From contig NZ_CP107932.1 of NCBI RefSeq assembly GCF_036032445.1, positions 5,582,501 to 5,646,500 on the forward strand: a stretch of DNA of 64,000 nucleotides, given 5' to 3'. Both the position numbers and the translations under genes were made by a program. Numbering within the stretch: the first letter of the stretch is position 1; every line of letters starts with the position of its first letter. The DNA is from Nocardia sp. NBC_00416 (GTDB lineage Bacteria > Actinomycetota > Actinomycetes > Mycobacteriales > Mycobacteriaceae). A model generated the notes under the pieces. It had not been told where the DNA came from. It made no database searches and saw nothing but the letters and a program-made list of their open reading frames with translations. Positions 1 to 64,000 of this stretch are shown here, one piece after another.

Positions 1-465
1 CACCGGTGCATCGGTGAACCCCTGCGGACCCACCGCCTCGGAACGCGTGCCGAACGCGATATCCGGGTCCGCGAGCTGCTGGATCATGTCGCGCTGCCCA
101 GCAGCGTGCTGTCCCGCTATCCCAACGAACTCTCCGGCGGGCAGCGGCAGCGGGTGGCCATCGCCCGTGCGCTGGCGCTGGAGCCCGAACTGCTGGTCTG
201 CGATGAGGCGGTCTCCGCTCTCGACGTGCTGGTGCAGTCGAATATTCTCGATCTGCTCACCCGGCTACAGAACGAGCTGCACCTCACCTACCTGTTCATC
301 ACCCACGATCTCGCGGTGGTGGGCCAGATCGCCGACGAGGTATTGGTGATGAACCAGGGCCGTATCGTCGAGACGGCGCCGACCGCGGAGATCTTCGATT
401 CCCCGCGCGAGGACTACACCCGGGGGTTGCTCGCCGCCATACCCGGCCGCGGCCTGCTCGTGTGA
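1..465 (+). CDS. ABC transporter ATP-binding protein, oligopeptide/dipeptide type (3' part)
   Basis: This is the C-terminal half of an ABC ATPase whose 5' end lies outside the window; the frame is open from base 1. Visible in order are the signature [15 protein letters not shown] (about base 130), Walker [14 protein letters not shown], and the switch histidine in ITHDLAVV. The sequence [16 protein letters not shown] after Walker B is typical of DppD/DppF-OppF subunits that energise peptide import. The last 35 residues ([21 protein letters not shown]) fit that subfamily. The next gene starts 62 bp downstream with its own promoter-like hexamer, so the transporter operon probably ends here. Substrate cannot be read from this fragment. 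Confidence 0.9.
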
Positions 466-527
466 TCGGGGTTCGCGCACCGGGCCGACGCCCGGCTCGG
501 TGGCGCGCGGCAGTAGCCTGCTAACCC

Positions 528-1274
528 GTGACCGATCCGCTCGCGCCTCTCACCGAACTGCCCGGTGTCCGGGCCGCCGCTGACAAGGCGCGCGATGCGC
601 TGGCCGCGGTCCACCGGCACAAGGCCAACCGCCGAGGCTGGGCGACGACCGCGGCCGAGGCCTCGGTACGAGCCGCGCGCTCGTCGGCGGCGCTCGAAGG
701 CGGCAGTACCGAACTACCGGTCGACGGCGCGGTCACCGATCCGATACTGGCCGGTGCGTTGCGCGTGGGACAGGCCCTCGACGGTGACGCGTTGCGGAAT
801 CTGGTCGGGATATGGGAGCGCGCGCCACTGCAGGCGCTCGCGCGATTGCACCTGCTGGCCGCCGCGGATCTGGTGGCGGACGAGAACGAACTGGGCCGGC
901 CCCGTGCCGACGGCGGGGTGGCGGCGCGCCTGGACATGTTGGCGCAGACGCTGCTCACCACATCGGCGCCCGCCCCGGTCACCGCGGCAGTGGTCCACGG
1001 TGAGCTGTTGACGCTGAAACCGTTCGGCTCGGCCGACGGGCTGGTCGCCCGGGCGGCATCCCGCCTGGTGACGGTGTCCAGCGGGCTCGACCCGCGGGCA
1101 CTGGGGGTACCCGAGGTCTTCTGGCTGCGCCGGCCGCAGGCCTACCAGGATGCCGCGGCCGGATTCGGTTCCGGGTCCGCGCCGGGAGTCGGCGGCTGGG
1201 TGGTTTTCTGCTGCGGCGCGCTGGAGGACGGCGCCCGGGAGGCGACTTCCATCGCCGACGCCGCGGCGGGCTGA
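528..1274 (+). CDS. Fic-like conserved actinobacterial protein (Rv3662c-type position)
   Basis: A 248-residue protein with a GTG start. An N-terminal helix-rich part has SSAALEGGSTELP, resembling the substrate-binding segment of Fic-family proteins, but I cannot find an HxFx(D/E)GNGR catalytic motif. The closest segment, GELLTLKPFGSADGLVARAASRL, keeps only a PFGSADG-like core. AMPylation activity is therefore doubtful. It occupies the position of the mycobacterial conserved hypothetical Rv3662c, next to the HAD phosphatase and the Ms1 RNA locus. TAGCCT at 514-519 lies 8 nt before the GTG and no Shine-Dalgarno is visible, so the mRNA is probably leaderless. Confidence 0.8.
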   Translation: MTDPLAPLTELPGVRAAADKARDALAAVHRHKANRRGWATTAAEASVRAARSSAALEGGSTELPVDGAVTDPILAGALRVGQALDGDALRNLVGIWERAPLQALARLHLLAAADLVADENELGRPRADGGVAARLDMLAQTLLTTSAPAPVTAAVVHGELLTLKPFGSADGLVARAASRLVTVSSGLDPRALGVPEVFWLRRPQAYQDAAAGFGSGSAPGVGGWVVFCCGALEDGAREATSIADAAAG

Positions 1275-1280
1275 TCGCTC

Positions 1281-1302
1281 CGCCCGGGATGGTTCCCGGG
1301 CG
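1281..1302 (+). terminator. Hairpin after the Fic-like gene
   Basis: A perfect 9-bp inverted repeat, CGCCCGGGA (1281-1289) and TCCCGGGCG (1294-1302), with a 4-nt loop, begins 7 nt after the stop codon. There is no T-run, as is usual for actinobacterial terminators. Confidence 0.55.
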
Positions 1303-1349
1303 GTCCGACCCGACGTTCGTGGTTTTCGGCGGTGTGATGTACCCGGACG

Positions 1350-1647
1350 TCAAAGCGGGCGGCGTGGTCCTCAGACCTCACCGCCCGCGAGCACGGACTA
1401 CCTGGTTACCATGCGTGCTGGTATGGGTTGTGTTCTCCGGCCTCGGCGTTCCTCCGACTCCGTAGCAGCTCATCCCCGCAGCTATGCGGGGCCATCGCCG
1501 GCAACGGACCGGACTTCGCAGGCCCACAACGCTTCTGCCCTTGTCGCGGCGAGCTCCGCGTGGGTGCCGGGCATCCGTGCTGGGAAGGGTGGTCGGGGGA
1601 CTGAGCCTTCTCTTCTGGCTGCGCCTTGGCCGTCCGTCCTTCCGTGC
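1350..1647 (-). ncRNA. Probable Ms1/MTS2823-type RNA
   Basis: The 490-bp space between the Fic-like gene and the HAD gene has no convincing ORF but has the marks of a transcription unit on the minus strand. A promoter lies at 1681-1653. The predicted start is near 1647. A GC-rich inverted repeat GCGGGCGG/CCGCCCGC (1355-1362 and 1381-1388), followed on the minus strand by TTTG, would end an RNA of about 300 nt. The 5' segment GCACGGA (1647-1641 on the minus strand) is complementary to TCCGTGC near the 3' end (1397-1391), giving a closing stem like those of 6S-like RNAs. From memory, M. tuberculosis MTS2823 (Ms1), an abundant RNA of about 300 nt that binds core RNA polymerase, lies between the same two genes and reads the same way relative to them. 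The identification rests on synteny, size and boundaries, not on an alignment. Confidence 0.6.
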
Positions 1648-1652
1648 CTCCA

Positions 1653-1681
1653 TTTTTACACTGTGACGGCACTCACATCAA
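1653..1681 (-). promoter_or_regulatory. SigA-like promoter for the Ms1-type RNA
   Basis: On the minus strand TTGATG (1681-1676) is followed after exactly 17 nt by TAAAAA (1658-1653), one of the best vegetative promoter matches in the window. The start would be near 1647. Confidence 0.6.
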
Positions 1682-1764
1682 GGGTTGGCGCAACTTCGGA
1701 GAACAAAAGAAAACCGGGCACATTGGTCGGAGCTCTGTGCTATATGTCCAGTTCGCGGGCAGGT

Positions 1765-2598
1765 TCATCGCCGCCGCAGCAGGCGGTAGGTCAGCACTCC
1801 GGCGGCGATCGCGCTCAGTCCGACCGCCAGTCCCGTGGCCACGGTTTTCGAAGGTGCCTGAAAACGTGACCACAGCGATACCGGGTTGGAGAACCCCAGG
1901 ATCGGCCAACCCCGAGCCGTTGCCTCCCGCCGCAGATTGCGGTCCGGGTTCACCGCGGTCGGGTGGCCCACCGCGGTCAGCATCGGCAGGTCGGTGATCG
2001 AATCGGAATACGCGTAACACCGTGAGAGGTCGTATCCCTCTGCGGCGGCCAGCTTCTCGATGGCGGTGACCTTGCCTTCGCCGTAACAGTAGAAGTCGAC
2101 GGCGCCGGTGTACCTGCCGTCCACGACCTCCATCCGGGTGGCCGCGGTATGGCTGGCTCCCAGCGCGTCGGCGATGGGTCCCACCACCTCTTCGCCGGAG
2201 GCGGACACGATGATCACATCGTGTCCGCGAATGCGATGGTCGGCGATGAGATCGACTGCCTCCGCGTAGATCAGTGGATCCACCAGCTCGTGCAATGTCT
2301 CCGCGACGATCGACTGGATCTGGGCTACGTCCCACCCCGCGCACATGCTCGTGAGGTGTGTGCGCATGCGTTCCATCTGGTCGTGGTCGGCGCCGGAGAG
2401 CAGGAACATGAAATGGGCGTAGCTGCTCTCGAGGACCGCGCGGCGAGTGATCAGTCCCTGATCGAAGAACGGTTTGCTGAATACGAAGGTGCTCGATCTG
2501 GCTATCACCGTCTTGTCCAGATCGAAGAAGGCAGCGATGCGGCTGTTCTCGCGCTGCCGATCGCCCGGAATCGGTGTCGTTTCGCCGGAGCCCGTCAC
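1765..2598 (-). CDS. HAD-superfamily (SerB-like, class IB) phosphatase
   Basis: A 277-residue HAD hydrolase. Motif I is FFDLDKTV, with the nucleophile and acid/base aspartates in D-L-D. Motif II is VIIVSASGEE, and motif IV is AYSDSITDLPML with paired aspartates. A C-terminal hydrophobic segment, TGLAVGLSAIAAGVLTYRLL, ends in LLRRR and may anchor the protein in the membrane. I chose the GTG at 2598 because the longer frame back to 2763 runs antisense through the 6C RNA promoter and gives low-complexity sequence. A weak GGAG lies 2 nt upstream. It matches Rv3661 in length and position. Such enzymes dephosphorylate phosphoserine or related small phosphates; the real substrate is unknown. Confidence 0.85.
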   Translation of the reverse strand: MTGSGETTPIPGDRQRENSRIAAFFDLDKTVIARSSTFVFSKPFFDQGLITRRAVLESSYAHFMFLLSGADHDQMERMRTHLTSMCAGWDVAQIQSIVAETLHELVDPLIYAEAVDLIADHRIRGHDVIIVSASGEEVVGPIADALGASHTAATRMEVVDGRYTGAVDFYCYGEGKVTAIEKLAAAEGYDLSRCYAYSDSITDLPMLTAVGHPTAVNPDRNLRREATARGWPILGFSNPVSLWSRFQAPSKTVATGLAVGLSAIAAGVLTYRLLRRR

Positions 2599-2723
2599 CG
2601 CTCCAGGATAGGCATTGGCGGGCGGCGTGTCGTGATGGCGGGCCCTATTCGTGGGCTCTGACCTGTGGTTTTCGCCCTTGGTGGGAGAGGGGCGTGACGT
2701 GGGGAACTTCTTTGACGTCGGGC

Positions 2724-2754
2724 TTGCGTTCCGGTCGGTGCTTGGGTGTAGTAT
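2724..2754 (+). promoter_or_regulatory. Promoter of the 6C RNA
   Basis: TTGCGT (2724-2729), 19 nt, then TAGTAT (2749-2754) place the start at about 2761, exactly at the beginning of the structured RNA. A second candidate -35, TTGACG at 2712, is too far away. Confidence 0.5.
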
Positions 2755-2760
2755 TGCTGG

Positions 2761-2856
2761 CACCTGGACATGTTCCAGGCGCGTTCAGCCCGACCCCCCG
2801 GGGCTGAACCCCGACGGCCCCAGCCTCCTCCCCCCCCGGCTGGGGCCGTCCTCTAT
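2761..2856 (+). ncRNA. 6C RNA (B11-type small RNA)
   Basis: Two strong hairpins with C-rich loops lie side by side. The first is GTTCAGCCC/GGGCTGAAC (2783-2791, 2801-2809) with loop GACCCCCC, and the second is ACGGCCCCAGCC/GGCTGGGGCCGT (2814-2825, 2838-2849) with seven Cs in its loop. A small 5' stem, CCTGGA/TCCAGG (2763-2768, 2774-2779), precedes them. Two stem-loops each exposing six or more Cs are the defining feature of the actinobacterial 6C motif. From memory, the M. tuberculosis copy (B11) sits between the same two genes and also reads toward ssd. The second hairpin is followed by CCTCTATTTC and probably terminates the RNA. 6C RNAs are thought to pair through their C-rich loops with G-rich ribosome-binding sites. 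Confidence 0.85.
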
Positions 2857-2898
2857 TTCAAGGGTGATTCGCAAAGGTTGTTTGCGGGATCCGGCACG

Positions 2899-2940
2899 TT
2901 TTCCACAACGGGTTTTCCACAACCCGCGAGTTGTCCACAA
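2899..2940 (+). promoter_or_regulatory. Three DnaA-box-like sequences before ssd
   Basis: TTTTCCACAA (2899-2908), TTTTCCACAA (2913-2922) and TTGTCCACAA (2931-2940) are direct repeats, all on the plus strand. They sit within 42 bp and 49 bp before the ssd start. TTGTCCACA is a standard high-GC DnaA box; the two others differ at one position. The middle copy also lies in a small palindrome, GGGTTTTCCACAACCC. Confidence 0.55.
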
Positions 2941-2989
2941 TCGCCGTCTCGGCCCGTTCGGCGCGGTTATTTCCGGCCACGCTGAACTC

Positions 2990-4090
2990 ATGGATCACGA
3001 CGCGATGCCGACGGCTGGCGGACCACCCGCTGTGCTGGTGCTCATCCGGGACAACCGTTTACGCGAAGAGGTCAGCCGGGTGGCCGCAGCGGCCGGTCGG
3101 CGAATCGATGAGGTTGAGCCACCCGTCGGCCGGCATCCCTGGGCGGTCGCGCCACTCGTGGTCCTCGACACCACGGCCGCGGTGGAGTGCGCGGCGGCCG
3201 GGCCGCCACGGCGCAACGGGGTGGTGACCGTTACCGATGGGGAGCCGGACCTGGCCGACTGGCAGGCGGCCGCGGTGATCGGCGCGGAACAGGTCATCGC
3301 GCTCCCGGACGCCGCGGTAGATCTGATCGAGAAGTTCGCCCGATACGGCGAACAACATGCCGACGGCGGGATCGTCATCGCCCTCGCCGGTCCGGGCGGT
3401 GGTGCGGGAGCCTCCACCCTGGCCGCGGCGACCGCATTGCGATCGGCTACCGCCGGCTTCCGGCCGCACACCGTGCTGGTAGACGGCGTACCCCACGGGG
3501 GCGGTCTCGATCTCCTGCTCGGCATCGAGGGCGCACCGGGACTGCGATGGCCGGATCTGGTGGTCGACGACGGCAGGGTCGCCGCCGCCGAACTGCACAG
3601 CGCACTACCCGTTGCGGGAGCTGGGCTGTCGGTGCTGTCCTGCGGGCGCGGCCGGACCGGCCCCATCGGTGCCGCGGCGGTGCACGCCGTAGTCGAAGCC
3701 GCGCGGGGCGCAGGTGATCTCGTCGTATGCGATGTCTCCAGCGAGCGCGGCCCGCATATCGATCGGATCCTCGACGCGGCCGATCTGGTGGTGCTGGTGG
3801 TACCAGCCCGTCTCCGTGCGGTGGCGGCGGCGCAGACGGTCGCGGAGTGGATTGCGCGGCGGAATCCGAATCGCGGGCTGGTGGTGCGCGGCCCCGCGCC
3901 GGGCAACCTGCGCGGCCACGAAATCGCCGCGGTGCTCGAATTGCCGTTGCTGGCAGCGGTCCGGGCACAACCGGGGCTGGCCGCCCGGCTGGAACGCGGT
4001 GGACTGCGGCTGCGGCGCGGGCCGCTGCGGGACGCGTGCGACGCGGTGCTCGCCGTCCTGAGTCCACCGGACCAGCGGCGGGCCGGATGA
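2990..4090 (+). CDS. ssd: Septum-site-determining / TadZ-like P-loop protein
   Basis: A 366-residue MinD/TadZ-like protein. The N-terminal 120 residues resemble a receiver-like domain. The ATPase-like domain starts at GGIVIALAGPGGGAGASTLAAATALR, a deviant Walker A (GPGGGAGAST) lacking the usual lysine before Ser-Thr; FRPHTVLVDGVPHGGGLDLLLG and AGDLVVCDVSSERG follow. In M. tuberculosis the orthologue in this position (Rv3660c, Ssd) affects septum formation; in tad loci TadZ proteins place the machinery at the pole. The start ATG 2990 was chosen because earlier in-frame codons would lie inside the 6C RNA. Its stop overlaps the tadA start (ATGA), so it is the first gene of the tad operon. Confidence 0.85.
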   Translation: MDHDAMPTAGGPPAVLVLIRDNRLREEVSRVAAAAGRRIDEVEPPVGRHPWAVAPLVVLDTTAAVECAAAGPPRRNGVVTVTDGEPDLADWQAAAVIGAEQVIALPDAAVDLIEKFARYGEQHADGGIVIALAGPGGGAGASTLAAATALRSATAGFRPHTVLVDGVPHGGGLDLLLGIEGAPGLRWPDLVVDDGRVAAAELHSALPVAGAGLSVLSCGRGRTGPIGAAAVHAVVEAARGAGDLVVCDVSSERGPHIDRILDAADLVVLVVPARLRAVAAAQTVAEWIARRNPNRGLVVRGPAPGNLRGHEIAAVLELPLLAAVRAQPGLAARLERGGLRLRRGPLRDACDAVLAVLSPPDQRRAG

Positions 4091-5289
4091 ACGCCGGGCC
4101 GGACGCCGCCGGGGTGGTTACCCCGGACCTGCTGGACCGGGTGCGTAAGCGGTTGGCGGGGGAGTCCGCCGAACCGGAACCGGCGCGGGTAGCGGCGGCT
4201 GTTCGCGCCGAAGCCGGTGGCATGCTGGGGGATACAGATCTGCTGCGCGCCCTGCGGCTGTTGCAGACCGAGCTGACCGGCGCCGGCGCCCTCGAGCCCC
4301 TTCTGCACGATCCGACGGTCGCCGATGTGCTGGTCACCGCTCCGGACGCGGTATGGATCGATCGTGGACACGGCGTCGAACGGACCTCGATAACCTTTCC
4401 GGACGAGGCGGCTGTCCGGCGCCTCGCACAACGTCTGGCGCTCTCCGCCGGCCGCAGGCTCGACGACGCGCAGCCCTGGGTGGACGGGCAGTTGTCGGGA
4501 CGGGAAATGGTGCTGGGGGAGAACTTCGGCGTGCGGTTGCACGCTGTACTTTCTCCGGTCGCGCGCGGTGGCACGTGTCTATCGCTGCGGGTTCTGCGGC
4601 CGGCGACTCAGGGCCTGGACGCGCTGGCCCGGGCGGGCGCGGTACCCGCCGAGGCGAAAACCTTGCTGCGGCGCATAATTCGGGCCCGATTGGCATTTCT
4701 GGTTGTCGGCGGGACCGGGGCGGGGAAGACCACATTGCTGTCCGCGCTGCTCGCCGAGGTGGATGAGAGTGAGCGCATCGTCTGCGTCGAGGACGCGGCC
4801 GAACTCGCCCCGCCGCATCCGCATGTGGTCCGATTGGTGGCCCGGCCCGCCAATATCGAAGGCGCCGGGGAGATCACGCTGCGTGATCTGGTGCGACAGG
4901 CGTTGCGTATGCGCCCCGACCGCATCGTGGTCGGTGAGGTGCGCGGCGCCGAGGTGGCGGATTTGCTGACCGCGTTGAACACCGGGCACGACGGCGGTGC
5001 GGGGACGGTGCACGCGAATTCTCCGCGGGAAGTGCCGGCCCGGCTCGAGGCGCTGGCCGGGCTGGGTGGGATGGACCGAGCCGCTCTGCACAGTCAGCTG
5101 GCCGCGGCCGTCCAGGTTGTGCTGCACGTCCGGCGCCGTGCCGACGGCTCACGGTTGCTCGAGGAAATCGGTGTGGTGCAGCGAGATACCGGTGGACGTG
5201 TCGATATCTGCCCCGCGTGGCGAGTAGACGGTCCAGCGCCCGCCGCCGGGCATCTGCAGGAGCTCCTCGCGGAGAGGACGGGGCGATGA
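4087..5289 (+). CDS. tadA: TadA/CpaF-family secretion ATPase
   Basis: A 400-residue type II/IV secretion ATPase (GspE/VirB11 superfamily). After an N-terminal helical domain, residues 70-180 carry the sensor-like part with VADVLVTAPDAVWIDRG. Walker A is GGTGAGKTT (208-216), the Asp box includes VEDAAEL, Walker B is RIVVGEVRG (279-287), and a His box lies around TGHDGGAGTVHANS. Hexameric TadA powers assembly of Flp pili or secretion from the cytoplasmic face. It overlaps ssd by 4 nt at its start and tadB by 4 nt at its end, so translation is coupled. Length and order match Rv3659c. Confidence 0.93.
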   Translation: MNAGPDAAGVVTPDLLDRVRKRLAGESAEPEPARVAAAVRAEAGGMLGDTDLLRALRLLQTELTGAGALEPLLHDPTVADVLVTAPDAVWIDRGHGVERTSITFPDEAAVRRLAQRLALSAGRRLDDAQPWVDGQLSGREMVLGENFGVRLHAVLSPVARGGTCLSLRVLRPATQGLDALARAGAVPAEAKTLLRRIIRARLAFLVVGGTGAGKTTLLSALLAEVDESERIVCVEDAAELAPPHPHVVRLVARPANIEGAGEITLRDLVRQALRMRPDRIVVGEVRGAEVADLLTALNTGHDGGAGTVHANSPREVPARLEALAGLGGMDRAALHSQLAAAVQVVLHVRRRADGSRLLEEIGVVQRDTGGRVDICPAWRVDGPAPAAGHLQELLAERTGR

Positions 5290-6095
5290 TCGCGGCGGAA
5301 CCGGCCGCGGCGCTCGGCTGCACAACTCTCGCACTGCTTCTCATACCGGATCCGGTCGGTCGGCGAAGGTTCGGTGCGGTATTCGGTGCCGGGTCCTCGC
5401 GGCGGCGCTTTCCGAAGCGGTCGGTGGCGTGCGGTGCGGCCGGTGCCGGTTGTGCGCTGGCATTGACGCTGGGGAGCGGGAGCCTCATGGCCGTGCTGAT
5501 CGTCGTCGGCACTGCTGCGGTGCGGCTGCGCCGATCTCGCCGGGCGAGCCTGCATCGCACCGAATGCGGATTTCTGCTCGACGGACTGGAGGCGGTGATC
5601 TCCGAACTACGGGTGGGCGCCCATCCGAGTGCCGCGGCGGCGGCCGCCGCCCGGGAGACCAGCGGTATCGCGGCGGCGGCGCTCGCGATCGGCTCGGCGC
5701 GCAGCAGGCTGGGCGGATCCGGTGCCGACGGACTGTTGCATTCCGATGCCGTGATCGCCGCCGAACTCCGGCGGGTCGCCGACGCCTGGCAGGTCGCCGA
5801 ACGGCACGGCTTGGCCCTGGCCGAACTGCTCGCGGCCGCACGTGCCGATCTGGCGGCTCGGGTCAGATTTCGGAGTCGAACCGACGCCGCCCTGGCCGGA
5901 GCTCGGGCGACCGCCGCCATCCTCGCTGTACTGCCGGTGCTGGGTATCGGTCTGGGGCAACTGATGGGCGCGAATCCACTGCAGGTGCTTTTCGTCTCCC
6001 CGGCCGGCCGGTATCTGCTGCCGCTCGGTACCGGCCTGGCCTGCGCGGGGTTGCTCTGGGCCGATGAGATAACCCGCCGGGTGGTACCCCGGTGA
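5286..6095 (+). CDS. tadB: TadB-like inner-membrane platform protein
   Basis: A 269-residue membrane protein of the type II secretion F (T2SSF) family. Hydrophobic segments lie near residues 5-20 and 45-77, with two more at the C-terminus (ATAAILAVLPVLGIGLGQLM and LLPLGTGLACAGLLW). The central cytoplasmic helical domain runs from about 90 to 200 (LHRTECGFLLDGLEAVISEL). With the next gene it would form the membrane platform on which TadA acts. Its ATG overlaps the tadA stop. Confidence 0.85.
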   Translation: MIAAEPAAALGCTTLALLLIPDPVGRRRFGAVFGAGSSRRRFPKRSVACGAAGAGCALALTLGSGSLMAVLIVVGTAAVRLRRSRRASLHRTECGFLLDGLEAVISELRVGAHPSAAAAAAARETSGIAAAALAIGSARSRLGGSGADGLLHSDAVIAAELRRVADAWQVAERHGLALAELLAAARADLAARVRFRSRTDAALAGARATAAILAVLPVLGIGLGQLMGANPLQVLFVSPAGRYLLPLGTGLACAGLLWADEITRRVVPR

Positions 6096-6196
6096 GCCGG
6101 TGCCCCGCTCGCGCATGTAACCCGCCCGTCGCGGTGGGAGGCGGTTCGAGTGTGCGCGATCCGGAAGCTACACGATCACCGGACTCTGGAGGAAGA

Positions 6197-6802
6197 GTGA
6201 CGACCACCGCTGTGGCGTGGCCATTGGTTCTGCTGATGGCGGCGACCTTGCTGATACCGCCTGTGCCGTCGGCGCTCGGCCGTCTTCGTGCCGGCTCGGT
6301 GCGGCGGCGATCCCCGGGGCGGAAAGTCCGAGGTACATCCGACCCGGTGGCAATCGCGACACTATTGGATCTGCTGGGGGCCTGCCTGCGAGCCGGGCTG
6401 CCGACAGCCGCCGCATTGCGCGCGGTGGTCCCCGCCGCCCCGGCCTCGCTGGGGGATCGGCTGCAGCGAGTGGCCGATCTGCTCACTTTGGGCGCCGATC
6501 CGGCTGTGGCGTGGGCCCCGGCCGATCCCCACCGGGCGGGAGCGCCCTCGGAGTTCGATGCGCTGGCCCGGCTGGCCCGGCGGTCGGCGCGCTCGGGATC
6601 TTCGCTGGCCGCCGCGATCGGCGAACTTGCCGATGAAGGCCGCACCCTGGTCGAGGAGGCGACGACGGCCCGGGCCGAACGTGCCGGCGTCCTGATCGGT
6701 GGGCCGCTGGGGCTGTGCTTCCTTCCGGCGTTCATCTGCCTGGGCATCGTTCCGGTGATCATCGGCCTGGCCGGTCGGGTACTCGGCGGGGCTCTGCTGT
6801 GA
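6197..6802 (+). CDS. TadC-like T2SSF membrane protein
   Basis: A 201-residue second platform protein. I chose GTG 6197 over the frame's upstream GTG 6092 because GGAGGAAGA ends directly before it, and because it puts the hydrophobic segment AVAWPLVLLMAATLLIPPVP at the N-terminus. The T2SSF core is LLDLLGACLRAGLPTAAALRAVV through SGSSLAAAIGELADEGRTLVEEA, followed by a C-terminal hairpin of two membrane spans. If translation started at 6092 it would overlap tadB by GTGA and add 35 residues. Position corresponds to Rv3657c. Confidence 0.82.
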   Translation: MTTTAVAWPLVLLMAATLLIPPVPSALGRLRAGSVRRRSPGRKVRGTSDPVAIATLLDLLGACLRAGLPTAAALRAVVPAAPASLGDRLQRVADLLTLGADPAVAWAPADPHRAGAPSEFDALARLARRSARSGSSLAAAIGELADEGRTLVEEATTARAERAGVLIGGPLGLCFLPAFICLGIVPVIIGLAGRVLGGALL

Positions 6803-6877
6803 GCGCTGATCCGACGCCGACCGCCGAGATGTCGTCGCGCAGAGCCGCTGTGCGAGTCGAGGAAAGAGGGGATTCAG

Positions 6878-7117
6878 GTGCAGATCCGAAAAACGGCGTG
6901 GTCCACGCTGCGTCGAGCGCGGACCGCGCAGGAGACGATGAACACCCGGCTGCTGCGGGTGATCTCGGCAGAAGAGGGGATGAGCACGGTCGAGTACGCG
7001 ATCGGGACCATTGCCGCGGCCGCGTTCGGTGCGGTGCTCTACACCGTGGTGACCGGCGAGAGCATCCCCGACGCGTTGACCGGGATCATCGAGAAAGCGC
7101 TGAACACGAGCGTCTGA
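6878..7117 (+). CDS. Flp/Tad pilin precursor (DUF4244-like)
   Basis: A 79-residue prepilin. The processing site is Gly34/Met35 in EEGMSTVEYAIG, with the conserved glutamate at +5 of the mature protein, followed by the hydrophobic stretch AIGTIAAAAFGAVLYTVVTG. That is the class of sites cut by Flp prepilin peptidases. GTG 6878 has an AGAGGGG element upstream; an ATG at 6938 (residue 21) has GGAG at good spacing and would give a shorter leader, so the start is not settled. It follows the platform genes, as Rv3656c does. The mature protein should be the structural pilin. No prepilin peptidase gene is in the window. Confidence 0.85.
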   Translation: MQIRKTAWSTLRRARTAQETMNTRLLRVISAEEGMSTVEYAIGTIAAAAFGAVLYTVVTGESIPDALTGIIEKALNTSV

Positions 7118-7530
7118 CAACCCGGAACGGTCGGCCGAGGGCTGGGGCTGCCGTCGAACGCGCATCCACCGGGGCATGCCGGCGGTCGACCACGCTCGGC
7201 GGCGATGCCGGATCGGTGACCGTCGAGGCGGCGATCGCGCTGGGCGCGCTCGCCGCCGCCACCGCGTTGTGCGTAGGAGCGGTGTTCGCGGCGGTCACCC
7301 AGGTGCGCTGTGTAGATGCGGCGCGGGAGGCGGCTCGACTTGCTGCGCGCGGCGACCGGGCGGGCGCGCTACTCGCCGCGCGCGGGGTGGCGCCGGCGGG
7401 GGCCGAGATCACACTGCGCTTCGAGGGCGACCGGGTGATCGCCCTCGTATCCTCGGATACCCCGCTGTTACCTGCGCTGGAACTGCGTGCCGAAGCGGTC
7501 GCGGTGAAAGAACCGGATCAGGCCACGTGA
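7114..7530 (+). CDS. TadE-like pseudopilin (start uncertain)
   Basis: The diagnostic sequence is DAGSVTVEAAIALGALAAATALCVGAVFA, a TadE-type N-terminal membrane anchor after a basic leader, followed by VDAAREAARLAARGD and a small periplasmic domain to residue 138. The start is unresolved. No ATG, GTG or TTG lies in frame between the pilin gene and GTG 7216, which would begin inside the conserved anchor. CTG 7114 overlapping the pilin stop (CTGA) is the best compromise. The same frame is also open through the entire pilin gene back to 6715. Position corresponds to Rv3655c. Confidence 0.7.
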   Translation: MTTRNGRPRAGAAVERASTGACRRSTTLGGDAGSVTVEAAIALGALAAATALCVGAVFAAVTQVRCVDAAREAARLAARGDRAGALLAARGVAPAGAEITLRFEGDRVIALVSSDTPLLPALELRAEAVAVKEPDQAT

Positions 7531-7985
7531 ACGGCCCGGTCGGCCTCGCGGTGGCGGCTGTCCGGCGGGCGGCCCTGGTCCGGCGAACCAGGTGGACCGC
7601 ACGGGCCGGGTGGCAGGCGCGACCACAGCTCCCGTCGCGGGAGGACGGCTCGGCGACGGTTACCGCCTGCCTCGCGCTAGCGGCACTGCTCGTGTCGACG
7701 GTGCTCATCATGAATTTCGGGGCAGTGGTGGTGGGTCGGCACCGGGCGCAGACAGCGGCGGATCTCGCCGCATTGGCCGCGGCGGGTGAACTCCGGTACG
7801 GCGCGGAAGCCGGATGCGCGGCCGCGGAAAGGCTGGGGAGGCAGATGAAAGCCCGGGTCGCACAGTGCGAGATAGCCGGTTGGGATGCAGTGATCTTGAT
7901 AGAAGAAAAAGTACCGATGGGTCCGTTCGGGATGCGGAGTATGCGAGCGGTTGCGCGTGCCGGGCCGGTCGAAGAAGCGAAGTGA
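7527..7985 (+). CDS. TadG/TadE-like secreted or membrane protein (Rv3654c-type)
   Basis: A 152-residue protein whose GTG overlaps the preceding stop (GTGA). A basic leader of about 45 residues precedes EDGSATVTACLALAALLVSTVLIMNFGAVVVG, a TadE-type anchor, then HRAQTAADLAALAAAGELRYG, the region shared with TadG-like helicase/secretion neighbourhood proteins. The rest is a short extracytoplasmic domain with two cysteines (AEAGCAAAERL and VAQCEIAGW) that could form a disulphide. It ends the tad operon. Confidence 0.78.
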   Translation: MNGPVGLAVAAVRRAALVRRTRWTARAGWQARPQLPSREDGSATVTACLALAALLVSTVLIMNFGAVVVGRHRAQTAADLAALAAAGELRYGAEAGCAAAERLGRQMKARVAQCEIAGWDAVILIEEKVPMGPFGMRSMRAVARAGPVEEAK

Positions 7986-8225
7986 TCGCCCTTTGCCGAA
8001 TTTTGTTAACGACGAATACGGCATTCGCTTAGCTACGGCAATTAATTACCCGTTACTCGAATTAATCATTCGTTCTGGAATTGATACGAAGACCCTAGCC
8101 GTAGCTAACTATCAATCCTTTGGCAACAATTCAGTTAATATGATGCTTATCCTCTTAAATCTGGCGGCCGGCCGGGGTACTGTGCGCCGCCGCCGTGCAG
8201 CGGCAACGACCTGACCACCGGGTTT
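7986..8225. other. AT-rich palindromic gap between convergent genes
   Basis: Roughly 8000-8170 is strikingly AT-rich for this genome and separates the convergent tad operon and helicase gene. It contains an 11-bp perfect inverted repeat, TTAGCTACGGC (8029-8039) and GCCGTAGCTAA (8098-8108). It also has the small palindromes CGAATACGGCATTCG (8013-8027) and CGAATTAATCATTCG (8058-8072). I see no supportable gene. A double terminator or a protein-binding site such as Lsr2 are the plausible roles. Confidence 0.5.
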
Positions 8226-10592
8226 TCATATCGATAGAGTTCCGCTATGGCTCGGTTCAGCGAACTCGGCCAGAATCGCCGTCAACAATCTGATCGCGCC
8301 TGCCTTGTCGAGCGGCTCATTGCCGTTCCCGCACTTGGGCGACTGCACGCAGGACGGGCAGCCGCTCGGGCAGGAACACGCGTTTACGGCGGCGAGTGTG
8401 GCGCCGAGCCAGCGCCGCAGCATGCTGTAGCCACGTTCGGCGAACCCGGCACCGCCGGCCTGACCGTCGTAGACGAAAACCGTGGGGCGGCCGGTATCGG
8501 GATGCAAAGCCGTGGAAACGCCCCCGATATCCCATCGATCACACGTCGCCACCAGCGGCAACAGCCCGATCGCCGCGTGCTCGGCGGCGTGCAGCGCACC
8601 GGGGACGGCGGTGGCGCCGATTCCGGCGCGGTCCAGCAGTTGCGGGGTCACCGTATAGAGCACTGCGGTAGTGGGCAGCGTTTGCTCCGGCAGGTCGAGT
8701 TCGACCAGGTCGAGAACCTCGCCGGTCACCAGGGTGCGTAGGTATCCCACAACGCGGCTCCGCACGGTGACTGTCGCGAAGGCGGCGGTGACCTGCCCGA
8801 ATGCCACGGTCTCGCGTACCGAGTCGATGGTCAGGGAGGTGGTCTGGCGGGCACTTGTCGTCCAGCCCGGGGTCTCGGCGCGGACCAGTGCGACGCCACC
8901 CTCGACGTCCAGCTCCTCGACCAGATAGCTCTCGCCCTGGTGCAGATGGACCGCCCCCTCGTGCAGGGTGGCAAGAGCCCGCTCCGCGTCCGCGGTACCC
9001 AGCAGCCGCCCCGTCTCGGCGACCACGATTGCGATCTGGCCGCCGATTCCGCCACGAACGTCGACGGCATCGTGGGGCGGTTCGGCGGCGGTATAGAACC
9101 AACGGGGTCCGCCGTCCGCTTCCCGGCGGCGAACAAGGCCCAGACCTGCGAGTTCGGTGAGGACCGGGTGTGCGCCCAGCCGTTCGGCCTCGTCGTCCTC
9201 GATCGGCAGTTCCATGGCTGCGCACAGCAGCTGCGGGCCCAGGACATAGGGATTCGCGGGGTCGATGATGCTTGCTTCGGCCGGACGGTCGAGCAGGGCA
9301 TCGGGATGATGCACCAGGAAGGTGTCCAAAGGGTCGTCACGCGCGACGAGCAGGGCCAACGCCCCCTGCGTACGCCGTCCGGCTCGCCCGATCTGCTGCC
9401 GGAACGAGGCCACCGTCCCGGGGAATCCGGCGAGGACCACCGCGTCCAGACCGGCGATGTCCACGCCCAATTCCAGGGCATTCGTCGTCGCCGCGGCCAG
9501 GATCGACCCGTCCGCGAGGCCGGCTTCGAGGGCCCGCCGGTCTTCGGGCAGATAACCGCCGCGATAGGCGGCCACCCGTTCCGCCAGCTCGGGGTCGATC
9601 TCCGCGAGTCGCTGGCGGGTGTGCACCGCGATGAGCTCCGCTGCGCGGCGTGATCGCGCGAACGTGAGGGTCCGCGCGCCTTCCAGGACCAGGTCGGCCG
9701 TGATCCGGGCCGCCTCCGTGGTCGCGCCCAACCGCACCGGTGCACCGTTCTCGCTGGTCACCGAGGTGAGCAGCGGGGGTTCCCAGAACGCGACGGTGCG
9801 TGGTCCGCGCGGCGAGCCGTCCTCGGTGACCGCCACACAGTCGGCGCCGATCAGGCGGGATGCCGATCGCGCCGGATCGGCGGCCGTCGCGGAGCAGAGC
9901 ACGAATACCGGGTCCGCGCCGTAGTGGGCGGCCAGCCGCTGTAGTCGGCGCAGGACCAGCGCCACCTGGGAGCCGAACACGCCCCGGTAGGCGTGGCATT
10001 CGTCGACGATCACGTAGCGCAACCGGCGAAACAGCCGTGACCAGCGGTGATGTGATCTCAATAGGCTCAGATGCAGCATGTCCGGGTTGGTGAACAGCCA
10101 GCGGGCCTCGGCTCGCACCCATTGCCTGATATCCGTCGGAGTATCGCCGTCGTAGGCGGCGACCGGAATCCGGCGCAAAGATCCGTGCCCGGTCAGTTCG
10201 CCGACCATCCGGAGCTGATCGGCGGCAAGTGCCTTGGTCGGGGCCAGATAAAGGGCTGTCGCCCGCGGGTCCTCGAGTAATTCTGTGAGCACCGGAAGCT
10301 GATAGCCCAGCGATTTTCCGGACGCGGTGCCGGTGGAGACCACGACGTGCTGCCCGCCGGCGGCGAGATCGGCAGTGGTCGCCTGGTGGCTCCACGGGGC
10401 CTCGATACCTACTGCACGCAGTGCGTCCACGACCTCGGGCGCTGCCCACGCGGGCCATCCGGTTGTCACAGCGGCGCGGGCCGGGATCTCGGTGATATGC
10501 GTCAGCCGCGGATCCGTGGCCGGAACGCCGTCCAGGACACGATTGAGCAACGATCGACCGTAGGTCGGTTCGGTGCGGGTCTCGCGAGTCAT
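8226..10592 (-). CDS. DEAD/DEAH-box helicase with C-terminal DUF1998 cysteine cluster
   Basis: A 788-residue superfamily 2 helicase. Helicase motifs in order are ASGKSLGYQLP (I), LYLAPTKALAADQLR (Ia), VIVDECHAYRG (II) and LCSATAADP (III). In the second RecA domain come TNALELGVDIAGLD (V) and QQIGRAGRR (VI). The C-terminus has CSCPSGCPSCVQSPKCGNGNEPLDKAGA, the four-cysteine MZB/DUF1998 zinc-binding signature. The family includes Hrq1/MrfA-type DNA repair helicases and Rv3649. I used the Met at 10592 (MTRETRTEPTYG) because the 26 residues upstream look non-coding and an AGAGCAGG element precedes it. Confidence 0.9.
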   Translation of the reverse strand: MTRETRTEPTYGRSLLNRVLDGVPATDPRLTHITEIPARAAVTTGWPAWAAPEVVDALRAVGIEAPWSHQATTADLAAGGQHVVVSTGTASGKSLGYQLPVLTELLEDPRATALYLAPTKALAADQLRMVGELTGHGSLRRIPVAAYDGDTPTDIRQWVRAEARWLFTNPDMLHLSLLRSHHRWSRLFRRLRYVIVDECHAYRGVFGSQVALVLRRLQRLAAHYGADPVFVLCSATAADPARSASRLIGADCVAVTEDGSPRGPRTVAFWEPPLLTSVTSENGAPVRLGATTEAARITADLVLEGARTLTFARSRRAAELIAVHTRQRLAEIDPELAERVAAYRGGYLPEDRRALEAGLADGSILAAATTNALELGVDIAGLDAVVLAGFPGTVASFRQQIGRAGRRTQGALALLVARDDPLDTFLVHHPDALLDRPAEASIIDPANPYVLGPQLLCAAMELPIEDDEAERLGAHPVLTELAGLGLVRRREADGGPRWFYTAAEPPHDAVDVRGGIGGQIAIVVAETGRLLGTADAERALATLHEGAVHLHQGESYLVEELDVEGGVALVRAETPGWTTSARQTTSLTIDSVRETVAFGQVTAAFATVTVRSRVVGYLRTLVTGEVLDLVELDLPEQTLPTTAVLYTVTPQLLDRAGIGATAVPGALHAAEHAAIGLLPLVATCDRWDIGGVSTALHPDTGRPTVFVYDGQAGGAGFAERGYSMLRRWLGATLAAVNACSCPSGCPSCVQSPKCGNGNEPLDKAGAIRLLTAILAEFAEPSHSGTLSI

Positions 10593-11025
10593 GCCGGCCT
10601 GCTCTCCAGGTCGCCGAAAGATGTGAAACGCTGCCGTCCGCGTGCCACCACCTGCGGGTTCGATACCCAATAGCGATCTGGGTCACAGGCGGGTACTCGG
10701 TCCGGTGGCTGGTTATCGGTAGGCAAACATACCGGAAGTACAGATTTGGGCAGGCAATCCCTTACTCCCGCATTCGCTAGATCATTTTTTTTGCAAATTG
10801 TCGGTAACTCCGCTGTCGAATTTCCCAAAGACATGGTTCACTGGTTCTCGGTCGCAAGCTTCTGTGTTCGAGGGACGGATGCAAAGTCCAAACCCTGGCA
10901 GGATCGATGTTGCGAACGGCATACGAAGGCCCCCTATGGGAGTCCAGAGTACAGCCGGTCGGAACAGGCCCGGTGGACGAAACCCAGTTGTCCGCCGTTC
11001 CGAGTAAGAAAAGAGAAGGAACAGA
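10593..11025 (+). other. Long upstream region of cspA
   Basis: This 433-bp gap between the divergent helicase gene and cspA holds no ORF I trust. It contains an unusual run of eight T followed by TTGCAAATTG near 10790. The cspA Shine-Dalgarno AGAGAAGGAA ends 4 nt before its ATG. A long structured 5' leader is common for cold-shock genes, but I cannot place the promoter. Confidence 0.35.
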
Positions 11026-11232
11026 ATGGCACAGGGAACTGTGAAGTGGTTCAACGCGGAGAAGGGCTTCGGCTTCATCGCGCCCGAGGACGGCTCTGCG
11101 GACGTCTTCGTCCACTATTCCGAGATCCAGGGTTCGGGATTCCGTACCCTCGAAGAAAACCAGAAGGTCGAGTTCGAGGTTGGTCAGGGTACCAAGGGCC
11201 CGCAGGCCACCGGAGTTCGCGCGCTCAGCTGA
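11026..11232 (+). CDS. cspA: Cold-shock protein CspA
   Basis: A 68-residue single cold-shock domain protein. RNP1 is [10 protein letters not shown] and RNP2 is DVFVHYSEI; it begins [14 protein letters not shown]. It binds single-stranded RNA/DNA and melts mRNA structure. Length is standard. It has its own Shine-Dalgarno and is closed by a strong hairpin, so it is monocistronic. Order (helicase - cspA - topA) matches Rv3649-Rv3648c-Rv3646c. Confidence 0.97.
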
Positions 11233-11248
11233 GCGAGTGCAACCCCCA

Positions 11249-11288
11249 GTTCGTCCCTCGCATCCCGTAACGGGAGCGAGGGACGAAC
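11249..11288. terminator. Strong hairpin terminator after cspA
   Basis: GTTCGTCCCTCGC (11249-11261) pairs perfectly with GCGAGGGACGAAC (11276-11288), and inside it TCCCG pairs with CGGGA around a TAA loop. That gives 18 bp with a single bulged A. There is no T-run, so it could act in both directions. Confidence 0.8.
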
Positions 11289-11901
11289 TATATGTGGAGT
11301 ATGCGTACCTCCGGATCCGCTTCGACCATGCGTTCTTCGCGTAGCCGGGCCACAGGCGCGGCCATCCGCTCGCCGCGTGGCCGGGTATACGTTCCGTCCG
11401 CACTCGCTGGGCCACGGATTTCGGCCGAGCGCGCGCCGCGCTCCCGGCCGTCCGTTCCGGCCCGGTGCTCTGACGGGATGCGGACCGCATGGGTACGCCC
11501 TATCCGATCTTCCGCGCCGGACAGAGGCGCACCGCACGCCCCCGTGACGACACCCGGAGGCTTCCTGTCTGTTCCCGAGCCGGTTGTGCTCGCACCTCGC
11601 TCAGCTGTCTCCGGCGTGGTTTGCGCCACGCGCGGGCCGACGCCCGATTGGCCTCCACGCACACCGGTCAGTGCGATGCCAAGTGGATTTGTGACGCACC
11701 GTGCGTGCCGGCCGGTAGCGCGGCACTGCATACTGAACGTCATCGACGCGCCATCGCCCGATGGTCGCAACCGCTCGACCAGTCGCCGCGTCAAGGTATA
11801 AACGTGTCTGGTGGTGATGTAGACCGTCACCATCTGCTCATTCAGCCGCGTCCCGCGCCCCCAGCGGCGCTTCGCGGGTCGAGAAGGAAAGGGATTCGCC
11901 G
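11289..11901. other. Gene-poor stretch before topA
   Basis: About 610 bp without a supportable gene. A minus-strand frame ending at 11288 (C-terminus VARLREERMVEADPEVRILHI) looks protein-like over its last 20 codons only, and a plus-strand frame 11292-11801 has the wrong positional GC pattern. M. tuberculosis has a conserved hypothetical gene (Rv3647c) here on the topA strand; I could not recognise an equivalent. The topA Shine-Dalgarno GAGAAGGAAAGG lies at 11881-11892. Confidence 0.4.
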
Positions 11902-14817
11902 GTGGCAACACGAGACCGAAACGCAGCCGAGGCGGGTCGTCCCGTGCGTCGTCTCGTCATTGTCGAATCACCGACCAAGGCTCGAAAAATCGCCCCCTAC
12001 CTGGGGCGGAACTATACAGTCGAGGCTTCCGTCGGCCATATCCGCGACCTGCCGCGGGGTGCGGCCGACGTGCCGGCCAAATACAAGGGTCAGGACTGGG
12101 CGCGCCTCGGCGTGGACGTCAACAACGACTTCGAACCCATCTACGTGGTGAGCCCGGACAAGAAGAGCAAGGTCACCGAACTCAAGAGCTTGCTCGCCGA
12201 CGCCGATGAGCTGTATCTGGCCACCGACCCCGACCGGGAGGGTGAGGCCATCGCCTGGCACCTCCTGGAGACACTGAAACCCAAGGTCCCGGTTCGGCGG
12301 ATGGTGTTCCACGAGATCACCGAGCCCGCGATCCGGGCGGCCGCCGCCGATACCCGTGACCTGGACAACGACCTGGTCGACGCGCAGGAAACCCGCCGCA
12401 TCCTGGACCGTCTGTACGGCTACGAGGTCAGTCCGGTGCTGTGGAAGAAGGTGATGCCGCGCCTGTCGGCGGGCCGGGTGCAGTCGGTCGCGACCAGGGT
12501 GGTCGTGCAGCGTGAACGGGAACGGATGGCGTTCCGCTCGGCCGAGTACTGGGATATCGCGGCGAGACTGGATGCGGGCGGGGCTACCGACACCGCCAAT
12601 CCGCGGGTGTTCTCCGCGCGACTGGTCGATGTCGACGGATCCCGGGTGGCCACCGGCCGTGATTTCGGATCCGACGGCCGGCTCAAGGCCGACTCCCGGG
12701 CGATGGTCCTGGACGAATCCCGCGCCCGCCGGTTGGCCGAGGCATTGCAGGGTGCCGACCTGGTGGTCACCTCCGCCGAATCCAAGCCTTACACGCGCAA
12801 ACCCTATGCGCCGTTCATGACGTCCACGCTGCAGCAGGAGGCCGGCCGCAAATTGCGGTTCACCTCGGAACGCACCATGCGCACCGCGCAGCGGTTGTAC
12901 GAGAACGGCTACATCACCTATATGCGTACCGACTCGACCACGCTGTCGGAGTCGGCGATCAATGCCGCGCGTAACCAGGCCACTCAGCTGTACGGGGCCG
13001 AGTTCGTACACCCCACCGCACGGCAGTACACCCGCAAGGTGAAGAACGCGCAGGAAGCACACGAGGCGATCCGCCCCGCCGGTGATACCTTCGCCACTCC
13101 CGGACAGTTGCACGCGCGGCTGGACACCGACGAGTTCAGGCTCTACGAGCTGATCTGGCAGCGCACAGTAGCGTCGCAGATGGCCGATGCCCGGGGCACG
13201 ACCCTGACTCTGCGGATCACCGGTACCGCCGGCACCGGCGAGCAGTGCGTGTTCTCCGCGTCCGGTCGCACCATCACTTTCCCGGGCTTCCTGAAGGCCT
13301 ACGTGGAGAGCGTCGACGAGGAGGCCGGCGGCCAGTCCGACGACGCTGAAACCCGGCTGCCGCAGCTGGACGAGGGCGAGGGTGTCACAGCGGTCGAGCT
13401 GAACCCCGACGGGCACAGCACCAATCCGCCCGCGCGGTACACCGAGGCGTCGCTGATCAAGACACTGGAAGAGCTCGGTATCGGGCGCCCCTCCACGTAT
13501 TCGTCGATCATCAAAACCATCCTGGACCGTGGTTACGTCTACAAACGGGGTAGCGCGCTGGTGCCGTCCTGGGTGGCGTTCTCGGTGACCGGGCTGCTGG
13601 AGCAATATTTCGGCCGGTTGGTCGACTTCGATTTCACCGCGGCCATGGAAGACGATCTGGATGCGATCGCCGGCGGCCGTGCCCGGCGCGGAAACTGGCT
13701 GTCCAGCTTCTACTTCGGCGGTGACGACGGTGCCGAAGGGTCGGTCGCGCGGTCCGGCGGGTTGAAGAAAATGGTCGGTGAGCGCCTCGACGATATCGAC
13801 GCCCGTGTGATCAACTCCATCAAACTGTTCACCGATGACGCGGATCGCGATGTGGTGGTGCGGGTCGGTCGATACGGGCCGTACCTGGAACGGATGGTCA
13901 CCGACCCCGACAAGCCTGATGCCGAACCGACATCCCAGCGGGCGAACCTGCCCGACGATCTGCCACCGGACGAGTTGACCCCGGAGGTCGCGGAGAAACT
14001 CTTCGCGACACCGCAGGAGGGTCGCACGCTCGGAAACGATCCGTCCAACGGGCACGAGATCGTCGTCAAGGAAGGGCGTTTCGGCCCGTACGTCACCGAG
14101 ATCCTGCCGGAGCCCGAAGAGGACCAGGCGGTGAAGAAGACCGCGAAGAAGACCGGTCCGAAACCGCGCACCGGATCGCTGTTCAAATCCATGGATACAT
14201 CGACGGTCACCTTGGAAGACGCGCTGAAACTGCTGTCGCTGCCCCGGTTGGTGGGTACCGATCCGGCGTCCGGTGAGGAGATCACCGCACAGAACGGTCG
14301 TTACGGGCCCTACTTGAAAAAGGGCACTGATTCCCGGTCGTTGGCCACCGAGGATCAGATCTTCAATGTGACCCTCGACGACGCGCTCAAGCTGTACGCG
14401 GAGCCCAAACGTAGAGGTAGACAGGCCGCGGCAGCCGCGCCGCTTCGGGAACTCGGTAACGACTCCGCCACCGGGAAGCCGATGGTGATCAAGGACGGGC
14501 GCTTCGGGCCCTACGTCACCGACGGTGAGACCAACGCCAGCCTGCGCAAGGGCGACGAAGTGGAGTCCATCACCGACGAACGTGCCTCGGAACTGCTCGC
14601 CGACCGGCGCGCCCGCGGTCCGGTGAAGAAGGTGGCGAAGAAGACCGCCAAGAAGGCTCCGGCCAAGAAGGCCGCCGCGAAGAAGACCACCACTGCGGCG
14701 AAGAAGACGACGACGGCCAAGGCGGCCGCGAAGAAGACGGCCGCGAAGAAGGCCCCGGCCAAGAAGGCGCCGGCGAAGAAGGCCGCGGCGCGTTCGGCGC
14801 CCGAGAGCGGCGAGTAG
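11902..14817 (+). CDS. topA: DNA topoisomerase I
   Basis: A 971-residue type IA topoisomerase that relaxes negative supercoils. The Toprim domain opens with RLVIVESPTKARKIAPYLG and has the acidic metal site in DPDREGEAIAWHLLE. The catalytic tyrosine is Tyr340 in GYITYMRTDSTT. The C-terminal part lacks zinc fingers and has four repeated modules of the G-R-(Y/F)-G-P-Y type (GRYGPYLE, GRFGPYVTE, GRYGPYLKK, GRFGPYVTD). It ends in a tail of about 60 residues rich in KKTAKKAPAKK units, as in mycobacteria, where such tails aid DNA binding. Start GTG 11902 has a good Shine-Dalgarno. Confidence 0.98.
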   Translation: MATRDRNAAEAGRPVRRLVIVESPTKARKIAPYLGRNYTVEASVGHIRDLPRGAADVPAKYKGQDWARLGVDVNNDFEPIYVVSPDKKSKVTELKSLLADADELYLATDPDREGEAIAWHLLETLKPKVPVRRMVFHEITEPAIRAAAADTRDLDNDLVDAQETRRILDRLYGYEVSPVLWKKVMPRLSAGRVQSVATRVVVQRERERMAFRSAEYWDIAARLDAGGATDTANPRVFSARLVDVDGSRVATGRDFGSDGRLKADSRAMVLDESRARRLAEALQGADLVVTSAESKPYTRKPYAPFMTSTLQQEAGRKLRFTSERTMRTAQRLYENGYITYMRTDSTTLSESAINAARNQATQLYGAEFVHPTARQYTRKVKNAQEAHEAIRPAGDTFATPGQLHARLDTDEFRLYELIWQRTVASQMADARGTTLTLRITGTAGTGEQCVFSASGRTITFPGFLKAYVESVDEEAGGQSDDAETRLPQLDEGEGVTAVELNPDGHSTNPPARYTEASLIKTLEELGIGRPSTYSSIIKTILDRGYVYKRGSALVPSWVAFSVTGLLEQYFGRLVDFDFTAAMEDDLDAIAGGRARRGNWLSSFYFGGDDGAEGSVARSGGLKKMVGERLDDIDARVINSIKLFTDDADRDVVVRVGRYGPYLERMVTDPDKPDAEPTSQRANLPDDLPPDELTPEVAEKLFATPQEGRTLGNDPSNGHEIVVKEGRFGPYVTEILPEPEEDQAVKKTAKKTGPKPRTGSLFKSMDTSTVTLEDALKLLSLPRLVGTDPASGEEITAQNGRYGPYLKKGTDSRSLATEDQIFNVTLDDALKLYAEPKRRGRQAAAAAPLRELGNDSATGKPMVIKDGRFGPYVTDGETNASLRKGDEVESITDERASELLADRRARGPVKKVAKKTAKKAPAKKAAAKKTTTAAKKTTTAKAAAKKTAAKKAPAKKAPAKKAAARSAPESGE

Positions 14818-14883
14818 TTCGCGTCTGTCGTACCCCCCACGTAGCGTCGCGCGCGAACACCGTCGAACTGATGAGGAGCGCTG

Positions 14884-15390
14884 ATGGCAGATAGCGGGGA
14901 ACGCGAGGATCTCATCCGGTTGCTCGATGAGCAACGGGAGATGTTCCGGATCACGCTGCGGGGTATCGACGAGGAGCAGGCGCGGCAGCGCACGACCGTC
15001 GGCGACCTGACCCTCGGCGGTCTGCTGCACCATCTGATCCGATGCGAAAGGCAGTGGACCACCGTCCTGGTCGAACGCGACGAGACCGCCGAGCAGAAGT
15101 TGGAAGATTACGACGGCGAGTACGTGATGGGCGACGACGAGACGGTCGTCGGTCTGCTCGCGGAGTGGGAGCGCGTCGCCGCGAACACCGCGGATCTCGT
15201 GCGCACCGTGGACGATTTGGACGCATCGATTCCCACGCCGACGAATCCGTGGGTGCCCGGCCGCGTATGGTGGTCCGCTCGCTTCCTGATCCTGCACATT
15301 CTGCGTGAGATCGCCCACCACAGTGGGCACGCCGATATCATTCGCGAGCAGTTGGACGGGGCGAACACCACAGCCCAGCGCGCTGGCTAA
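14884..15390 (+). CDS. DinB/DUF664 family protein
   Basis: A 168-residue four-helix-bundle protein of the DinB-like superfamily, with histidines placed as metal ligands: LLHHLIRCERQW near residue 50 and HILREIAHHSGHADIIREQL near 140. Such proteins include thiol-dependent transferases acting with bacillithiol or mycothiol; an actinomycete would use mycothiol. It has a GAGGAG Shine-Dalgarno and lies 66 bp after topA and 10 bp before holB. The substrate is unknown. Confidence 0.85.
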   Translation: MADSGEREDLIRLLDEQREMFRITLRGIDEEQARQRTTVGDLTLGGLLHHLIRCERQWTTVLVERDETAEQKLEDYDGEYVMGDDETVVGLLAEWERVAANTADLVRTVDDLDASIPTPTNPWVPGRVWWSARFLILHILREIAHHSGHADIIREQLDGANTTAQRAG

Positions 15391-15400
15391 GGTGGGCGGC

Positions 15401-16591
15401 GTGGTCGGTGTCTTCGAACGTCTCGTGGGTCAGGACTCGGTGGCGGCCGAGTTGACCGATGCCGCGGTCGCCGGACGTACCGGGGTGGCCGAGGGCGCGA
15501 TGACACACTCCTGGCTGTTCACCGGCCCGCCGGGGTCCGGGCGTTCGGTCGCCGCACTGTGTTTCGCGGCCGCCCTGCAGTGCACCGACCCCGACCGGCC
15601 CGGATGCGGACACTGTCACGCCTGCACCACGACGCTGGCCGGAACCCACGGCGACGTTCGGCGGGTGGTGCCCGAGGGGTTGAGCATCTCGACCAGGGAA
15701 ATGCGCGGGATCGTGCAGATCGCGGCCCGCCGCCCCAGCACCGGCCGCTGGCAGGTGGTGGTGATCGAGGACGCCGACCGGCTCACCGAGGCAGCCGGGA
15801 ACGTGCTGCTCAAGGTGGTCGAGGAGCCGCCCGAACGGACCGTGTTCCTGCTGTGCGCGCCGTCGGTGGATCCGGAAGATATCTCGGTGACCCTGCGTTC
15901 CCGCTGCCGGCACGTCCATCTGGTCACCCCCGCGGCCCCCGCGATCGCCCGGGTGCTGCGTGAACACGACGGCCTCGACCCCGAAACCGCGGAGTGGGCG
16001 GCCGCAGTGAGCGGCGGCCATATCGGGCGCGCACGCCGCCTCGCCACCGACGACGAGGCCCGCGATCGCCGCCGCCGCGCCCTCGATCTGGTGTCCGCGG
16101 TGACCCGCGGCACCGGCTACCCGGCGGCCGACGAGTTGGTGAAAACGGCCGAAGACGAGGCGAAACAGCTCAGCGCCGAACGCGACGAGCACGAACGCGA
16201 CGAGCTCGCCACCGCGCTCGGCGCCGGCGGGACGGGCAAGGGAGCGGCGGGCGCCACCCGCGGCTCGGCGGGCGCGCTCAAGGATCTGGAGCGTCGCCAG
16301 AAATCCCGTGCCACCCGCACCGGCCGCGATGCCCTGGATCGTGCCCTGCTCGATATCGCGGGTCTCTACCGCGATGCCCTGGCGGTGAGCTTCGGCGACT
16401 CCGGCGGCATCACCATGACCCACCCGGACCTGGCCGACCGCTCCCGCGACCTGGCCCGCCGAGTCCGCCCCGAAGGTCTGCTCCGCTCGATCGACGCGAT
16501 CCTCGCCTGCCGCGAAGCTCTCGACCAGAACGTTAAACCCCGCTTCGCGGTCGCCGCCATGGCGGCCACCCTCATAGCCGAAACCTCGTGA
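15401..16591 (+). CDS. holB: DNA polymerase III subunit delta'
   Basis: A 396-residue clamp-loader subunit. It begins VVGVFERLVGQDSVAAEL. The Walker A-like loop is GPPGSGRSVAA, with Arg replacing the lysine as is normal in delta' subunits that do not hydrolyse ATP. A zinc-binding cluster follows in CTDPDRPGCGHCHAC. The sensor region is NVLLKVVEEPPERTVFLLCAPS with the SRC box SRCRHVHLV. An Ala/Gly/charged linker lies around residues 240-310, longer than in E. coli. GTG 15401 follows AAGGTGGGCGGC; GTG 15392 is an in-frame alternative. Confidence 0.93.
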   Translation: MVGVFERLVGQDSVAAELTDAAVAGRTGVAEGAMTHSWLFTGPPGSGRSVAALCFAAALQCTDPDRPGCGHCHACTTTLAGTHGDVRRVVPEGLSISTREMRGIVQIAARRPSTGRWQVVVIEDADRLTEAAGNVLLKVVEEPPERTVFLLCAPSVDPEDISVTLRSRCRHVHLVTPAAPAIARVLREHDGLDPETAEWAAAVSGGHIGRARRLATDDEARDRRRRALDLVSAVTRGTGYPAADELVKTAEDEAKQLSAERDEHERDELATALGAGGTGKGAAGATRGSAGALKDLERRQKSRATRTGRDALDRALLDIAGLYRDALAVSFGDSGGITMTHPDLADRSRDLARRVRPEGLLRSIDAILACREALDQNVKPRFAVAAMAATLIAETS

Positions 16592-16624
16592 CCACCCGTT
16601 TTCGCGTTCCCCGGACAGAGAGGA

Positions 16625-16630
16625 TAGACT
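16625..16630 (+). promoter_or_regulatory. Probable -10 of tRNA-Thr
   Basis: TAGACT lies 18 nt before the mature tRNA 5' end, suitable for a short 5' leader. No clear -35 was found. Confidence 0.4.
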
Positions 16631-16648
16631 CGCCACGCCGAACGGCAC

Positions 16649-16721
16649 GCCGCCTTAGCTCAGTCGGTAGAGCGCTTCACTCGTAATGAAAAGGTCAGGA
16701 GTTCGATTCTCCTAGGCGGCT
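16649..16721 (+). tRNA. tRNA-Thr (CGT anticodon)
   Basis: A full cloverleaf. Acceptor stem GCCGCCT pairs with AGGCGGC and the discriminator is T. The D arm is AGCTCAGTCGGTAGAGC, and the anticodon loop CTCGTAA gives CGT, reading ACG. The T arm is AGGAGTTCGATTCTCCT. CCA is not encoded. Confidence 0.97.
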
Positions 16722-16726
16722 CTGTG

Positions 16727-16754
16727 ATCCCCGGTGGCCATCACCGGGGATTTT
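16727..16754 (+). terminator. Intrinsic terminator of tRNA-Thr
   Basis: ATCCCCGGTG (16727-16736) pairs with CACCGGGGAT (16742-16751) over a 5-nt loop, followed by a T-run, 6 nt after the tRNA. Confidence 0.9.
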
Positions 16755-16967
16755 GCTATCCGAGCAGCGAGGATGATGCCTCCGGGGCACCGGATCTCGA
16801 TCGCGTTCGGTCGTGCCAGCGGCGTTCGATCGCCCCCGGTCGAGCCCGATTTCCCGAGTCTTCCCTGTGATCCTGATCTGTGGTGGAACAGGATTCGTGC
16901 TCTGGGCGCTGTAGTGGGGACTGCTGCCTGCCCTGACCGCGTCGGGGAATGCTCGGTCGAGGTGTTT

Positions 16968-17002
16968 CTCCTGAGCTGTTCGTCGTCGACGCCGCTCAGG
17001 AG
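16968..17002 (-). terminator. Hairpin ending the reductase-regulator operon
   Basis: CTCCTGAGC (16968-16976) and GCTCAGGAG (16994-17002) form a 9-bp stem 12 bp beyond the stop of the minus-strand reductase gene; the transcript would continue with AAACACC. The rest of 16755-17014 shows no gene. Confidence 0.5.
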
Positions 17003-17014
17003 GAGCGACTCGGG

Positions 17015-17614
17015 TCAGCGTGCGCGGTCGTAGACGAGGGCGATCTCGCCGAGTTCGCCGGTTTCCTGTTCGGTGAGTGTCCATTTCGACCCCGGCAGGC
17101 CGTCGTCGAACAGCCGTTGTCCGCCGCCGGCGATCTCGGGGCAGATCATGAGGTAGAGGCGGTCGATCAGGTCCGCGGACAGCAGTGGCTTGATGACGCT
17201 CGCGCTGCTGTTGACCAGGATTTCGCCGGCGCCGGTGGCTTTGAGGGCGGCGACGACCTCGGCGGCGGGGGCGTTCACAATGCGGGTGCGCTCCCAGGGC
17301 GCTGCTGTCAGGGTGGTCGAGAAGACCACTTTTTCGGTGTCGACCAGCCATTTGGCGTAGCCGCGGTCACGCGGGTCGGCGTTCTCGTCCGCGGCGACTG
17401 TGGGCCAGAATCCGAGGAATCCTTCGGCATTGAGCCGGCCGAGCAGGACGGTGGTGGCCTTCTCCCAGATACGGGTGAGGTGGTTGCGTGCGACGTCGGT
17501 GGTCGCGTACGAGACGATGGCGCCCATGTCGCCGGGGCCGCCGGGGCCGTTGTAGCGCCCGTCGAGGGTGAGGCTGATGTTCGCGGTGACCTTGCGTTGG
17601 GTGGTGTCGGTCAT
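17015..17614 (-). CDS. Dihydrofolate reductase-like (RibD C-terminal) family protein
   Basis: A 199-residue protein with the RibD/DHFR-like NADPH-binding fold. It begins VTANISLTLDGRYNGPGG, has TTVLLGRLNAEGFLGFWP in the middle and GAGEILVNSSASVIKPLLSADLIDRLYLMICPEIAGGGQRLF, the family's conserved C-terminal pattern. Family members are reductases of unknown substrate, not true DHFR. The ATG at 17614 overlaps the stop of the ArsR-SRPBCC gene (ATGA), so both proteins come from one message and the regulator probably controls it. Confidence 0.85.
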   Translation of the reverse strand: MTDTTQRKVTANISLTLDGRYNGPGGPGDMGAIVSYATTDVARNHLTRIWEKATTVLLGRLNAEGFLGFWPTVAADENADPRDRGYAKWLVDTEKVVFSTTLTAAPWERTRIVNAPAAEVVAALKATGAGEILVNSSASVIKPLLSADLIDRLYLMICPEIAGGGQRLFDDGLPGSKWTLTEQETGELGEIALVYDRAR

Positions 17615-18456
17615 GACTGTGTGTCCTTGTCTTTCGGTGTGGGTTGTCCGGTGGTGTGGGCGGACGAGCCGACGGCGGCGGCGAGGTGGTCGAGGACCTG
17701 GCCCCAGCCGGTTTCGATTCCGGCGATATAGGGGACGGCCGCGACGGTCGTTTCGGTGATGGTCAGATCGAGCCGCAGCCGGGTGCCCTCTGGGACCGTC
17801 TCGAGGGTCAGGTCGTAGTGGCCGGTGAACGAGACCGCTCCCGTTCCGTCCAGGACCGAGAGGTCGAACACGAGGTGGCCGGGGTCCTGCGCTGTGCGGA
17901 CTCGCCCTGCTGAGCGGTATCGGCGTCCCTCGGCGTCGCGGTAGTCGAGGACCGCGCGGCCGCCCGGCTCCGGCTCGAGGACGCAATCGGTGACGGTCAT
18001 GGACGGGGGTGCCCACCAGGATGTGAGGAGTTCCGGTTCGACCCAGTGCCGCCACACGAGTTCGCGGGGCACGGGGAGCGCGCGCTCGAACGAGAAGCCG
18101 CGCCCGTCGGCCCAGCGGTCCCGGTGGGCCGACGCGGATTCCGCGTCGATGGCGGTTCGGTAGCGCGCGAGCGCATCTCGCTCACCCGCATGTGCCTCGG
18201 TCGCTGCGACCAGCTGTCGCAACCGGCGTTCCAGCGCCTGCAGGGGTGCCGATTCGATCGCGTAGACGCGACGTTGCCCGAGCGGAAAAACGGTGACGAG
18301 GCCCGCGCGGGCCAGGGTCTGGAGGTGCTTGGTCGTTTGCGGCTGGCGCAATCCGGTGAGTTCGGCCAGTTCGCCGACAGACCGGGGGCGCTCGGTGAGG
18401 AGCTCGACGATGCGCCATCGCGCGCCGTCTCCGAGTGCTGAAGCGATCTGTTCCAT
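17611..18456 (-). CDS. ArsR-type HTH regulator fused to an SRPBCC (AHSA1) domain
   Basis: A 281-residue two-domain protein. Residues 1-90 are an ArsR winged helix (ALGDGARWRIVELL, RPRSVGELAELTGLRQPQTTKHLQTLARAGLV, LGQRRVYAIE). Residues 120-270 are an SRPBCC/AHSA1 domain (FSFERALPVPRELVWRHWVEPELLTSWWAPPS, then YDLTLETVPEGTRLRLDLTITE). The SRPBCC fold makes a hydrophobic ligand pocket, so the natural inference is a ligand-responsive repressor. No metal-binding cysteine motif of classical ArsR is present. It starts 8 nt after a -10 hexamer (leaderless) and lies under two GAATATTC palindromes. Confidence 0.88.
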   Translation of the reverse strand: MEQIASALGDGARWRIVELLTERPRSVGELAELTGLRQPQTTKHLQTLARAGLVTVFPLGQRRVYAIESAPLQALERRLRQLVAATEAHAGERDALARYRTAIDAESASAHRDRWADGRGFSFERALPVPRELVWRHWVEPELLTSWWAPPSMTVTDCVLEPEPGGRAVLDYRDAEGRRYRSAGRVRTAQDPGHLVFDLSVLDGTGAVSFTGHYDLTLETVPEGTRLRLDLTITETTVAAVPYIAGIETGWGQVLDHLAAAVGSSAHTTGQPTPKDKDTQS

Positions 18457-18463
18457 GCACCAA

Positions 18464-18502
18464 AGTATTCACTAAAGAGAATATTCAAGTCAAGGAATAT
18501 TC
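18464..18502 (-). promoter_or_regulatory. Promoter and palindromic operators of the ArsR-SRPBCC operon
   Basis: On the minus strand TTGACT (18493-18488), 18 nt, then AATACT (18469-18464); the ATG follows 7 nt later, predicting a leaderless mRNA. Two identical palindromes GAATATTC (18479-18486 in the spacer, 18495-18502 just upstream of the -35) are spaced 16 bp centre to centre. That is a good arrangement for repression by a dimeric ArsR protein. Confidence 0.65.
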
Positions 18503-18509
18503 CCGGCTG

Positions 18510-19856
18510 TCATCCGATCGGGAGGGGTGTGGGCGTCAGCGTGTTCCCGGGACCGACGGTCGCGCAGTTGTTCGGCGGCGGAGCGCCGGTGAAGCGGTCG
18601 GCCAGGAACTGGGCCGCTTGTGCCTCGAACGGGGCGAACGCGGCGCCGTGCGCGCGACCGTCGTAGCGCGTGTAGGTCACGGCCACGCCCCGGTCGCAGT
18701 ACTCGTGGGCGAGTCCTTCGACGTCCCGGGTGACCATCACCGAATCACCGGTCGGATCGACCTGGCCTACCGCCAGCAGCAGGGGTACGGCCGGTGTCCC
18801 CGCGGTGCCCATGATGTTGTCGTCGATCGCGGCGACCACCTGGGGGACGTCGAGCAGCGAGGTATAGGGGGCGCGCACCATATCGGCATCGGTGAGGCCG
18901 GGATAGTCGGAGGCGAATTGTCCGATGCAGAGCCCGTTCACGGCATCGACGACCTCGTTCCCGCGCGTGGAGAGGAACGCCGCGGTGTCGAGGCCGTACG
19001 CGCGCTGATAGGCAACGACGAGCGCGGGTATGACCCCGGCCCACTGGGGGCTTCCGCTGATGTAGGGCAGGTTGTGGGCGAGGTCGACGGGCAGACCGCC
19101 CGCGGCGGCGCCGACGACGGCGAGTTCGGGCGCGTACCGCGGAGCGACTTCGGCGGCCCATTCGGTGGGTACCGAACCGCCCGAGTAGCCGATCAGCGCT
19201 ACCGGAGTCGAATCGGGGAGTCCCAGCAGTTCCTCGGCGGCCCTGATGCCGTCGAGCGCGGCGTAGCCGGATTGCCGGCCGACGGTCCATTCCAGTTCCG
19301 GACCTTCGTAATCGGGCACCACGACCGTGTATCCGGCGGCGAGGTAGCCCGCGACAACCGCCTGCTCGGCCATCGCGACGCCGTGGTCGGCGTGACCGGT
19401 GAGAGTGTAGGAGGGATCGCATTCGGATCCGAGGGCGTCATAGGCCATGTGGTACGACACGAGTCGCGCCGGGCCGGAGGTGAGGGGACGTAATACCGTC
19501 GCGACGGTCGAGGTCGGGTTGGCCTGCTGGTTGGTCGTCCGATAGAGCACCTGGGTGCCGATGACGGGTGTCGGCAGATTTCCGGCGGCGAAGGGTGCGG
19601 AGCGGGAACGCAGGATCGTGCCCGGCGGTACCGGCCCGAGCGGCTGATCGTAGCTGTAGAACGGGTCTGCCGACGGGGGTGGCGGTGGCGGATCCGGTTG
19701 GGCTGTCACATGACCTGCGGCGATGAGACCGGTGGTGAATGCTGTTGTCGCGGTCAATATTACGGCGAGGGCGCGGTAGCCGGTCGTTCGCCGACCGGAT
19801 CCCGGGGCGGTGTGGACGGCGAACCTCTTCGCGGCCGCGAATCCGATCGTCCTCAT
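18510..19856 (-). CDS. Secreted lipase-family alpha/beta hydrolase
   Basis: A 448-residue secretory lipase (LIP family, Candida LipA-like). The start Met at 19856 has GGAG 7 nt upstream and gives a signal peptide with a basic region, the hydrophobic core ALAVILTATTAFTTGLIAAG and a likely cleavage after HVTA. A proline-rich linker follows. The nucleophile elbow is IGYSGGSVPTEWA and the catalytic His is in RYDGRAHGAAF. Cysteines at SECDPSY and NGLCIG may form a disulphide. Such enzymes hydrolyse acylglycerols outside the cell. It is upstream of, but separately promoted from, the ArsR operon. Confidence 0.88.
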   Translation of the reverse strand: MRTIGFAAAKRFAVHTAPGSGRRTTGYRALAVILTATTAFTTGLIAAGHVTAQPDPPPPPPSADPFYSYDQPLGPVPPGTILRSRSAPFAAGNLPTPVIGTQVLYRTTNQQANPTSTVATVLRPLTSGPARLVSYHMAYDALGSECDPSYTLTGHADHGVAMAEQAVVAGYLAAGYTVVVPDYEGPELEWTVGRQSGYAALDGIRAAEELLGLPDSTPVALIGYSGGSVPTEWAAEVAPRYAPELAVVGAAAGGLPVDLAHNLPYISGSPQWAGVIPALVVAYQRAYGLDTAAFLSTRGNEVVDAVNGLCIGQFASDYPGLTDADMVRAPYTSLLDVPQVVAAIDDNIMGTAGTPAVPLLLAVGQVDPTGDSVMVTRDVEGLAHEYCDRGVAVTYTRYDGRAHGAAFAPFEAQAAQFLADRFTGAPPPNNCATVGPGNTLTPTPLPIG

Positions 19857-20170
19857 GGCACAACTCCGTTTCCCGGTGCGGGACTGCGCTGCCGGGTGGG
19901 CCGTGCGGAAAGGGCGGCGGCGCGATCGAGCATCGATGCGGTCGGGCGGGACAGTTCGAGAGCCGGGTGCCGAGACAGCGTCGTTGCCGGACGCCTGTGC
20001 ATTCAAACGCACGCCCGTTCGCAGGTCAAAGAGGTTGCTCTGTCGGCTCGGCGGGCCGGCGCGGCGCCGCGATCGTGCTGTCCGGCCGCCGGGTTCATCG
20101 AGGATCGGGCCCGCGCCGAATCGCGTCGCCGGGCGCCGATCGGCCCGGTCGTGGGCTAAGGTCGGTGCTC
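19857..20170. other. Divergent intergenic region
   Basis: 314 bp between the lipase (minus) and the DUF1304 gene (plus). Apart from the lipase Shine-Dalgarno near 19864-19867 and TAAGGT at 20157-20162 before the DUF1304 gene, I see no conserved element. Frames crossing it are low-complexity Arg/Gly-rich artefacts. Confidence 0.4.
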
Positions 20171-20557
20171 ATGCTGATCGCCCTCGCAGTCTTCGCGGCG
20201 GTTTCCGTGCTGCTGCACGTATATATCTGGTATCTGGAGTCGTTCGCGTGGACCGGGCGGGCGCGGGCCGTGTTCGGAACAAGCGCCACGGAAGCCGCGG
20301 CCACTCGGGAACTGGCCTACAACCAGGGGTTCTACAATCTGTTCCTCGCGATCATCGCGGGTGTGGGGATCGTGATCGCGGTGGCGGGGAACCGGGGTGT
20401 CGGAACGGCGTTGATCCTCGCCGGAACCGGGTCGATGCTGGGCGCGGCGGTCGTCCTGCTGCTCTCGTCGCCGGATAAGCGCGCCGCCGCGGTCAAGCAG
20501 GGGACCGCGCCGTTGGCGACCGTGGTCCTCGGCGTGATCTGGGCACTGATGGGCTGA
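20171..20557 (+). CDS. DUF1304-type small membrane protein
   Basis: A 128-residue protein with four predicted membrane segments (AVFAAVSVLLHVYIWYLE, NLFLAIIAGVGIVIAVAG, ALILAGTGSMLGAAVVLLL, PLATVVLGVIWALMG). The pattern HVYIWYLESFAW and ELAYNQGFYNLFLA is characteristic of DUF1304. Function is unknown. TAAGGT ends 8 nt before the ATG, consistent with a leaderless mRNA. Confidence 0.82.
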   Translation: MLIALAVFAAVSVLLHVYIWYLESFAWTGRARAVFGTSATEAAATRELAYNQGFYNLFLAIIAGVGIVIAVAGNRGVGTALILAGTGSMLGAAVVLLLSSPDKRAAAVKQGTAPLATVVLGVIWALMG

Positions 20558-20583
20558 TCGGCGCCCGGTATTCGCGGGCCGGA

Positions 20584-21156
20584 TCAGGTCCGCTCGATCC
20601 AGCGCCGCAGGATCGCCAGGCGCTGCTCGCGGAGGCCGGGGCGCAGGCGGCCGCCGCGTTCGAGGGTGGCGAGACCGTGCAGGACGCTCCAGCCGGTTTC
20701 GGTGAGGGTCTCCACGTCGTCGCCGCCGGCGAAAGGCGCGAATACGGCGACCAGTTCGGCGAACGCGTCGCGTAACGGCTGGGGGGCGTCCGGACCGAAC
20801 TTCAGATCTGTGGTCATGGCGAACATCGCGTCGTAGAGGGCGGGTTTCTCGGCGGCGAAATCGCTGTAGGCGCCCGCGACGGCGGCCAGGGCGGTAGAGG
20901 GCGTGGAGCAGGCGGCTCTGGCCCGGCCCATGGCGGCGGCGAGTTCGCCGATGCCGTCTTCGGCGACCGCGGTGACGATGGCGTTCTTATCGGCGAAGTG
21001 GCTGTAGAGAACGGGCTGACTGTATTCGATCCGGTCTGCGAGGCGGCGGACCGTGACGGCATCCCAGCCCTCGGTCTCCGCCAGCTCGCGGGCCGTTTCG
21101 ATAATGAGCCGGTGCCGCTCGGCGCGTTCGCGTTCCCGCCTGCTCTGGATTCCCAT
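20584..21156 (-). CDS. TetR-family transcriptional regulator
   Basis: A 190-residue TetR repressor. The N-terminal HTH (IIETARELAETEGWDAVTVRRLADRIEYSQPVLYSHFADKNAIV) is followed by a helical ligand domain of the TetR_C type (LAAVAGAYSDFAAEKPALYDAMF). TAGAAT lies 6 nt before the ATG, so it is probably leaderless. It diverges from two small membrane-protein genes and shares with them an 86-bp region carrying two copies of one palindrome, so it very likely represses both. Confidence 0.9.
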   Translation of the reverse strand: MGIQSRRERERAERHRLIIETARELAETEGWDAVTVRRLADRIEYSQPVLYSHFADKNAIVTAVAEDGIGELAAAMGRARAACSTPSTALAAVAGAYSDFAAEKPALYDAMFAMTTDLKFGPDAPQPLRDAFAELVAVFAPFAGGDDVETLTETGWSVLHGLATLERGGRLRPGLREQRLAILRRWIERT

Positions 21157-21165
21157 GCTCGAATT

Positions 21166-21230
21166 CTAGCACTGCTAGACAAGTTAGCGAGAGTATGTCT
21201 ACTATCGCTCTAGTTAATAGCACTGCTAGA
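21166..21230. promoter_or_regulatory. Twin TetR operators and divergent promoters
   Basis: TAGCACTGCTAGA occurs at 21167-21179 and 21218-21230; both are within the palindrome CTAGCA-C-TGCTAG (the second has an A in place of the first C). A rightward promoter TAGACA (21176-21181), 18 nt, TACTAT (21200-21205) overlaps the first copy. The leftward -10 TAGAAT (21168-21163) overlaps it too. Confidence 0.75.
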
Positions 21231-21242
21231 TTCTGGAGCGTC

Positions 21243-21641
21243 ATGATCACCACCCGACGTATCGCCACCGCACTGACGGTGCTGGGGGCAGCATTCATCT
21301 TCTACATCGGCATCAGCTACCTGATCACCCCCGGAATCATCGTGACCGGCTTCGGTCTGCCCGAATGGCCGACCGGCGACGCGGCCGCCTTCCTGAACAT
21401 CAAGGGTGTGCGCGACACCGTTTCCGGGGTGGTCATCCTCGCGCTGCTGGCGCTGGGCCAGCGCTTCGCCCTCGGCGTCGTCATGCTCGTCATCGCGCTG
21501 ATCCCGGTGGGGGACATGATCACCGTGCTGTCCCATCACGGCTCCGCCGCGACCGCTTTCGCAGTCCACGGACTCACCGCCGTGCTCGTCGCGCTCACCG
21601 GGCTGCTGCTCATCCGCGAACGCCCGCGCGGCGATCGCTGA
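21243..21641 (+). CDS. DUF4267-type membrane protein
   Basis: A 132-residue protein with four membrane spans (TALTVLGAAFIFYIGISYL, DTVSGVVILALLALG, GVVMLVIALIPVGDMITVL, HGLTAVLVALTGLLLI). The pattern GFGLPEWPTGDAAAFLNIKGVRD is typical of DUF4267. ATG 21243 has GGAG 4 nt upstream. It lies under the TetR operators with the next gene. Confidence 0.78.
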   Translation: MITTRRIATALTVLGAAFIFYIGISYLITPGIIVTGFGLPEWPTGDAAAFLNIKGVRDTVSGVVILALLALGQRFALGVVMLVIALIPVGDMITVLSHHGSAATAFAVHGLTAVLVALTGLLLIRERPRGDR

Positions 21642-21705
21642 CAGGACAGTCCTCCACCGCGCTCGGTAACCGCCGCGCGATCCTCGAATCCATCAGGAGC
21701 ACACC

Positions 21706-22179
21706 ATGTCGTTGTCCATCCAGATCCTCGTGGTACTGGCCGTACTCGCCAATGCCGTCGTCTACGGCACCGATGTCCTCGCCGCCCTGGTCATGCGCTC
21801 GGTCTACCGCCGGCTCGACGACGCCACGATGACCCTCAGCGCCGGGTGGGGTCACTACTACGCGGACCGCCGAATGCCGCCGGTCGGCATCACCGGAGTG
21901 CTGAGTGCGCTGGTTGCCGGGGTTCTCGCCGCCATCGCCGGGTCGGCACTGTCCGCCGTCTCGGCCGGGCTCGCGGTGGCTGCGCTGGTGTTGTGGCTGG
22001 TGCTCTATGCCCGTATCGCGAAGCCCATCAACACCGCGCAGAAAGCCGCGGCCCAGAGCGGAATCGTTCCGGCGAACGCCCGCGAGCTCCAGGACCGGTG
22101 GGACAGCATCATCTACGCCCGGGTCGCGCTGCAGACGTTCGTGTTGATCGCGCTGCTCGTCGCGCTGGCCGCGGCCTGA
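21706..22179 (+). CDS. DUF1772-type membrane protein
   Basis: A 157-residue protein with four hydrophobic segments and a WGHYYADRRMPPVG loop. The C-terminal part, ARELQDRWDSIIYARVALQTFVLIALLVAL, fits DUF1772. It lies 64 bp after the DUF4267 gene with an AGGAG Shine-Dalgarno, presumably in the same TetR-controlled operon. Its last 20 bases are duplicated just downstream. Confidence 0.75.
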   Translation: MSLSIQILVVLAVLANAVVYGTDVLAALVMRSVYRRLDDATMTLSAGWGHYYADRRMPPVGITGVLSALVAGVLAAIAGSALSAVSAGLAVAALVLWLVLYARIAKPINTAQKAAAQSGIVPANARELQDRWDSIIYARVALQTFVLIALLVALAAA

Positions 22180-22267
22180 GATGAACAGCGCTGGCCGCGG
22201 CCTGAGATGAGCAATGGGAGCGGAGCTCCGATGATGAGCGGTCCGGTTACTGCCCGGTCCGCTCATC
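22162..22267 (+). repeat. Duplicated gene end plus terminator hairpin
   Basis: The 23-bp sequence at 22162-22184, which includes the DUF1772 stop codon, is repeated exactly at 22188-22210. It is followed by a hairpin GATGAGCGGTCCGG (22233-22246) / CCGGTCCGCTCATC (22254-22267) with one mismatch, a probable terminator. Confidence 0.7.
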
Positions 22268-22323
22268 GGCCTACCGGGCCGCCGGGCCCGACCTGTCTGC
22301 CGATGAACCGTGGTGAACCCGCC

Positions 22324-23244
22324 TCAGAGGACTATGACGTTCTTGCCCCGGGTATGTCCGGACCGGCCTGCCGCAAAGGCATCGGGTACCTCTTCCAGGG
22401 AGAAGGTCGCACCTACCGGCACGAGGAGATCGCCTTTGGCGGCGAGATCGGCCAGACGCTGGGTGTGGGTGCCGTCGGGGCGGACCCAGACGATATGGCC
22501 GCCGTGCTCGGCCACGGTGTTGTCGGCGATCGACGCGTGCCGGCCGCCGGGGGCCAGGACCGCCAGGGTGGTGTCGAGCTGCCCGCCCACGAAATCGGCG
22601 ACGGCCTGCACGCCCTCCGGTGCGAGGTCGCGGATGCGCTCGACGATGCCCTCCCCGTAGGACACCGGTTCGGCCCCGAGTTCGCGCAGGTAGTCGTGGT
22701 TGCGAGAGGAGGCCGTACCCAGTACGCGGGCGCCACGGGCCCGGGCGATCTGAACTCCCATACTGCCGACACCGCCGGCAGCGGCGTGGATGAGGACGGT
22801 CTCGCCGGTGGTGACCTCGAGAATGTCGAGGGTGCGCAGTGCGGTACCGCCGGCCAGTGGTAGCGCCCCCGCCTGCTCCCACGGCAGATCGGCGGGTTTG
22901 TGCGCGATATGCGCCGCCGAGACGGCGACCAATTCGGCGAACGTGCCCGCATGCAGGACGTCTTTGCGGGCATAGGCCAGTACTTCGTCGCCGACCGTGA
23001 ACTCCGGTGTGTCGAATCCGGTCTCGACCACGATTCCGGCCACATCCCAACCCGGTATCACCGGGAAGACCGCGTCGATGAGACCGTCCAGCCCGCCCGA
23101 CATCACCTTCCAGTCGACCGGGTTGACCCCGGCCGCGCGGACCTCGATCAGGGCCGAACCCGGGAAGACCTTCGGTTTCGGCAGGTCACGAACTCGCACA
23201 TCGCTGTTGTCGGTGGTGTACCGGTCGTAGGTCGCTGCACGCAT
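22324..23244 (-). CDS. NADP-dependent quinone oxidoreductase-like MDR protein
   Basis: A 306-residue medium-chain dehydrogenase/reductase of the zinc-free quinone oxidoreductase subgroup. The N-terminal GroES-like domain has VRAAGVNPVDWKVMSGG, and the Rossmann fold has VLIHAAAGGVGSMGVQIARARGARVLGTAS. No zinc-binding Cys cluster is visible. It should reduce quinones or alpha,beta-unsaturated carbonyls with NADPH. It is monocistronic; the ATG at 23244 has an AGGAC element upstream. Confidence 0.9.
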   Translation of the reverse strand: MRAATYDRYTTDNSDVRVRDLPKPKVFPGSALIEVRAAGVNPVDWKVMSGGLDGLIDAVFPVIPGWDVAGIVVETGFDTPEFTVGDEVLAYARKDVLHAGTFAELVAVSAAHIAHKPADLPWEQAGALPLAGGTALRTLDILEVTTGETVLIHAAAGGVGSMGVQIARARGARVLGTASSRNHDYLRELGAEPVSYGEGIVERIRDLAPEGVQAVADFVGGQLDTTLAVLAPGGRHASIADNTVAEHGGHIVWVRPDGTHTQRLADLAAKGDLLVPVGATFSLEEVPDAFAAGRSGHTRGKNVIVL

Positions 23245-23382
23245 CGTCCAGTCCTATCGGTTGCGGTCCCCTCTTGCGTGCAACGACGCGCCGCAGGCGA
23301 TAGATTCCGGCGCGGCGGTCCGCGGCCGGGTGCGGAGGGTCCGCCGAGCCGGGCGACATTGACCGGACTCGGGGACTTCCGC

Positions 23383-24435
23383 TCAGCTCACGGCCGCAGA
23401 CCGTGCGCTGGTGCGGTTCAGGACGGCGGTGAGTTCGGCGTTGAACAGGTCCACCTTCTCGATATTGCCCAGGTGGCCGGTGGGCCAGACCTGGTAATCG
23501 GGCCGGTGGCCGGCCGCGCGCATGGTCTCGGCGATGATCCGGGACATGCGTTCGGGAAGCAGCCGGTCATAACGGCCGGCGATGATCGTGGTGGGTGCCG
23601 TGAGGTTCGCCGCGGCTGCGCCCAGCTGCAGATCCGCGAGGATCGCCGCATGACGGCCACGCGCCAACGGCCGGCACGAGCGCACGATGTTCAGGGCGAA
23701 ATCGGCCTGCTCACTGGTGGCGCCCCGGGCCATGATGCGTTCTCTCAGGATCTCGCGCGCGGCCCAGCCGCCGGGGAGCGGCAGCGGCGTGGTGAGAATG
23801 GATTCGGCGACGATCATCGGGAGCCGGATGGGGGACCCGAGCAGTGTGATCGGCTGTTTCCACACGGCGAGCGGCTTGTTCAGCAGGGGCAGCAGATCGG
23901 TGTCGTACCGGATGTTTCCCGACGTGGTGTTGGCCAGGACCACCGCGCGGGCGCGCCGGGCGACCTGTTCGGGGTGGCGGGCGGCCCAGGCCTGCAGGGT
24001 GATGCCGCCCATGCTGTGGCCGGCGAGCAGCGCTTTCTGCCCCGGGCGCAGGGTGGCGTCGAGGACGGCGGACAGATCGTCGGCGAGCGTGCGGTCGCTC
24101 AGGGGAGCGCGGCCGAGCGTGCTGTCGCCGTGGCCGCGCTGGTCGTAGGCGATCACGCGATAACGGTCCGCGAAGGCGTTGATCTGGGGGTGCCAGTATT
24201 CGATACAGCAGCTCCAGCCGTGGATGAGCACGATCGGCTCGGCATCGGCGGGACCATAGGAGTGCACTCGCAGGCGGGCGCCGTCGACAGTGGTGACGGG
24301 AATGATCTCGGGACCGGCCGCCGGCGCGTTGTAGTGCGGGGTCCGGAATCGGCGCGCACGCAACGTAGCTCGGTACGGGGCGGTCAACGCGCCTTCGTGC
24401 GCCTGCGATAGCGCGGTTATCGACTTCACCAGCAT
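23383..24435 (-). CDS. Alpha/beta-fold hydrolase
   Basis: A 350-residue hydrolase. The oxyanion loop is VLIHGWSCCIEYWHPQ and the strand-3 motif is YDQRGHGDS. The nucleophile elbow is LAGHSMGGITLQAWA, with catalytic Asp in AGRYDRLLPE and His in PTGHLGNIEK. An N-terminal extension of about 45 residues precedes the fold. ATG 24435 follows AAAGGAG at good spacing. Substrate unknown; nocardial relatives are often called lipases or esterases. No operon partner is evident. Confidence 0.88.
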   Translation of the reverse strand: MLVKSITALSQAHEGALTAPYRATLRARRFRTPHYNAPAAGPEIIPVTTVDGARLRVHSYGPADAEPIVLIHGWSCCIEYWHPQINAFADRYRVIAYDQRGHGDSTLGRAPLSDRTLADDLSAVLDATLRPGQKALLAGHSMGGITLQAWAARHPEQVARRARAVVLANTTSGNIRYDTDLLPLLNKPLAVWKQPITLLGSPIRLPMIVAESILTTPLPLPGGWAAREILRERIMARGATSEQADFALNIVRSCRPLARGRHAAILADLQLGAAAANLTAPTTIIAGRYDRLLPERMSRIIAETMRAAGHRPDYQVWPTGHLGNIEKVDLFNAELTAVLNRTSARSAAVS

Positions 24436-24679
24436 CAGAACACTCCTTTGTGCCTGCTGACACGGTAACCCTGCAAGCTGGGTGCTTACAAGAGCAAGCG
24501 CTGTACCGGGTTTCCGGTATCCGGGATGTCGTTGTTGTCCCGGATATCGGCGGAGCAGGTGGCGCTGTTAGCCCAGAATGCCCATTCGTACGGTGTTCTA
24601 TGCCAGGAGTGGCTGAAACGGAGCAAGCACCTCCGGAGGTTGTGGCGTCAACCGGTCCGCCGCGACTACGGTGAACACT

Positions 24680-25174
24680 GTGAACGACTCGGACGCAGCC
24701 GAACCACGAGAGCTGGTGGATCCCGGGGTTCCGGGAGCGGAAGGGTCGCAACGCGCGCCGACATCGTGGCCGACCGGGTGGCTCGGACTCGCGTTACCCG
24801 CGGCCGCGGCGGGCGTGGGCGCGGCGGCAGTGGCGCTGCTGCACGTGCGTGATCCGCATATCGAGGGTGCGTACGGGCTGTGCCCGGTCTACGCGCTGTT
24901 CGGGGTGTACTGCCCCGGGTGCGGCGGTATGCGGGCCGTGCACAACCTGACCGATGGACATATCGTCGATTCCCTGCACAGCAACCTGCTGGCGCTGCCG
25001 ATGCTGGCGCTCTTCCTGCTGTGGGTGAGTGATTGGGCCATCCGCGCCCGACGGGGCGCCGGGCCGCGACTGCCCGAGATCAGCAGCGCCACGATGTGGA
25101 TGCTGTTCGGCTCGATCGCCGTCTACACGGTTCTGCGCAACACCCCCTGGGGCACCTGGCTGACGCCGGTCTGA
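24680..25174 (+). CDS. DUF2752 membrane protein
   Basis: A protein of 164 residues from GTG 24680, or 167 from GTG 24671. I prefer 24680 because TACGGT (24667-24672) lies 7 nt before it, making it a leaderless start, and would otherwise overlap the first GTG. It has three membrane segments (LGLALPAAAAGVGAAAVALL, LLALPMLALFLLWVSDWAI, MWMLFGSIAVYTVLRN). The DUF2752 signature is LCPVYALFGVYCPGCGGMRAVHNL with a CPGCGG motif. Function unknown. Confidence 0.85.
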   Translation: MNDSDAAEPRELVDPGVPGAEGSQRAPTSWPTGWLGLALPAAAAGVGAAAVALLHVRDPHIEGAYGLCPVYALFGVYCPGCGGMRAVHNLTDGHIVDSLHSNLLALPMLALFLLWVSDWAIRARRGAGPRLPEISSATMWMLFGSIAVYTVLRNTPWGTWLTPV

Positions 25175-25188
25175 CACACGAGGCACAG

Positions 25189-25377
25189 ATGCGCGATTCA
25201 CTCAAGGACCGGGTCCGCGACAAACTGATGCGGCAGTTGGCCGAGGACGGTCCGCTGGGGCCCGGATCCGAGGACCCACGCCTCATCTCGGTAGTCGCCG
25301 ACCTCGACGCGCTCGACCGAGTCGCCGAGGACGATCCGCTGGTAGAACAGCTCGCGGGTCGCTACCTGGTGTTCTGA
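25189..25377 (+). CDS. Small acidic conserved-looking protein
   Basis: A 62-residue protein starting MRDSLKDRVRDKLMRQLAEDGPLG and ending EDDPLVEQLAGRYLVF. It is charged, helical and soluble, starts 15 bp after the DUF2752 gene and ends overlapping the 3' end of the convergent M1 peptidase gene by 16 bp. I do not recognise the family. Codon usage matches its neighbours, so I consider it real. Role unknown. Confidence 0.6.
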   Translation: MRDSLKDRVRDKLMRQLAEDGPLGPGSEDPRLISVVADLDALDRVAEDDPLVEQLAGRYLVF

Positions 25378-26723
25378 CCCGGCCGCCCGGTCCCACCGAC
25401 CGGTGGGAGCTGCGGCAGCGGTTCGGAGTAGAGCCAGTCCTGCCACAGCGGCTGCATCGGTGTCGCGCTGTAGTGACCGACCAGATCGGTGAACTCCTCG
25501 GTGGAGACCGAAGCGTGGCGGTGCCGGGCGGTCCAATCGCGGATGAGGCGGAAGAAGGCGGTATCGCCCAATTCCAGGCGCAGCGCGTGCAGGGTGAGGG
25601 CCCCGCGCTTGTACACCCGGTCATCGAACATCAGGGTCGGGCCCGGATCGCCGACCACGATGTTCTGCGGCTGGCGGTGCAGGGTGTGCCAGGCCGCGCG
25701 GGCGAGCTGGTCGGCACTGGCACCGTCGGCCGCCTCGGACCAGATCCATTCCGCGTAGCAGGCGAAACCCTCGTGCAGCCAGATATCGCACCAGTGCTGG
25801 ATGGTCAGGCTGTTGCCGAACCATTGGTGTGCCAGTTCGTGCGCGACGAGGCGTTCCGCGCCGCGCCGGCCGTCGCAATGGTTGGCGCCGAACACGGAGA
25901 TGCCCTGGGCTTCGATGGGGATCTCCAGTTCGTCCTCGGTGACGACCACCGAATAGCTCTGGAACGGGTACGGGCCGAACAGATCGCTGAACACCGACAT
26001 CATCTGGGGTTGTCGCGCGAAATCGTGGTCGAAGGCGGCGCGCAGCCGGGTCGGGAGCACCGCGTGCATCGGCACCGGGGCATGCCGGTCGGTCAGCTGG
26101 TGTTTCTGGTAGCGCCCGATCTGCACGGTGGCCAGGTAGCTCGCCATCGGCTCGGTCTGCTCGTAGATCCAGGTCGTCTGACCGGCCTTGGTCTGTTTGC
26201 CGACCAGGTCACCGTTGGCGAGGGTGTAATACGGGGTATCGGTGGCGATGGAGATCCGGTAGCTGGCCTTGGAACTGGGATGGTCGTCGCACGGAAACCA
26301 GGACGCGGCGCCGTTGGGTTGACTGGCCACGAGTGAACCTTCGGTGAGTTCCTCCCAGCCGACCTCGCCCCATGGGCCGCGCACCGGTTTCGGCGCGCCG
26401 GCGTACTGCACGATCAGTTGCAGGATCCCGCCCGCGGGTATCCGCTCGCGGGGGGTGACGGTGAGTTTGCCGCGCTGATGGGTGTACTTACCGGCTTTGC
26501 TGCCGTTGACCAGCACTTTGGAAACCGCGAGCGCCTGGGAGAGGTCGAGGGAGAACCGCGGGCGCTCCGCGGTGGCGACAGCGGTGATCACCGCCCGCCC
26601 CGCGAGCCGGTTGCTGGCGACCTTGTAGTTCAGGTCCAGTTCGTACCGGGATACCCGATAACCCCGATTCCCGTTCTGCGGTAGATAGTCGTCGATGGGG
26701 GCGTCGTAGAACCTGCTCCCCAT
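25362..26723 (-). CDS. M1-family zinc metallopeptidase
   Basis: A 453-residue aminopeptidase-N-like enzyme. The zinc site is HELAHQWFG (His295, Glu296, His299) with the third ligand Glu318 in WLHEGFACYAEW. The exopeptidase GAMEN-type motif appears as PIEAQGIS. The N-terminal beta domain is present but the large C-terminal ERAP1-like domain is missing, giving a short M1 form. Its ATG overlaps by one base the stop of the large synthetase gene (TGATG), so the two are made together. From memory, producers of epsilon-poly-lysine carry a zinc exopeptidase that degrades the polymer; this enzyme could play that part. Confidence 0.92.
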   Translation of the reverse strand: MGSRFYDAPIDDYLPQNGNRGYRVSRYELDLNYKVASNRLAGRAVITAVATAERPRFSLDLSQALAVSKVLVNGSKAGKYTHQRGKLTVTPRERIPAGGILQLIVQYAGAPKPVRGPWGEVGWEELTEGSLVASQPNGAASWFPCDDHPSSKASYRISIATDTPYYTLANGDLVGKQTKAGQTTWIYEQTEPMASYLATVQIGRYQKHQLTDRHAPVPMHAVLPTRLRAAFDHDFARQPQMMSVFSDLFGPYPFQSYSVVVTEDELEIPIEAQGISVFGANHCDGRRGAERLVAHELAHQWFGNSLTIQHWCDIWLHEGFACYAEWIWSEAADGASADQLARAAWHTLHRQPQNIVVGDPGPTLMFDDRVYKRGALTLHALRLELGDTAFFRLIRDWTARHRHASVSTEEFTDLVGHYSATPMQPLWQDWLYSEPLPQLPPVGGTGRPGQNTR

Positions 26724-29700
26724 CAGCGGTCCGTCTCCTCTTCGGCCGGATCGGACTCGACAGCGGCGGTCCAGGGTGTGATCGGGTTGCCCCACCATCT
26801 CGTGGAGGCCGGGACGGTGTCACCACGCATCACCAGTGACGCCGGGCCCACGGTGGCGCCCGCGCCGAGGGTGGCGGCGGGCAGTGCGACGCAGTGCGGT
26901 CCGAGGGTGGCGCCCGGTTCCAAGGTCACGGTGTCCATGGCCATGATGCGGTCGTGGAACAGGTGGGTCTGCACCACGCAGCCGCGTTCCACGGTCGCGC
27001 CGTCACCGAGTGTCACCAGGTCTGCCTCCGGAAGCCAGTAGGACTCGCACCATACCCCGCGGCCGATTTTCGCGCCCAGTGCGCGCAACCAGAGGTTGAG
27101 TACGGGCGTACCGGTCGCCGCCCGCGCGAACCAGGGCGCCGCGACGGTTTCCACGAACGCGTCCGATACCTCGTTGCGCCAGACGAACGAACTCCACAGG
27201 GGATGTTCGCCGGCCCGGATACGGCCGATCAGAGCCCATTTCGCCGTCACCGCGCTCGCGCAGGCCACGGCGCCCGCGACCATCAGCACCACCCCGGACA
27301 GCAGCGCCGCCGCCAGATATCCGAAACCGGTGGCCAGCCGGGCCAGCACCAGCAGCACCCCGAGCCCGATGGCGAAGGTCACCACGACCGCGGCGAGGCG
27401 GCAGGTTTCGAAGGCGCCGCGGAAGATCCGCAGGCGCAGGGGCGGGTCGTAGGTGCGGTCGGCATCGGCGGTACCGGCGGACCGCCGTAACCGGACCGGC
27501 GGGCTGCCCAGCCAGGACGAGCCGGCCTTCGCTTTGCTGGGCGCCGCGGACAGCACGGCGACCAGGCCGTTCTTGGGCACCCGGCGACCGGGCGCGGCCA
27601 TCCCGGAATTGCCCAGGAACGCGCGTTTGCCGACCTTGGCCTCACCGATGTGCAGCCAGCCGCCGCCGAGCTCGTAGCTGGCGATCATGGTGTCGTCGGC
27701 GAGGAAGGCGCCGTCGGCGACCGTGGTGAACTTGGGGATCAGCAGCACCGTGGACGCCTCGACCCTTTTGCCCACCTTCGCCCCGAGCAGACGCAACCAG
27801 ATCGGGGTGAGCAGGGAAGCGTACAGCGGAAACAGGAAGGTGCGGGCCGAGTCCAGGAGGCGTTCGGTGGCCCAGACCTGCCAGCCCACCCGGCTGCGTA
27901 CCGGGTGATAACCCTCGGTCAGGCCGACGCTGAGCAGCCGTACCGCGACGATCGTGACGACCGCGTACACGATCAGGCTGACGAGCGTGGCGATCGGTAA
28001 GCACAGGAAAGCGGGCAGCAGGGCGGACCCGAGGTCCGGGCTGTCCCGGACGCTCCAGGTGATCACGGCGAGGCCCGCCGCGAGTCCGAGCAGCGGAACT
28101 CCCGCCAGCGCCAGCGAGCCGACTCCGAACGCCAGCACCCAGTGCACCGCGCGCTCCGGGGTCTGTGCGGGCCAGCGATGGCGGGCCCTGCCCACCTTCA
28201 CCGCGGGTGATCCGGCCCATTCCTGACCGGCTTTCACCTTCCCGGAGACCGCGGAGCCGGCCGCGATCTCGGCGTCCCGGCCGATTCTCGTGCCGGGCAG
28301 CAGCACCGAGCGCGCGCCGACCACCGCGCCCTTGCCCACCACGATGGAGCCGATGTGCACCGTATCGCCGTCGATCCAGTAACCGGACAGATCGACTTCG
28401 GGTTCGATGCTGCAGCCGTCGCGTAATTCGAGCATGCCCGTCACCGGGGGCAACGTGTGCAGATCGACGCCCTTGCCCACGGTCGCCCCCAGCGCCCTGG
28501 CGAAGGGCACCATCCACGGCGCGCCCGAAAGGTTCTCCGCGCCGCTGGCCTCCGCCAGGCGGACCGCGGCCCACAGCCGCACATGCACCGAGCCGCCGCG
28601 CGGATAGGTGCCCGGTCGCACGCCCGACAGCAGCGTCCGGGCGCCGACCACGCAGATCGCCATCCGGCCGAGCGGGCTGATGAAGACCAGGAACAGCAGC
28701 GCGGTCCACCACCAGGAAAGACGCGGCAGCCAAGGCAGCAGATCGAACCAGCCCGCGACGCCGGAGGCGGCGGCGAGCCAGGTCACCCACTGCAGCCCGG
28801 TCAGCGTGGTCAGCGCGAGGGTGGCGAGCACCTGAATCCATTGCGCGGTCAGCGGTGTCGGCCGCACCAGCCGGGTTTCGGCGGCCGCACCCGGGGCGCT
28901 CTGGTCGAGCAGTTCGGCGAGCGCCCCCAGCCGGGGATGGTCGTAGACATCGGCGACCGTGACCCGCGGGTACCGGGCGCGCAGGGCGGTGACCAACTGC
29001 GCGGCCGACAGCGATCCGCCGCCGAGCGCGAAGAAATCTGCGTCGGCGCCGGTGATCTCGGCGCCGAGGACATCGGTCCACAGCGTCGCCAGCCAGGCCG
29101 CGGTGCCGGTGAGTCCGTGCTCGGTTCCGGCGTCGGCGCCGGCCAGCGGCCACGGCAGGGCATTGCGGTCGACCTTGCCCGAGGTGCGGGTGGGCAGATC
29201 GGGAACCACTACCAGGCGGGGAATCAGTGGTGCGGGAAGTCGTTCGGCCAGGTGCGCGCGGGCGGCGGCCAGGTCGTAGTCCTCGGCGACGCCGGTGAGG
29301 TAGCCGATCAGAACCGGTGCGCCGGTCGCCGTGGTGCGCACCGCGGCCGCCGCACCGCTCACACCCGGCAGATGCTGCAGGGCGTTGTCGATCTCGCCCA
29401 GTTCGATCCGGCGGCCGCCGATCTTCACCTGATCGTCGGCGCGACCGAGGAAGATCAAGCCCGCGCTGTCGTTGCGGACCAGATCGCCGCTGCGGTAAGC
29501 GCGGTCCCAGCCCAGGGTTGCCAGCGGCGCGTACTTCTCGGCGTCCTTGGCCGGGTCGAGGTAGCGGGCCAGCCCGACTCCGCCGATCACCAGTTCCCCG
29601 GTTCCGCCCTCGCCCACCGGAACGCCGTCCGCATCGACCACCACCAGGTCCCAACCGTCCAGCGGGAGACCGATCCGCACCGGTCCGGTGCCGTCGAGCA

Positions 29701-30637
29701 GTGCGGCGCACGCGACCACGGTCGCCTCGGTGGGCCCGTAGGTGTTCCACACCTCGCGGTCCTCGTCGGCCAGGCGCTCGGCCAGCTCCGGGGGGACGGC
29801 CTCGCCGCCGAAGATGAGCAGCCGCACCGACTCCAATGCTTCGGCGGGCCAGGTCGCGGCCAGGGTCGGGACGGTGGACACCACCGTGATGCCCTGCCGG
29901 ACCAGCCAGGGGCCGAGATCGGCGCCGGTGCGGACCAGCGCGCGCGGCGCCGGCACCAAGCAGGCTCCGTTACGCCAGGCCAACCACATCTCCTCGCAGG
30001 AGGCGTCGAAGGCCACCGACAGCCCGGCCAGGACACGGTCACCCGGGCCGATCGGGCTGTCCGGGAGGAACAGGCGCGCCTCGGCGTCCACGAAGGCGGC
30101 GGCACTGCGGTGGGTCACCGCGACGCCCTTCGGCGTGCCGGTGGAACCGGAGGTGAAGATGATCCAGGCGTCGTCGCCGACCGCGGGCGGCCCAGGAGAT
30201 TGCTCGCCGATTGCCCGGGCGGCGCCCGGGGCATCCGCCGGGACCGGACGGATCCCGGCGGCGGTCGCGACGGCGGTCACCCGGGCCTCGGTGAAGACCA
30301 GTTCGGCCCGCTCCTCGGGATCGTCGGCGTCGACCGGGACGTAGGCCGCCCCGGCATGCAACACCGCGAGAATCGTGAGATACAGCTCCCAGGTGCCCGA
30401 CGGCATCCGCACGCCGACGCGGTCGCCGCGACGCACTCCGGCGGCGGCCAGATCCCGGACCGAGTCGTCGATCTCGGCGAGCAGTTCCGCGTAGGACAGG
30501 GTGCGGTCCGCGGTCGCGACAGCCGGCGCCTCGGGGTAGGCGGCGGCCGTCTCGGCGAGCACATCGACGAGAGTGCGCGCAGGTGGCGCCGCCTCGGCAC
30601 GCTGGAGTTCGCTCACCGTTCGCAGCTGCGACCGCAT
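26723..30637 (-). CDS. NRPS-like poly(amino acid) synthetase of the Pls type
   Basis: A 1304-residue protein. Residues about 20-500 are an adenylation domain (IIFTSGSTGTPKG, VWNTYGPTEATV, YRSGDLVR, GRADDQVKIGGRRIELGEI). About 510-580 is a carrier domain whose phosphopantetheine serine is in DFFALGGGSLSAAQL. The rest has six or so membrane segments interleaved with three left-handed beta-helix modules of hexapeptide repeats (GSIVVGKGAVVGARSVLLPG; GEAKVGKRAFLGNSGMAAPG; GATLGPHCVALPAATLGAGA). There is no classical condensation or thioesterase domain. This is the architecture of epsilon-poly-L-lysine synthetase and its relatives. The core 4 motif FDASCEEMW places Glu where the pocket would contact a basic side chain, so a cationic amino acid is a reasonable guess. 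Start Met 30637 was preferred over two upstream candidates lacking Shine-Dalgarno. Confidence 0.88.
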   Translation of the reverse strand: MRSQLRTVSELQRAEAAPPARTLVDVLAETAAAYPEAPAVATADRTLSYAELLAEIDDSVRDLAAAGVRRGDRVGVRMPSGTWELYLTILAVLHAGAAYVPVDADDPEERAELVFTEARVTAVATAAGIRPVPADAPGAARAIGEQSPGPPAVGDDAWIIFTSGSTGTPKGVAVTHRSAAAFVDAEARLFLPDSPIGPGDRVLAGLSVAFDASCEEMWLAWRNGACLVPAPRALVRTGADLGPWLVRQGITVVSTVPTLAATWPAEALESVRLLIFGGEAVPPELAERLADEDREVWNTYGPTEATVVACAALLDGTGPVRIGLPLDGWDLVVVDADGVPVGEGGTGELVIGGVGLARYLDPAKDAEKYAPLATLGWDRAYRSGDLVRNDSAGLIFLGRADDQVKIGGRRIELGEIDNALQHLPGVSGAAAAVRTTATGAPVLIGYLTGVAEDYDLAAARAHLAERLPAPLIPRLVVVPDLPTRTSGKVDRNALPWPLAGADAGTEHGLTGTAAWLATLWTDVLGAEITGADADFFALGGGSLSAAQLVTALRARYPRVTVADVYDHPRLGALAELLDQSAPGAAAETRLVRPTPLTAQWIQVLATLALTTLTGLQWVTWLAAASGVAGWFDLLPWLPRLSWWWTALLFLVFISPLGRMAICVVGARTLLSGVRPGTYPRGGSVHVRLWAAVRLAEASGAENLSGAPWMVPFARALGATVGKGVDLHTLPPVTGMLELRDGCSIEPEVDLSGYWIDGDTVHIGSIVVGKGAVVGARSVLLPGTRIGRDAEIAAGSAVSGKVKAGQEWAGSPAVKVGRARHRWPAQTPERAVHWVLAFGVGSLALAGVPLLGLAAGLAVITWSVRDSPDLGSALLPAFLCLPIATLVSLIVYAVVTIVAVRLLSVGLTEGYHPVRSRVGWQVWATERLLDSARTFLFPLYASLLTPIWLRLLGAKVGKRVEASTVLLIPKFTTVADGAFLADDTMIASYELGGGWLHIGEAKVGKRAFLGNSGMAAPGRRVPKNGLVAVLSAAPSKAKAGSSWLGSPPVRLRRSAGTADADRTYDPPLRLRIFRGAFETCRLAAVVVTFAIGLGVLLVLARLATGFGYLAAALLSGVVLMVAGAVACASAVTAKWALIGRIRAGEHPLWSSFVWRNEVSDAFVETVAAPWFARAATGTPVLNLWLRALGAKIGRGVWCESYWLPEADLVTLGDGATVERGCVVQTHLFHDRIMAMDTVTLEPGATLGPHCVALPAATLGAGATVGPASLVMRGDTVPASTRWWGNPITPWTAAVESDPAEEETDR

Positions 30638-30778
30638 CTGTCCGGCCCACCTTCCATCGCCCTGCCGACGGACTCGTTGTCTCATACCAGGGTTACCGCC
30701 CGGCAAACAGCGGTCGACCGGGTGAACAGAGTACTCGGCGATTCTTACGCGACGGCGACAGCGGGAAAGCGGCGGCAG

Positions 30779-31339
30779 CTAGTCCGCGTCGTCGGCGAGC
30801 GGGGTGGGTCGGTAGTAGCGGCCGTTGTAATAGAGCAGGGGAGCGGTCGACGGCTCCTCGTCGGTATCGTCGTGCACCCGGACCACCCGGCCGACCACGA
30901 ACGTGTGGTCACCGATCGGTATGAGCTGTTCCACAGTGGTGCGCAACCACAACGGGGTGCCGTGCAGAACCGGTTCGCCGGTGTCCAGCGCGCTCCACAG
31001 GGCGCGGTCGCTGAACCGGTGCGTCGCGGCCCGGGCGAAACGCTGGGCCAGATGACGCTGGTGTTCGCCGAGGAAATGGATGACCACGGATTCGGCGGCG
31101 GTCAGGGCCGTCAAGCTCGAGGACGTATCGCTGATGTTGAAGGATACGAGCGGCGGGTCCAAGGAGAGCGAGGCGAACGAGGTCGCCGTGAAGCCGACCG
31201 GGCCGACGGCCGAATCGAGCGTCACGACGGTGACGCCGGACGGGTAATGGCGCATCGAGGCGCGGTACTGCTCGGCGGTGATACCGCTGAGATCGTCGGG
31301 TATTCGGATTCCGGTATCGGGCCGTGGTACTTCGCTCAC
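30779..31339 (-). CDS. Flavin reductase-like FMN-binding protein
   Basis: A 186-residue flavin reductase-domain protein. It has [41 protein letters not shown], the family core that binds FMN/FAD. After it come [19 protein letters not shown] and [13 protein letters not shown]. It would supply reduced flavin to a partner monooxygenase, but none is adjacent. GTG 31339 ([10 protein letters not shown]) was chosen over Met 31387 because sequence upstream is Arg-rich and unlike the family; the choice is not certain. Confidence 0.87.
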
Positions 31340-31412
31340 CTCGCCGACGCTACGCCCGGATCGACGCGCAGACCGGTTCCGGTCCATTGTCCGGGAACCC
31401 CACGTGACCGGC

Positions 31413-31886
31413 TCAGTCCACGTCGATGGACAGCCCGGCGGTGATCCGCAGCAGTTCCGGATACGAGGTGCGGAACACGGTCGCCGGGCTGCCGCCCGCG
31501 GCCCAGAGTTCACGATGTTCGGACAAACTCGTATCCACCCAGGTGGGCAGATTCACCGGATGCCCGACCGGGGCGACGCTGCCCGGTAGCTGCCCGGTGT
31601 ACCGCATCACCAGATGCGGCGGCGCGGGGATCAGCGCTCCCTCGAGCCGCCTGCCGGTTCGCGCCGGATCCACCCGGTGCGCGGCCGAGACCAGGAGCAG
31701 GACCGGTTCTTCGCCGAGAAGGAAGACCTCCGAGTGCACCACCGCACCCAGATCCACCTCCATCGCCTCCGCGGTTTCCGCGGGACCGGTCGCCGAACCC
31801 GGTGTGGTGACGATCAGCCCGTGATGACCGCGAGCGATCAAAGTGTCCGATACCCGGCAGGTTATCTGTGGAAGCGACCTGCGCAT
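31413..31886 (-). CDS. YbaK/EbsC-type aminoacyl-tRNA deacylase-like protein
   Basis: A 157-residue YbaK/prolyl-tRNA-deacylase-domain protein. It has [29 protein letters not shown] and the C-terminal signature [20 protein letters not shown] followed by [24 protein letters not shown]. These proteins hydrolyse mischarged tRNAs such as Cys- or Ala-tRNA(Pro). The usual catalytic lysine is not obvious here. TACCCT lies 6 nt before the ATG, so it is probably leaderless. Confidence 0.85.
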
Positions 31887-32013
31887 GGGCACAGGGTAGA
31901 GCGATCCGGCGCGTCTCGCCGCCGAAAACCCACTGATCGGACGGGACGCCGGTCCCGTACACCCGCGGACCACGGCCTGACCTGCGGACAGCGGTGACCA
32001 TTAGTCTGGACCG

Positions 32014-32835
32014 ATGACAGACTGGCAGGCTTTCACCGTCGAAACCGACGACCACGTCGCCCGGGTGAGACTCACCGGACCGGGCAAAGGCAACGCGATG
32101 GGCCCGGATTTCTGGCGTGAGCTGCCGGAGATCTTCCGCGGTCTCGACGCCGACCCCGCGGTCCGCGCGGTCGTGCTCACCGGATCGGGCAAGCACTTCT
32201 CCTACGGCTTGGACCTGCCCGCGATGAGCGGCACCTTCGGGCCCTTGATGGCCGACCGCGCACTGGCCGCGCCGCGCACCGATTTCCTCGCCGATATCCG
32301 TCGCCTGCAGGCTTCGATCACCGCGGTCGCCGAATGCCGCAAACCGGTGATCGCCGCGGTGTCGGGCTGGTGCATCGGCGGCGGGCTCGACCTGATCGCG
32401 GCCGCCGACATCCGCTACGCCAGCGCGGAAGCGAAGTTCAGCCTGCGTGAGGCGAAGGTCGCCATCGTGGCCGATGTGGGCTCGCTACAGCGGCTGCCCG
32501 GGATCATCTCCGAAGGTCACCTCCGCGAACTGGCCTTCACGGCCAAGGACATCGACGCCGCGCGGGCGGAGAAGATCGGGCTGGTCAACGATGTCTTCGC
32601 CGATCAGGAGGCGGTCCTGGAAGCGGCGCACGCGACGGCGCGGGAAATCGCCGCGAACCCGCCGCTGGTGGTCCAGGGTGCGAAAGACATACTGGGCCAG
32701 CGTAATTCCGCGGCGGTCGCGGAAGGGCTGCGGTACGTCTCGGCCTGGAACGCGGCCTTCTTGCCGTCCGAGGACCTGACCGAGGCGATTCAGGCGGTGT
32801 TCGAGAAGCGGACCCCCGAGTACAAGGGGCGGTGA
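32014..32835 (+). CDS. Enoyl-CoA hydratase/isomerase family protein
   Basis: A 273-residue crotonase. The oxyanion hole segments are GSGKHFSYGLDLPAM and AAVSGWCIGGGLDLIAAADIRYAS. The active-site region is REAKVAIVADVGSLQRLP. The Asp in VADVG, in place of the hydratase glutamate, resembles delta3,5-delta2,4-dienoyl-CoA isomerases rather than hydratases. TAGTCT lies 6 nt before the ATG (leaderless). It stands alone between a divergent YbaK gene and the convergent ppa. Confidence 0.9.
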   Translation: MTDWQAFTVETDDHVARVRLTGPGKGNAMGPDFWRELPEIFRGLDADPAVRAVVLTGSGKHFSYGLDLPAMSGTFGPLMADRALAAPRTDFLADIRRLQASITAVAECRKPVIAAVSGWCIGGGLDLIAAADIRYASAEAKFSLREAKVAIVADVGSLQRLPGIISEGHLRELAFTAKDIDAARAEKIGLVNDVFADQEAVLEAAHATAREIAANPPLVVQGAKDILGQRNSAAVAEGLRYVSAWNAAFLPSEDLTEAIQAVFEKRTPEYKGR

Positions 32836-32893
32836 CTCGACGTATCAGCCGGCGTCGAGTTCAGCGAGACACCCCAAAGGGTTGCGGCCCGTC

Positions 32894-32945
32894 CCGGCGT
32901 TCAGCCCTCGAAGTGCAGGCTCGAGTCTCGAGGGCGGAACGCCGG
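32894..32945. terminator. Bidirectional terminator between crotonase and ppa
   Basis: CCGGCGTTC-A-GCCCTCGA (32894-32911) pairs with TCGAGGGC-G-GAACGCCGG (32928-32945): 17 bp with one mismatch, lying between convergent genes. Confidence 0.8.
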
Positions 32946-32989
32946 ACCAAGGGGCCTCAACCCCGCGACGCCGGAGGCGGCGCCAGAAC

Positions 32990-33481
32990 TCAGTGCCCGC
33001 CCTTGTCCTTCAATCGCTGGAAGGACGCTTCGATCTCGGCTTCGGCCTCCGCGCGGCCGACCCACTCCGAGCCCTTGACGAATTTGCCGGGTTCGAGGTC
33101 CTTGTACCGCTCGAAGAAGTGCTTGATGGCGGCCAGTTCGAACTCCGAGACGTCGCCGAGGTCCTGGATGTGGTCCCAGCGCGGATCGCCGGCGGGGACG
33201 CACAGGATCTTGTCGTCGCCGCCCGCTTCGTCGGTCATCTTGTACATCGCGACCGGTCGCGCTTCGACGATCACACCCGGGAACACGGAATCGGGCAGCA
33301 GGACCAGCGCGTCCAGGGGATCGCCGTCCTCGCCCAAGGTGTCCTCGATATAGCCGTAGTCGGCCGGGTAGGCCATCGAGGTGTACAGGAACCGGTCGAG
33401 GCGGACGCGCCCGGTTTCATGATCGACCTCGTACTTGTTGCGTGAACCCTTGGGGATCTCGATGGTGACGTCGAACTCCAC
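32990..33481 (-). CDS. ppa: Inorganic pyrophosphatase
   Basis: A 163-residue family I pyrophosphatase, starting at GTG 33481 ([20 protein letters not shown]) 5 nt after GGAAGGAG. Active-site carboxylates are in [25 protein letters not shown] and [15 protein letters not shown]. It cleaves PPi to phosphate in the cytoplasm. The length and C-terminus ([10 protein letters not shown]) resemble the mycobacterial enzyme. It diverges from dacB, as Rv3628 does from Rv3627c. Confidence 0.97.
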
Positions 33482-33647
33482 GCCAGCTCCTTCCGCTGCT
33501 CTCACGATGCGCCGTGGTGGCCGACGTCGCCGACCCACCCGGTTGTTCGCCGAGAACGGTAACCGAACACCGATATTGTTGTCGGCGGGCACATGGGTTC
33601 AGCGGTGGCCCGATGCGAAGTCGGGGACGAGGGAGAAGACGAACAAC

Positions 33648-35156
33648 GTGGTTGTGCAGGGCGGCAGCGGTATGAATGGTTCGGCCACGCGCCGGCGCCG
33701 CGGCGTACGGACTTGGCTGATCATCGTGCTGGTGGTGCTGGCCGGGGCGGCGGCAGTGGCCGCCGCGATACTCAGGCCGTGGACCCCGGAGTTCCGGCAC
33801 GGTGGGCTCACCATCGCCGCGCCACCTGCCTCGGTAACCGTCTCCCCGGACGTCGCACCCGCCCCGCAAGCCGCGCCCACGCCGAGCGCGACGGGTCTCG
33901 CGGCGGCGCTGGGGCCGGTGGTCGCCAGTCCCGATCTGGGCGGTTTCGCGGGCTCGGTCACCGATGCCGAGACCGGCGCCGTGCTGTGGAGCGAGCGCGC
34001 CGACGAACCGCGGGTGCCGTCGTCGACCGCGAAGATCATGACCACCGCGGCGGCGCTGCTGACGCTGCCCGCCGACCAGCGCGTGCACACCCGGGTGGTC
34101 GCCGGGGCGGCGCCCAACGAGATCGCACTCGTGGCCGCGGGCGATCCCACCTTGACCGCCCAGCCGGGCGGCGAGGGGTACTACCCGGGCTCCGCGAGCC
34201 TGATCGATCTGGCTGATCAGTTGCGCAACGCCGATGTCCGCGCCGATACGATCGTGGTCGACACCTCCGCCTATTCCGGTGAAACCATGGCGCGCGGCTG
34301 GGATCCGATCGATGTCCCGGGTGGTTCCATCGCGCCGATCGAACCGGTGATGCTCGACGGTGGCCGCCTCGACCCGTCGGCCGAGTATTCGCCGCGTACG
34401 ACGACACCGGCGCTGGACGTGGGCCGGCGGTTGGCCGCCGACCTCGGTCTCGACCCGGCCCGGGTTCGTATCGGCGCCGCACCGCAGGGCACCAAGAGGC
34501 TCGGTGAAGTGGCGTCCGCGCCGCTGCGCGACCGGCTGCGGGACATGATGGTGCACTCGGACAATGTGCTGGCCGAGAGCATCGGCAGGGAGGTCGCGCA
34601 GGCCACCGGCCGACCGATGTCGTTCGAGGGGGCGGCGGCCGCGGTGGCCGCAGTGCTGGCCGAGAACGGCTTCGATATGACCGGCGTGACCATGTTCGAC
34701 TGCAGCGGACTCTCCGTGGACGACCGCATTCCCGCCCGGGTCCTGAACCAGATCCTGAACACCGCGGCCGGGCCCGCACCCGATACCGAGCCGACCACCT
34801 CCGCGCCTGCCCCGCTGGCCCCGCGGCTGGGCGCGGGCGCAGGGCGGCAGACCCCGCCCGCCGACACCGCCGATACGCTGTCGAGCCGTTTGGTCCGGCT
34901 GTTGGACTATCTGCCGGTGGCAGGCGGTACCGGGTCGCTGAGCAGCCGTTATGTCACCGAGAACCAGTCCGGTGCCGGGTGGGTGCGCGCCAAGACCGGA
35001 ACTCTGTCGGTGGCCAGTACGTTGGCTGGATACGTGCTGGACCGCGACGGCCGGGTCCTGACCTTCACACTGATGTCGAGCGATCGACCGCCCGAGGTCA
35101 GCCGACCCGCACTGGACGCCGTGGCGACCACGCTGCGTAACTGTGGATGTTCCTGA
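33648..35156 (+). CDS. dacB: D-alanyl-D-alanine carboxypeptidase (PBP4-type)
   Basis: A 502-residue S13-type penicillin-binding protein. A membrane anchor or signal, TWLIIVLVVLAGAAAVAAAIL, follows a basic start. The catalytic motifs are SxxK in PSSTAKIMTTAAA, SxN in HSDNVLAESIG and KTG in VRAKTGTLS. It trims or hydrolyses peptidoglycan stem peptides outside the membrane. A low-complexity Pro/Ala stretch of about 50 residues between SxN and KTG is longer than usual. GTG 33648 follows GGGAG; ATG 33672 is an alternative. It heads the block dacB-metalloprotease-tilS-hpt. Confidence 0.94.
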   Translation: MVVQGGSGMNGSATRRRRGVRTWLIIVLVVLAGAAAVAAAILRPWTPEFRHGGLTIAAPPASVTVSPDVAPAPQAAPTPSATGLAAALGPVVASPDLGGFAGSVTDAETGAVLWSERADEPRVPSSTAKIMTTAAALLTLPADQRVHTRVVAGAAPNEIALVAAGDPTLTAQPGGEGYYPGSASLIDLADQLRNADVRADTIVVDTSAYSGETMARGWDPIDVPGGSIAPIEPVMLDGGRLDPSAEYSPRTTTPALDVGRRLAADLGLDPARVRIGAAPQGTKRLGEVASAPLRDRLRDMMVHSDNVLAESIGREVAQATGRPMSFEGAAAAVAAVLAENGFDMTGVTMFDCSGLSVDDRIPARVLNQILNTAAGPAPDTEPTTSAPAPLAPRLGAGAGRQTPPADTADTLSSRLVRLLDYLPVAGGTGSLSSRYVTENQSGAGWVRAKTGTLSVASTLAGYVLDRDGRVLTFTLMSSDRPPEVSRPALDAVATTLRNCGCS

Positions 35157-35170
35157 CGGCTGGAGGGCGC

Positions 35171-36295
35171 ATGACGATTCGACAAGGTCCCGACGGGCCC
35201 GGCGCCCCGGTGGCGGCCGATAGCGCGTCCGGGGACGCCGACGCGGACCGGCGCACCTTCTCGGGATCGGTGGACTGGCGCTGGGCGGCCCGCACCGGTG
35301 CCGCGCTCGTACCCGCCGGTCCGCGTACCTCCCGGCCGGCGGCCGAACAGGTGGTGGCCGAGCTCGCCGAGGCGTCGGTACGCGCCGAGGAACCCGTGCG
35401 CGCGGTGACGGGTCTGCTCGACGATCAGCCGGTCCCGGCCGCCCGAATCGTCGACCGGCCCGGCTGGATCGGTGCGGCGGCGGATTCCATGTCGCAGCTC
35501 ACCGGGACCGGAACCGAGGACCGGCCCGGGCGACTCGGCCTCAACGGTAAACCGGCCGGTGTGCAGGTGGGCGCCATGCTGGCGTTCCTGTCCACCGCGA
35601 TCCTCGGCCAGTACGACCCCTTCACCGGCCCGGACGGCACCCTGCTCCTGGTAGCTCCGAATATCGTGGGCGTCGAGCGGGCGCTGGGGGTCTCACCGGC
35701 CGATTTCCGTTTCTGGGTGTGTCTGCACGAGGTCTGCCACCGGGTTCAGTTCTCCGCTTCGCCGTGGCTCGCCGACTACATGCGCGAGAACGTCGAGGTG
35801 CTCGGGGAGATGGGAGACGAGGCGACCTCGGAGATGCTGTCGCGGTTGATCGCCGAGGTGAAGCTCCGGCGCAGCGGGCAAGCGTCCGACGACCCCGCCA
35901 CGCGCGGCGTGGTCGGCTTGCTGCGGGCGACCCAGCCGCCGGAGCAGCGGGCGGCGCTGGACCGGTTGCTTCTGCTCGGCACCTTGCTGGAGGGGCACGC
36001 CGATCACGTGATGGACGCGGTCGGCCCCAGCGTCGTGCCCACGGTCGAGCAGATCCGGATGGCCTTCGACAGACGCCGGACCCGGCCCGCGAATCCGGTG
36101 CAGCGCCTGATGCGCGCCCTGCTCGGTATCGACGCGAAGGTGGCGCAGTACGTGCGCGGTAAGGCGTTCGTCGACGAGGTGGTGGGCACGGTCGGCATGG
36201 AGCGGTTCAACACGGTGTGGACGAATGCGGAGACTCTGCCGCGCACCGACGAGATAGACGATCCGCGGCGCTGGATCGCCCGGGTACTGGACTGA
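35171..36295 (+). CDS. Zinc-dependent metalloprotease-like protein (DUF2342)
   Basis: A 374-residue protein with FWVCLHEVCHRVQFSASPWL, an HExxH zinc-binding helix, and a downstream EGHADHVMDAVG likely giving the third ligand. This is the actinobacterial DUF2342 family (Rv3626c). Members are sometimes labelled F420-biosynthesis-associated from genome co-occurrence only. ATG 35171 has GGAGGG at ideal spacing. It lies between dacB (14 bp) and tilS (3 bp). Protease activity is inferred from the motif alone. Confidence 0.9.
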   Translation: MTIRQGPDGPGAPVAADSASGDADADRRTFSGSVDWRWAARTGAALVPAGPRTSRPAAEQVVAELAEASVRAEEPVRAVTGLLDDQPVPAARIVDRPGWIGAAADSMSQLTGTGTEDRPGRLGLNGKPAGVQVGAMLAFLSTAILGQYDPFTGPDGTLLLVAPNIVGVERALGVSPADFRFWVCLHEVCHRVQFSASPWLADYMRENVEVLGEMGDEATSEMLSRLIAEVKLRRSGQASDDPATRGVVGLLRATQPPEQRAALDRLLLLGTLLEGHADHVMDAVGPSVVPTVEQIRMAFDRRRTRPANPVQRLMRALLGIDAKVAQYVRGKAFVDEVVGTVGMERFNTVWTNAETLPRTDEIDDPRRWIARVLD

Positions 36296-36298
36296 GTC

Positions 36299-37300
36299 GT
36301 GCGACCGGTGCGGCAGCGGCCGATCCGGTTGCCGGAGACACTCGCGGTGCTGGCCGTGCGGCACGCGGTCCGGGAGTGGTCGACCGGTCTGCCGCCGGCG
36401 GAGCTCCAGGTGGCCGTCGCGCTGTCGGGCGGGGCGGATTCGCTGGCGTTGACCGCCGCCGCCGTCGCCGAGGCCGCGGCCGTGGACGCGCTGGTGGTGG
36501 ACCACCGGTTGCAGGACGGGTCGGACGAGGTGGCGGCCGTCGCGGCGGCGACCGCTCGGTCCCTCGGCTGCCGGTCGGCGCGGGTGCTGCCGGTCGAGGT
36601 CACCGGGACCGGCGGTATGGAGGCCGCCGCGCGTACCGCGCGCTACGCGGCGCTGGACGCCGCACGCGCAGGCCTGCCGGTGCTGCTCGGCCACACCCTC
36701 GACGACCAGGCCGAAACCGTGCTGCTGGGGCTCGCCCGGGGTTCGGGCGCGCGTGCCATTCAGGGAATGGCGCCGAGTGACGGGCCGTGGGGACGGCCGC
36801 TGCTGTCCGTTCGCCGGGCGACCACCCGGCAGTTCTGCGCGGACCTCGGTCTGACGCCGTATGAGGATCCGCACAACAGCTCCCCGGATTTCACCCGGGT
36901 TCGCCTGCGCACCGAGGTGCTGCCGTTGCTGGAGGATGTCCTCGGCGGTACCGCGGCGCTCGCGCTGGCCCGAACCGCCGAACAGTTGCGTGCCGACAAC
37001 GGCGCACTGGACGAATTCGCCGATGAGCTGCTGTCGCGCGCGGGTTCCGGTCTCGCGCTGGACTGCGCTGTGCTCGGCGCGGCCGCCCCCGCGGTGCGTC
37101 GCCGGGCGGTACGGGCGTGGCTGCTGGCACAGGGTGTGCGGGGGGTGGCCGGGACGCATATCCGGAGAATCGATGAGCTGGTGGTGGCCTGGCGCGGCCA
37201 GGGCGGGGTCGCGGTGGGCGGCGGAGTGCGGGGGACGAGGTTGGTCGTCGTTCGTGAGCATGGCAGGCTGACACTTGCCCGCACCGATCGGGAGCGCTGA
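36299..37300 (+). CDS. tilS: tRNA(Ile)-lysidine synthase
   Basis: A 333-residue N-type ATP pyrophosphatase. The PP-loop is [36 protein letters not shown] and [22 protein letters not shown] are the conserved substrate-binding segments. It converts C34 of tRNA-Ile(CAU) to lysidine so that AUA is read. The C-terminal domain is short, as in mycobacteria. GTG start 36299; ends 22 bp before hpt, from which it is not separated by a terminator. Confidence 0.95.
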
Positions 37301-37322
37301 GACCGAAGGGAAACCAGTTGAC

Positions 37323-37886
37323 GTGTACGGGGATGATATCGATTCGGTCTTGATCACCGAAGAAGAAATCGCGGCGAAGGTCAATGAGTTGGCCGAACTC
37401 ATCGCCAAGCGGTACCCGGCCGACGCGCCGGAGGGCGATCTCCTGCTGGTCGGCGTGCTCAAGGGCGCCATCTTCTTCATGACGGATCTGGCGAAAGCCC
37501 TGCCGATGCCCACCCAGATGGAGTTCATGGCCGTATCGTCCTACGGGTCGTCCACGTCCTCGTCGGGTGTAGTGCGCATCATGAAGGACCTGGACAAGGA
37601 CATCGCGGGCCGCAACGTGCTCATCGTCGAGGACATCATCGATTCGGGGCTGACACTGTCCTGGTTGATGCGCAACCTCACCACCCGCAACCCCGCCTCA
37701 CTCGAGGTGGTGACCCTGCTGCGCAAACCCGACGCACTGCGCACCCAGGTCGAGGTGGCGAATGTCGGCTTCGATATCCCGAACGAATTCGTCGTCGGGT
37801 ACGGCCTGGACTACGCCGAGCGGTACCGGGATCTGCCCTATATCGGCACGCTGCACCCGCGGGTGTACGGGGGCGATCAGCGCTGA
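37323..37886 (+). CDS. hpt: Hypoxanthine phosphoribosyltransferase
   Basis: A 187-residue purine salvage enzyme. The flexible loop contains [19 protein letters not shown] and the PRPP-binding motif is [17 protein letters not shown]. The C-terminus is [19 protein letters not shown]. It converts hypoxanthine or guanine with PRPP to IMP or GMP. I started it at GTG 37323 by comparison with the mycobacterial N-terminus and the preceding GAAGGGAAA; TTG 37275 would add 16 residues. Confidence 0.95.
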
Positions 37887-37892
37887 ACCCGA

Positions 37893-37922
37893 CGTGGGTA
37901 GGCGCAGTTTCGCCTACCCACG
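37893..37922. terminator. Bidirectional terminator between hpt and lysR-type gene
   Basis: A perfect 12-bp inverted repeat, CGTGGGTAGGCG (37893-37904) and CGCCTACCCACG (37911-37922), with a 6-nt loop lies between convergent genes. Confidence 0.88.
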
Positions 37923-37935
37923 CGGGATCTGCGTA

Positions 37936-38820
37936 TCAGGCGGGTATGGCGGGCGGTGCCGCGAATCCGCCGGAGACGGCCCGCTGGCCGAATTCGAGGA
38001 TGGTCGGCCGGGTGTCGTCGGCCCGCCAGGCGACCGCGAGTTCGCACGGCGGCATCCCGGTCACCGGGCGCGCGGTCAGACCGGGCCAGCGGTACATCGG
38101 GACGTTGTTCTCGGCGAGCAGGCAGAGTCCGAGTCCCAGTCCGACGGCCTCGAGCCGGTCTTCGGGGGTGGCCGCTTCGGCGCCGATGGTCGCGGGGCGG
38201 CCGTTGCGGGCGTCGTTGCCGAGCCAGAAGTCGCGCACGGCGCCGGCCTCGGCGGGCAGGGCGATGAATTGTTCGTCGAGCAGGTCCGTGAAATCGATCA
38301 TTTCCTGACCGGCGCGGGGATGCGTTTCCGGTAGGAGCACCCAGCGGCGTTCGGTGCGCAGCACCTGCCAGCGGTAGCGGTTGGGATCCGGTAGCGGAAG
38401 CCAGACCAGGGCGAGATCGGCCTGCCGTCCGGCGAGTCCACTGGAGGGGTCGGTCCATGCGGCGGGGTGCAGCGCGAGCCGATGGCCGCTGGCGCTCTCC
38501 AGATCGTGCAGCAGTCCGCGGCCCAGTGTCGATTGCAGGCCCACGCGCAGCACCTCGCCCGCTTCCTGGAGCGAGCTGTTGGTGGTCTCCCAGAGCTCCA
38601 GGATTTTGCGGGCGCCGGTGAGCAGTTCCTTACCGGCAACCGTCAGCGCGACACTGCGCTGGTTGCGATCGAACAGGACCACATCGAGCTGACGTTCCAG
38701 CTGCCGGATCTGACGCGACAGGGTCGGTTGAGCGATGTGCAGCCGCTGAGCGGCGTTGGTGAAGTGCAGTTCCTCGGCGACAGCGACGAAATACCGCAGA
38801 TCGCGCAAATGCGGGTCCAT
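37936..38820 (-). CDS. LysR-family transcriptional regulator
   Basis: A 294-residue LysR protein. The N-terminal HTH is LRYFVAVAEELHFTNAAQRLHIAQPTLSRQIRQLERQL, and the effector domain begins at VLRVGLQSTLGRGLL. No divergent target gene starts in the 416 bp upstream, where TTAGTGACAGCTTAT is only a weak T-N11-A-like candidate. Its target may therefore be the downstream-strand SDR/aldehyde dehydrogenase pair or a distant gene. Confidence 0.9.
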   Translation of the reverse strand: MDPHLRDLRYFVAVAEELHFTNAAQRLHIAQPTLSRQIRQLERQLDVVLFDRNQRSVALTVAGKELLTGARKILELWETTNSSLQEAGEVLRVGLQSTLGRGLLHDLESASGHRLALHPAAWTDPSSGLAGRQADLALVWLPLPDPNRYRWQVLRTERRWVLLPETHPRAGQEMIDFTDLLDEQFIALPAEAGAVRDFWLGNDARNGRPATIGAEAATPEDRLEAVGLGLGLCLLAENNVPMYRWPGLTARPVTGMPPCELAVAWRADDTRPTILEFGQRAVSGGFAAPPAIPA

Positions 38821-39234
38821 AGCACCTTGCTATCAGAATCGTTGCTGAATTTCCAGCCCTAATTTGTTCAAGAGGTCCGCATACGGGGCCCGAAACAGTC
38901 AGCAGGTTTGTTAGTGACAGCTTATGGGGTCTCGCGGTGATGTGCATCATGAGTTCTTCGGATCGCCGATCGTTCGGCCTCGCTGGGCGATGCAACGGAG
39001 AATCGTCGGCGTTTGTCGTGGTAGGGCTGTTCGTGCGGGGCGTGCTGTTACCTCGGTCGATGGGCGCCGGGTCCGCGCCGAGGCGGGTCGCGTGGACAAG
39101 TTTCGCGCCGTTCTTCCTCAACTATCCATGTCAAGTGACATTGATCACAATAGGGTTTCGATGGCGGGTTTTCGGCGGGCACGGCGGCCTCGCCGCGGTC
39201 CGTCGGTGCCGGACCGCGGCGCTGCGCCGCGGAT
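38821..39234. other. Intergenic region upstream of the LysR gene
   Basis: 414 bp with no supportable gene between the LysR gene start and the end of the SDR gene (both minus strand). The LysR promoter must be here. The palindromic words GTGATGTGCATCAT near 38938 and TGACATTGATCA near 39136 are possible regulator sites but are not specific. Confidence 0.35.
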
Positions 39235-40068
39235 TCAGTCGTGCCGGACGCGCTCTTCGTAGGCCTTGCGCTTCTCGGTGTCCACATCGTCGAGGAAGGT
39301 CTGGGCCGACCCCATCGAACGGCCCAGGGCATCGCCCACCGATTGCGGCAGCAGGTTCACGAACACCGACATGGCGCCCGCCGCCCGGGTCACCCGGGCC
39401 TTCGGCCTGGGTTTGGCGATCAGTCGCACCACCGCCGCCGCGATGTCCGCCGGCTCCGCCGCCGGCAGACCCTTCGGCGCCGCGACCCCGGAGCCGAGTT
39501 CGGTGTTCGTCAGCGTAGGCAGCACCGAGGAGAACGAGACGCCCGTGCCCCGGTACTCCTCGCGCAAGGTGTCGGTGAAACCGAGCACCGCGTGCTTGGA
39601 CGCGTTGTAGGTGGCCAGCCCCGGAATATGGGTCTCGCCGGCCAGTGAGGCGATATTGATGATGTGCCCGCTCCTACGTTCGAGCATCCGGGCCAGAGCG
39701 ATCTTCGAGCCCAGGATCACGCCGTAGACGTTGATGTCCAGGATCCGCCGGGTGATCTGGTCGTCCTCCTCCACCAGTCGCCCGGTCGGCATGATGCCGG
39801 CATTGTTGATCAGCACATCGATCGGGCCGACCTCGCGTTCCACATCGTCGAGGAATGTGGTGAACGACTGTTTGTCGGTGACATCGAGCCGGCCGTAGAA
39901 GTCGAAATCATGGTCGGTGCCCGATTCCTTGACGGTTTTCTCGTCGATATCGCCGATCGCGATCTTGGCGCCCAGTTCGTCCAGGGCGACCGCGGTGGCC
40001 AGGCCGATACCGCGAGCGCCGCCGGTGATGACGACGACCTTGCCGCGAATGGATTCGCTCTTGCTCAC
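39235..40068 (-). CDS. Short-chain dehydrogenase/reductase
   Basis: A 277-residue classical SDR. The cofactor site is VVITGGARGIGLATAVAL. Asp follows the second strand (IAIGDIDE), suggesting NAD preference. NNAGIMP is present, and the catalytic Ser-Tyr-Lys are in IINIASLAGETHIPGLATYNASKHAV. It likely oxidises a secondary alcohol or reduces a ketone. The GTG start at 40068 overlaps the stop of a 23-residue mini-ORF, which in turn overlaps the aldehyde dehydrogenase stop, so three reading frames are coupled. Confidence 0.92.
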   Translation of the reverse strand: MSKSESIRGKVVVITGGARGIGLATAVALDELGAKIAIGDIDEKTVKESGTDHDFDFYGRLDVTDKQSFTTFLDDVEREVGPIDVLINNAGIMPTGRLVEEDDQITRRILDINVYGVILGSKIALARMLERRSGHIINIASLAGETHIPGLATYNASKHAVLGFTDTLREEYRGTGVSFSSVLPTLTNTELGSGVAAPKGLPAAEPADIAAAVVRLIAKPRPKARVTRAAGAMSVFVNLLPQSVGDALGRSMGSAQTFLDDVDTEKRKAYEERVRHD

Positions 40069-40136
40069 CGCTCCTCCTTCGGAGTGGCTTCATGCGGTCC
40101 GCGCAGGCCGCAGCGAAGGCGGAGGTATTCCATCAT
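40065..40136 (-). CDS. 23-residue mini-ORF at an operon junction (RLRxGLRG type)
   Basis: This frame fills the gap between the aldehyde dehydrogenase and SDR genes exactly. Its ATG (ATGATG) overlaps the dehydrogenase stop and its TGA overlaps the SDR GTG. The peptide starts MMEYLRLRCGLRGPHE and ends PKEER. Codons for K-E-E include AAGGAGG, the SDR Shine-Dalgarno. A second copy of the same 24-codon length lies at 50375-50446. Length conservation, both overlaps and similarity at the peptide level argue that it is translated. Function is unknown; coupling or re-initiation is the simplest role. Confidence 0.6.
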   Translation of the reverse strand: MMEYLRLRCGLRGPHEATPKEER

Positions 40137-41725
40137 CGGTTGTCTCCCTTGAGTCGCAGCAACGCCGGGACGTCGAATCGGCGCAGACCGCGGGCGCCGG
40201 CGGCACGCATCGCCCCGAGACCGATCAGGATCTTGTTGAGGTCGTAGGGCATCCAAGTGAGTTCGCGTTCCTGGGTCGGCAGGATCGGCGTGGTGATCGC
40301 CTTGGCCCGGCAGTACTTGCGCACCCCGTTTGCGCCGCCCCAGCGGGCCCCGACACCGGAATCGCCCCAGCCGCCCATCGGGAGAGCGAAATTGAACAGG
40401 TTGGCGAAGACGTCGTTGATATTGACTGCGCCCGCGTTCAGTGCCCGGGCTACCCGTTCGCCGCGGGCCTTGTCCCCGGTCCACACTGTCGCAGACAGTC
40501 CGTAGACGGAGTCGTTCGCCAACCGGATGGCCTCGGCCTCGTCGGCCACTTTCATGACCGGCAGTGTCGGCCCGAAGGTCTCCTCGCGGATGCACGACAT
40601 GCTGTGGTCGACATCGACCAGCACGGTCGGCTCGAAGAAAGTGCCCACGCCCGTCCGTTTGCCCCCGGTCAGGACTTTCGCGCCGGCGGCGACGGCGTCG
40701 TCGATATGCCGCTCGACGATGCCGACCTGGCTCTCGTTGGCCATGGCCCCCACATCGTGACGTGGCGTGCGATCGTCGTGCCCCTGTCGCAGGGACCTGA
40801 CATTCTCGGTGAGCTTGGCGACGAAATCTTCGTAGACGGGCGCCTCGACATACACCCGCTCCACCGAGATGCAGACCTGCCCGGAATTGAACATCCCGCC
40901 GAACGCGATACCGGCGGCGGCACGATCGAGATCGGCGTCGGCCAGCACGATCGCCGGATCCTTACCGCCCAGCTCCAGGCTGTAGGGGACCATCCGGGCC
41001 GCGCAGGCAGCGGCGATCCGGCGGCCGGTGGCGGTGGAGCCGGTGAACTGGATGTAATCGGCGTTGTCGACCACGGCCGCGCCGGTGACACCCGCGCCGG
41101 TGACGACGGACAGCACCGGGGGCGCACCGATCTCTCGCCAGCCGCGGGCGAGTTCGAGCGCCGACAGCGGGGTCACCTCGGACGGCTTCAAGATCACCGC
41201 GGCGCCGGCGGCCAACGCCGGGACGACATCGAGCAGCGGCATTGCCAGCGGGAAATTCCACGGGGTGATCACGCCGACCACCGGATACGGCTCGAACACC
41301 GTGGTCAGCCGTTTCACCCGGGACAGCGGGCTGTGCGGCGCGGGATGCTCGTCGGCCAGGAACTTGCCGGCTCGGCGCGCGTAATACCCGATCAGGTCAC
41401 TGCCGAAGATCGGATCGATAAGCGAATCGACCCGGGGTTTACCTGTCTCGGACTGCAGTACGTCGGCCAGCACCTCGGTGTTGTCGATGATCCAGTCCTG
41501 TAGTTTGAGCAGCCATTCCTTGCGCTCGTCGGGGCCGATGGCCTGCCATTCGCGCTGCTGCTCACGCAGATCGGTGATGGTCACGACGACCTGCTCGGCC
41601 GGCGTATCGGCGACCGAGCCGACCACCTCGCCGGTGGCGGGATTGAGAACCCGGATCTCCGAGTCCGGGGGTGGTTCCGCGGTATTCGCCGCGGCGTCGG
41701 GTTGTCCCGATTCGGTTTTGGTCAC
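40133..41725 (-). CDS. Aldehyde dehydrogenase (succinic-semialdehyde type)
   Basis: A 530-residue NAD(P)-dependent aldehyde dehydrogenase. It has VITPWNFPLAMPL, FTGSTATGRRIAAACA, the general base Glu in SLELGGKDPAIVLADADLD, and the nucleophile Cys in FNSGQVCISVERVYV. EETFGPTLPVMKV is also present. It oxidises an aldehyde to its acid; the relatives I recall are nocardial succinate-semialdehyde dehydrogenases. Starting at GTG 41725 (GGAGAAC 7 nt upstream) gives the family's normal N-terminus. Downstream it is coupled through a mini-ORF to the SDR, suggesting consecutive oxidation steps. Confidence 0.93.
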   Translation of the reverse strand: MTKTESGQPDAAANTAEPPPDSEIRVLNPATGEVVGSVADTPAEQVVVTITDLREQQREWQAIGPDERKEWLLKLQDWIIDNTEVLADVLQSETGKPRVDSLIDPIFGSDLIGYYARRAGKFLADEHPAPHSPLSRVKRLTTVFEPYPVVGVITPWNFPLAMPLLDVVPALAAGAAVILKPSEVTPLSALELARGWREIGAPPVLSVVTGAGVTGAAVVDNADYIQFTGSTATGRRIAAACAARMVPYSLELGGKDPAIVLADADLDRAAAGIAFGGMFNSGQVCISVERVYVEAPVYEDFVAKLTENVRSLRQGHDDRTPRHDVGAMANESQVGIVERHIDDAVAAGAKVLTGGKRTGVGTFFEPTVLVDVDHSMSCIREETFGPTLPVMKVADEAEAIRLANDSVYGLSATVWTGDKARGERVARALNAGAVNINDVFANLFNFALPMGGWGDSGVGARWGGANGVRKYCRAKAITTPILPTQERELTWMPYDLNKILIGLGAMRAAGARGLRRFDVPALLRLKGDNR

Positions 41726-41849
41726 TGCTGTTCTCCCACTGCGTCGTGCTCGGAACCGCTGTGGCTGATCGTTGTGAATCAGCTCACCGGATCGATCGTG
41801 ACACACTGTGCGAGACACCGCGCCCGGTCGCGGTGTCCGATGCCGGGAT

Positions 41850-42104
41850 CTATTGGGATTCGCGAGCCAACCGGCGCAGTGGCGGCTCGTTTGCCGGGGG
41901 CACCCGGCGGTCGGGTAACTCCGCGAGAAGATCGGTGGTCGCCGCGGCCACGGCCGCAACGGCTTTGTCCACAGCGGGTTTGGTGGCCGAACTCAGCCCG
42001 GACAGGCCACCGACTTTGCGCACATACTGCAGTGCGGCGGCATAGATCTCCTGCTCGGTAGCGGCGGGTTCCAGACCTCGCAAGACGGTGATGTTTCTAC
42101 ACAT
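41850..42104 (-). CDS. DUF2277 family protein
   Basis: An 84-residue protein beginning MCRNITVLRGLEPAATEQEIYAAALQYVRKVGG, the DUF2277 signature. Such small proteins have been likened to DNA-binding or tRNA-processing factors but have no proven role. TAATGT lies 6 nt before the ATG, so it is probably leaderless. It diverges from the DUF1266 gene. Confidence 0.9.
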   Translation of the reverse strand: MCRNITVLRGLEPAATEQEIYAAALQYVRKVGGLSGLSSATKPAVDKAVAAVAAATTDLLAELPDRRVPPANEPPLRRLARESQ

Positions 42105-42206
42105 GAATGCACATTAGCCCCGGAACAGGGCTGGTGACAGGCCAAGGAACAAATGTGAAAACACATTGACCGGCCCCACCCGCGACCCGGGTCCTAGACT
42201 CACGGT

Positions 42207-43022
42207 ATGGCTGCTCCCGGATTGCCCACGCCGACCCCTTTCCCCTATCCGGAGCTCGACAAGCGCGAGGAGGACCACTGGTCCGGCGCGCCCATCGACG
42301 ATGACCGGTTGCGGGCATTGGCGCTGGGCGCCTTCTACTCGGCGCGCTGGGACGCCTTCCACGACGAGCTGCTGCTCGGCCCGGAACGCGACCACCCCCT
42401 CGGCGACCGCCGCGAACTGGCCATCGACACCCTCACCGGAGCATGGGGCATCACCGACGGCACCGAGGCCCGCGCCTCCATGGAACAACTGCTCGAGGGG
42501 ATGCACGCCCCGCTGTACGCCTTGGTGCACCCGCTGGTCACCGCCTCGCTCAATGCCAGCGAACGCGACCGCTTCGGGGAACGCGCCGACCGGCACCGCG
42601 CCTTCCTGCGCCAGGTCGCCTCGTTCCGCGGTATCGACAATTCCGAAGCTCTCGTCCGCGACTACGACATCTGGTCCCAGGCGATCAAGATCGGTTTCAC
42701 CGATCACCTGTCCCGGCCGCTACCCGCTGATATCCACGCCTGGGACCTGGCCCGGGTGGTCGCGGTGGCACGGATGTCCTACACCGCCGGCTACATCGAA
42801 ACCGACGTCGCCTGGGACTACCTGGCCCGTGCGCTACCCCTGGCCCAGCGCAAATACCGCAACTGGCGGCAGTTCGGCGACGCCTACCTCACCGGCTGGA
42901 CCTACTGGCAAGCCTGCGAAGACCTGGCCGAACTGAAAGACGGCGGGGTCGACCGGCGCCTGGAACTCCTGCGCCTCTGGCTGCGCCCGACCAGTCCGTG
43001 GCGCCGCATCGGATTGAACTGA
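42207..43022 (+). CDS. DUF1266 family protein
   Basis: A 271-residue cytoplasmic protein. WDYLARALPLAQRKYRNWRQFGDAYLTGWTYWQ and AWDLARVVAVARMSYTAGYI are typical of DUF1266, whose members often sit near polymorphic-toxin or surface loci without known activity. TAGACT lies 6 nt before ATG 42207 (leaderless). The gene ends at the edge of the repeat-rich 43 kb stretch. Confidence 0.85.
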   Translation: MAAPGLPTPTPFPYPELDKREEDHWSGAPIDDDRLRALALGAFYSARWDAFHDELLLGPERDHPLGDRRELAIDTLTGAWGITDGTEARASMEQLLEGMHAPLYALVHPLVTASLNASERDRFGERADRHRAFLRQVASFRGIDNSEALVRDYDIWSQAIKIGFTDHLSRPLPADIHAWDLARVVAVARMSYTAGYIETDVAWDYLARALPLAQRKYRNWRQFGDAYLTGWTYWQACEDLAELKDGGVDRRLELLRLWLRPTSPWRRIGLN

Positions 43023-43033
43023 GCTGTATCTAT

Positions 43034-43232
43034 TGCGCCGCCTGCGGCGGCGCGGGTCGGGGCCCTCGTCAACCCCGGTTCTTCACTCCTGCGCTCAGTC
43101 GCTGCGCTCAGTCGCTGCGCTCCTTCGCTTCGTCGCTCCAGAACCGGGGCGGGCCCCGACCATGGAATGGTGACCGTTCGGTGTGGTGGTCGTGGGTCGT
43201 CATTCCTGGGGGTGGGTGGCTGCGCTGCTTCG
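43034..43232 (+). repeat. Long repeat, copy 1, with a large hairpin core
   Basis: 199 bp nearly identical to 43476-43661. It has one 13-bp tandem expansion (CAGTCGCTGCGCT) that the second copy lacks. The core is a big inverted repeat: GGTCGGGGCCC (43055-43065) with GGGCCCCGACC (43151-43161) and, inside it, CCCCGGTTCT (43073-43082) with AGAACCGGGG (43140-43149). Confidence 0.85.
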
Positions 43233-43790
43233 CTTTGTCGCTGTAGAACCGGGGCGGGGCTCCGACCTTGGGACGGTGATTGCCGGGAGAGGTGGTGCTG
43301 GGGTCGTCGTTCCTGGGGTGGGTGGCTGCGCTGCTTCGTTTCACCGCTGCAGAACCGGGGTGGGCCTGACCAGGGATGTCGGGCATCGGCGGGGTGTGTG
43401 ATGTGTGAAGGTGAGAAAGGCTGCCGGGCTGTGAAGGTGAAGGCGTGGGGTTGCTCGGGAAGGCCTGTGTTTATTTGCGCCGCCTGCGGCGTCGCGGGTC
43501 GGGGCCCTCGTCAACCCCGGTTCTTCACTCCTGCGCTCAGTCGCTGCGCTCCTTCGCTTCGTCGCTCCAGAACCGGGGCGGGCCCCGACCATGGAATGGT
43601 GACCGTTCGGTGTGGTGGTCGTGGGTCGTCATTCCTGGGGGTGGGTGGCTGCGCTGCTTCGTTTCACCGCTGCAGAACCAGGGTGGGCCCCGACCATGGA
43701 ATGGCGACCGTCAGGAGGAGGTGGGGTCGTGGTTGCTGGGGTTGGTGGTCGCGCTCCTTCGCGCTGTGCTGCAGGAGGGCGCGCCCCGAT
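43138..43790 (+). repeat. Two arrays of about 105-bp imperfect repeats
   Basis: Units begin with an AGAACCGGGGcGGG-like sequence near 43138, 43243 and 43350, and again near 43567, 43672 and 43773. Each unit runs through a variant of GGGTGGGTGGCTGCGCTGCTTCG. The spacing is 101-107 bp. Only short low-complexity frames cross the region, so it is non-coding. Confidence 0.65.
43476..43661 (+). repeat. Long repeat, copy 2
   Basis: 186 bp matching copy 1, offset by about 440 bp, with the same hairpin arms (43497-43507 and 43580-43590). It ends in the same GCGCTGCTTCG. Confidence 0.85.
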
Positions 43791-43840
43791 CATCTGATCA
43801 CCGGGCAGATTTCGAATCGGGTGACGGACCGGCCGGGTTC

Positions 43841-44030
43841 CTACCGTTGGCCGGTGAGCCACTCGTCGAAGGTTGTGGGTGCGATGCGCGCGTCTTTCCC
43901 GGGCAACAGGGCATTCCCGGCCATTTCGGGTCCGAGCAGGGAAGCCCAGGTCGGTGCGAGCCGGACCGAACAGCCGCGGGCCGCGTTGGTGCGGCGGGCC
44001 ATATCGACGAGGTCCTGTGCCCTAGCTCGC
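43841..44030 (-). pseudogene. 3' remnant of an oxidoreductase-like gene
   Basis: A minus-strand frame ending at TAG 43843-43841 encodes RAQDLVDMARRTNAARG, then SVRLAPTWASLLGPEMAGNA and ends PTTFDEWLTGQR. It reads as the C-terminal 60 residues of a normal protein; the ending recalls NmrA-like SDR oxidoreductases. The frame loses protein character upstream of about 44030 and no full gene exists, so it is a truncated leftover beside the repeats. Confidence 0.5.
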
Positions 44031-44137
44031 CGACCTGCCCGATTCGGCCCCGGCCCGCACCTGGCGACGGCTGACCGCGATCGGAGTAGCGCCTCCCGTA
44101 CCGGACGGCGTTAACCGCCGCGCGGTGCCGGGAGGCG

Positions 44138-45103
44138 TCAGACACCCGGCAGCGAGCGCAGGATGCCGCGGCCGTAGCGCTGGAACTGGGTATCGTCGAC
44201 CATCCCCAGGGAATGCCGCTCCACCAGCAGTTCCCACTCCGAGTACAGATGCGCGACACTGGGGTCGGCCGGGCCGGCCGCTCCGTCCACGGCGACCAGC
44301 CGTACCGCGAAGTTGATGGCGCACGCCAGCCGTTCGGAATCGGCCCGATCGAGGGCGGTGAAGCACATCGCGGTGTTGCCGTCGTGCACTTCGACCAAAG
44401 GCCGGCGGTCCCGCACCTGGATGTCCTTCACCACCGACACGGCCTCTTCGGTCGCGCGGGCTCGCATGATCATGGGGATCGGCAGTTCGTGGGTGTACGA
44501 CTTACCGGAGCCCAGTGAGACCAGCAGCAGGCGCGTGGTCGTCACCGCGAGCAGGCAGGGGTCGTCGTCCCCTACCGGCGGATGCGCGACCACGCTCGCG
44601 GTTTCCAGCACGTATTCGTCGCCGGTGACATAACCGGCCAGACCGGCTGTGGCGGATTCGCCACGCCCGGCCGCCGACATCCGGCGAACCGCGCGCTCCA
44701 CATCCGCGCGCACCGGACCGCGGTCGGTCCATTCGGTGGGCGGTGCGGTCAGCTCGGGGGCGGCGGTATCGATACGCTGCGCGGCCAGGATCTGGTCGTT
44801 GATGCGGGAGACGATCCCGGCGGCGGCCGGAACATCGTGCTCGGCGATCAGCACCGGCAGCGGGGTCCGGTCGGCGGGTACGCCGACCAGCACGGGGGTC
44901 GGGTAGCGCAGGTAGATCTCGATGACCACCGCGTCGTCGGCTCGCCGGCTGAGTCGTACCTCCAGCAGATCGGTGACCGCGACGTCCAGGACTCGTTCAC
45001 CGTCGCTCTCGGTTTCGCCGTCGGCGCCGGGGCGCAGGACGATCAGTCGCCCTTCACCGTGGCGCACGATTGCCGTGGGTGTCCGTAACTCGACTATGTC
45101 CAT
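44138..45103 (-). CDS. Uncharacterised protein with two PH-like regions
   Basis: A 321-residue protein I cannot assign. It appears to have two beta-rich, PH-like regions (LIVLRPGADGETESDGERVL... and CLLAVTTTRLLLVSLGSGKSYTHELPI) and a C-terminal helix, VAHLYSEWELLVERHSLGMVDDTQFQRYGRGIL. That helix resembles a SHOCT-type segment. No signal peptide or membrane span. A good Shine-Dalgarno (AGGGGG) precedes the ATG. It lies divergent from ftsH across 330 bp. Confidence 0.75.
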   Translation of the reverse strand: MDIVELRTPTAIVRHGEGRLIVLRPGADGETESDGERVLDVAVTDLLEVRLSRRADDAVVIEIYLRYPTPVLVGVPADRTPLPVLIAEHDVPAAAGIVSRINDQILAAQRIDTAAPELTAPPTEWTDRGPVRADVERAVRRMSAAGRGESATAGLAGYVTGDEYVLETASVVAHPPVGDDDPCLLAVTTTRLLLVSLGSGKSYTHELPIPMIMRARATEEAVSVVKDIQVRDRRPLVEVHDGNTAMCFTALDRADSERLACAINFAVRLVAVDGAAGPADPSVAHLYSEWELLVERHSLGMVDDTQFQRYGRGILRSLPGV

Positions 45104-45433
45104 ACCCCCTGCTCGGGTCGTACGCGATCATCATCGGTCTTACATGCGTGCCATGATTGTGATCACTACGAAATATCACAGAACACGACCCCGGGAACCA
45201 CCGTGGTTTTCCGGCCGTTTACTTCTTGAACTGCATCACCAGCCGAACTCCTTGCTTGCGATAAGTCAGGAAGCGCGATGTATCGACTAGACCGTACGCG
45301 GTAACGTGGCATGTCCGCATCCGAATCCGCCCACCGGGTGGCCAGGGATGTGGGTTGCGCCGCCCGACACCGACGCATCGCTAGGTAAGAACGCGGAGAC
45401 GCCTGAAAGGACTGGCCACCCGGCCGACGCTCT
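45104..45433. other. Divergent region upstream of ftsH
   Basis: 330 bp without a supportable gene. The palindrome GTGATCAC at 45159-45166, followed by TATCACA, resembles half-sites for CRP-type regulators but spacing does not fit a full site. The ftsH promoter should lie near TTGCGATAAGTCAGG (about 45257); its -10 is not clear. GAAAGGA near 45405 is 20 bp from the ATG. Confidence 0.35.
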
Positions 45434-47788
<2,355 letters not shown>

Positions 47789-47864
47789 GTAGTCGCCGAT
47801 TACGCTCGGACGGGATCGGCGCCCGGTGAGTACTGCCGCGCCCGAAATGTGGAGGTGTCCTCGA

Positions 47865-48536
47865 ATGTCGGCCAATCAGCAAACCAATGGCCAGGCGGCC
47901 GGTATCCCCGCCGAATTGGGGGAGACCGGCGAATCCGCGCGAGAGTTGATCGCGCTGCACACCGGCAGACCGTTCGATCAGGCCAGGGCCGAGTCGGCGA
48001 TACGCGAATTGCTGCTCGCGGTCGGCGAGAATCCCGACCGGCCGGGATTGCGCGACACCCCGGCCCGAGTAGCTCGTGCGTACCGTGAGATGTTCGCCGG
48101 GTTGTATGTGGAACCGGACGCGGTGTTGAACACCACCTTCGACGAAGAGCACCAGGAACTGGTGTTGGTCCGTGATATTCCGATGTACTCGACATGTGAA
48201 CACCATCTGGTGTCGTTCCACGGTGTGGCTCATGTCGGCTACATTCCGGGCCCGCACGGCCGGGTGACCGGGCTGTCGAAACTGGCGCGGCTGGTGGACC
48301 TCTATGCCAAGCGTCCGCAAGTTCAGGAGCGTCTGACCAGCCAGATCGCGGACGCGATCATGCGCAAACTGGATCCGCGCGGCGCGATCGTCGTGGTCGA
48401 GGCCGAACACCTGTGCATGGCCATGCGGGGTATCCGCAAGCCCGGTGCCAGCACCACGACCTCGGCGGTCCGGGGACTGCTGCAGACCAACTCGGCGTCG
48501 CGTTCCGAGGCCCTCGACCTGATCCTGCGCAAGTGA
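47865..48536 (+). CDS. folE: GTP cyclohydrolase I
   Basis: A 223-residue enzyme making 7,8-dihydroneopterin triphosphate from GTP, the first step of folate synthesis. Zinc ligands are Cys111 and His114 in [12 protein letters not shown] and a later Cys in [12 protein letters not shown]. It also has [24 protein letters not shown] 47865 lies 9 nt after GGAGG; the upstream ATG 47847 would add six residues. It overlaps folP by GTGA. Confidence 0.96.
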
Positions 48537-49447
48537 CCGACCAGAGATCTGCCGCCACTGTGCCCACGCTGACCGGTGCACGGCCCCGTCCGGGTGTGCA
48601 GCCGCGCCCGGGCCGGTCGTGTGTGGTCATGGGGGTGGTGAACGTCACCAGCGATTCGTTCTCCGACGGCGGGCGCTATCTCGATCCCGGGCGTGCGATC
48701 GAACACGGAGTCCGGCTCCATGAGATGGGTGCCGACATCATCGATGTAGGGGGTGAGTCGACGCGCCCGGGCGCGGACCGCGTCGACGCGGACACCGAGA
48801 TCGAACGAGTGGTTCCCGTGCTGCGCGGACTGGCCGCGGCCGGGATCCCCACCAGTGTCGACACCATGCGGGCGCGAGTGGCCGAGGCTTCGATCGCTGC
48901 CGGTGTATCGGTCATCAACGATGTCTCCGGCGGGCGTGCCGACCCGGCGATGGCGGAGGTGGTCGCCGCCGCCGATATCCCGTGGATACTCATGCACTGG
49001 CGGGCCGCCGCGGACTACCGGCACACCGGCCCGGCCGATCACTACGACGATGTGGTGGCCGAGGTGCGGTCCGAACTCGGGGTCCAGGTCCAGCATGCGA
49101 TCGACGCGGGCGTCGATCCCGCCCGGCTCATCCTCGACCCCGGCCTCGGATTCGCCAAGACCGCGGAGCACAACTGGTCACTGCTGGGCGCCTTGGAACA
49201 ATTCGTCGCCGACGGTTTTCCGGTGCTCATCGGCGCCTCGCGTAAACGATTCCTGGGATCGCTGCTCGCTGATACCGAGGGCCCTCGGCCACCGGCCGGC
49301 CGGGAGACCGCGACCGCTACGGTGTCGGCGCTCGCGGCCTGGCACGGCGCGTGGGGGGTGCGCGTCCACGACGTCCGCGGATCGCAGGACGCGATCGCCG
49401 TGACCGACGCCTGGCGTCGTGCCGAGCGGGCGGGAGCGCCGCGGTGA
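48533..49447 (+). CDS. folP: Dihydropteroate synthase
   Basis: A 304-residue TIM-barrel enzyme joining the pterin pyrophosphate to p-aminobenzoate; it is the sulfonamide target. It has [43 protein letters not shown] and [12 protein letters not shown], with [15 protein letters not shown] at the end. The Pro and Thr-Arg-Pro residues of the sulfa site are intact. GTG overlaps the folE stop; a basic N-terminal extension of about 30 residues is present. Confidence 0.96.
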
Positions 49448-49836
49448 CTGCACCGGCGCCCGGCCCGGACCGGATCGAACTCCGTGGGCTGCGGGTTTTC
49501 GGCCATCACGGAGTCTTCGAGCACGAACGCCGGGATGGACAGGAATTCGTGGTGGATCTGACCGTGTGGTCGGATTTCACCGCCGCCGCGGCTACCGACG
49601 ATCTGGCCCACACGGTCGACTACGGCGCCCTCGCCGAACTGGCCGTGCGCGTCGTGGCGGGGCCGCCCCGGAATCTGATCGAAACCGTCGCCGCCGAAAT
49701 CGCCGATCGGGTGTGTGCGGTCCCCGGCGTCGCGGAGGTGGAGGTGGTGCTGCACAAACCGGCCGCGCCGATCCCGCACAGCTTCGCCGATGTGCGGGTG
49801 GTCACCGCCGGGCGGCGCGGACAGGTGCCCTCATGA
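49444..49836 (+). CDS. folB: Dihydroneopterin aldolase
   Basis: A 130-residue enzyme. It has [32 protein letters not shown] with the conserved Glu, then [19 protein letters not shown] and the catalytic lysine in [13 protein letters not shown]. It cleaves dihydroneopterin to hydroxymethyl-dihydropterin. Coupled by GTGA to folP and ATGA to folK. Confidence 0.95.
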
Positions 49837-50378
49837 CGCGCGCCGTTCTATCCATCGGCTCGAACATGGGGGATCGGCTGGAGTTGCTGCGCGGCGTCGT
49901 GGCGGGTTTCGGCGCCCGGATCCGCGCCGTGTCCCCGGTGTACACCACGGCGCCCTGGGGCGGCGTGGACCAGGACGACTTCCTGAACGCCGTGCTGGTG
50001 GCCGACGACCTCGACTACGACTGCCACGATTGGTTACGGCACGGACAGCGGCTGGAAGAGGCAGCCGGCCGCGAGCGTACGGTGCGCTGGGGCGCCCGGA
50101 CCCTCGACGTGGATATCGTGTCCTGCGCCGCACCGGCGGGTAGCGGACTGCGTGCCCTCCACCGCACCGACCCCGATCTGACCCTGCCGCATCCGCAGGC
50201 CCATCGCCGGGCGTTCGTGTTGATCCCGTGGCTCGACGTCGAGCCGGACGCATCCCTGGAGGTCGACGGAACCACCCGGGCGGTGCGCGACCTGCTGGCG
50301 GAGCTGGACCCCGCCGAACGCGCGGGGGTGCGCCACACGGAATTCGCCCTGGTACCGGCCACGGGGACCGTGTCATGA
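49833..50378 (+). CDS. folK: Hydroxymethyl-dihydropterin pyrophosphokinase
   Basis: A 181-residue enzyme that activates the pterin with ATP for FolP. It has [39 protein letters not shown] and the signature [14 protein letters not shown], then [21 protein letters not shown]. It is the last folate gene here. Its stop is overlapped by a mini-ORF that leads into the DUF3180 gene. Confidence 0.95.
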
Positions 50379-50446
50379 TGCGCTACCGCCGCCTTCGCCA
50401 CGGCCTCCGCGGGTTGCACGTACACGCGTCCGAGGAGGCTCCATGA
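50375..50446 (+). CDS. 23-residue mini-ORF at an operon junction (RLRxGLRG type)
   Basis: The ATG (ATGATG) overlaps the folK stop and the TGA overlaps the next ATG (ATGA), the same geometry and the same 72 nt as the copy at 40136-40065. The peptide starts [17 protein letters not shown] and ends SEEAP, identical to the other copy at 12 of 23 positions (M-M-x-Y-x-RLR-x-GLRG-x-H and a late Glu). GAGGAGG inside its last codons is the Shine-Dalgarno of the DUF3180 gene. Role unknown. Confidence 0.6.
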   Translation: MMRYRRLRHGLRGLHVHASEEAP

Positions 50447-50982
50447 CTCTCGGGGGCAGCGATATGAACACCAGCGGTGGTCCCGGCGGCGGAGACGGCG
50501 GCGGCATGAAATTGAAACCCACCCGTATCCGGGAGCTGCTGGCCAATATCCTGATCGCGGCCGTGATCGCCTGGGTCGCCACCCGGCTGGCCTATTCGAG
50601 TTTTCCGCCGATCTCCACCGTCGCCGGCGCCTCCCTGTATCCGGTCGCGGCGCTCGAAGTGGCCCTGGGCTTCTATATCCGGGGGCGGGTGAGCAATAGT
50701 CAGATCGGCGCTGATCTGCGACAGCTGCATCCGATCACCGTGGCCCGCGCGCTCGCCCTGGCGAAGGCTTCCGCACAGGTGGGGTCGCTGGCCGCGGGAG
50801 TGTGGCTCGGATTTCTGCTCTGGATCTTCCCGCAGCGCGGGGATCTACGGGCGGCCGCCGCGGACTTTCCGGGCGCGCTCATCGGATGCGGCGCCGGTAT
50901 CGCACTGGCCGTGGCCGCGCTGTGGCTCGAATACTGCTGCCGTGCGCCCGACGATCCGACGGACGACCCCGCTACTTCGTAG
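50443..50982 (+). CDS. DUF3180 membrane protein
   Basis: A 179-residue protein with four membrane spans after a Gly-rich N-terminus. It has TRIRELLANILIAAVIAWVATRLAY, GASLYPVAALEVALGFYIRGR, GSLAAGVWLGFLLWIFP and ALIGCGAGIALAVAALWLEYCCRAPDD. DUF3180 occurs right after folK across Corynebacteriales (Rv3605c). Function unknown. Possible internal starts (Met 8, Met 22) exist, but the Shine-Dalgarno supplied by the mini-ORF supports ATG 50443. Confidence 0.9.
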   Translation: MTLGGSDMNTSGGPGGGDGGGMKLKPTRIRELLANILIAAVIAWVATRLAYSSFPPISTVAGASLYPVAALEVALGFYIRGRVSNSQIGADLRQLHPITVARALALAKASAQVGSLAAGVWLGFLLWIFPQRGDLRAAAADFPGALIGCGAGIALAVAALWLEYCCRAPDDPTDDPATS

Positions 50983-51053
50983 CACCCGGTTCGTGATCGA
51001 TCACGCCTCTCCTGACCTGGGCGCAGCCGAATATCGCGGCTACCCTTGCGGTC

Positions 51054-52154
51054 ATGGTTTCACCGTCCCGCAGTAGTACTTCCGCGCGCGGCCGGGAAGA
51101 TGTGGGCAAGCTCTTCCTCGGCGCACTCGTCCTACTGGGTCTGGTGGCCAGCGTATTTCTCGTACTCAGCGACAGCTTGCAGTTCATCCGGGTGGGTTTG
51201 GTGGTCGCGCTGTGGGCGGCGGTACTGGGTGCTTGGGCGGTGAGCCGGTATCAGGCGAAAGTCCGGGATCTGCGTCGGATCTACGAGCTGGAACTCGAAC
51301 GGGAGATCAGCGCCCGTCGCGAACACGAATTCGGTGTCGAATCGCGGGTGCGGGCGGAACTGGGCGCCGACGCCACGGAAATGGCCGCGCTACGTGCCGA
51401 ACTCGCCATCCTGCGCCGGCATCTGGAGCGGCTCTTCGACGGCGAGCTCCCGGAAGAACGTCCGGCGCTGCGTGCCTCCGCGTTCCGGGTTCAGGAACTG
51501 CCCAGCGCCGAGGACAAGCCGAGTGTCGCGGCCGACTGGCCGAGTTCCGACGAAGGTGAGCGGGGAGCGGTCGATGCCTGGGCGAATGCCGCGGCCAGCT
51601 GGTCACATGCCGCGGACGGATGGGCCGACGCCGAAGCCGAGGCGGCCGACCCGGGCCCCGACAGCCGGGAGCGCGATACCGCCACCCCGGTCTACGAGAC
51701 CGACTATCCGGGCCGCCCGCGCTTCGCGAGTCCCGACGATGCCCCGGTCACCGCTGAAACGGCGATCGTCCGCCTCGACGACGACCCGCCGCAGGGGCCG
51801 CCCGCTCCCGATATCTCCGGGCCGACCTGGGCGGACGCATTCACCGAGGTACACGATGATGCTGCCGGCGCAACCTACGGCCCGCCGCGCCCCGAAGAAC
51901 TGATCTACGGCCCGCCCGCGCCGGAGTTCGTCGCGCAAGCGGCTGTCGCCGAGACGGCTGTCGCCGAGACGGCCGAGACGGCTGTCGCCGAGAAACCGCG
52001 GGAGCACGCGTGGCGCGGGTCGACCGACCTGTCGGCGCGCCCGGCGAATTCGCGGCGGCGCCGCACCCAGGCCGATTCCGGTGGTTCGCGACGACTGTCG
52101 GTGGCCGAGATCATGGCCAACCTGCGACAGGAAGAGGAGCAGCGCAGCTCCTGA
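51054..52154 (+). CDS. Conserved membrane protein, Rv3604c-like
   Basis: A 366-residue protein. Two adjacent N-terminal membrane spans (LFLGALVLLGLVASVFLVLSD and IRVGLVVALWAAVLGAWAV) are followed by a charged coiled-coil (RRIYELELEREISARREHEF... LAILRRHLERLFDGEL). A long acidic, Pro/Ala-rich and probably disordered region then contains a short tandem repeat (AVAETAVAETAETAVAE). The C-terminus SRRLSVAEIMANLRQEEEQR is well conserved-looking. TACCCT lies 7 nt before the ATG (leaderless). Role unknown; its place in the fol-pan block is the same as in mycobacteria. Confidence 0.85.
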   Translation: MVSPSRSSTSARGREDVGKLFLGALVLLGLVASVFLVLSDSLQFIRVGLVVALWAAVLGAWAVSRYQAKVRDLRRIYELELEREISARREHEFGVESRVRAELGADATEMAALRAELAILRRHLERLFDGELPEERPALRASAFRVQELPSAEDKPSVAADWPSSDEGERGAVDAWANAAASWSHAADGWADAEAEAADPGPDSRERDTATPVYETDYPGRPRFASPDDAPVTAETAIVRLDDDPPQGPPAPDISGPTWADAFTEVHDDAAGATYGPPRPEELIYGPPAPEFVAQAAVAETAVAETAETAVAEKPREHAWRGSTDLSARPANSRRRRTQADSGGSRRLSVAEIMANLRQEEEQRSS

Positions 52155-52267
52155 AGTGCGGCGCATATCACCCGGGGGCCCATGGCGCATCGGCCGGACC
52201 GGGTCCTATCCTCGACACGTAACGTCCGGTACCCGCAGCGCGGGACTGGAACGACTTCGAGAGGACA

Positions 52268-53218
52268 ATGTTGACCTCGCCACGCGTGACTCCTGGCAAC
52301 CCGGCCGCGAGTGGTGATCCGGCGCCCGCACGACTGACTGTAGGAATCGTCTCGGCGGGACGTGTCGGATCAGCGCTCGGCGCCGCGCTCGAGCGCGCCG
52401 GACATGTGGTGTTCGGCGTCGCCGCGATCTCCGACGCCTCCGTGCGCCGGGCACAGGCCCGGCTGCCCGAATCGCGGATCCTCCCGGTCGAGGAGGTGGC
52501 CGCCCGCAGTGAGCTGCTGATCCTGGCCGTCCCGGACGCGGAGCTGGCCGGACTGGTCCGCGGTCTCGCGAGTTCGGGCACGGTACGGCCGGGCACGATC
52601 GTGGCGCACACTTCCGGCGCGAACGGCATCGGCGTGCTGGCGCCGCTGCGGGACGCCGGGGCTCTCCCACTGGCAGTGCATCCGGTCATGACCTTCACCG
52701 GCCACGACGAAGACCTCGCCCGCCTGGCCAACGCCTGTTTCGGGATCACCGCGGCCGATGAGATCGGCTACGCCATCGCCCAGTCGCTGGTCATCGAGAT
52801 GGGCGGGGAGCCGGTCCGGGTGGCCGAGGAACAGCGCACGCTCTATCACGCCGCGCTCGCGCACGGCAGCAACCATCTGGTCACCCTGGTGCTGGACGCC
52901 GTGGCGGCGCTGCGACTGGCGCTGGCCGGGCCCGGCCTGATGGGCCAGCAGACGGTCGACGATCAGCCGGGCGGTCTGCCGGAACGCCTGCTGGCGCCCC
53001 TGGCGTCGGCGGCGCTCGACAACGCCCTCCGCCGCGGACAGGCCGCGCTCACCGGGCCGGTGGCGCGCGGGGATACGGCGGCGGTCCTCGCCCATCTCGA
53101 GGCGCTGGGAGCGGCCGATCCCGAGCTCGCCGCCGGATATCGGGCACTGTCGCGGCGCACCGCCGAACGGGCGCAGGCCCCCGCCGAACTACGTGAGCTG
53201 CTGGAGGAGCACCGATGA
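52268..53218 (+). CDS. Rossmann-like / DUF2520 domain protein
   Basis: A 316-residue protein. The N-terminal Rossmann fold has LTVGIVSAGRVGSALGAALERAGHVVFGVAAISDAS, and DUF2520 starts around LPLAVHPVMTFTGHDEDLARL with LYHAALAHGSNHLVTLVLDAV. Overall it resembles ketopantoate or pyrroline-5-carboxylate reductases. The position directly before panC fits a ketopantoate-reductase-type job in pantothenate synthesis, but that is inference. Shine-Dalgarno GAGAGGAC. Confidence 0.88.
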   Translation: MLTSPRVTPGNPAASGDPAPARLTVGIVSAGRVGSALGAALERAGHVVFGVAAISDASVRRAQARLPESRILPVEEVAARSELLILAVPDAELAGLVRGLASSGTVRPGTIVAHTSGANGIGVLAPLRDAGALPLAVHPVMTFTGHDEDLARLANACFGITAADEIGYAIAQSLVIEMGGEPVRVAEEQRTLYHAALAHGSNHLVTLVLDAVAALRLALAGPGLMGQQTVDDQPGGLPERLLAPLASAALDNALRRGQAALTGPVARGDTAAVLAHLEALGAADPELAAGYRALSRRTAERAQAPAELRELLEEHR

Positions 53219-53407
53219 TGCGTCCCTCCGCCTTCGCTGTGGCCTCAGCGGGCCGCATGTTCAGCCTCGAAGGAGGCTCGGTGTGCGGTATTCGCTCCGG
53301 TTTCCGCGGGCCGCATGGAGAGCTTCAAGAGATGTTCGGTGTTGCGATACGTCCGCCTTTGCTGCGGCCTTCGCGGACCGCGCATGTACAGCTTCGAAGG
53401 AGGCTCC
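53215..53407 (+). repeat. Three decayed copies of the mini-ORF element before panC
   Basis: Copy B (53215-53283) starts ATGATGCG over the DUF2520 stop like the intact copies but is one base short, so its frame breaks; read in the shifted frame it gives [13 protein letters not shown]. Copy C (about 53284-53335) keeps GFRGPHGEL. Copy D (53339-53407) reads [15 protein letters not shown], is open into panC and supplies its Shine-Dalgarno (GAAGGAGG). Together they fill the 190 bp between the two genes. Confidence 0.7.
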
Positions 53408-54382
53408 ATGACTGAATCGACGCTGCGCGGCGCGTATCGCGCGGGTGAACTGACGGTGCAGCACGATCCGGCCGTGCTCGGCAAGGTCGTGCGTGCGCTG
53501 CGGAGTACCGGCCGCACGGTCGGGCTCGTGCCCACCATGGGCGCACTGCACGAAGGTCACCTCGAACTGGTACGGCGCGCCAAACGCACCAACCAGGTCG
53601 TGGCCGTATCCGTATTCGTGAATCCGCTGCAGTTCGGCGCCGGCGAAGATCTGGACAGCTACCCCCGGACACTCGACGCCGACGTGGAGTTGCTGCGCGC
53701 GGAGGGCGTCGCGCTGGTGTTCGCGCCGAGTGCGTCGGATATGTATCCCGACGGCCCGCGCACAACTGTTCAGCCCGGTCCGGTGGGCGCCGATCTCGAG
53801 GGTGCGTCGCGGCCGACCCATTTCGCCGGAATGCTCACTGTGGTGGCCAAACTGCTGCAGATCGTCGGTCCGCACGAGGCGTTCTTCGGGGAGAAGGACT
53901 ACCAGCAGCTGGCGCTGATCCGGCAGATGGTCCGGGACCTGAACTTCGATGTGAAGATCGTGGCGGTGCCCACTGTCCGGGAGTCCGACGGTCTGGCCTT
54001 GTCGTCGCGCAACCGCTACCTCGATCCCGTCCAGCGGGAAACCGCCACCACGCTGTCCGCTGCGCTGCTGGCCGGCGCGCGGTCCGGCGCGGCCGGTGCG
54101 CGAGCCGTCCTGGACGCCGCGCGCTCGGTGCTGGCCGCCGTCCCGGAGATCGAACTGGACTATCTCGAGCTGCGTGCCTCGGACCTGGGTCCCGCGCCCG
54201 CGGAAGGCAATGCCCGGCTGCTGATCGCGGCCCGGGTCGGCGCCACCCGGTTGATCGACAACGCCGCCGTCCGTCTGGGCGCCCAGCTCGACGGTCACCC
54301 CGATGCCTCCCTGGTCGGCAGTTCGGCCGGTGGGTCCGCCGAATACCCGACCGGTGGCTCTTCGGGAACGGACGGCCGGTGA
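53408..54382 (+). CDS. panC: Pantothenate synthetase
   Basis: A 324-residue ligase joining pantoate and beta-alanine via pantoyl-adenylate. It has [22 protein letters not shown] (HIGH-type), [37 protein letters not shown] and [11 protein letters not shown] (KMSKS-type). ATG 53408 sits 5 nt after GAAGGAGG. Longer frames to 53315 run through the degenerate repeat and are not used. A tail of about 35 residues beyond the usual end is low complexity. Confidence 0.96.
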
Positions 54383-54546
54383 ACACCGTCGCAGCGCTCA
54401 CCTACCCGGTCCGCCCGCCGTCGCACTTCTTCCGGATGTGCCCAGAACCCCGCGGTGCCGGAAGCACCGCCATGAACACTGCACCCCGCGGCGTCGGAAG
54501 CGGCGCCGTGTACACCGAGAGGCGGCGGCGATGTTTCGCACCATGA
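54379..54546 (+). CDS. Possible 55-residue ORF with two 12-residue repeats, between panC and panD
   Basis: A frame starting at GTG 54379 overlaps the panC stop (GTGA), fills the gap and stops 13 bp inside panD. It contains a 36-bp tandem repeat (54447-54482 and 54483-54518) read in phase as [12 protein letters not shown] and [12 protein letters not shown]. No Shine-Dalgarno is needed if coupled. It may be a junk frame over a non-coding repeat; a related sequence, [10 protein letters not shown], can be read at 32958-32987 in an intergenic region, which argues for a nucleotide-level element. Confidence 0.3.
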
Positions 54547-54950
54547 TGAAGTCGAAAATTCACCGGGCCACCGTGACCCATGCCGATTTGCACTACGTCG
54601 GTTCGGTGACCATCGATCAGGATCTGCTCGATGCCGCCGATCTGCTGGAGGGCGAGCAGGTCTGCATTGTGGACATCGACAACGGCGCGCGCCTCGAGAC
54701 CTATGTGATCGCCGGTGAGCGCGGGTCCGGGGTGATCGGTATCAACGGTGCCGCGGCGCATCTGGTCAACCCGGGCGACCTGGTCATCCTCATCGCCTAC
54801 GCCATGATGGACGAGGCCGAACTGCGGGAGTACGACCCGAAAGTCGTATTCGTGGATTCCCGGAATCGCCCGGTCGAATTGGGTTCGGATCCGGCCCACG
54901 CACCCGAGGGCTCGGATCTGATCAGCCCGCGCAATCTGTCCTTCGTCTGA
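54531..54950 (+). CDS. panD: Aspartate 1-decarboxylase precursor
   Basis: A 139-residue pro-enzyme that makes beta-alanine for PanC. Self-cleavage occurs between Gly24 and Ser25 in [18 protein letters not shown] to create the pyruvoyl group. Lys9, Thr57-type and [24 protein letters not shown] motifs are intact. ATG 54531 is preceded by GAGAGGCGG. Confidence 0.97.
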
Positions 54951-54965
54951 GCGGCGGGTGACCGC

Positions 54966-55760
54966 GTGCTGCTGACCATCGACGTCCGCACGACCAGCAC
55001 CGTGGTCGGGTTGGTCACGGGCACCGGGTCCGAGGCCGAACTCGTCCGGTATTGGCGGATACACACCAACCCGCTGCACACCGCAGACGAGTTCGCGATG
55101 AAACTGCGCGGGCTGGTGGGCCCGGAGCTGGACGCGGTGACCGGAGTGGCGGGTCTGTCGACGATGCCGCCGATGCTGCGCGAGCTGCGGGTGATGTTGG
55201 ATCGCTACTGGCAACAGGTGCCGCATGTGCTGGTGGAGCCCGGCGTGCGCACCGGTATCCCGCTGCTGGTGGACAATCCGAAAGAGGTCGGCGCCGACCG
55301 GATCGTGAACTGTCTGGCCGCCCATCACGTGTACGGCGGTGCCGCCATCGTCGTGGACTTCGGCGTCTCGATCTGTGTCGACCTGGTGTCGGCCAAAGGG
55401 GAGTTCCTGGGCGGTGTGATCGCTCCGGGAGTGGAGACCGCGAGCGAGGCGCTGATCGAGCGGACCGCGTTGCGGCGGGTCGAGCTGGCCCGGCCCCGGT
55501 CGGTGTTGGGTAAGAACAGCGTCGAATGCATTCAATCCGGTGCGATCTTCGGTTTCGCGGGTCTGGTGGACGGTCTCATCGATCGGATCCGCGACGATAT
55601 CGACGGATTCGGCGGCGACGGGGTCGCGGTGGTGGCGACCGGGGCGGCGGCGCCGCTGATCATCGGGGAGTCGGAGACGATCGAGCACCACGACCCCCAC
55701 CTCACGGTGACGGGGTTGCGGTTGGTCTACGAACGCAACCAGCGCCGTGCTCGTGTGTGA
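54966..55760 (+). CDS. coaX: Type III pantothenate kinase-like protein
   Basis: A 264-residue CoaX homologue, 15 bp after panD. It keeps the family's centre, [27 protein letters not shown] and [19 protein letters not shown]. The phosphate motifs are altered: the usual D-x-G-N-T at the N-terminus is DVRTT ([12 protein letters not shown]), and the second motif DFGTA is DFGVS. From memory the M. tuberculosis protein is also altered (DVRNT, DFGSS) and reported inactive. This one has lost the Asn as well, so catalytic activity is doubtful. Confidence 0.9.
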
Positions 55761-55818
55761 TTTCGCGACTGTGACGGATTCCGCTGAGCCGAATGTGGCC
55801 GCATCGCGCCCGGCTTGC

Positions 55819-55824
55819 TAAGCT
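55819..55824 (+). promoter_or_regulatory. -10 element of the Cys-leader transcript
   Basis: TAAGCT ends 6 nt before GTG 55831, so transcription should start at or next to the G of that codon, giving a leaderless leader ORF. No clear -35 was found. Confidence 0.5.
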
Positions 55825-55830
55825 CGGCCT

Positions 55831-55872
55831 GTGCTGAATCGCATGCGTACCCAGGAGTGTTGTCGAGGCTGA
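55831..55872 (+). CDS. Cys-Cys leader peptide before the cysteine dioxygenase operon
   Basis: A 13-residue leaderless ORF, VLNRMRTQECCRG, with two adjacent TGT cysteine codons just before its end, placed 70 bp before the cysteine dioxygenase gene. Cysteine is rare in random high-GC frames, and its doubling here upstream of a cysteine-metabolising operon is the main evidence. Mycobacteria are known to use short leaderless ORFs with cysteine runs as cysteine-responsive attenuators. Confidence 0.65.
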   Translation: MLNRMRTQECCRG

Positions 55873-55921
55873 CGCCGCCTCGACCGTTCGAGGCATTCGT
55901 AAAGTCCTCGACCGTTTCTTT
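55862..55921 (+). promoter_or_regulatory. Alternating hairpins: candidate attenuator
   Basis: Four complementary segments follow one another: GTCGAGGC (55862-55869, over the second Cys codon and the next two codons), GCCTCGAC (55877-55884), TCGAGGC (55888-55894) and CCTCGA (55906-55911). 1:2, 2:3 and 3:4 pairings are all perfect over 6-8 bp and mutually exclusive. The 3:4 stem is followed by CCGTTTCTTT, terminator-like. Ribosome position on the Cys codons would choose between them. Confidence 0.6.
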
Positions 55922-55941
55922 AACTTCCTGGAGATGCGATC

Positions 55942-56568
55942 ATGCATTCGCCTGTTGCCTCGTCCGCAGTGCGCCCCTCGGCCCGGAACAATTCCGCCGC
56001 GATGGCGAATCCCATTCCCGATCGCCCGATCGCCCCGGCTCTGCCGACGCGGCTGCGTCCGGCGGATCTGCTCCGGCTCACCGACGAGGCCGGTGAGGAT
56101 GTTCTCTCCGGCCGGTACGACCATCTACTCCCCGCGGACGGGCTGTGGCCGACGGTCGACCGCTGGGCCACCCGGCTGGTCGCCGACGACGAGGTCGATG
56201 TCTGGCTGATCAGCTGGACTCCGGACAAATCCACGAAACTGCACGATCACGCGGGCTCGCTCGGTGCGCTCACCGTGCTCAGCGGCGCACTCGCCGAATA
56301 TCGCTGGAACGGCGCCGAACTACGCCACCGGGTGCTGGCCGCCGGTGACCAGGCCGCGTTCCCGATCGGCTGGGTGCACGACGTCGTGCGCGCCCCCGAC
56401 CGGATCGCGGTATCCGGGTCCGCCGATATCGGCCCGCTCGAGCCGACCCTCAGTGTGCATGCCTACTCGCCGCCGCTCACTGCCATGTCCTATTACGAGG
56501 TGACGGGACACGGCAGCCTGCGGCGTACTCACACCGCCCTCACCGACCAGCCCGAAGGTGATCTCTGA
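55942..56568 (+). CDS. Cysteine dioxygenase family protein
   Basis: A 208-residue cupin of the bacterial cysteine dioxygenase type. Metal ligands are in TKLHDHAGSLGALTVLSGALAEYRW (H-x-H) and in PIGWVHDVVRAP. It would oxidise cysteine to cysteine sulfinate. The first 35 residues are low complexity; Met 21 is an alternative start, but GGAG 8 nt before ATG 55942 supports the longer form. The stop overlaps the rhodanese start (TGATG). Confidence 0.9.
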   Translation: MHSPVASSAVRPSARNNSAAMANPIPDRPIAPALPTRLRPADLLRLTDEAGEDVLSGRYDHLLPADGLWPTVDRWATRLVADDEVDVWLISWTPDKSTKLHDHAGSLGALTVLSGALAEYRWNGAELRHRVLAAGDQAAFPIGWVHDVVRAPDRIAVSGSADIGPLEPTLSVHAYSPPLTAMSYYEVTGHGSLRRTHTALTDQPEGDL

Positions 56569-56999
56569 TGTCGCGACTGACCATTGATCAGATGCTCGAT
56601 CAGGCCCGCTCGCAGTTGCGGCGGATCCATCCCGTGGAACTGCCGGCCGCGCTCGCCCGGGGCGCGTTCCTGGTCGATATCCGGCCCGCGGCACAGCGCG
56701 CCAGGGAAGGGGCACTGCCCGGGGCGCTGGTCATCGAACGAAATGTCCTCGAGTGGCGGCTGGACCCCAGTAGTTCGGCGCGCCTGGCGCTGGCCACCGA
56801 CCACGATGTCGAATGGGTGGTGGTGTGCTCGGAGGGCTACACCTCCAGCCTGGCCGCGGCGTCGTTGCGTCAATTGGGCCTGCATCGGGCGACCGATCTG
56901 GTCGGCGGATATAAGGCACTGGAAGCGGCCGGTATGCGAACGGTCGCCACCGGCGCCGCTCACTTCACCAGGGAAGTTCGTTCGCTGGCTGTTCTCTGA
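56568..56999 (+). CDS. Rhodanese-like sulfurtransferase
   Basis: A 143-residue single rhodanese domain. The active-site loop is VVVCSEGYTSSLAAASLRQLG with the catalytic Cys, and AFLVDIRPAAQRAREGALPGALVIERNVLEWRLD is the N-terminal half. It moves sulfane sulfur between donors such as thiosulfate and acceptors. It is translationally coupled to the cysteine dioxygenase, so both respond to the leader upstream. GVA-type C-terminal end FTREVRSLAVL. Confidence 0.9.
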   Translation: MSRLTIDQMLDQARSQLRRIHPVELPAALARGAFLVDIRPAAQRAREGALPGALVIERNVLEWRLDPSSSARLALATDHDVEWVVVCSEGYTSSLAAASLRQLGLHRATDLVGGYKALEAAGMRTVATGAAHFTREVRSLAVL

Positions 57000-57037
57000 A
57001 TTCTTCCCGCGGGACGAATGCGGCGGGACGGCAATAC

Positions 57038-57067
57038 TTTTCCGACGCGCTGTGGCGCGCCGGAAAA
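57038..57067 (+). terminator. Terminator of the dioxygenase-rhodanese operon
   Basis: TTTTCCG (57038-57044) pairs with CGGAAAA (57061-57067) and, inside it, CGCGC (57046-57050) with GCGCG (57055-57059) around TGTG, one mismatch between. It lies about 40 bp after the rhodanese stop. Confidence 0.75.
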
Positions 57068-57196
57068 ATTCTAAGCAACCAAATGGTCTATTTTTACCTG
57101 CCCTGGTAGCCGCGCGTTCCACGGCTGATTCCTTATCGCGTGCACAGGGCGGGCGGCTGCCGAATCGATTTGCGGTGCACGCTAGGGTGGTTCGCT

Positions 57197-58762
57197 GTGA
57201 GCAACCCGAACATCTCGTCATCCGGCGGCTCCGCGGGCGTTGTTCCCGCGGGGCGATCCAGCCGCTCCGCGGAGGTCGACGACGTCCCCGAGCAGATGCG
57301 GATCCGGCGGGAGAAGCGGGAACGGCTGCTCGCGGCCGGTGGGGACGCTTATCCGGTGTCGGTGCCCCGCACCCACAGCCTGGCCGAAATTCGTGCCGCC
57401 TATCCGGATCTCGCGGCCGATACCGCGACCGGGCAGCTCGCCGGAGTGACCGGCCGGGTCATCTTCATGCGGAATACCGGCAAATTGTGCTTCGCTCAGC
57501 TACAGGAGGGTGACGGCACCACTTTGCAGGCAATGGTCAGCCTGAACGGAGTCGGCGCGGACGCGTTGGCGGCCTGGAAGACCGATGTGGACCTCGGCGA
57601 TATGGTTTTCGTGCACGGTGAGGTCATCTCGTCGCGTACGGGTGAATTGAGCGTCATGGCCGATTCTTGGTCCATGGCAGCCAAAGCACTGCGTCCGCTG
57701 CCCGTGGCGCACAAGGACATGGGCGAGGAGTCGCGGGTCCGGCAGCGTTATGTCGATCTGATCGTGCGCCCGGAGGCCCGGCAGATGGCCCGTACCCGGG
57801 TAGCGGTGGTGCGCGCACTGCGCAATGCACTGGAACGGCGCGATTTCCTCGAGGTCGAGACGCCGATGTTGCAGACCCTGCACGGCGGTGCGGCCGCCCG
57901 TCCCTTCCGAACACACTCCAATGCGCTGGATATGGATCTCTACCTGCGCATTGCTCCGGAGTTGTTTCTCAAACGCTGTGTGGTCGGTGGCCTCGAGCGG
58001 GTGTTCGAGATCAATCGCAACTTCCGTAACGAAGGTGCCGATTCTACCCATTCACCCGAGTTTGCGATGCTCGAAACATATCAGGCGTACGGCACCTACG
58101 ATGACTCCGCGCGGATGATCCGGGAATTGATCCAGGAAGTCGCTCAGGAGGCGATGGGAACTCAGGTCGTGACGCTCGCCGACGGTTCGGAATACGACTT
58201 GAGCGGTGAGTGGACAACGGTCGAGATGTATCCGTCGCTGTCGGAGTCGGCAGGGGTGGAGGTCACCCCGGAAACAACTGTTCCGGAATTGCTCGAGCTA
58301 GCCGATCGGTTCGGACTGGAAATTCCGGAAGGCAAGGGCTACGGCCATGGCAAACTGGTGGAGGAACTCTGGGAGCACTGCTACGGCGACAAGCTGTACG
58401 TGCCGACTTTCGTCCGCGATTTCCCAGTCGAGACCTCCCCGTTGACCAGGCAGCACCGGTCCCGGACCGGTGTCACCGAGAAGTGGGATCTGTATGTCCG
58501 GGGCTTCGAGTTGGCCACCGGCTATTCGGAGTTGGTGGATCCGGTGATCCAGCGCGAACGGTTCGTCGATCAGGCGCGTCTGGCCGCGGCGGGTGATGAC
58601 GAGGCAATGGTGCTGGACGAAGACTTCCTCGCCGCGATGGAACACGGGATGCCGCCGACAACGGGAACTGGTATGGGAATCGATCGGTTGTTGATGGCGC
58701 TCACCGGATTGGGAATCCGGGAAACGATACTGTTCCCAATAGTGCGGCCGGTCGGCCGCTGA
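57197..58762 (+). CDS. lysS: Lysyl-tRNA synthetase (class II)
   Basis: A 521-residue class II enzyme. The OB-fold anticodon domain is [31 protein letters not shown]. Motif 2 is [21 protein letters not shown] and motif 3 is [47 protein letters not shown] is motif-1 proximal. It charges tRNA-Lys. TAGGGT (57183-57188) lies 8 nt before GTG 57197, suggesting a leaderless mRNA. It precedes lsr2, as in mycobacteria. Confidence 0.97.
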
Positions 58763-58792
58763 GCGAACGGTTTGCATAGCAGGCCGCTCGTC

Positions 58793-58820
58793 TTGGAATT
58801 TTTCGAATACGGGGTATTCT
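58793..58820 (+). promoter_or_regulatory. lsr2 promoter with palindromic operator
   Basis: TTGGAA (58793-58798), 16 nt, TATTCT (58815-58820). The perfect palindrome GAATAC-GGG-GTATTC (58805-58819) covers the spacer and most of the -10, an ideal repressor position. Confidence 0.6.
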
Positions 58821-58879
58821 TGCCTCGGGTAATCGGCCGCATTTTGCGGGCCGCACGATTTCGAGAGGACGTTCATCTC

Positions 58880-59239
58880 ATGGCAAAGAAGGTCACCGTT
58901 AGCCTGATCGACGATGTCGACGGTGAGTCCATCGCGGACGAGACCATCGAGTTTGCAATCGATGGGGTGTCGTACGAGATCGACCTGTCGTCGACGAATG
59001 CGTCGAAGCTTCGGGACGAGTTGGAGCAGTGGGTAACGAGCGCCCGCCGCGTGAGTGGCCGGCGCCGGGTGAAGTCCGCGGTCGCCGCCGTCGGTGGTAC
59101 CAAGGCCCGTGCCACCATGGACCGGGAACAAAGCGCGGCCATTCGTGAGTGGGCCCGCCGGAATGGTCACAAGGTTTCCGCGCGGGGTCGTATCTCCGCC
59201 GATATCACCGACGCGTACAACAAGGCCGCGAAGGGTTAG
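58880..59239 (+). CDS. lsr2: Nucleoid-associated protein Lsr2
   Basis: A 119-residue H-NS-like xenogeneic silencer. The N-terminal oligomerisation domain is [36 protein letters not shown]. The C-terminal DNA-binding domain carries the AT-hook-like ARGRIS in [19 protein letters not shown], which reads the minor groove of AT-rich DNA. Length is normal. GAGAGGAC lies 8 nt before the ATG. Expressed from its own promoter between lysS and the FHA gene. Confidence 0.97.
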
Positions 59240-59251
59240 TTCTTCTTTCAA

Positions 59252-59290
59252 CCGTCGTGCGCCAGGGTTATTCTCGGAACGCCACGACGG
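59252..59290 (+). terminator. Hairpin just after lsr2
   Basis: CCGTCGTG (59252-59259) pairs with CACGACGG (59283-59290) across a 23-nt loop, 13 bp after the stop. Confidence 0.4.
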
Positions 59291-59327
59291 CTGGTCTTTC
59301 TCGATAGCTATTTGGAATTACCGCTGG

Positions 59328-59348
59328 CCCCGGCGTTGAACGCCGGGG
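59328..59348 (+). terminator. Strong hairpin between lsr2 and the FHA gene
   Basis: Perfect CCCCGGCGT (59328-59336) / ACGCCGGGG (59340-59348) with a 3-nt loop. The remainder of 59349-59496 shows no gene. Confidence 0.65.
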
Positions 59349-59496
59349 TCGCTGCGCCCGGCGGCGTTCCATCTTGCTCGAGCGCACGCTCGCCCGGCAC
59401 CATGGATGTGATCGATCGGGCCCCTACGCGCCGCGGTGCAAGAGGTCCGTAGTGTTCGGCAGTTGCTGCCGGTATGAAGAGTGAGGTATCGGCGCA

Positions 59497-60120
59497 GTGA
59501 CCGGATCCGTCGGCTCGTTCCTACGATTCACCGATGACCAAGGCCGTCGCCGCGAGGTGGTGTTGAGCCCGGACCGTCAGCGGATCACCATCGGCCGTTC
59601 GGCGGGCGCTGACCTATCGCTGCGGTGGGACGCCGAGGTCTCGCGGTTGCACGCCGCGGTGGAATACCTCGCCGCGCACTGGACCATCGTGGACGACGGC
59701 CTCTCCCGCAACGGCACGTTCGTCAACGGCGAACGCATCAACGGCCGCCGCCGACTGATGCCGGGGGACCGGATCCGGGTCGGCACCTCGTTGGTGTCGT
59801 TCCACGATTTCAACGGCGTCCCCGACGACGCCACCCGAGCCTCCGGCGCCAGCCTCCCCACCGTCCGCTCGCTCACCGAGGCGCAGCGCGGCGTGCTGGT
59901 CGCGCTGTGCCGCCCTTACAAAGGGGATGTCGGATTCGCGGCCCCCGCCACCAACCAGCAGATCGCGGACGAGCTGTTCCTGAGCGTGGACGCCGTCAAG
60001 ACCCATCTGCGCGCCTTGTTCGCCAAGTTCGGTGTCGAGGATCTGCCGCAGAATCAGAAGCGGGTCCGGCTCGCCGCGCTGGCCATGCGCAGCGGACTCA
60101 TCACAGATCGCGACCTGTAA
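59497..60120 (+). CDS. FHA-domain protein with C-terminal helix-turn-helix
   Basis: A 207-residue protein. The FHA phosphothreonine-binding domain (residues 25-100) has ITIGRSAGADLSLRW, VSRLHAAVEY and SRNGTFVNGERI. Residues 125-200 look like a LuxR-type DNA-binding region (LTEAQRGVLVALC, TNQQIADELFLSVDAVKTHLRALFAKFGV). A link between Ser/Thr-kinase signalling and transcription is the natural inference. It is not part of the usual mycobacterial lysS-lsr2-clpC1 order that I recall, so it may be a nocardial insertion. Confidence 0.85.
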   Translation: MTGSVGSFLRFTDDQGRRREVVLSPDRQRITIGRSAGADLSLRWDAEVSRLHAAVEYLAAHWTIVDDGLSRNGTFVNGERINGRRRLMPGDRIRVGTSLVSFHDFNGVPDDATRASGASLPTVRSLTEAQRGVLVALCRPYKGDVGFAAPATNQQIADELFLSVDAVKTHLRALFAKFGVEDLPQNQKRVRLAALAMRSGLITDRDL

Positions 60121-60422
60121 CCCCCCGGCCCGGCCGCCCCGTCCGGTGGCGCCGGTCTCCCCATTTCTGGGAGCCGTTGTGTTCGCTCTGGGCAAAACCC
60201 GAATGGGAAACCAATCGGTGGGTAAGGGCGTTATGAGTGAATAACCTGTCGTCGACCCTGCATCATTGGGGTGGAGCGGCGGCGGTGTAATCCCCTGCCA
60301 ACTAGAGTGGGAGGCGGGGGCCGCAACCCCTGGCCTTCATGGCAGGCTGAGGTCGACGGTTGTCCACGACACACCACGGCATCAGCCGGCCATAGAGTCC
60401 GGAGCAGGAGAGTGAGGGAGCG
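60121..60422 (+). promoter_or_regulatory. clpC1 upstream region
   Basis: GGGAAA (60205-60210), 19 nt, GTT (60230-60232) resembles promoters of the disulphide-stress sigma factors SigR/SigH. TTCGCTCTGGGC near 60182 resembles one half of a ClgR box. AGGGAGCG precedes the ATG. These are weak, uncombined matches; nothing else was found in the 302 bp. Confidence 0.35.
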
Positions 60423-62984
<2,562 letters not shown>

Positions 62985-62995
62985 CAGCCAACGGC

Positions 62996-63036
62996 AAGGG
63001 CCTGCCCACCGGTATCGCACCGTTGGGCAGGCCCTT
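62996..63036 (+). terminator. Intrinsic terminator of clpC1
   Basis: A perfect 13-bp stem, AAGGGCCTGCCCA (62996-63008) / TGGGCAGGCCCTT (63024-63036), followed by TTC, 12 bp after the stop. Confidence 0.92.
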
Positions 63037-63128
63037 TTCGTGGCCCGGGGGGCCGGTCATCGACGGTTTCCGGTCGGTGAGCACGAGTACGGTGGTGATG
63101 TTCATTCGATACGAACCGGGGGTACACC

Positions 63129-63776
63129 ATGACGAATCCGGACCTGACCACGATCGCGGTGCTGCTCGACCGTTCGGGCTCCATGCAGACCATCAAATCG
63201 GATACCGAGGGCGGTCTGGCCGCGTTCTTCGACGAACAGCGCAAGGCCGAGAAGGCCGTAAGGGTCACGCTCGCGCAGTTCGACACCGAGTACGAATGCG
63301 TGTACTCGAATATCGCGATCGACCAGGTCCCGGCGCCGGTGCTCCAGCCCCGCGGCGGCACCGCTCTCTACGATGCCATCGGCAAGCTCGTCACCGATCT
63401 GGGCACCGAACTGGCCGGCCGTCCGGAGGACGAGCGTCCGGGCACGGTGATCGTCGTCGTGCTCACCGACGGCCACGAGAATTCGAGCCGCGAATGGACC
63501 CATGCCGCGGTGCGTTCACTGATCGAACAGCAGCAGAACGTGTACAGCTGGGATTTCTTGTTTCTCGGCGCCAATATGGACGCCGTCACGATCGGCAGCG
63601 GTCTGGGGTTCGCACCGCAGCAGTCGATCACCTATGGTGCGGCTCCGGCCGGTGTCGCGGGGGTCTTCCGGGCTGCCGGTGCCTACTCCCGGCGGCTGCA
63701 GGCACCGTCGGACCCGGGTTCGGCACGCGCCGCGGGATTCACCGAGGAGGAGCGGCGCGACGCCAACCCCGGGTGA
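63129..63776 (+). CDS. von Willebrand factor A domain protein
   Basis: A 215-residue VWA protein. The MIDAS metal site is complete: LLDRSGSMQ (Asp14, Ser16, Ser18), Thr in RGGTALYDAIGKL, and Asp in VVLTDGHENSS. DFLFLGANMDAVTIGSGLG follows. No signal peptide, so it is cytoplasmic. Relatives occur with tellurium-resistance-like or MoxR-associated loci, none of which is here. ATG 63129 has a GGGGG-type element upstream. Confidence 0.9.
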   Translation: MTNPDLTTIAVLLDRSGSMQTIKSDTEGGLAAFFDEQRKAEKAVRVTLAQFDTEYECVYSNIAIDQVPAPVLQPRGGTALYDAIGKLVTDLGTELAGRPEDERPGTVIVVVLTDGHENSSREWTHAAVRSLIEQQQNVYSWDFLFLGANMDAVTIGSGLGFAPQQSITYGAAPAGVAGVFRAAGAYSRRLQAPSDPGSARAAGFTEEERRDANPG

Positions 63777-63786
63777 GGCGCCCGGT

Positions 63787-64000
63787 TCAGTCGGGCCTAC
63801 CGGAATCGGTGTCGGCCGTGCTGGGAGCGGTCCGTTGCGATTTCGAGGTGACCGCGACCGGTGCCGCCGTTTCGCGAGATTCGCCGGCACCGTGGCCTTT
63901 GCGGGTCCGGGGCCGCGCATCCGAGTCGATCGCAATCCGGAGTGGGCGGCTGGGCAGCCGGGCCGCGACACGGTAGCCGCCGCTGGGTTTGGGCCCGGCG
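63787..64000 (-). CDS. C-terminal end of an unidentified gene
   Basis: A minus-strand frame open from the window edge to TGA 63789-63787 reads PSGGYRVAARLPSRPLRIAI followed by DSDARPRTRKGHGAGESRET and ends STADTDSGRPD. The tail looks like a charged, disordered C-terminus, and codon use (high GC at third positions) fits coding. It is convergent with the VWA gene. The protein cannot be identified from this part. Confidence 0.5.
   Translation of the reverse strand, partial: AGPKPSGGYRVAARLPSRPLRIAIDSDARPRTRKGHGAGESRETAAPVAVTSKSQRTAPSTADTDSGRPD

Follow-up and report, generated by a model that had tools for sequence, protein, structure and literature searches.

A dispersed 68-bp repeat at the start codons of Nocardia genes, with a short open reading frame that probably couples their translation by relay

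Two open reading frames of 72 nt (mini-ORFs), clearly alike in sequence, stand directly in front of unrelated genes in the stretch of 64,000 nucleotides of Nocardia sp. NBC_00416 analysed here (the window). What such mini-ORFs are, and how the genes behind them might still be translated, is the question that the locus raises. An earlier note on this DNA had offered two answers, a mobile or recurrently copied translational-coupling cassette and a family of tiny Arg-rich peptides. The features concerned are the following, with host-gene names read from the sequences alone:

39235-40068, minus: SDR gene, starting at unit 1's right-hand GTG
40065-40136, minus: unit 1 mini-ORF, MMEYLRLRCGLRGPHEATPKEER, between the aldehyde dehydrogenase and SDR genes; orthologous junctions are empty
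40136-40133 and 40068-40065, minus: edges of unit 1, left ATGA and right GTGA
40071-40080, minus: Shine-Dalgarno sequence (SD) borne by unit 1, GAAGGAGGAG, now in front of the SDR gene
40141-40150, minus: host SD region, AAGGGAGACA, preceding the SDR start in empty genomes and the mini-ORF here
40133-41959, minus: aldehyde dehydrogenase frame (extent of the frame, not the called start), with its stop codon inside unit 1's left ATGATG
50375-50446, plus: unit 2 mini-ORF, 23 residues, between folK and the DUF3180 gene; empty sites in genomes G014, G003 and G004
50375-50378 and 50443-50446, plus: edges of unit 2, left ATGA and right ATGA
50432-50438, plus: SD borne by unit 2, GAGGAGG
50443-50982, plus: DUF3180 gene, beginning at the right-hand ATG of unit 2

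The earlier note had described two ORFs of 72 nt that begin with ATGATG over the upstream stop codon, overlap the downstream start codon, contain the downstream SD in their last codons and have 12 of 23 residues in common, and all of this was recovered. The first mini-ORF (40136-40065, minus, exactly 72 nt) reads ATGATGGAATACC...GAAGGAGGAGCGGTGA, and the second (50375-50446, plus, exactly 72 nt) ATGATGCGCTACC...GAGGAGGCTCCATGA. The aldehyde dehydrogenase gene ends CGA TGA and folK ends TCA TGA, with the stop TGA in both cases contained within the ATGATG of the unit, while the final TGA of each unit overlaps the start of the next gene, as GTGA for the SDR gene and as ATGA for the DUF3180 gene. 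Both SDs lie in the last codons, at the positions listed. The count of 12 identical residues out of 23 was obtained again, and 49 of the 72 DNA bases are the same. The core pattern of the mini-ORFs matches five times in the window, against 0.06 matches expected, and the full pattern matches 37 times in the genome, against none for the reversed control; the likeness of the mini-ORFs is therefore not due to chance.

A third site in the window, in front of a panC-like gene, had been overlooked in the earlier note:

53215-53411, plus: array of three decayed units; the gene before it ends at 53218, and the panC-like gene after it starts at 53408
53215-53415, plus: one continuous 201-nt reading frame across the array, in which all three units are fused

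This 201-nt frame overruns the panC-like start, stopping 8 nt after its first base.

A search with a profile built from 43 units finds about 60 copies of the repeat (E<=0.001) in the 7.37-Mb source genome, some single and others in arrays of two to five. The period is usually 68 bp, as adjacent units have the 4-nt NTGA in common (72 minus 4). Some units have decayed, and indels are rare among the copies. In a survey of 148 Nocardia genomes, at least about 16 besides the source genome have ten or more matches (E<=0.001), and most have no or weak ones, among the matches listed. Among 251 genomes, covering 31 genera of the family, those outside Nocardia have at most one weak match each, again among the matches listed; the ones inspected resemble unrelated sequence and were rejected. 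When 84,980 species genomes were scanned for the exact pattern, Nocardia alone appeared among the matches listed, the carriers being N. fusca, N. rhamnosiphila, N. jinanensis and one Nocardia MAG. The per-genome counts in these multi-genome searches are lower bounds, and copies include orthologues and tandem units, so that the counts are not independent. With one genome per species in the comparison, the number of units per array is seen to differ between species. Further copies thus exist, as the cassette reading in the earlier note predicted, and they are patchy and, in these searches, limited to some Nocardia. We did not find a description of a 68-bp Nocardia repeat in the literature, most subscription papers being outside the coverage of our search.

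Comparison of filled sites with orthologous empty ones reveals that about 68 bp are added at the NTGA that contains the start codon of the host gene. Between folK and the DUF3180 gene, which has orthologues in 59 of 59 Nocardia genomes, the site is empty in G014, G003 and G004, where GGGAGCCGCACC-ATGA-C leads into the DUF3180 gene, and filled in the source genome, where it reads GTGTC-ATGA-TGCGC...GGCTCC-ATGA-CTCTCGGGGGC. At the junction of the aldehyde dehydrogenase and SDR genes, the SD-like AAGGGAGACAA is found directly before the SDR start when the site is empty, and before the mini-ORF in the source genome. Ten more source-genome loci were compared with 15 genomes: nine have a clear (A/G)TGA empty site, and the single clean empty site of the tenth is TTGA, making the targets overall ATGA, GTGA and, once, TTGA. 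A few loci have a left frame without NTGA. The units are co-directional with the host gene. At a hydrogenase-like locus the interrupted start is intergenic, and its SD (GGAGG) stays upstream of the unit. The description of the mini-ORFs as bridging operon junctions is accordingly too narrow, the target being a start codon followed by A, with or without an overlapping upstream gene. Genome G009 has a different insertion of about 100 bp after the same GTGA start at its aldehyde dehydrogenase/SDR junction (L214, around 1370-1500), apparently an N-terminal extension of the SDR protein.

The start-codon position of the units could be that of survivors only, if a selfish repeat inserted widely, gene-breaking insertions were lost and the coupling were merely harmless. 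The patchy distribution, the unrelated host genes, the near-identical cores at distant loci and the variation of tandem copy number between species all fit such a repeat, and harmless insertion is the reading that has been given for MIRUs, the mycobacterial interspersed repetitive units (PMC12548453). We give this explanation slightly less than an even chance; it is at odds only with a regulatory benefit of the repeat and is compatible with the relay mechanism set out below. All the clear empty sites are NTGA, suggesting that the target may be recognised, rather than that survival alone determines where units are seen.

The first base of the target is kept in the left NTGA of 36 of 45 filled sites and in the right NTGA of 19 of 45 (Fisher p=0.0005, for copies that are not fully independent). 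This difference points to insertion 3' of the target NTGA by a unit that supplies an NTGA of its own. Entry 3' of a tetranucleotide by a unit carrying its own would also fit a REP-like or IS200/IS605-derived element moved by a Y1 (HUH) transposase, and PF01797 matches occur in six of the 22 genomes searched, all six being carriers of the repeat. However, five of the six matches are partial, PF01797 is absent from the complete source genome and from carriers G088, G089, G097, G108 and G130, and a conserved hairpin was not found in the unit; an origin of this kind is improbable. With PF01797 unmatched in the source genome and these five other carriers, no Y1 transposase was found consistently.

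The layout of the units is highly regular. The target NTGA is followed by TGCGATACCTCCGCCTTCGC..., then by the unit's SD and finally by the unit's own NTGA. The left NTGA is present in 147 of 182 distinct units. Among these 147, the TGA falls exactly at position 72 in 125 and at 75 in six, the frame is open in 132, and 137 have an SD-like motif ahead of the left start; 123 of the 125 units of 72 nt have an SD-like motif of their own. Both the length and the stop/start overlap first noticed in the window are thus retained in most of these copies. Of 18 arrays in the source genome, 17 lead at their right-hand NTG into a real gene, recognised as a long ORF whose GC content by codon position is that of genuine genes. 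The chain of mini-ORFs from the left start to the gene start is unbroken in 15 of 17 arrays, over up to four units and usually with 4-nt overlaps at the junctions, and is broken in the other two (L022 and L027).

This geometry suggests how a gene may stay expressed despite the insertion. The original SD of the host gene would load a ribosome on the left NTG; the ribosome would translate 23 codons and halt at the TGA of the right NTGA, and would then re-initiate on the NTG that overlaps this stop by 4 nt, helped by the SD borne by the unit. Each further tandem unit would add one more relay. Ribosomes are thus probably handed on to the interrupted gene, and we consider it very likely that the mini-ORFs belong to a dispersed 68-bp Nocardia repeat that sits on NTG start codons and couples translation by relay. 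From the sequences we infer that the mini-ORFs are translated, that the coupling operates in vivo and that the repeat is currently mobile.

A relay needs an open frame and a functional peptide needs its residues, so the two readings can be told apart by what selection has kept. An in-frame stop in codons 3-20 is present in only one of 110 distinct 72-nt copies, where a null based on the substitution spectrum seen in the copies predicts 17.0 +/- 4.0 stop-bearing copies and a null that keeps site-specific rates predicts 12.7 +/- 3.2; none of 500 runs in either null gave as few stops as observed. With distinct changes counted once, two of the seven changes that could create a stop were observed, compared with 122 of the 155 other changes (p=0.008). 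The other two frames have stops in 14 and 32 copies. There is no sign of purifying selection on residues: the synonymous fraction in the same 110 copies is 0.248, at the neutral expectation (null 0.267 +/- 0.017), and variation is similar at the first, second and third codon positions (0.115, 0.155 and 0.151). The mini-ORF frame is kept open, and its amino acids are without detectable constraint. Comparison of synonymous with nonsynonymous change, proposed in the earlier note, does not detect constraint at the protein level. An open frame with unconstrained residues fits a ribosome relay, not a functional peptide.

A functional family of short Arg-rich peptides, copied beside many operons, could explain why the consensus MMRYLRLRCGLRGPHVPASKEAL recurs and why the frame stays open. 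Against it, the synonymous fraction is that of the neutral null and the codon positions vary equally, a Pfam or NCBIfam match was not found, and the stops and SDs are not free-standing but linked to the adjacent gene. We regard such a family as very improbable. The peptide suggestion of the earlier note is thus disfavoured, amino-acid replacements being as frequent as in the neutral null, while its mobile or recurrently copied coupling cassette is well supported by the many copies and clean empty sites, and is backed as well by the fixed NTGA geometry and the selection against in-frame stops. Taken together, the sequence data favour a coupling cassette over a functional peptide. The combination of an open frame with free residues distinguishes a relay of ribosomes from a peptide with a function, and may be applied in the same way to MIRUs and other small-ORF families. 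For annotation, it means that these mini-ORFs should not be listed as conserved proteins and that the start of the host gene should be called at the right-hand NTGA.

The unit might also be an RNA regulator (a thermosensor, an attenuator or an SD-sequestering leader) that contains an ORF by chance. The unit has CCTCC motifs that might base-pair with its SD, and RNAalifold proposes a 4-bp helix at CCTCC/SD; but the fold z-score is -0.32, the consensus energy is -3.85 kcal/mol with one compensated pair, and we find such a regulator scarcely credible. Sequestration of the SD by CCTCC was rejected, predicted SD accessibility being 0.43, compared with 0.44 in synonymous recodings. A search of Rfam gave no match for the unit. 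Judging from these predictions, RNA structure does not seem to be involved in the mechanism.

A second repeat family is present in the source genome (6204168-6204338 and 4421856-4421958; L386 and L387) and in other Nocardia (L083-L095). It has the 5' core GTACCTCCGCCTTCGCTCCGGCC and the 68-bp period in common with the start-codon repeat, and a different 3' half with the hairpin TGGGCTGCGCCCA, often ending in TTAG. Several copies lie directly against a gene's stop codon, and neither a mini-ORF nor an SD was seen in the copies inspected; the family could be a stop-codon counterpart of the start-codon repeat. Parts of the same core also make up tandem arrays in the source genome, at 4993816-4993909 (L389) and 5676468-5676747 (L390), with periods of 36 and 81 bp. 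More speculatively, codon-targeting repeats might form a wider actinobacterial class, in which the two related 68-bp families of Nocardia, for start and stop codons, would be moved by non-Y1 machinery that recognises NTGA or NTAG, and the number of units would tune operon output; we think this rather unlikely.

Among known systems, overlapping gene pairs and leader ORFs coupled by termination-reinitiation have an ATGA or GTGA overlap with an SD before the upstream stop (PMC6728339, PMC12548453). The Nocardia repeat shares both the overlap and the SD near the upstream stop with these ordinary coupled pairs; unlike them, it is one sequence at many unrelated genes, with empty sites in relatives. 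It resembles REP/RAYT and IS200/IS605 non-autonomous elements in being short, non-autonomous and dispersed, and possibly, as the first bases of the targets suggest, in inserting 3' of a tetranucleotide. It differs from them in its start-codon position with an ORF and an SD and in having no consistent Y1 gene, and the palindromic ends of REP/IS200-type elements were not found in the Nocardia unit (fold z-score -0.32, with no consensus structure).

The closest parallel is with the MIRUs. These are repeats of 40-100 bp at 41 loci in M. tuberculosis (PMC2734929), with units of 77 and 53 bp (PMC4213456), which appear mobile, insert at start codons and have an internal ORF coupled to the gene with -4 nt spacing (PMC12548453); MIRU-type repeats are used for the routine typing of tuberculosis strains, while their function is poorly understood (PMC2734929). 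MIRUs and the Nocardia repeat are alike in being short and dispersed and in occurring singly or in tandem with variable copy number. In both, the insertion is at a start codon, at a spacing of -4 nt from the gene, and contains a small ORF, in the direction of the gene, that overlaps the adjoining stop codon at one end and the adjoining start codon at the other. With a 68-bp unit and about 60 copies, the Nocardia repeat falls within the size range and dispersal of MIRUs. Supply et al. are reported to have found in 1997 that MIRUs insert at start codons of the form DTGA, to which the Nocardia targets ATGA, GTGA and, once, TTGA conform. MIRUs are not known to have a transposase.

A MIRU core, used as a query on 401 genomes of the family, was found as interspersed and partly tandem copies in 20 of them, all of one genus (g29), which we take to be Mycobacterium, often with periods of 51-55 bp, in contrast to the 68 bp of the Nocardia unit; there was no match in any Nocardia genome searched. 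Many of the copies in this genus are flanked in the NTGA, SD, NTGA layout. Some of its genomes have more than 20 copies of the core, the carriers including G275, G391, G367 and G228. The presence of the core in 20 genomes of this genus contrasts with the description of MIRUs as confined to M. leprae and the M. tuberculosis complex (PMC4213456).

Beyond the SD, homology between MIRUs and the Nocardia repeat was not detected, the alignment being no better than that of shuffles (p=0.89 forward, 0.48 reverse). With the same architecture and no sequence similarity, the repeat is MIRU-like and is not shown by sequence to be a member of the MIRU family. Although the earlier note knew of no name for the element, and the Nocardia sequence is indeed a family of its own, MIRUs are a named precedent of the same architecture. 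On the sequences compared here, this is a new MIRU-like family in Nocardia, with the architecture and target of MIRUs and no detectable homology to them. The occurrence of the same design in another genus, in a sequence with no detectable relation to MIRUs, suggests that the combination of a start-codon target and a relay ORF has arisen more than once, as a solution that would give a repeat a way into operons without silencing them.

Follow-up and report, generated by a model that had tools for sequence, protein, structure and literature searches.

A 64-kb stretch of Nocardia DNA, the window analyzed here, contains a short leaderless upstream open reading frame (uORF) with two adjacent Cys codons in front of a gene pair annotated as cysteine dioxygenase (CDO) and rhodanese. 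The annotation of this target predicts the opposite regulatory sign to that of a Cys-codon leader and can thereby be put to the test. Induction of a "cysteine dioxygenase" on exhaustion of cysteine would point to a thiol dioxygenase that scavenges sulfur; the alternative is that leaders with Cys codons can be inverted.

Elements and conservation of the leader

The elements of the locus, in window coordinates, are the following:

55816-55824, plus strand: extended -10 element TGCTAAGCT, recognized from the sequence and including TAAGCT (55819-55824)
55831-55872, plus strand: leaderless 13-codon uORF encoding VLNRMRTQECCRG, reading frame maintained in 96 distinct leaders of Nocardia
55840-55848, plus strand: uORF codons 4 to 6, antisense to the region of the CDO start codon (conserved helix)
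55851-55857, plus strand: CCAGGAG within uORF codons 7 to 9, antisense to a stretch overlapping the CDO Shine-Dalgarno sequence (pairing, duplex energies)
55858-55863, plus strand: Cys codons TGT TGT (codons 10 and 11), invariant in 96 leaders, proposed stall site
55863-55869, plus strand: segment 1, TCGAGGC, identical in 94 of 94 leaders; would fall within the footprint of a ribosome stalling at the Cys codons
55877-55883, plus strand: segment 2, GCCTCGA (1:2 and 2:3 pairing counts)
55888-55894, plus strand: segment 3, TCGAGGC (pairing counts)
55906-55911, plus strand: segment 4, CCTCGA (3:4 and 1:4 pairing counts)
55915-55921, plus strand: T-rich TTTCTTT after segment 4, present in the window strain, not conserved
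55924-55931, plus strand: CTTCCTGG, partner of CCAGGAG, overlapping the CDO Shine-Dalgarno sequence
55930-55933, plus strand: CDO Shine-Dalgarno sequence GGAG, 8 nt before ATG (leader comparison)
55942-56568, plus strand: CDO_I-family thiol dioxygenase (Pfam PF05995, 47.2 bits, cut-off 23)
56568-56999, plus strand: single-domain rhodanese (Pfam PF00581, 41.8 bits)

TAAGCT, the GTG 6 nt further on and the 13-codon ORF with adjacent TGT TGT, from which the preliminary description had started, were all present where it had placed them. The uORF reads GTG CTG AAT CGC ATG CGT ACC CAG GAG TGT TGT CGA GGC TGA; 6 nt separate TGCTAAGCT from its GTG, and 69 nt separate its end from the CDO_I-rhodanese pair. 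TGNTANNNT is followed after 4 to 9 nt by RTG in 95 of the 96 distinct Nocardia leaders, and transcription is expected to start at the GTG at 55831.

When both strands of the 64 kb were scanned, a leaderless short ORF with clustered Cys codons was matched only once. The leader core CAGGAGTGTTGTCGAGGCTRA, with up to two mismatches allowed, was present in all 128 Nocardia genomes searched, in one copy per genome except for one incomplete genome, and a reversed control of the core pattern gave no match in these 128 genomes. The genome of the window strain contains one exact leader site; matches with one or two mismatches numbered 46, versus 33 for the reversed control. The preliminary description had proposed comparing the Cys codons across Nocardia, and both TGT codons as well as the uORF frame proved to be retained in all 96 distinct leaders. 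ORF-internal insertions or deletions were multiples of three (+12 in L142 and +15 in L180, read by eye), and stop codons were shifted by whole codons in L016, L146, and L150 (L146 read by eye); the start codons of L142, L146, and L180 were also read by eye, the script having used a fixed start offset. For the window leader as free RNA, the folding z score against dinucleotide shuffles was -4.4, and an Rfam scan found no family at the locus. The leader observation is real and far beyond chance.

The rhodanese start codon overlaps the CDO stop codon, and the same gene pair occurs in relatives. By sequence, the two-gene operon is flanked by coaX, encoding type III pantothenate kinase, and a lysS-like gene. 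The closest named relatives of the CDO protein are those of N. rhamnosiphila, N. grenadensis, N. fusca, N. sienata, and N. carnea. On the N. farcinica record, which is 2.66 Mb long and labelled "plasmid 2", the leader locus lies at NZ_LN868939.1 323973-325143 (L289); this record looks like part of a chromosome. Other observations in the window concern separate loci. Immediately before a panC-like gene, at 53233-53406, lie three degenerate direct repeats with spacings of 58 and 69 nt; CGAAGGAGGCTC is present in two of the three, which suggests a repetition of the Shine-Dalgarno region. A panD-like gene is preceded, at 54436-54507, by a tandem direct repeat of two 36-nt units that are 75% alike and each begin with ATG. 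A 6C RNA (RF01066), a cis element of actinobacteria, was found on the plus strand at 2780-2854 with 70.3 bits, above the gathering score.

Pairing of the uORF with the CDO start region and proposed mechanism

Codons 3 to 9 of the uORF are antisense to the Shine-Dalgarno sequence and the start codon of CDO. This had been missed in the preliminary description, as the complement of codons 7 to 9 (55924-55931) falls just outside the interval it covered (55831-55921). For 96 species, the duplex between uORF and start region had a mean energy of -23.1 kcal/mol versus -11.4 kcal/mol for shuffled targets, and the duplex with CDO codons further in had -9.2 kcal/mol. Among 83 distinct rows, 89% of the cells were paired in the start-codon helix (12 to 70% when slid) and 95% in the CCAGGAG helix (38 to 60% when slid); for both strands overall, 91.7% of the cells were standard pairs, compared to 28 to 58% on sliding one strand. 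The distance from GGAG to the start codon was 8 nt in 93 of 96 leaders and 9 nt in three. Several changes, all read by eye, look compensatory: CCAGGAT in the uORF of L142 stands opposite ATCCTGG, in L151 the CCAGGAG strand is altered and CGTATGCGCG stands opposite CGCGCATGCG, and a GTG start codon, present in two species, is opposite C instead of T. In Antrihabitans, GCATGAG is still opposite CTCATGC, and segments 3 and 4 are apparently missing (also read by eye).

Covariation of the start-region pairs was weak, with three double-change cells in 83 distinct rows, which is not above shuffles, and the case for pairing therefore rests on complementarity that has been retained, to which common descent and the constraint of the coding sequence may have contributed in part. 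Covariation of single bases as a proof of this pairing was rejected, the double changes being too few. Since the uORF is antisense to the CDO start region, the control point is most likely the initiation of CDO translation.

Short Cys ORFs were also found before CDO in other groups, where the genus names of some relatives are guessed from their relationship and their sequence. The peptides in Rhodococcus-like genera of this family include MTTGYQECCRA, MERFGFCECCRP, and others like them, and a distant family (f34) has MRCCC, MQSCR, or HIDLKRTCTAICR at the same place. Cys-Cys is present in the Rhodococcus-like genera and in most f34 leaders; the leaders of another distant family, f31, carry no more than a single Cys close to the end. 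MRCCC, HIDLKRTCTAICR, MERFGFCECCRP, and VLNRMRTQECCRG have in common only Cys and mostly Arg. The layouts differ as well: in f34 an anti-Shine-Dalgarno sequence directly follows MRCCC, whereas in Nocardia the uORF body is antisense to the start region. Short ORFs for peptides ending in HLFDECCR (L271) and DEFDEGCMCG (L270) were noted upstream of CDO homologues that belong to other families of this order.

The influence of ribosomes on the leader was calculated as the energy for opening the region from the Shine-Dalgarno sequence through the start codon of CDO. In 29 species the opening energy was 15.2 kcal/mol for the free RNA and 9.0 kcal/mol with Cys10 in the A site, with a drop in the same direction in all 29, and a ribosome at the stop codon caused partial opening (11.0 kcal/mol). 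For 93 leaders the values were 14.7 (free) and 8.9 kcal/mol (stalled), and the assumed footprint size, checked for 40 of the 93, was without influence. When codons 4 to 9 of the uORF were shuffled, sequestration was lost (9.2 kcal/mol). The measure used first, the unpaired probability of the four Shine-Dalgarno bases, pointed in the opposite direction (0.30 free versus 0.06 stalled), because, with the long duplex lost, the Shine-Dalgarno sequence is taken up by a weak local hairpin. The energy for opening the entire start region, considered the more relevant quantity, was chosen after this result. The f34 leaders, despite their other layout, gave the same sign (13 to 16 kcal/mol free, 4.5 to 8 kcal/mol stalled), and most Rhodococcus-like leaders showed no start-region sequestration in the same calculation. 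In the model, any stalled or dense ribosome within codons 4 to 12 opens the start region, and specificity therefore rests on the Cys codons. Stalling is thus predicted to turn CDO translation on, which is the sign that the preliminary description had derived for a ribosome stalled on these codons.

From the conserved pairing and the folding energies we consider it likely that the leader is a cysteine-sensing translational attenuator and that the gene pair is induced by cysteine or sulfur limitation, most likely for sulfur supply. Transcription would start at the GTG and the leaderless uORF would be translated. As long as cysteinyl-tRNA is plentiful, ribosomes would pass and leave, and the uORF would pair with the CDO start region, the two strands being brought together by the intervening helices, either 1:2 with 3:4 or 1:4 with 2:3; translation of CDO-rhodanese would then be poor. 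If cysteinyl-tRNA runs short, a ribosome would wait at codons 10 and 11 and cover both the antisense strand and segment 1, so that segment 2 would pair with segment 3 and the CDO start would be free. Under cysteine or sulfur limitation the pair would consequently be induced, CDO would oxidize an organic thiol to a sulfinate yielding sulfite, and the rhodanese would serve as its sulfurtransferase partner.

Two other readings of the leader have to be weighed against translational attenuation. Classical transcription attenuation, with 3:4 as intrinsic terminator and 2:3 as antiterminator, predicts the identical sign and can draw on the four segments named in the preliminary description, whose mutually exclusive helices are conserved in 94 leaders. 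Helices 1:2 and 2:3 are each fully paired in 93 of these, and to this extent the described arrangement was confirmed; 3:4, however, was fully paired in only 70 and 1:4 in 64, the helices involving segment 4 being the least conserved. The T-rich tail fared similarly, as TTTCTTT does follow segment 4 in the window strain but is largely confined to this strain and its close relatives; TTTT within 14 nt of segment 4 occurred in one species only (L124). A terminator search of the leader returned no terminator-like sites, and Antrihabitans, which seems to be without segments 3 and 4, keeps the uORF and the start-codon pairing. An intrinsic terminator at the 3:4 hairpin, as the preliminary description had assumed, was therefore rejected, and we regard control by termination as very improbable.

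Slightly less probable still is an arrest peptide of the TnaC kind, for which excess cysteine would stall the ribosome on the C-terminal QECCRG, open the CDO start and induce disposal. In its favor are the sign, which would be the one expected of a catabolic enzyme, the strong conservation of QECCRG in Nocardia, and the opening of the start region in the model by any stall near codons 10 to 12. The residue conservation in Nocardia can, however, be explained by the nucleotides needed for RNA pairing, and across families only the Cys codons persist, with MRCCC and HIDLKRTCTAICR at the same site in f34, where a peptide of five residues would be very short for such a role. Cys leaders of the window genome, moreover, head sulfate-reduction genes.

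Sulfur supply versus cysteine disposal

A Cys leader ORF encoding MRASGVRLVARRHVDYKRVCSACCLPGSAR precedes sirA-cysH-cysD-cysN in the window genome, and a leaderless one encoding VQNHHELMLTRRRTVDLCRLGGCCCLCR precedes the gene of a DUF4395-like membrane protein (L108 position 2932, minus strand); therefore, in this genome such leaders head sulfur-acquisition genes. Neither the sirA nor the DUF4395 leader, both of which are longer, showed clear sequestration in the folding test used above. The ORF of MRASGVRLVARRHVDYKRVCSACCLPGSAR is unannotated and lies on the minus strand at about 6510-6760 of locus L107 (G000:C1:6698000-6712000), its stop codon being 131 nt from the sirA start with no simple sequestration. 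The DUF4395-like gene is located near a two-domain rhodanese gene, and its leader resembles the mycobacterial cysA2 leader.

In two genomes of f31 the CDO-rhodanese pair adjoins SfnB (464 and 434 bits, cut-off 430.9), which alone among the f31 neighbors passes its curated cut-off. SsuE-, SsuA-, and MetQ-like proteins are also neighbors in the first of these genomes, an alkanesulfonate-monooxygenase-like protein in the second, and a third genome has an SsuA-type gene near the pair. In the genomes of Nocardia, of the Rhodococcus-like genera, and of f34, no obvious sulfur genes adjoin the pair. The CDO promoter region of f31 (L046, L047, L048, and L053) contains a conserved box, around TAGGGAATATGGTTAACT, to which a sulfur regulator probably binds; this box is situated between CDO and the sfnB-like gene in L046 and L047.

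Published expression data point both ways. In Gordonia NB4-1Y a cysteine dioxygenase, which may or may not be the ortholog of the CDO studied here, was more highly expressed on sulfonates than on MgSO4, as were a methionine transporter component and sulfurtransferases (PMC7661421). Two rhodanese-type proteins of R. qingshengii IGTS8 fall under sulfur limitation (PMC8557817), which counts against a role in supply.

The CDO protein has the iron ligands and SHY-type motifs of its family, with H101, H103, H146, H173, Y175, S176, and P177 invariant. The same cupin iron ligands and H-x-Y-S-P are found in B. subtilis CDO (3eqe/4qm8), Azotobacter 3MDO (6xb9), and the group of 8qfl. The 8qfl structures, which we take to be an ergothioneine dioxygenase, have relatives of 61 to 63% identity in other genomes that form a separate subfamily, and this CDO shares only 37% identity with 8qfl; 8qfl was therefore rejected as an ortholog that could identify the enzyme. 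The predicted structure (AlphaFold) had a pLDDT of 43.5, too low for use.

A leader acting as proposed could also control a true L-cysteine dioxygenase that has another purpose, such as redox or sulfite/thiosulfate balance in cysteine-limited cells, or that is subject to a brake only. CDO_I family membership and the conserved motifs agree with this, and the closest solved structures were deposited as cysteine dioxygenases. The Arg that would bind the substrate carboxylate is ambiguous, as that of B. subtilis CDO aligns between the invariant R74 and R78, and the position of the f31 pair among sulfonate and methionine uptake genes fits scavenging. We hold a true cysteine dioxygenase to be unlikely. 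Thus, of the two explanations between which the preliminary description had wavered, sulfur supply gained support from the other Cys leaders and the f31 neighbors, and nothing was found that would invert the sign. The pair most likely serves sulfur supply rather than cysteine disposal, and the annotation "cysteine dioxygenase" may be misleading. Opinion is evenly balanced on a wider reading, in which the actinobacterial CDO-rhodanese pair would be a cysteine-starvation-induced module for organothiol scavenging, not cysteine disposal, under Cys-codon leaders with differing RNA layouts in several families. If this is true, the regulatory sign re-labels an enzyme family.

Comparison with known leaders

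With attenuators of the trp/ilvB type, such as that of M. tuberculosis ilvB1 (PMC13236596), the Nocardia leader shares the regulatory codons in a leader peptide and the segments that pair in mutually exclusive ways, but it is without an intrinsic terminator. It also resembles the leaders predicted in 2005 for actinobacterial cys operons, in which runs of Cys lie close to the stop codon and a conserved terminator is missing (PMC1262725). Those leaders have other targets and no RNA structure was found for them, whereas the Nocardia leader has a conserved antisense to the start region.

The closest likeness is to the mycobacterial poly-Cys leaders, which likewise begin with a leaderless RTG, have their Cys codons clustered toward the end of a short ORF, and stand before sulfur genes. 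According to Canestrari 2020, stalled ribosomes reportedly free a sequestered ribosome-binding site there. Mycobacterial leaderless poly-cysteine short-ORF attenuators include the cysA2, Rv0485, and nirA leaders (PMC4633059), and translational control with cysteine-dependent ribosome stalling has been described for mycobacterial Cys leaders (PMC9031893; PMC13236596), which are also the subject of Canestrari 2020 (cited by PMC9094748 and by PMC9031893). In contrast to these, the Nocardia leader is compact, has only two Cys codons and a thiol dioxygenase-rhodanese target, and its uORF body is itself the antisense to the Shine-Dalgarno sequence and start codon. The kinship suggested in the preliminary description is borne out by the leaderless RTG, the clustered Cys codons and the computed sequestration of the start, and by every sequence criterion that could be tested the Nocardia leader appears to belong with the mycobacterial attenuators. 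Cysteine-responsive leaderless leaders would thereby be extended from Mycobacterium to all Nocardia searched and to other actinobacterial families, in a leader that is small, nearly invariant and suited to reporter work.
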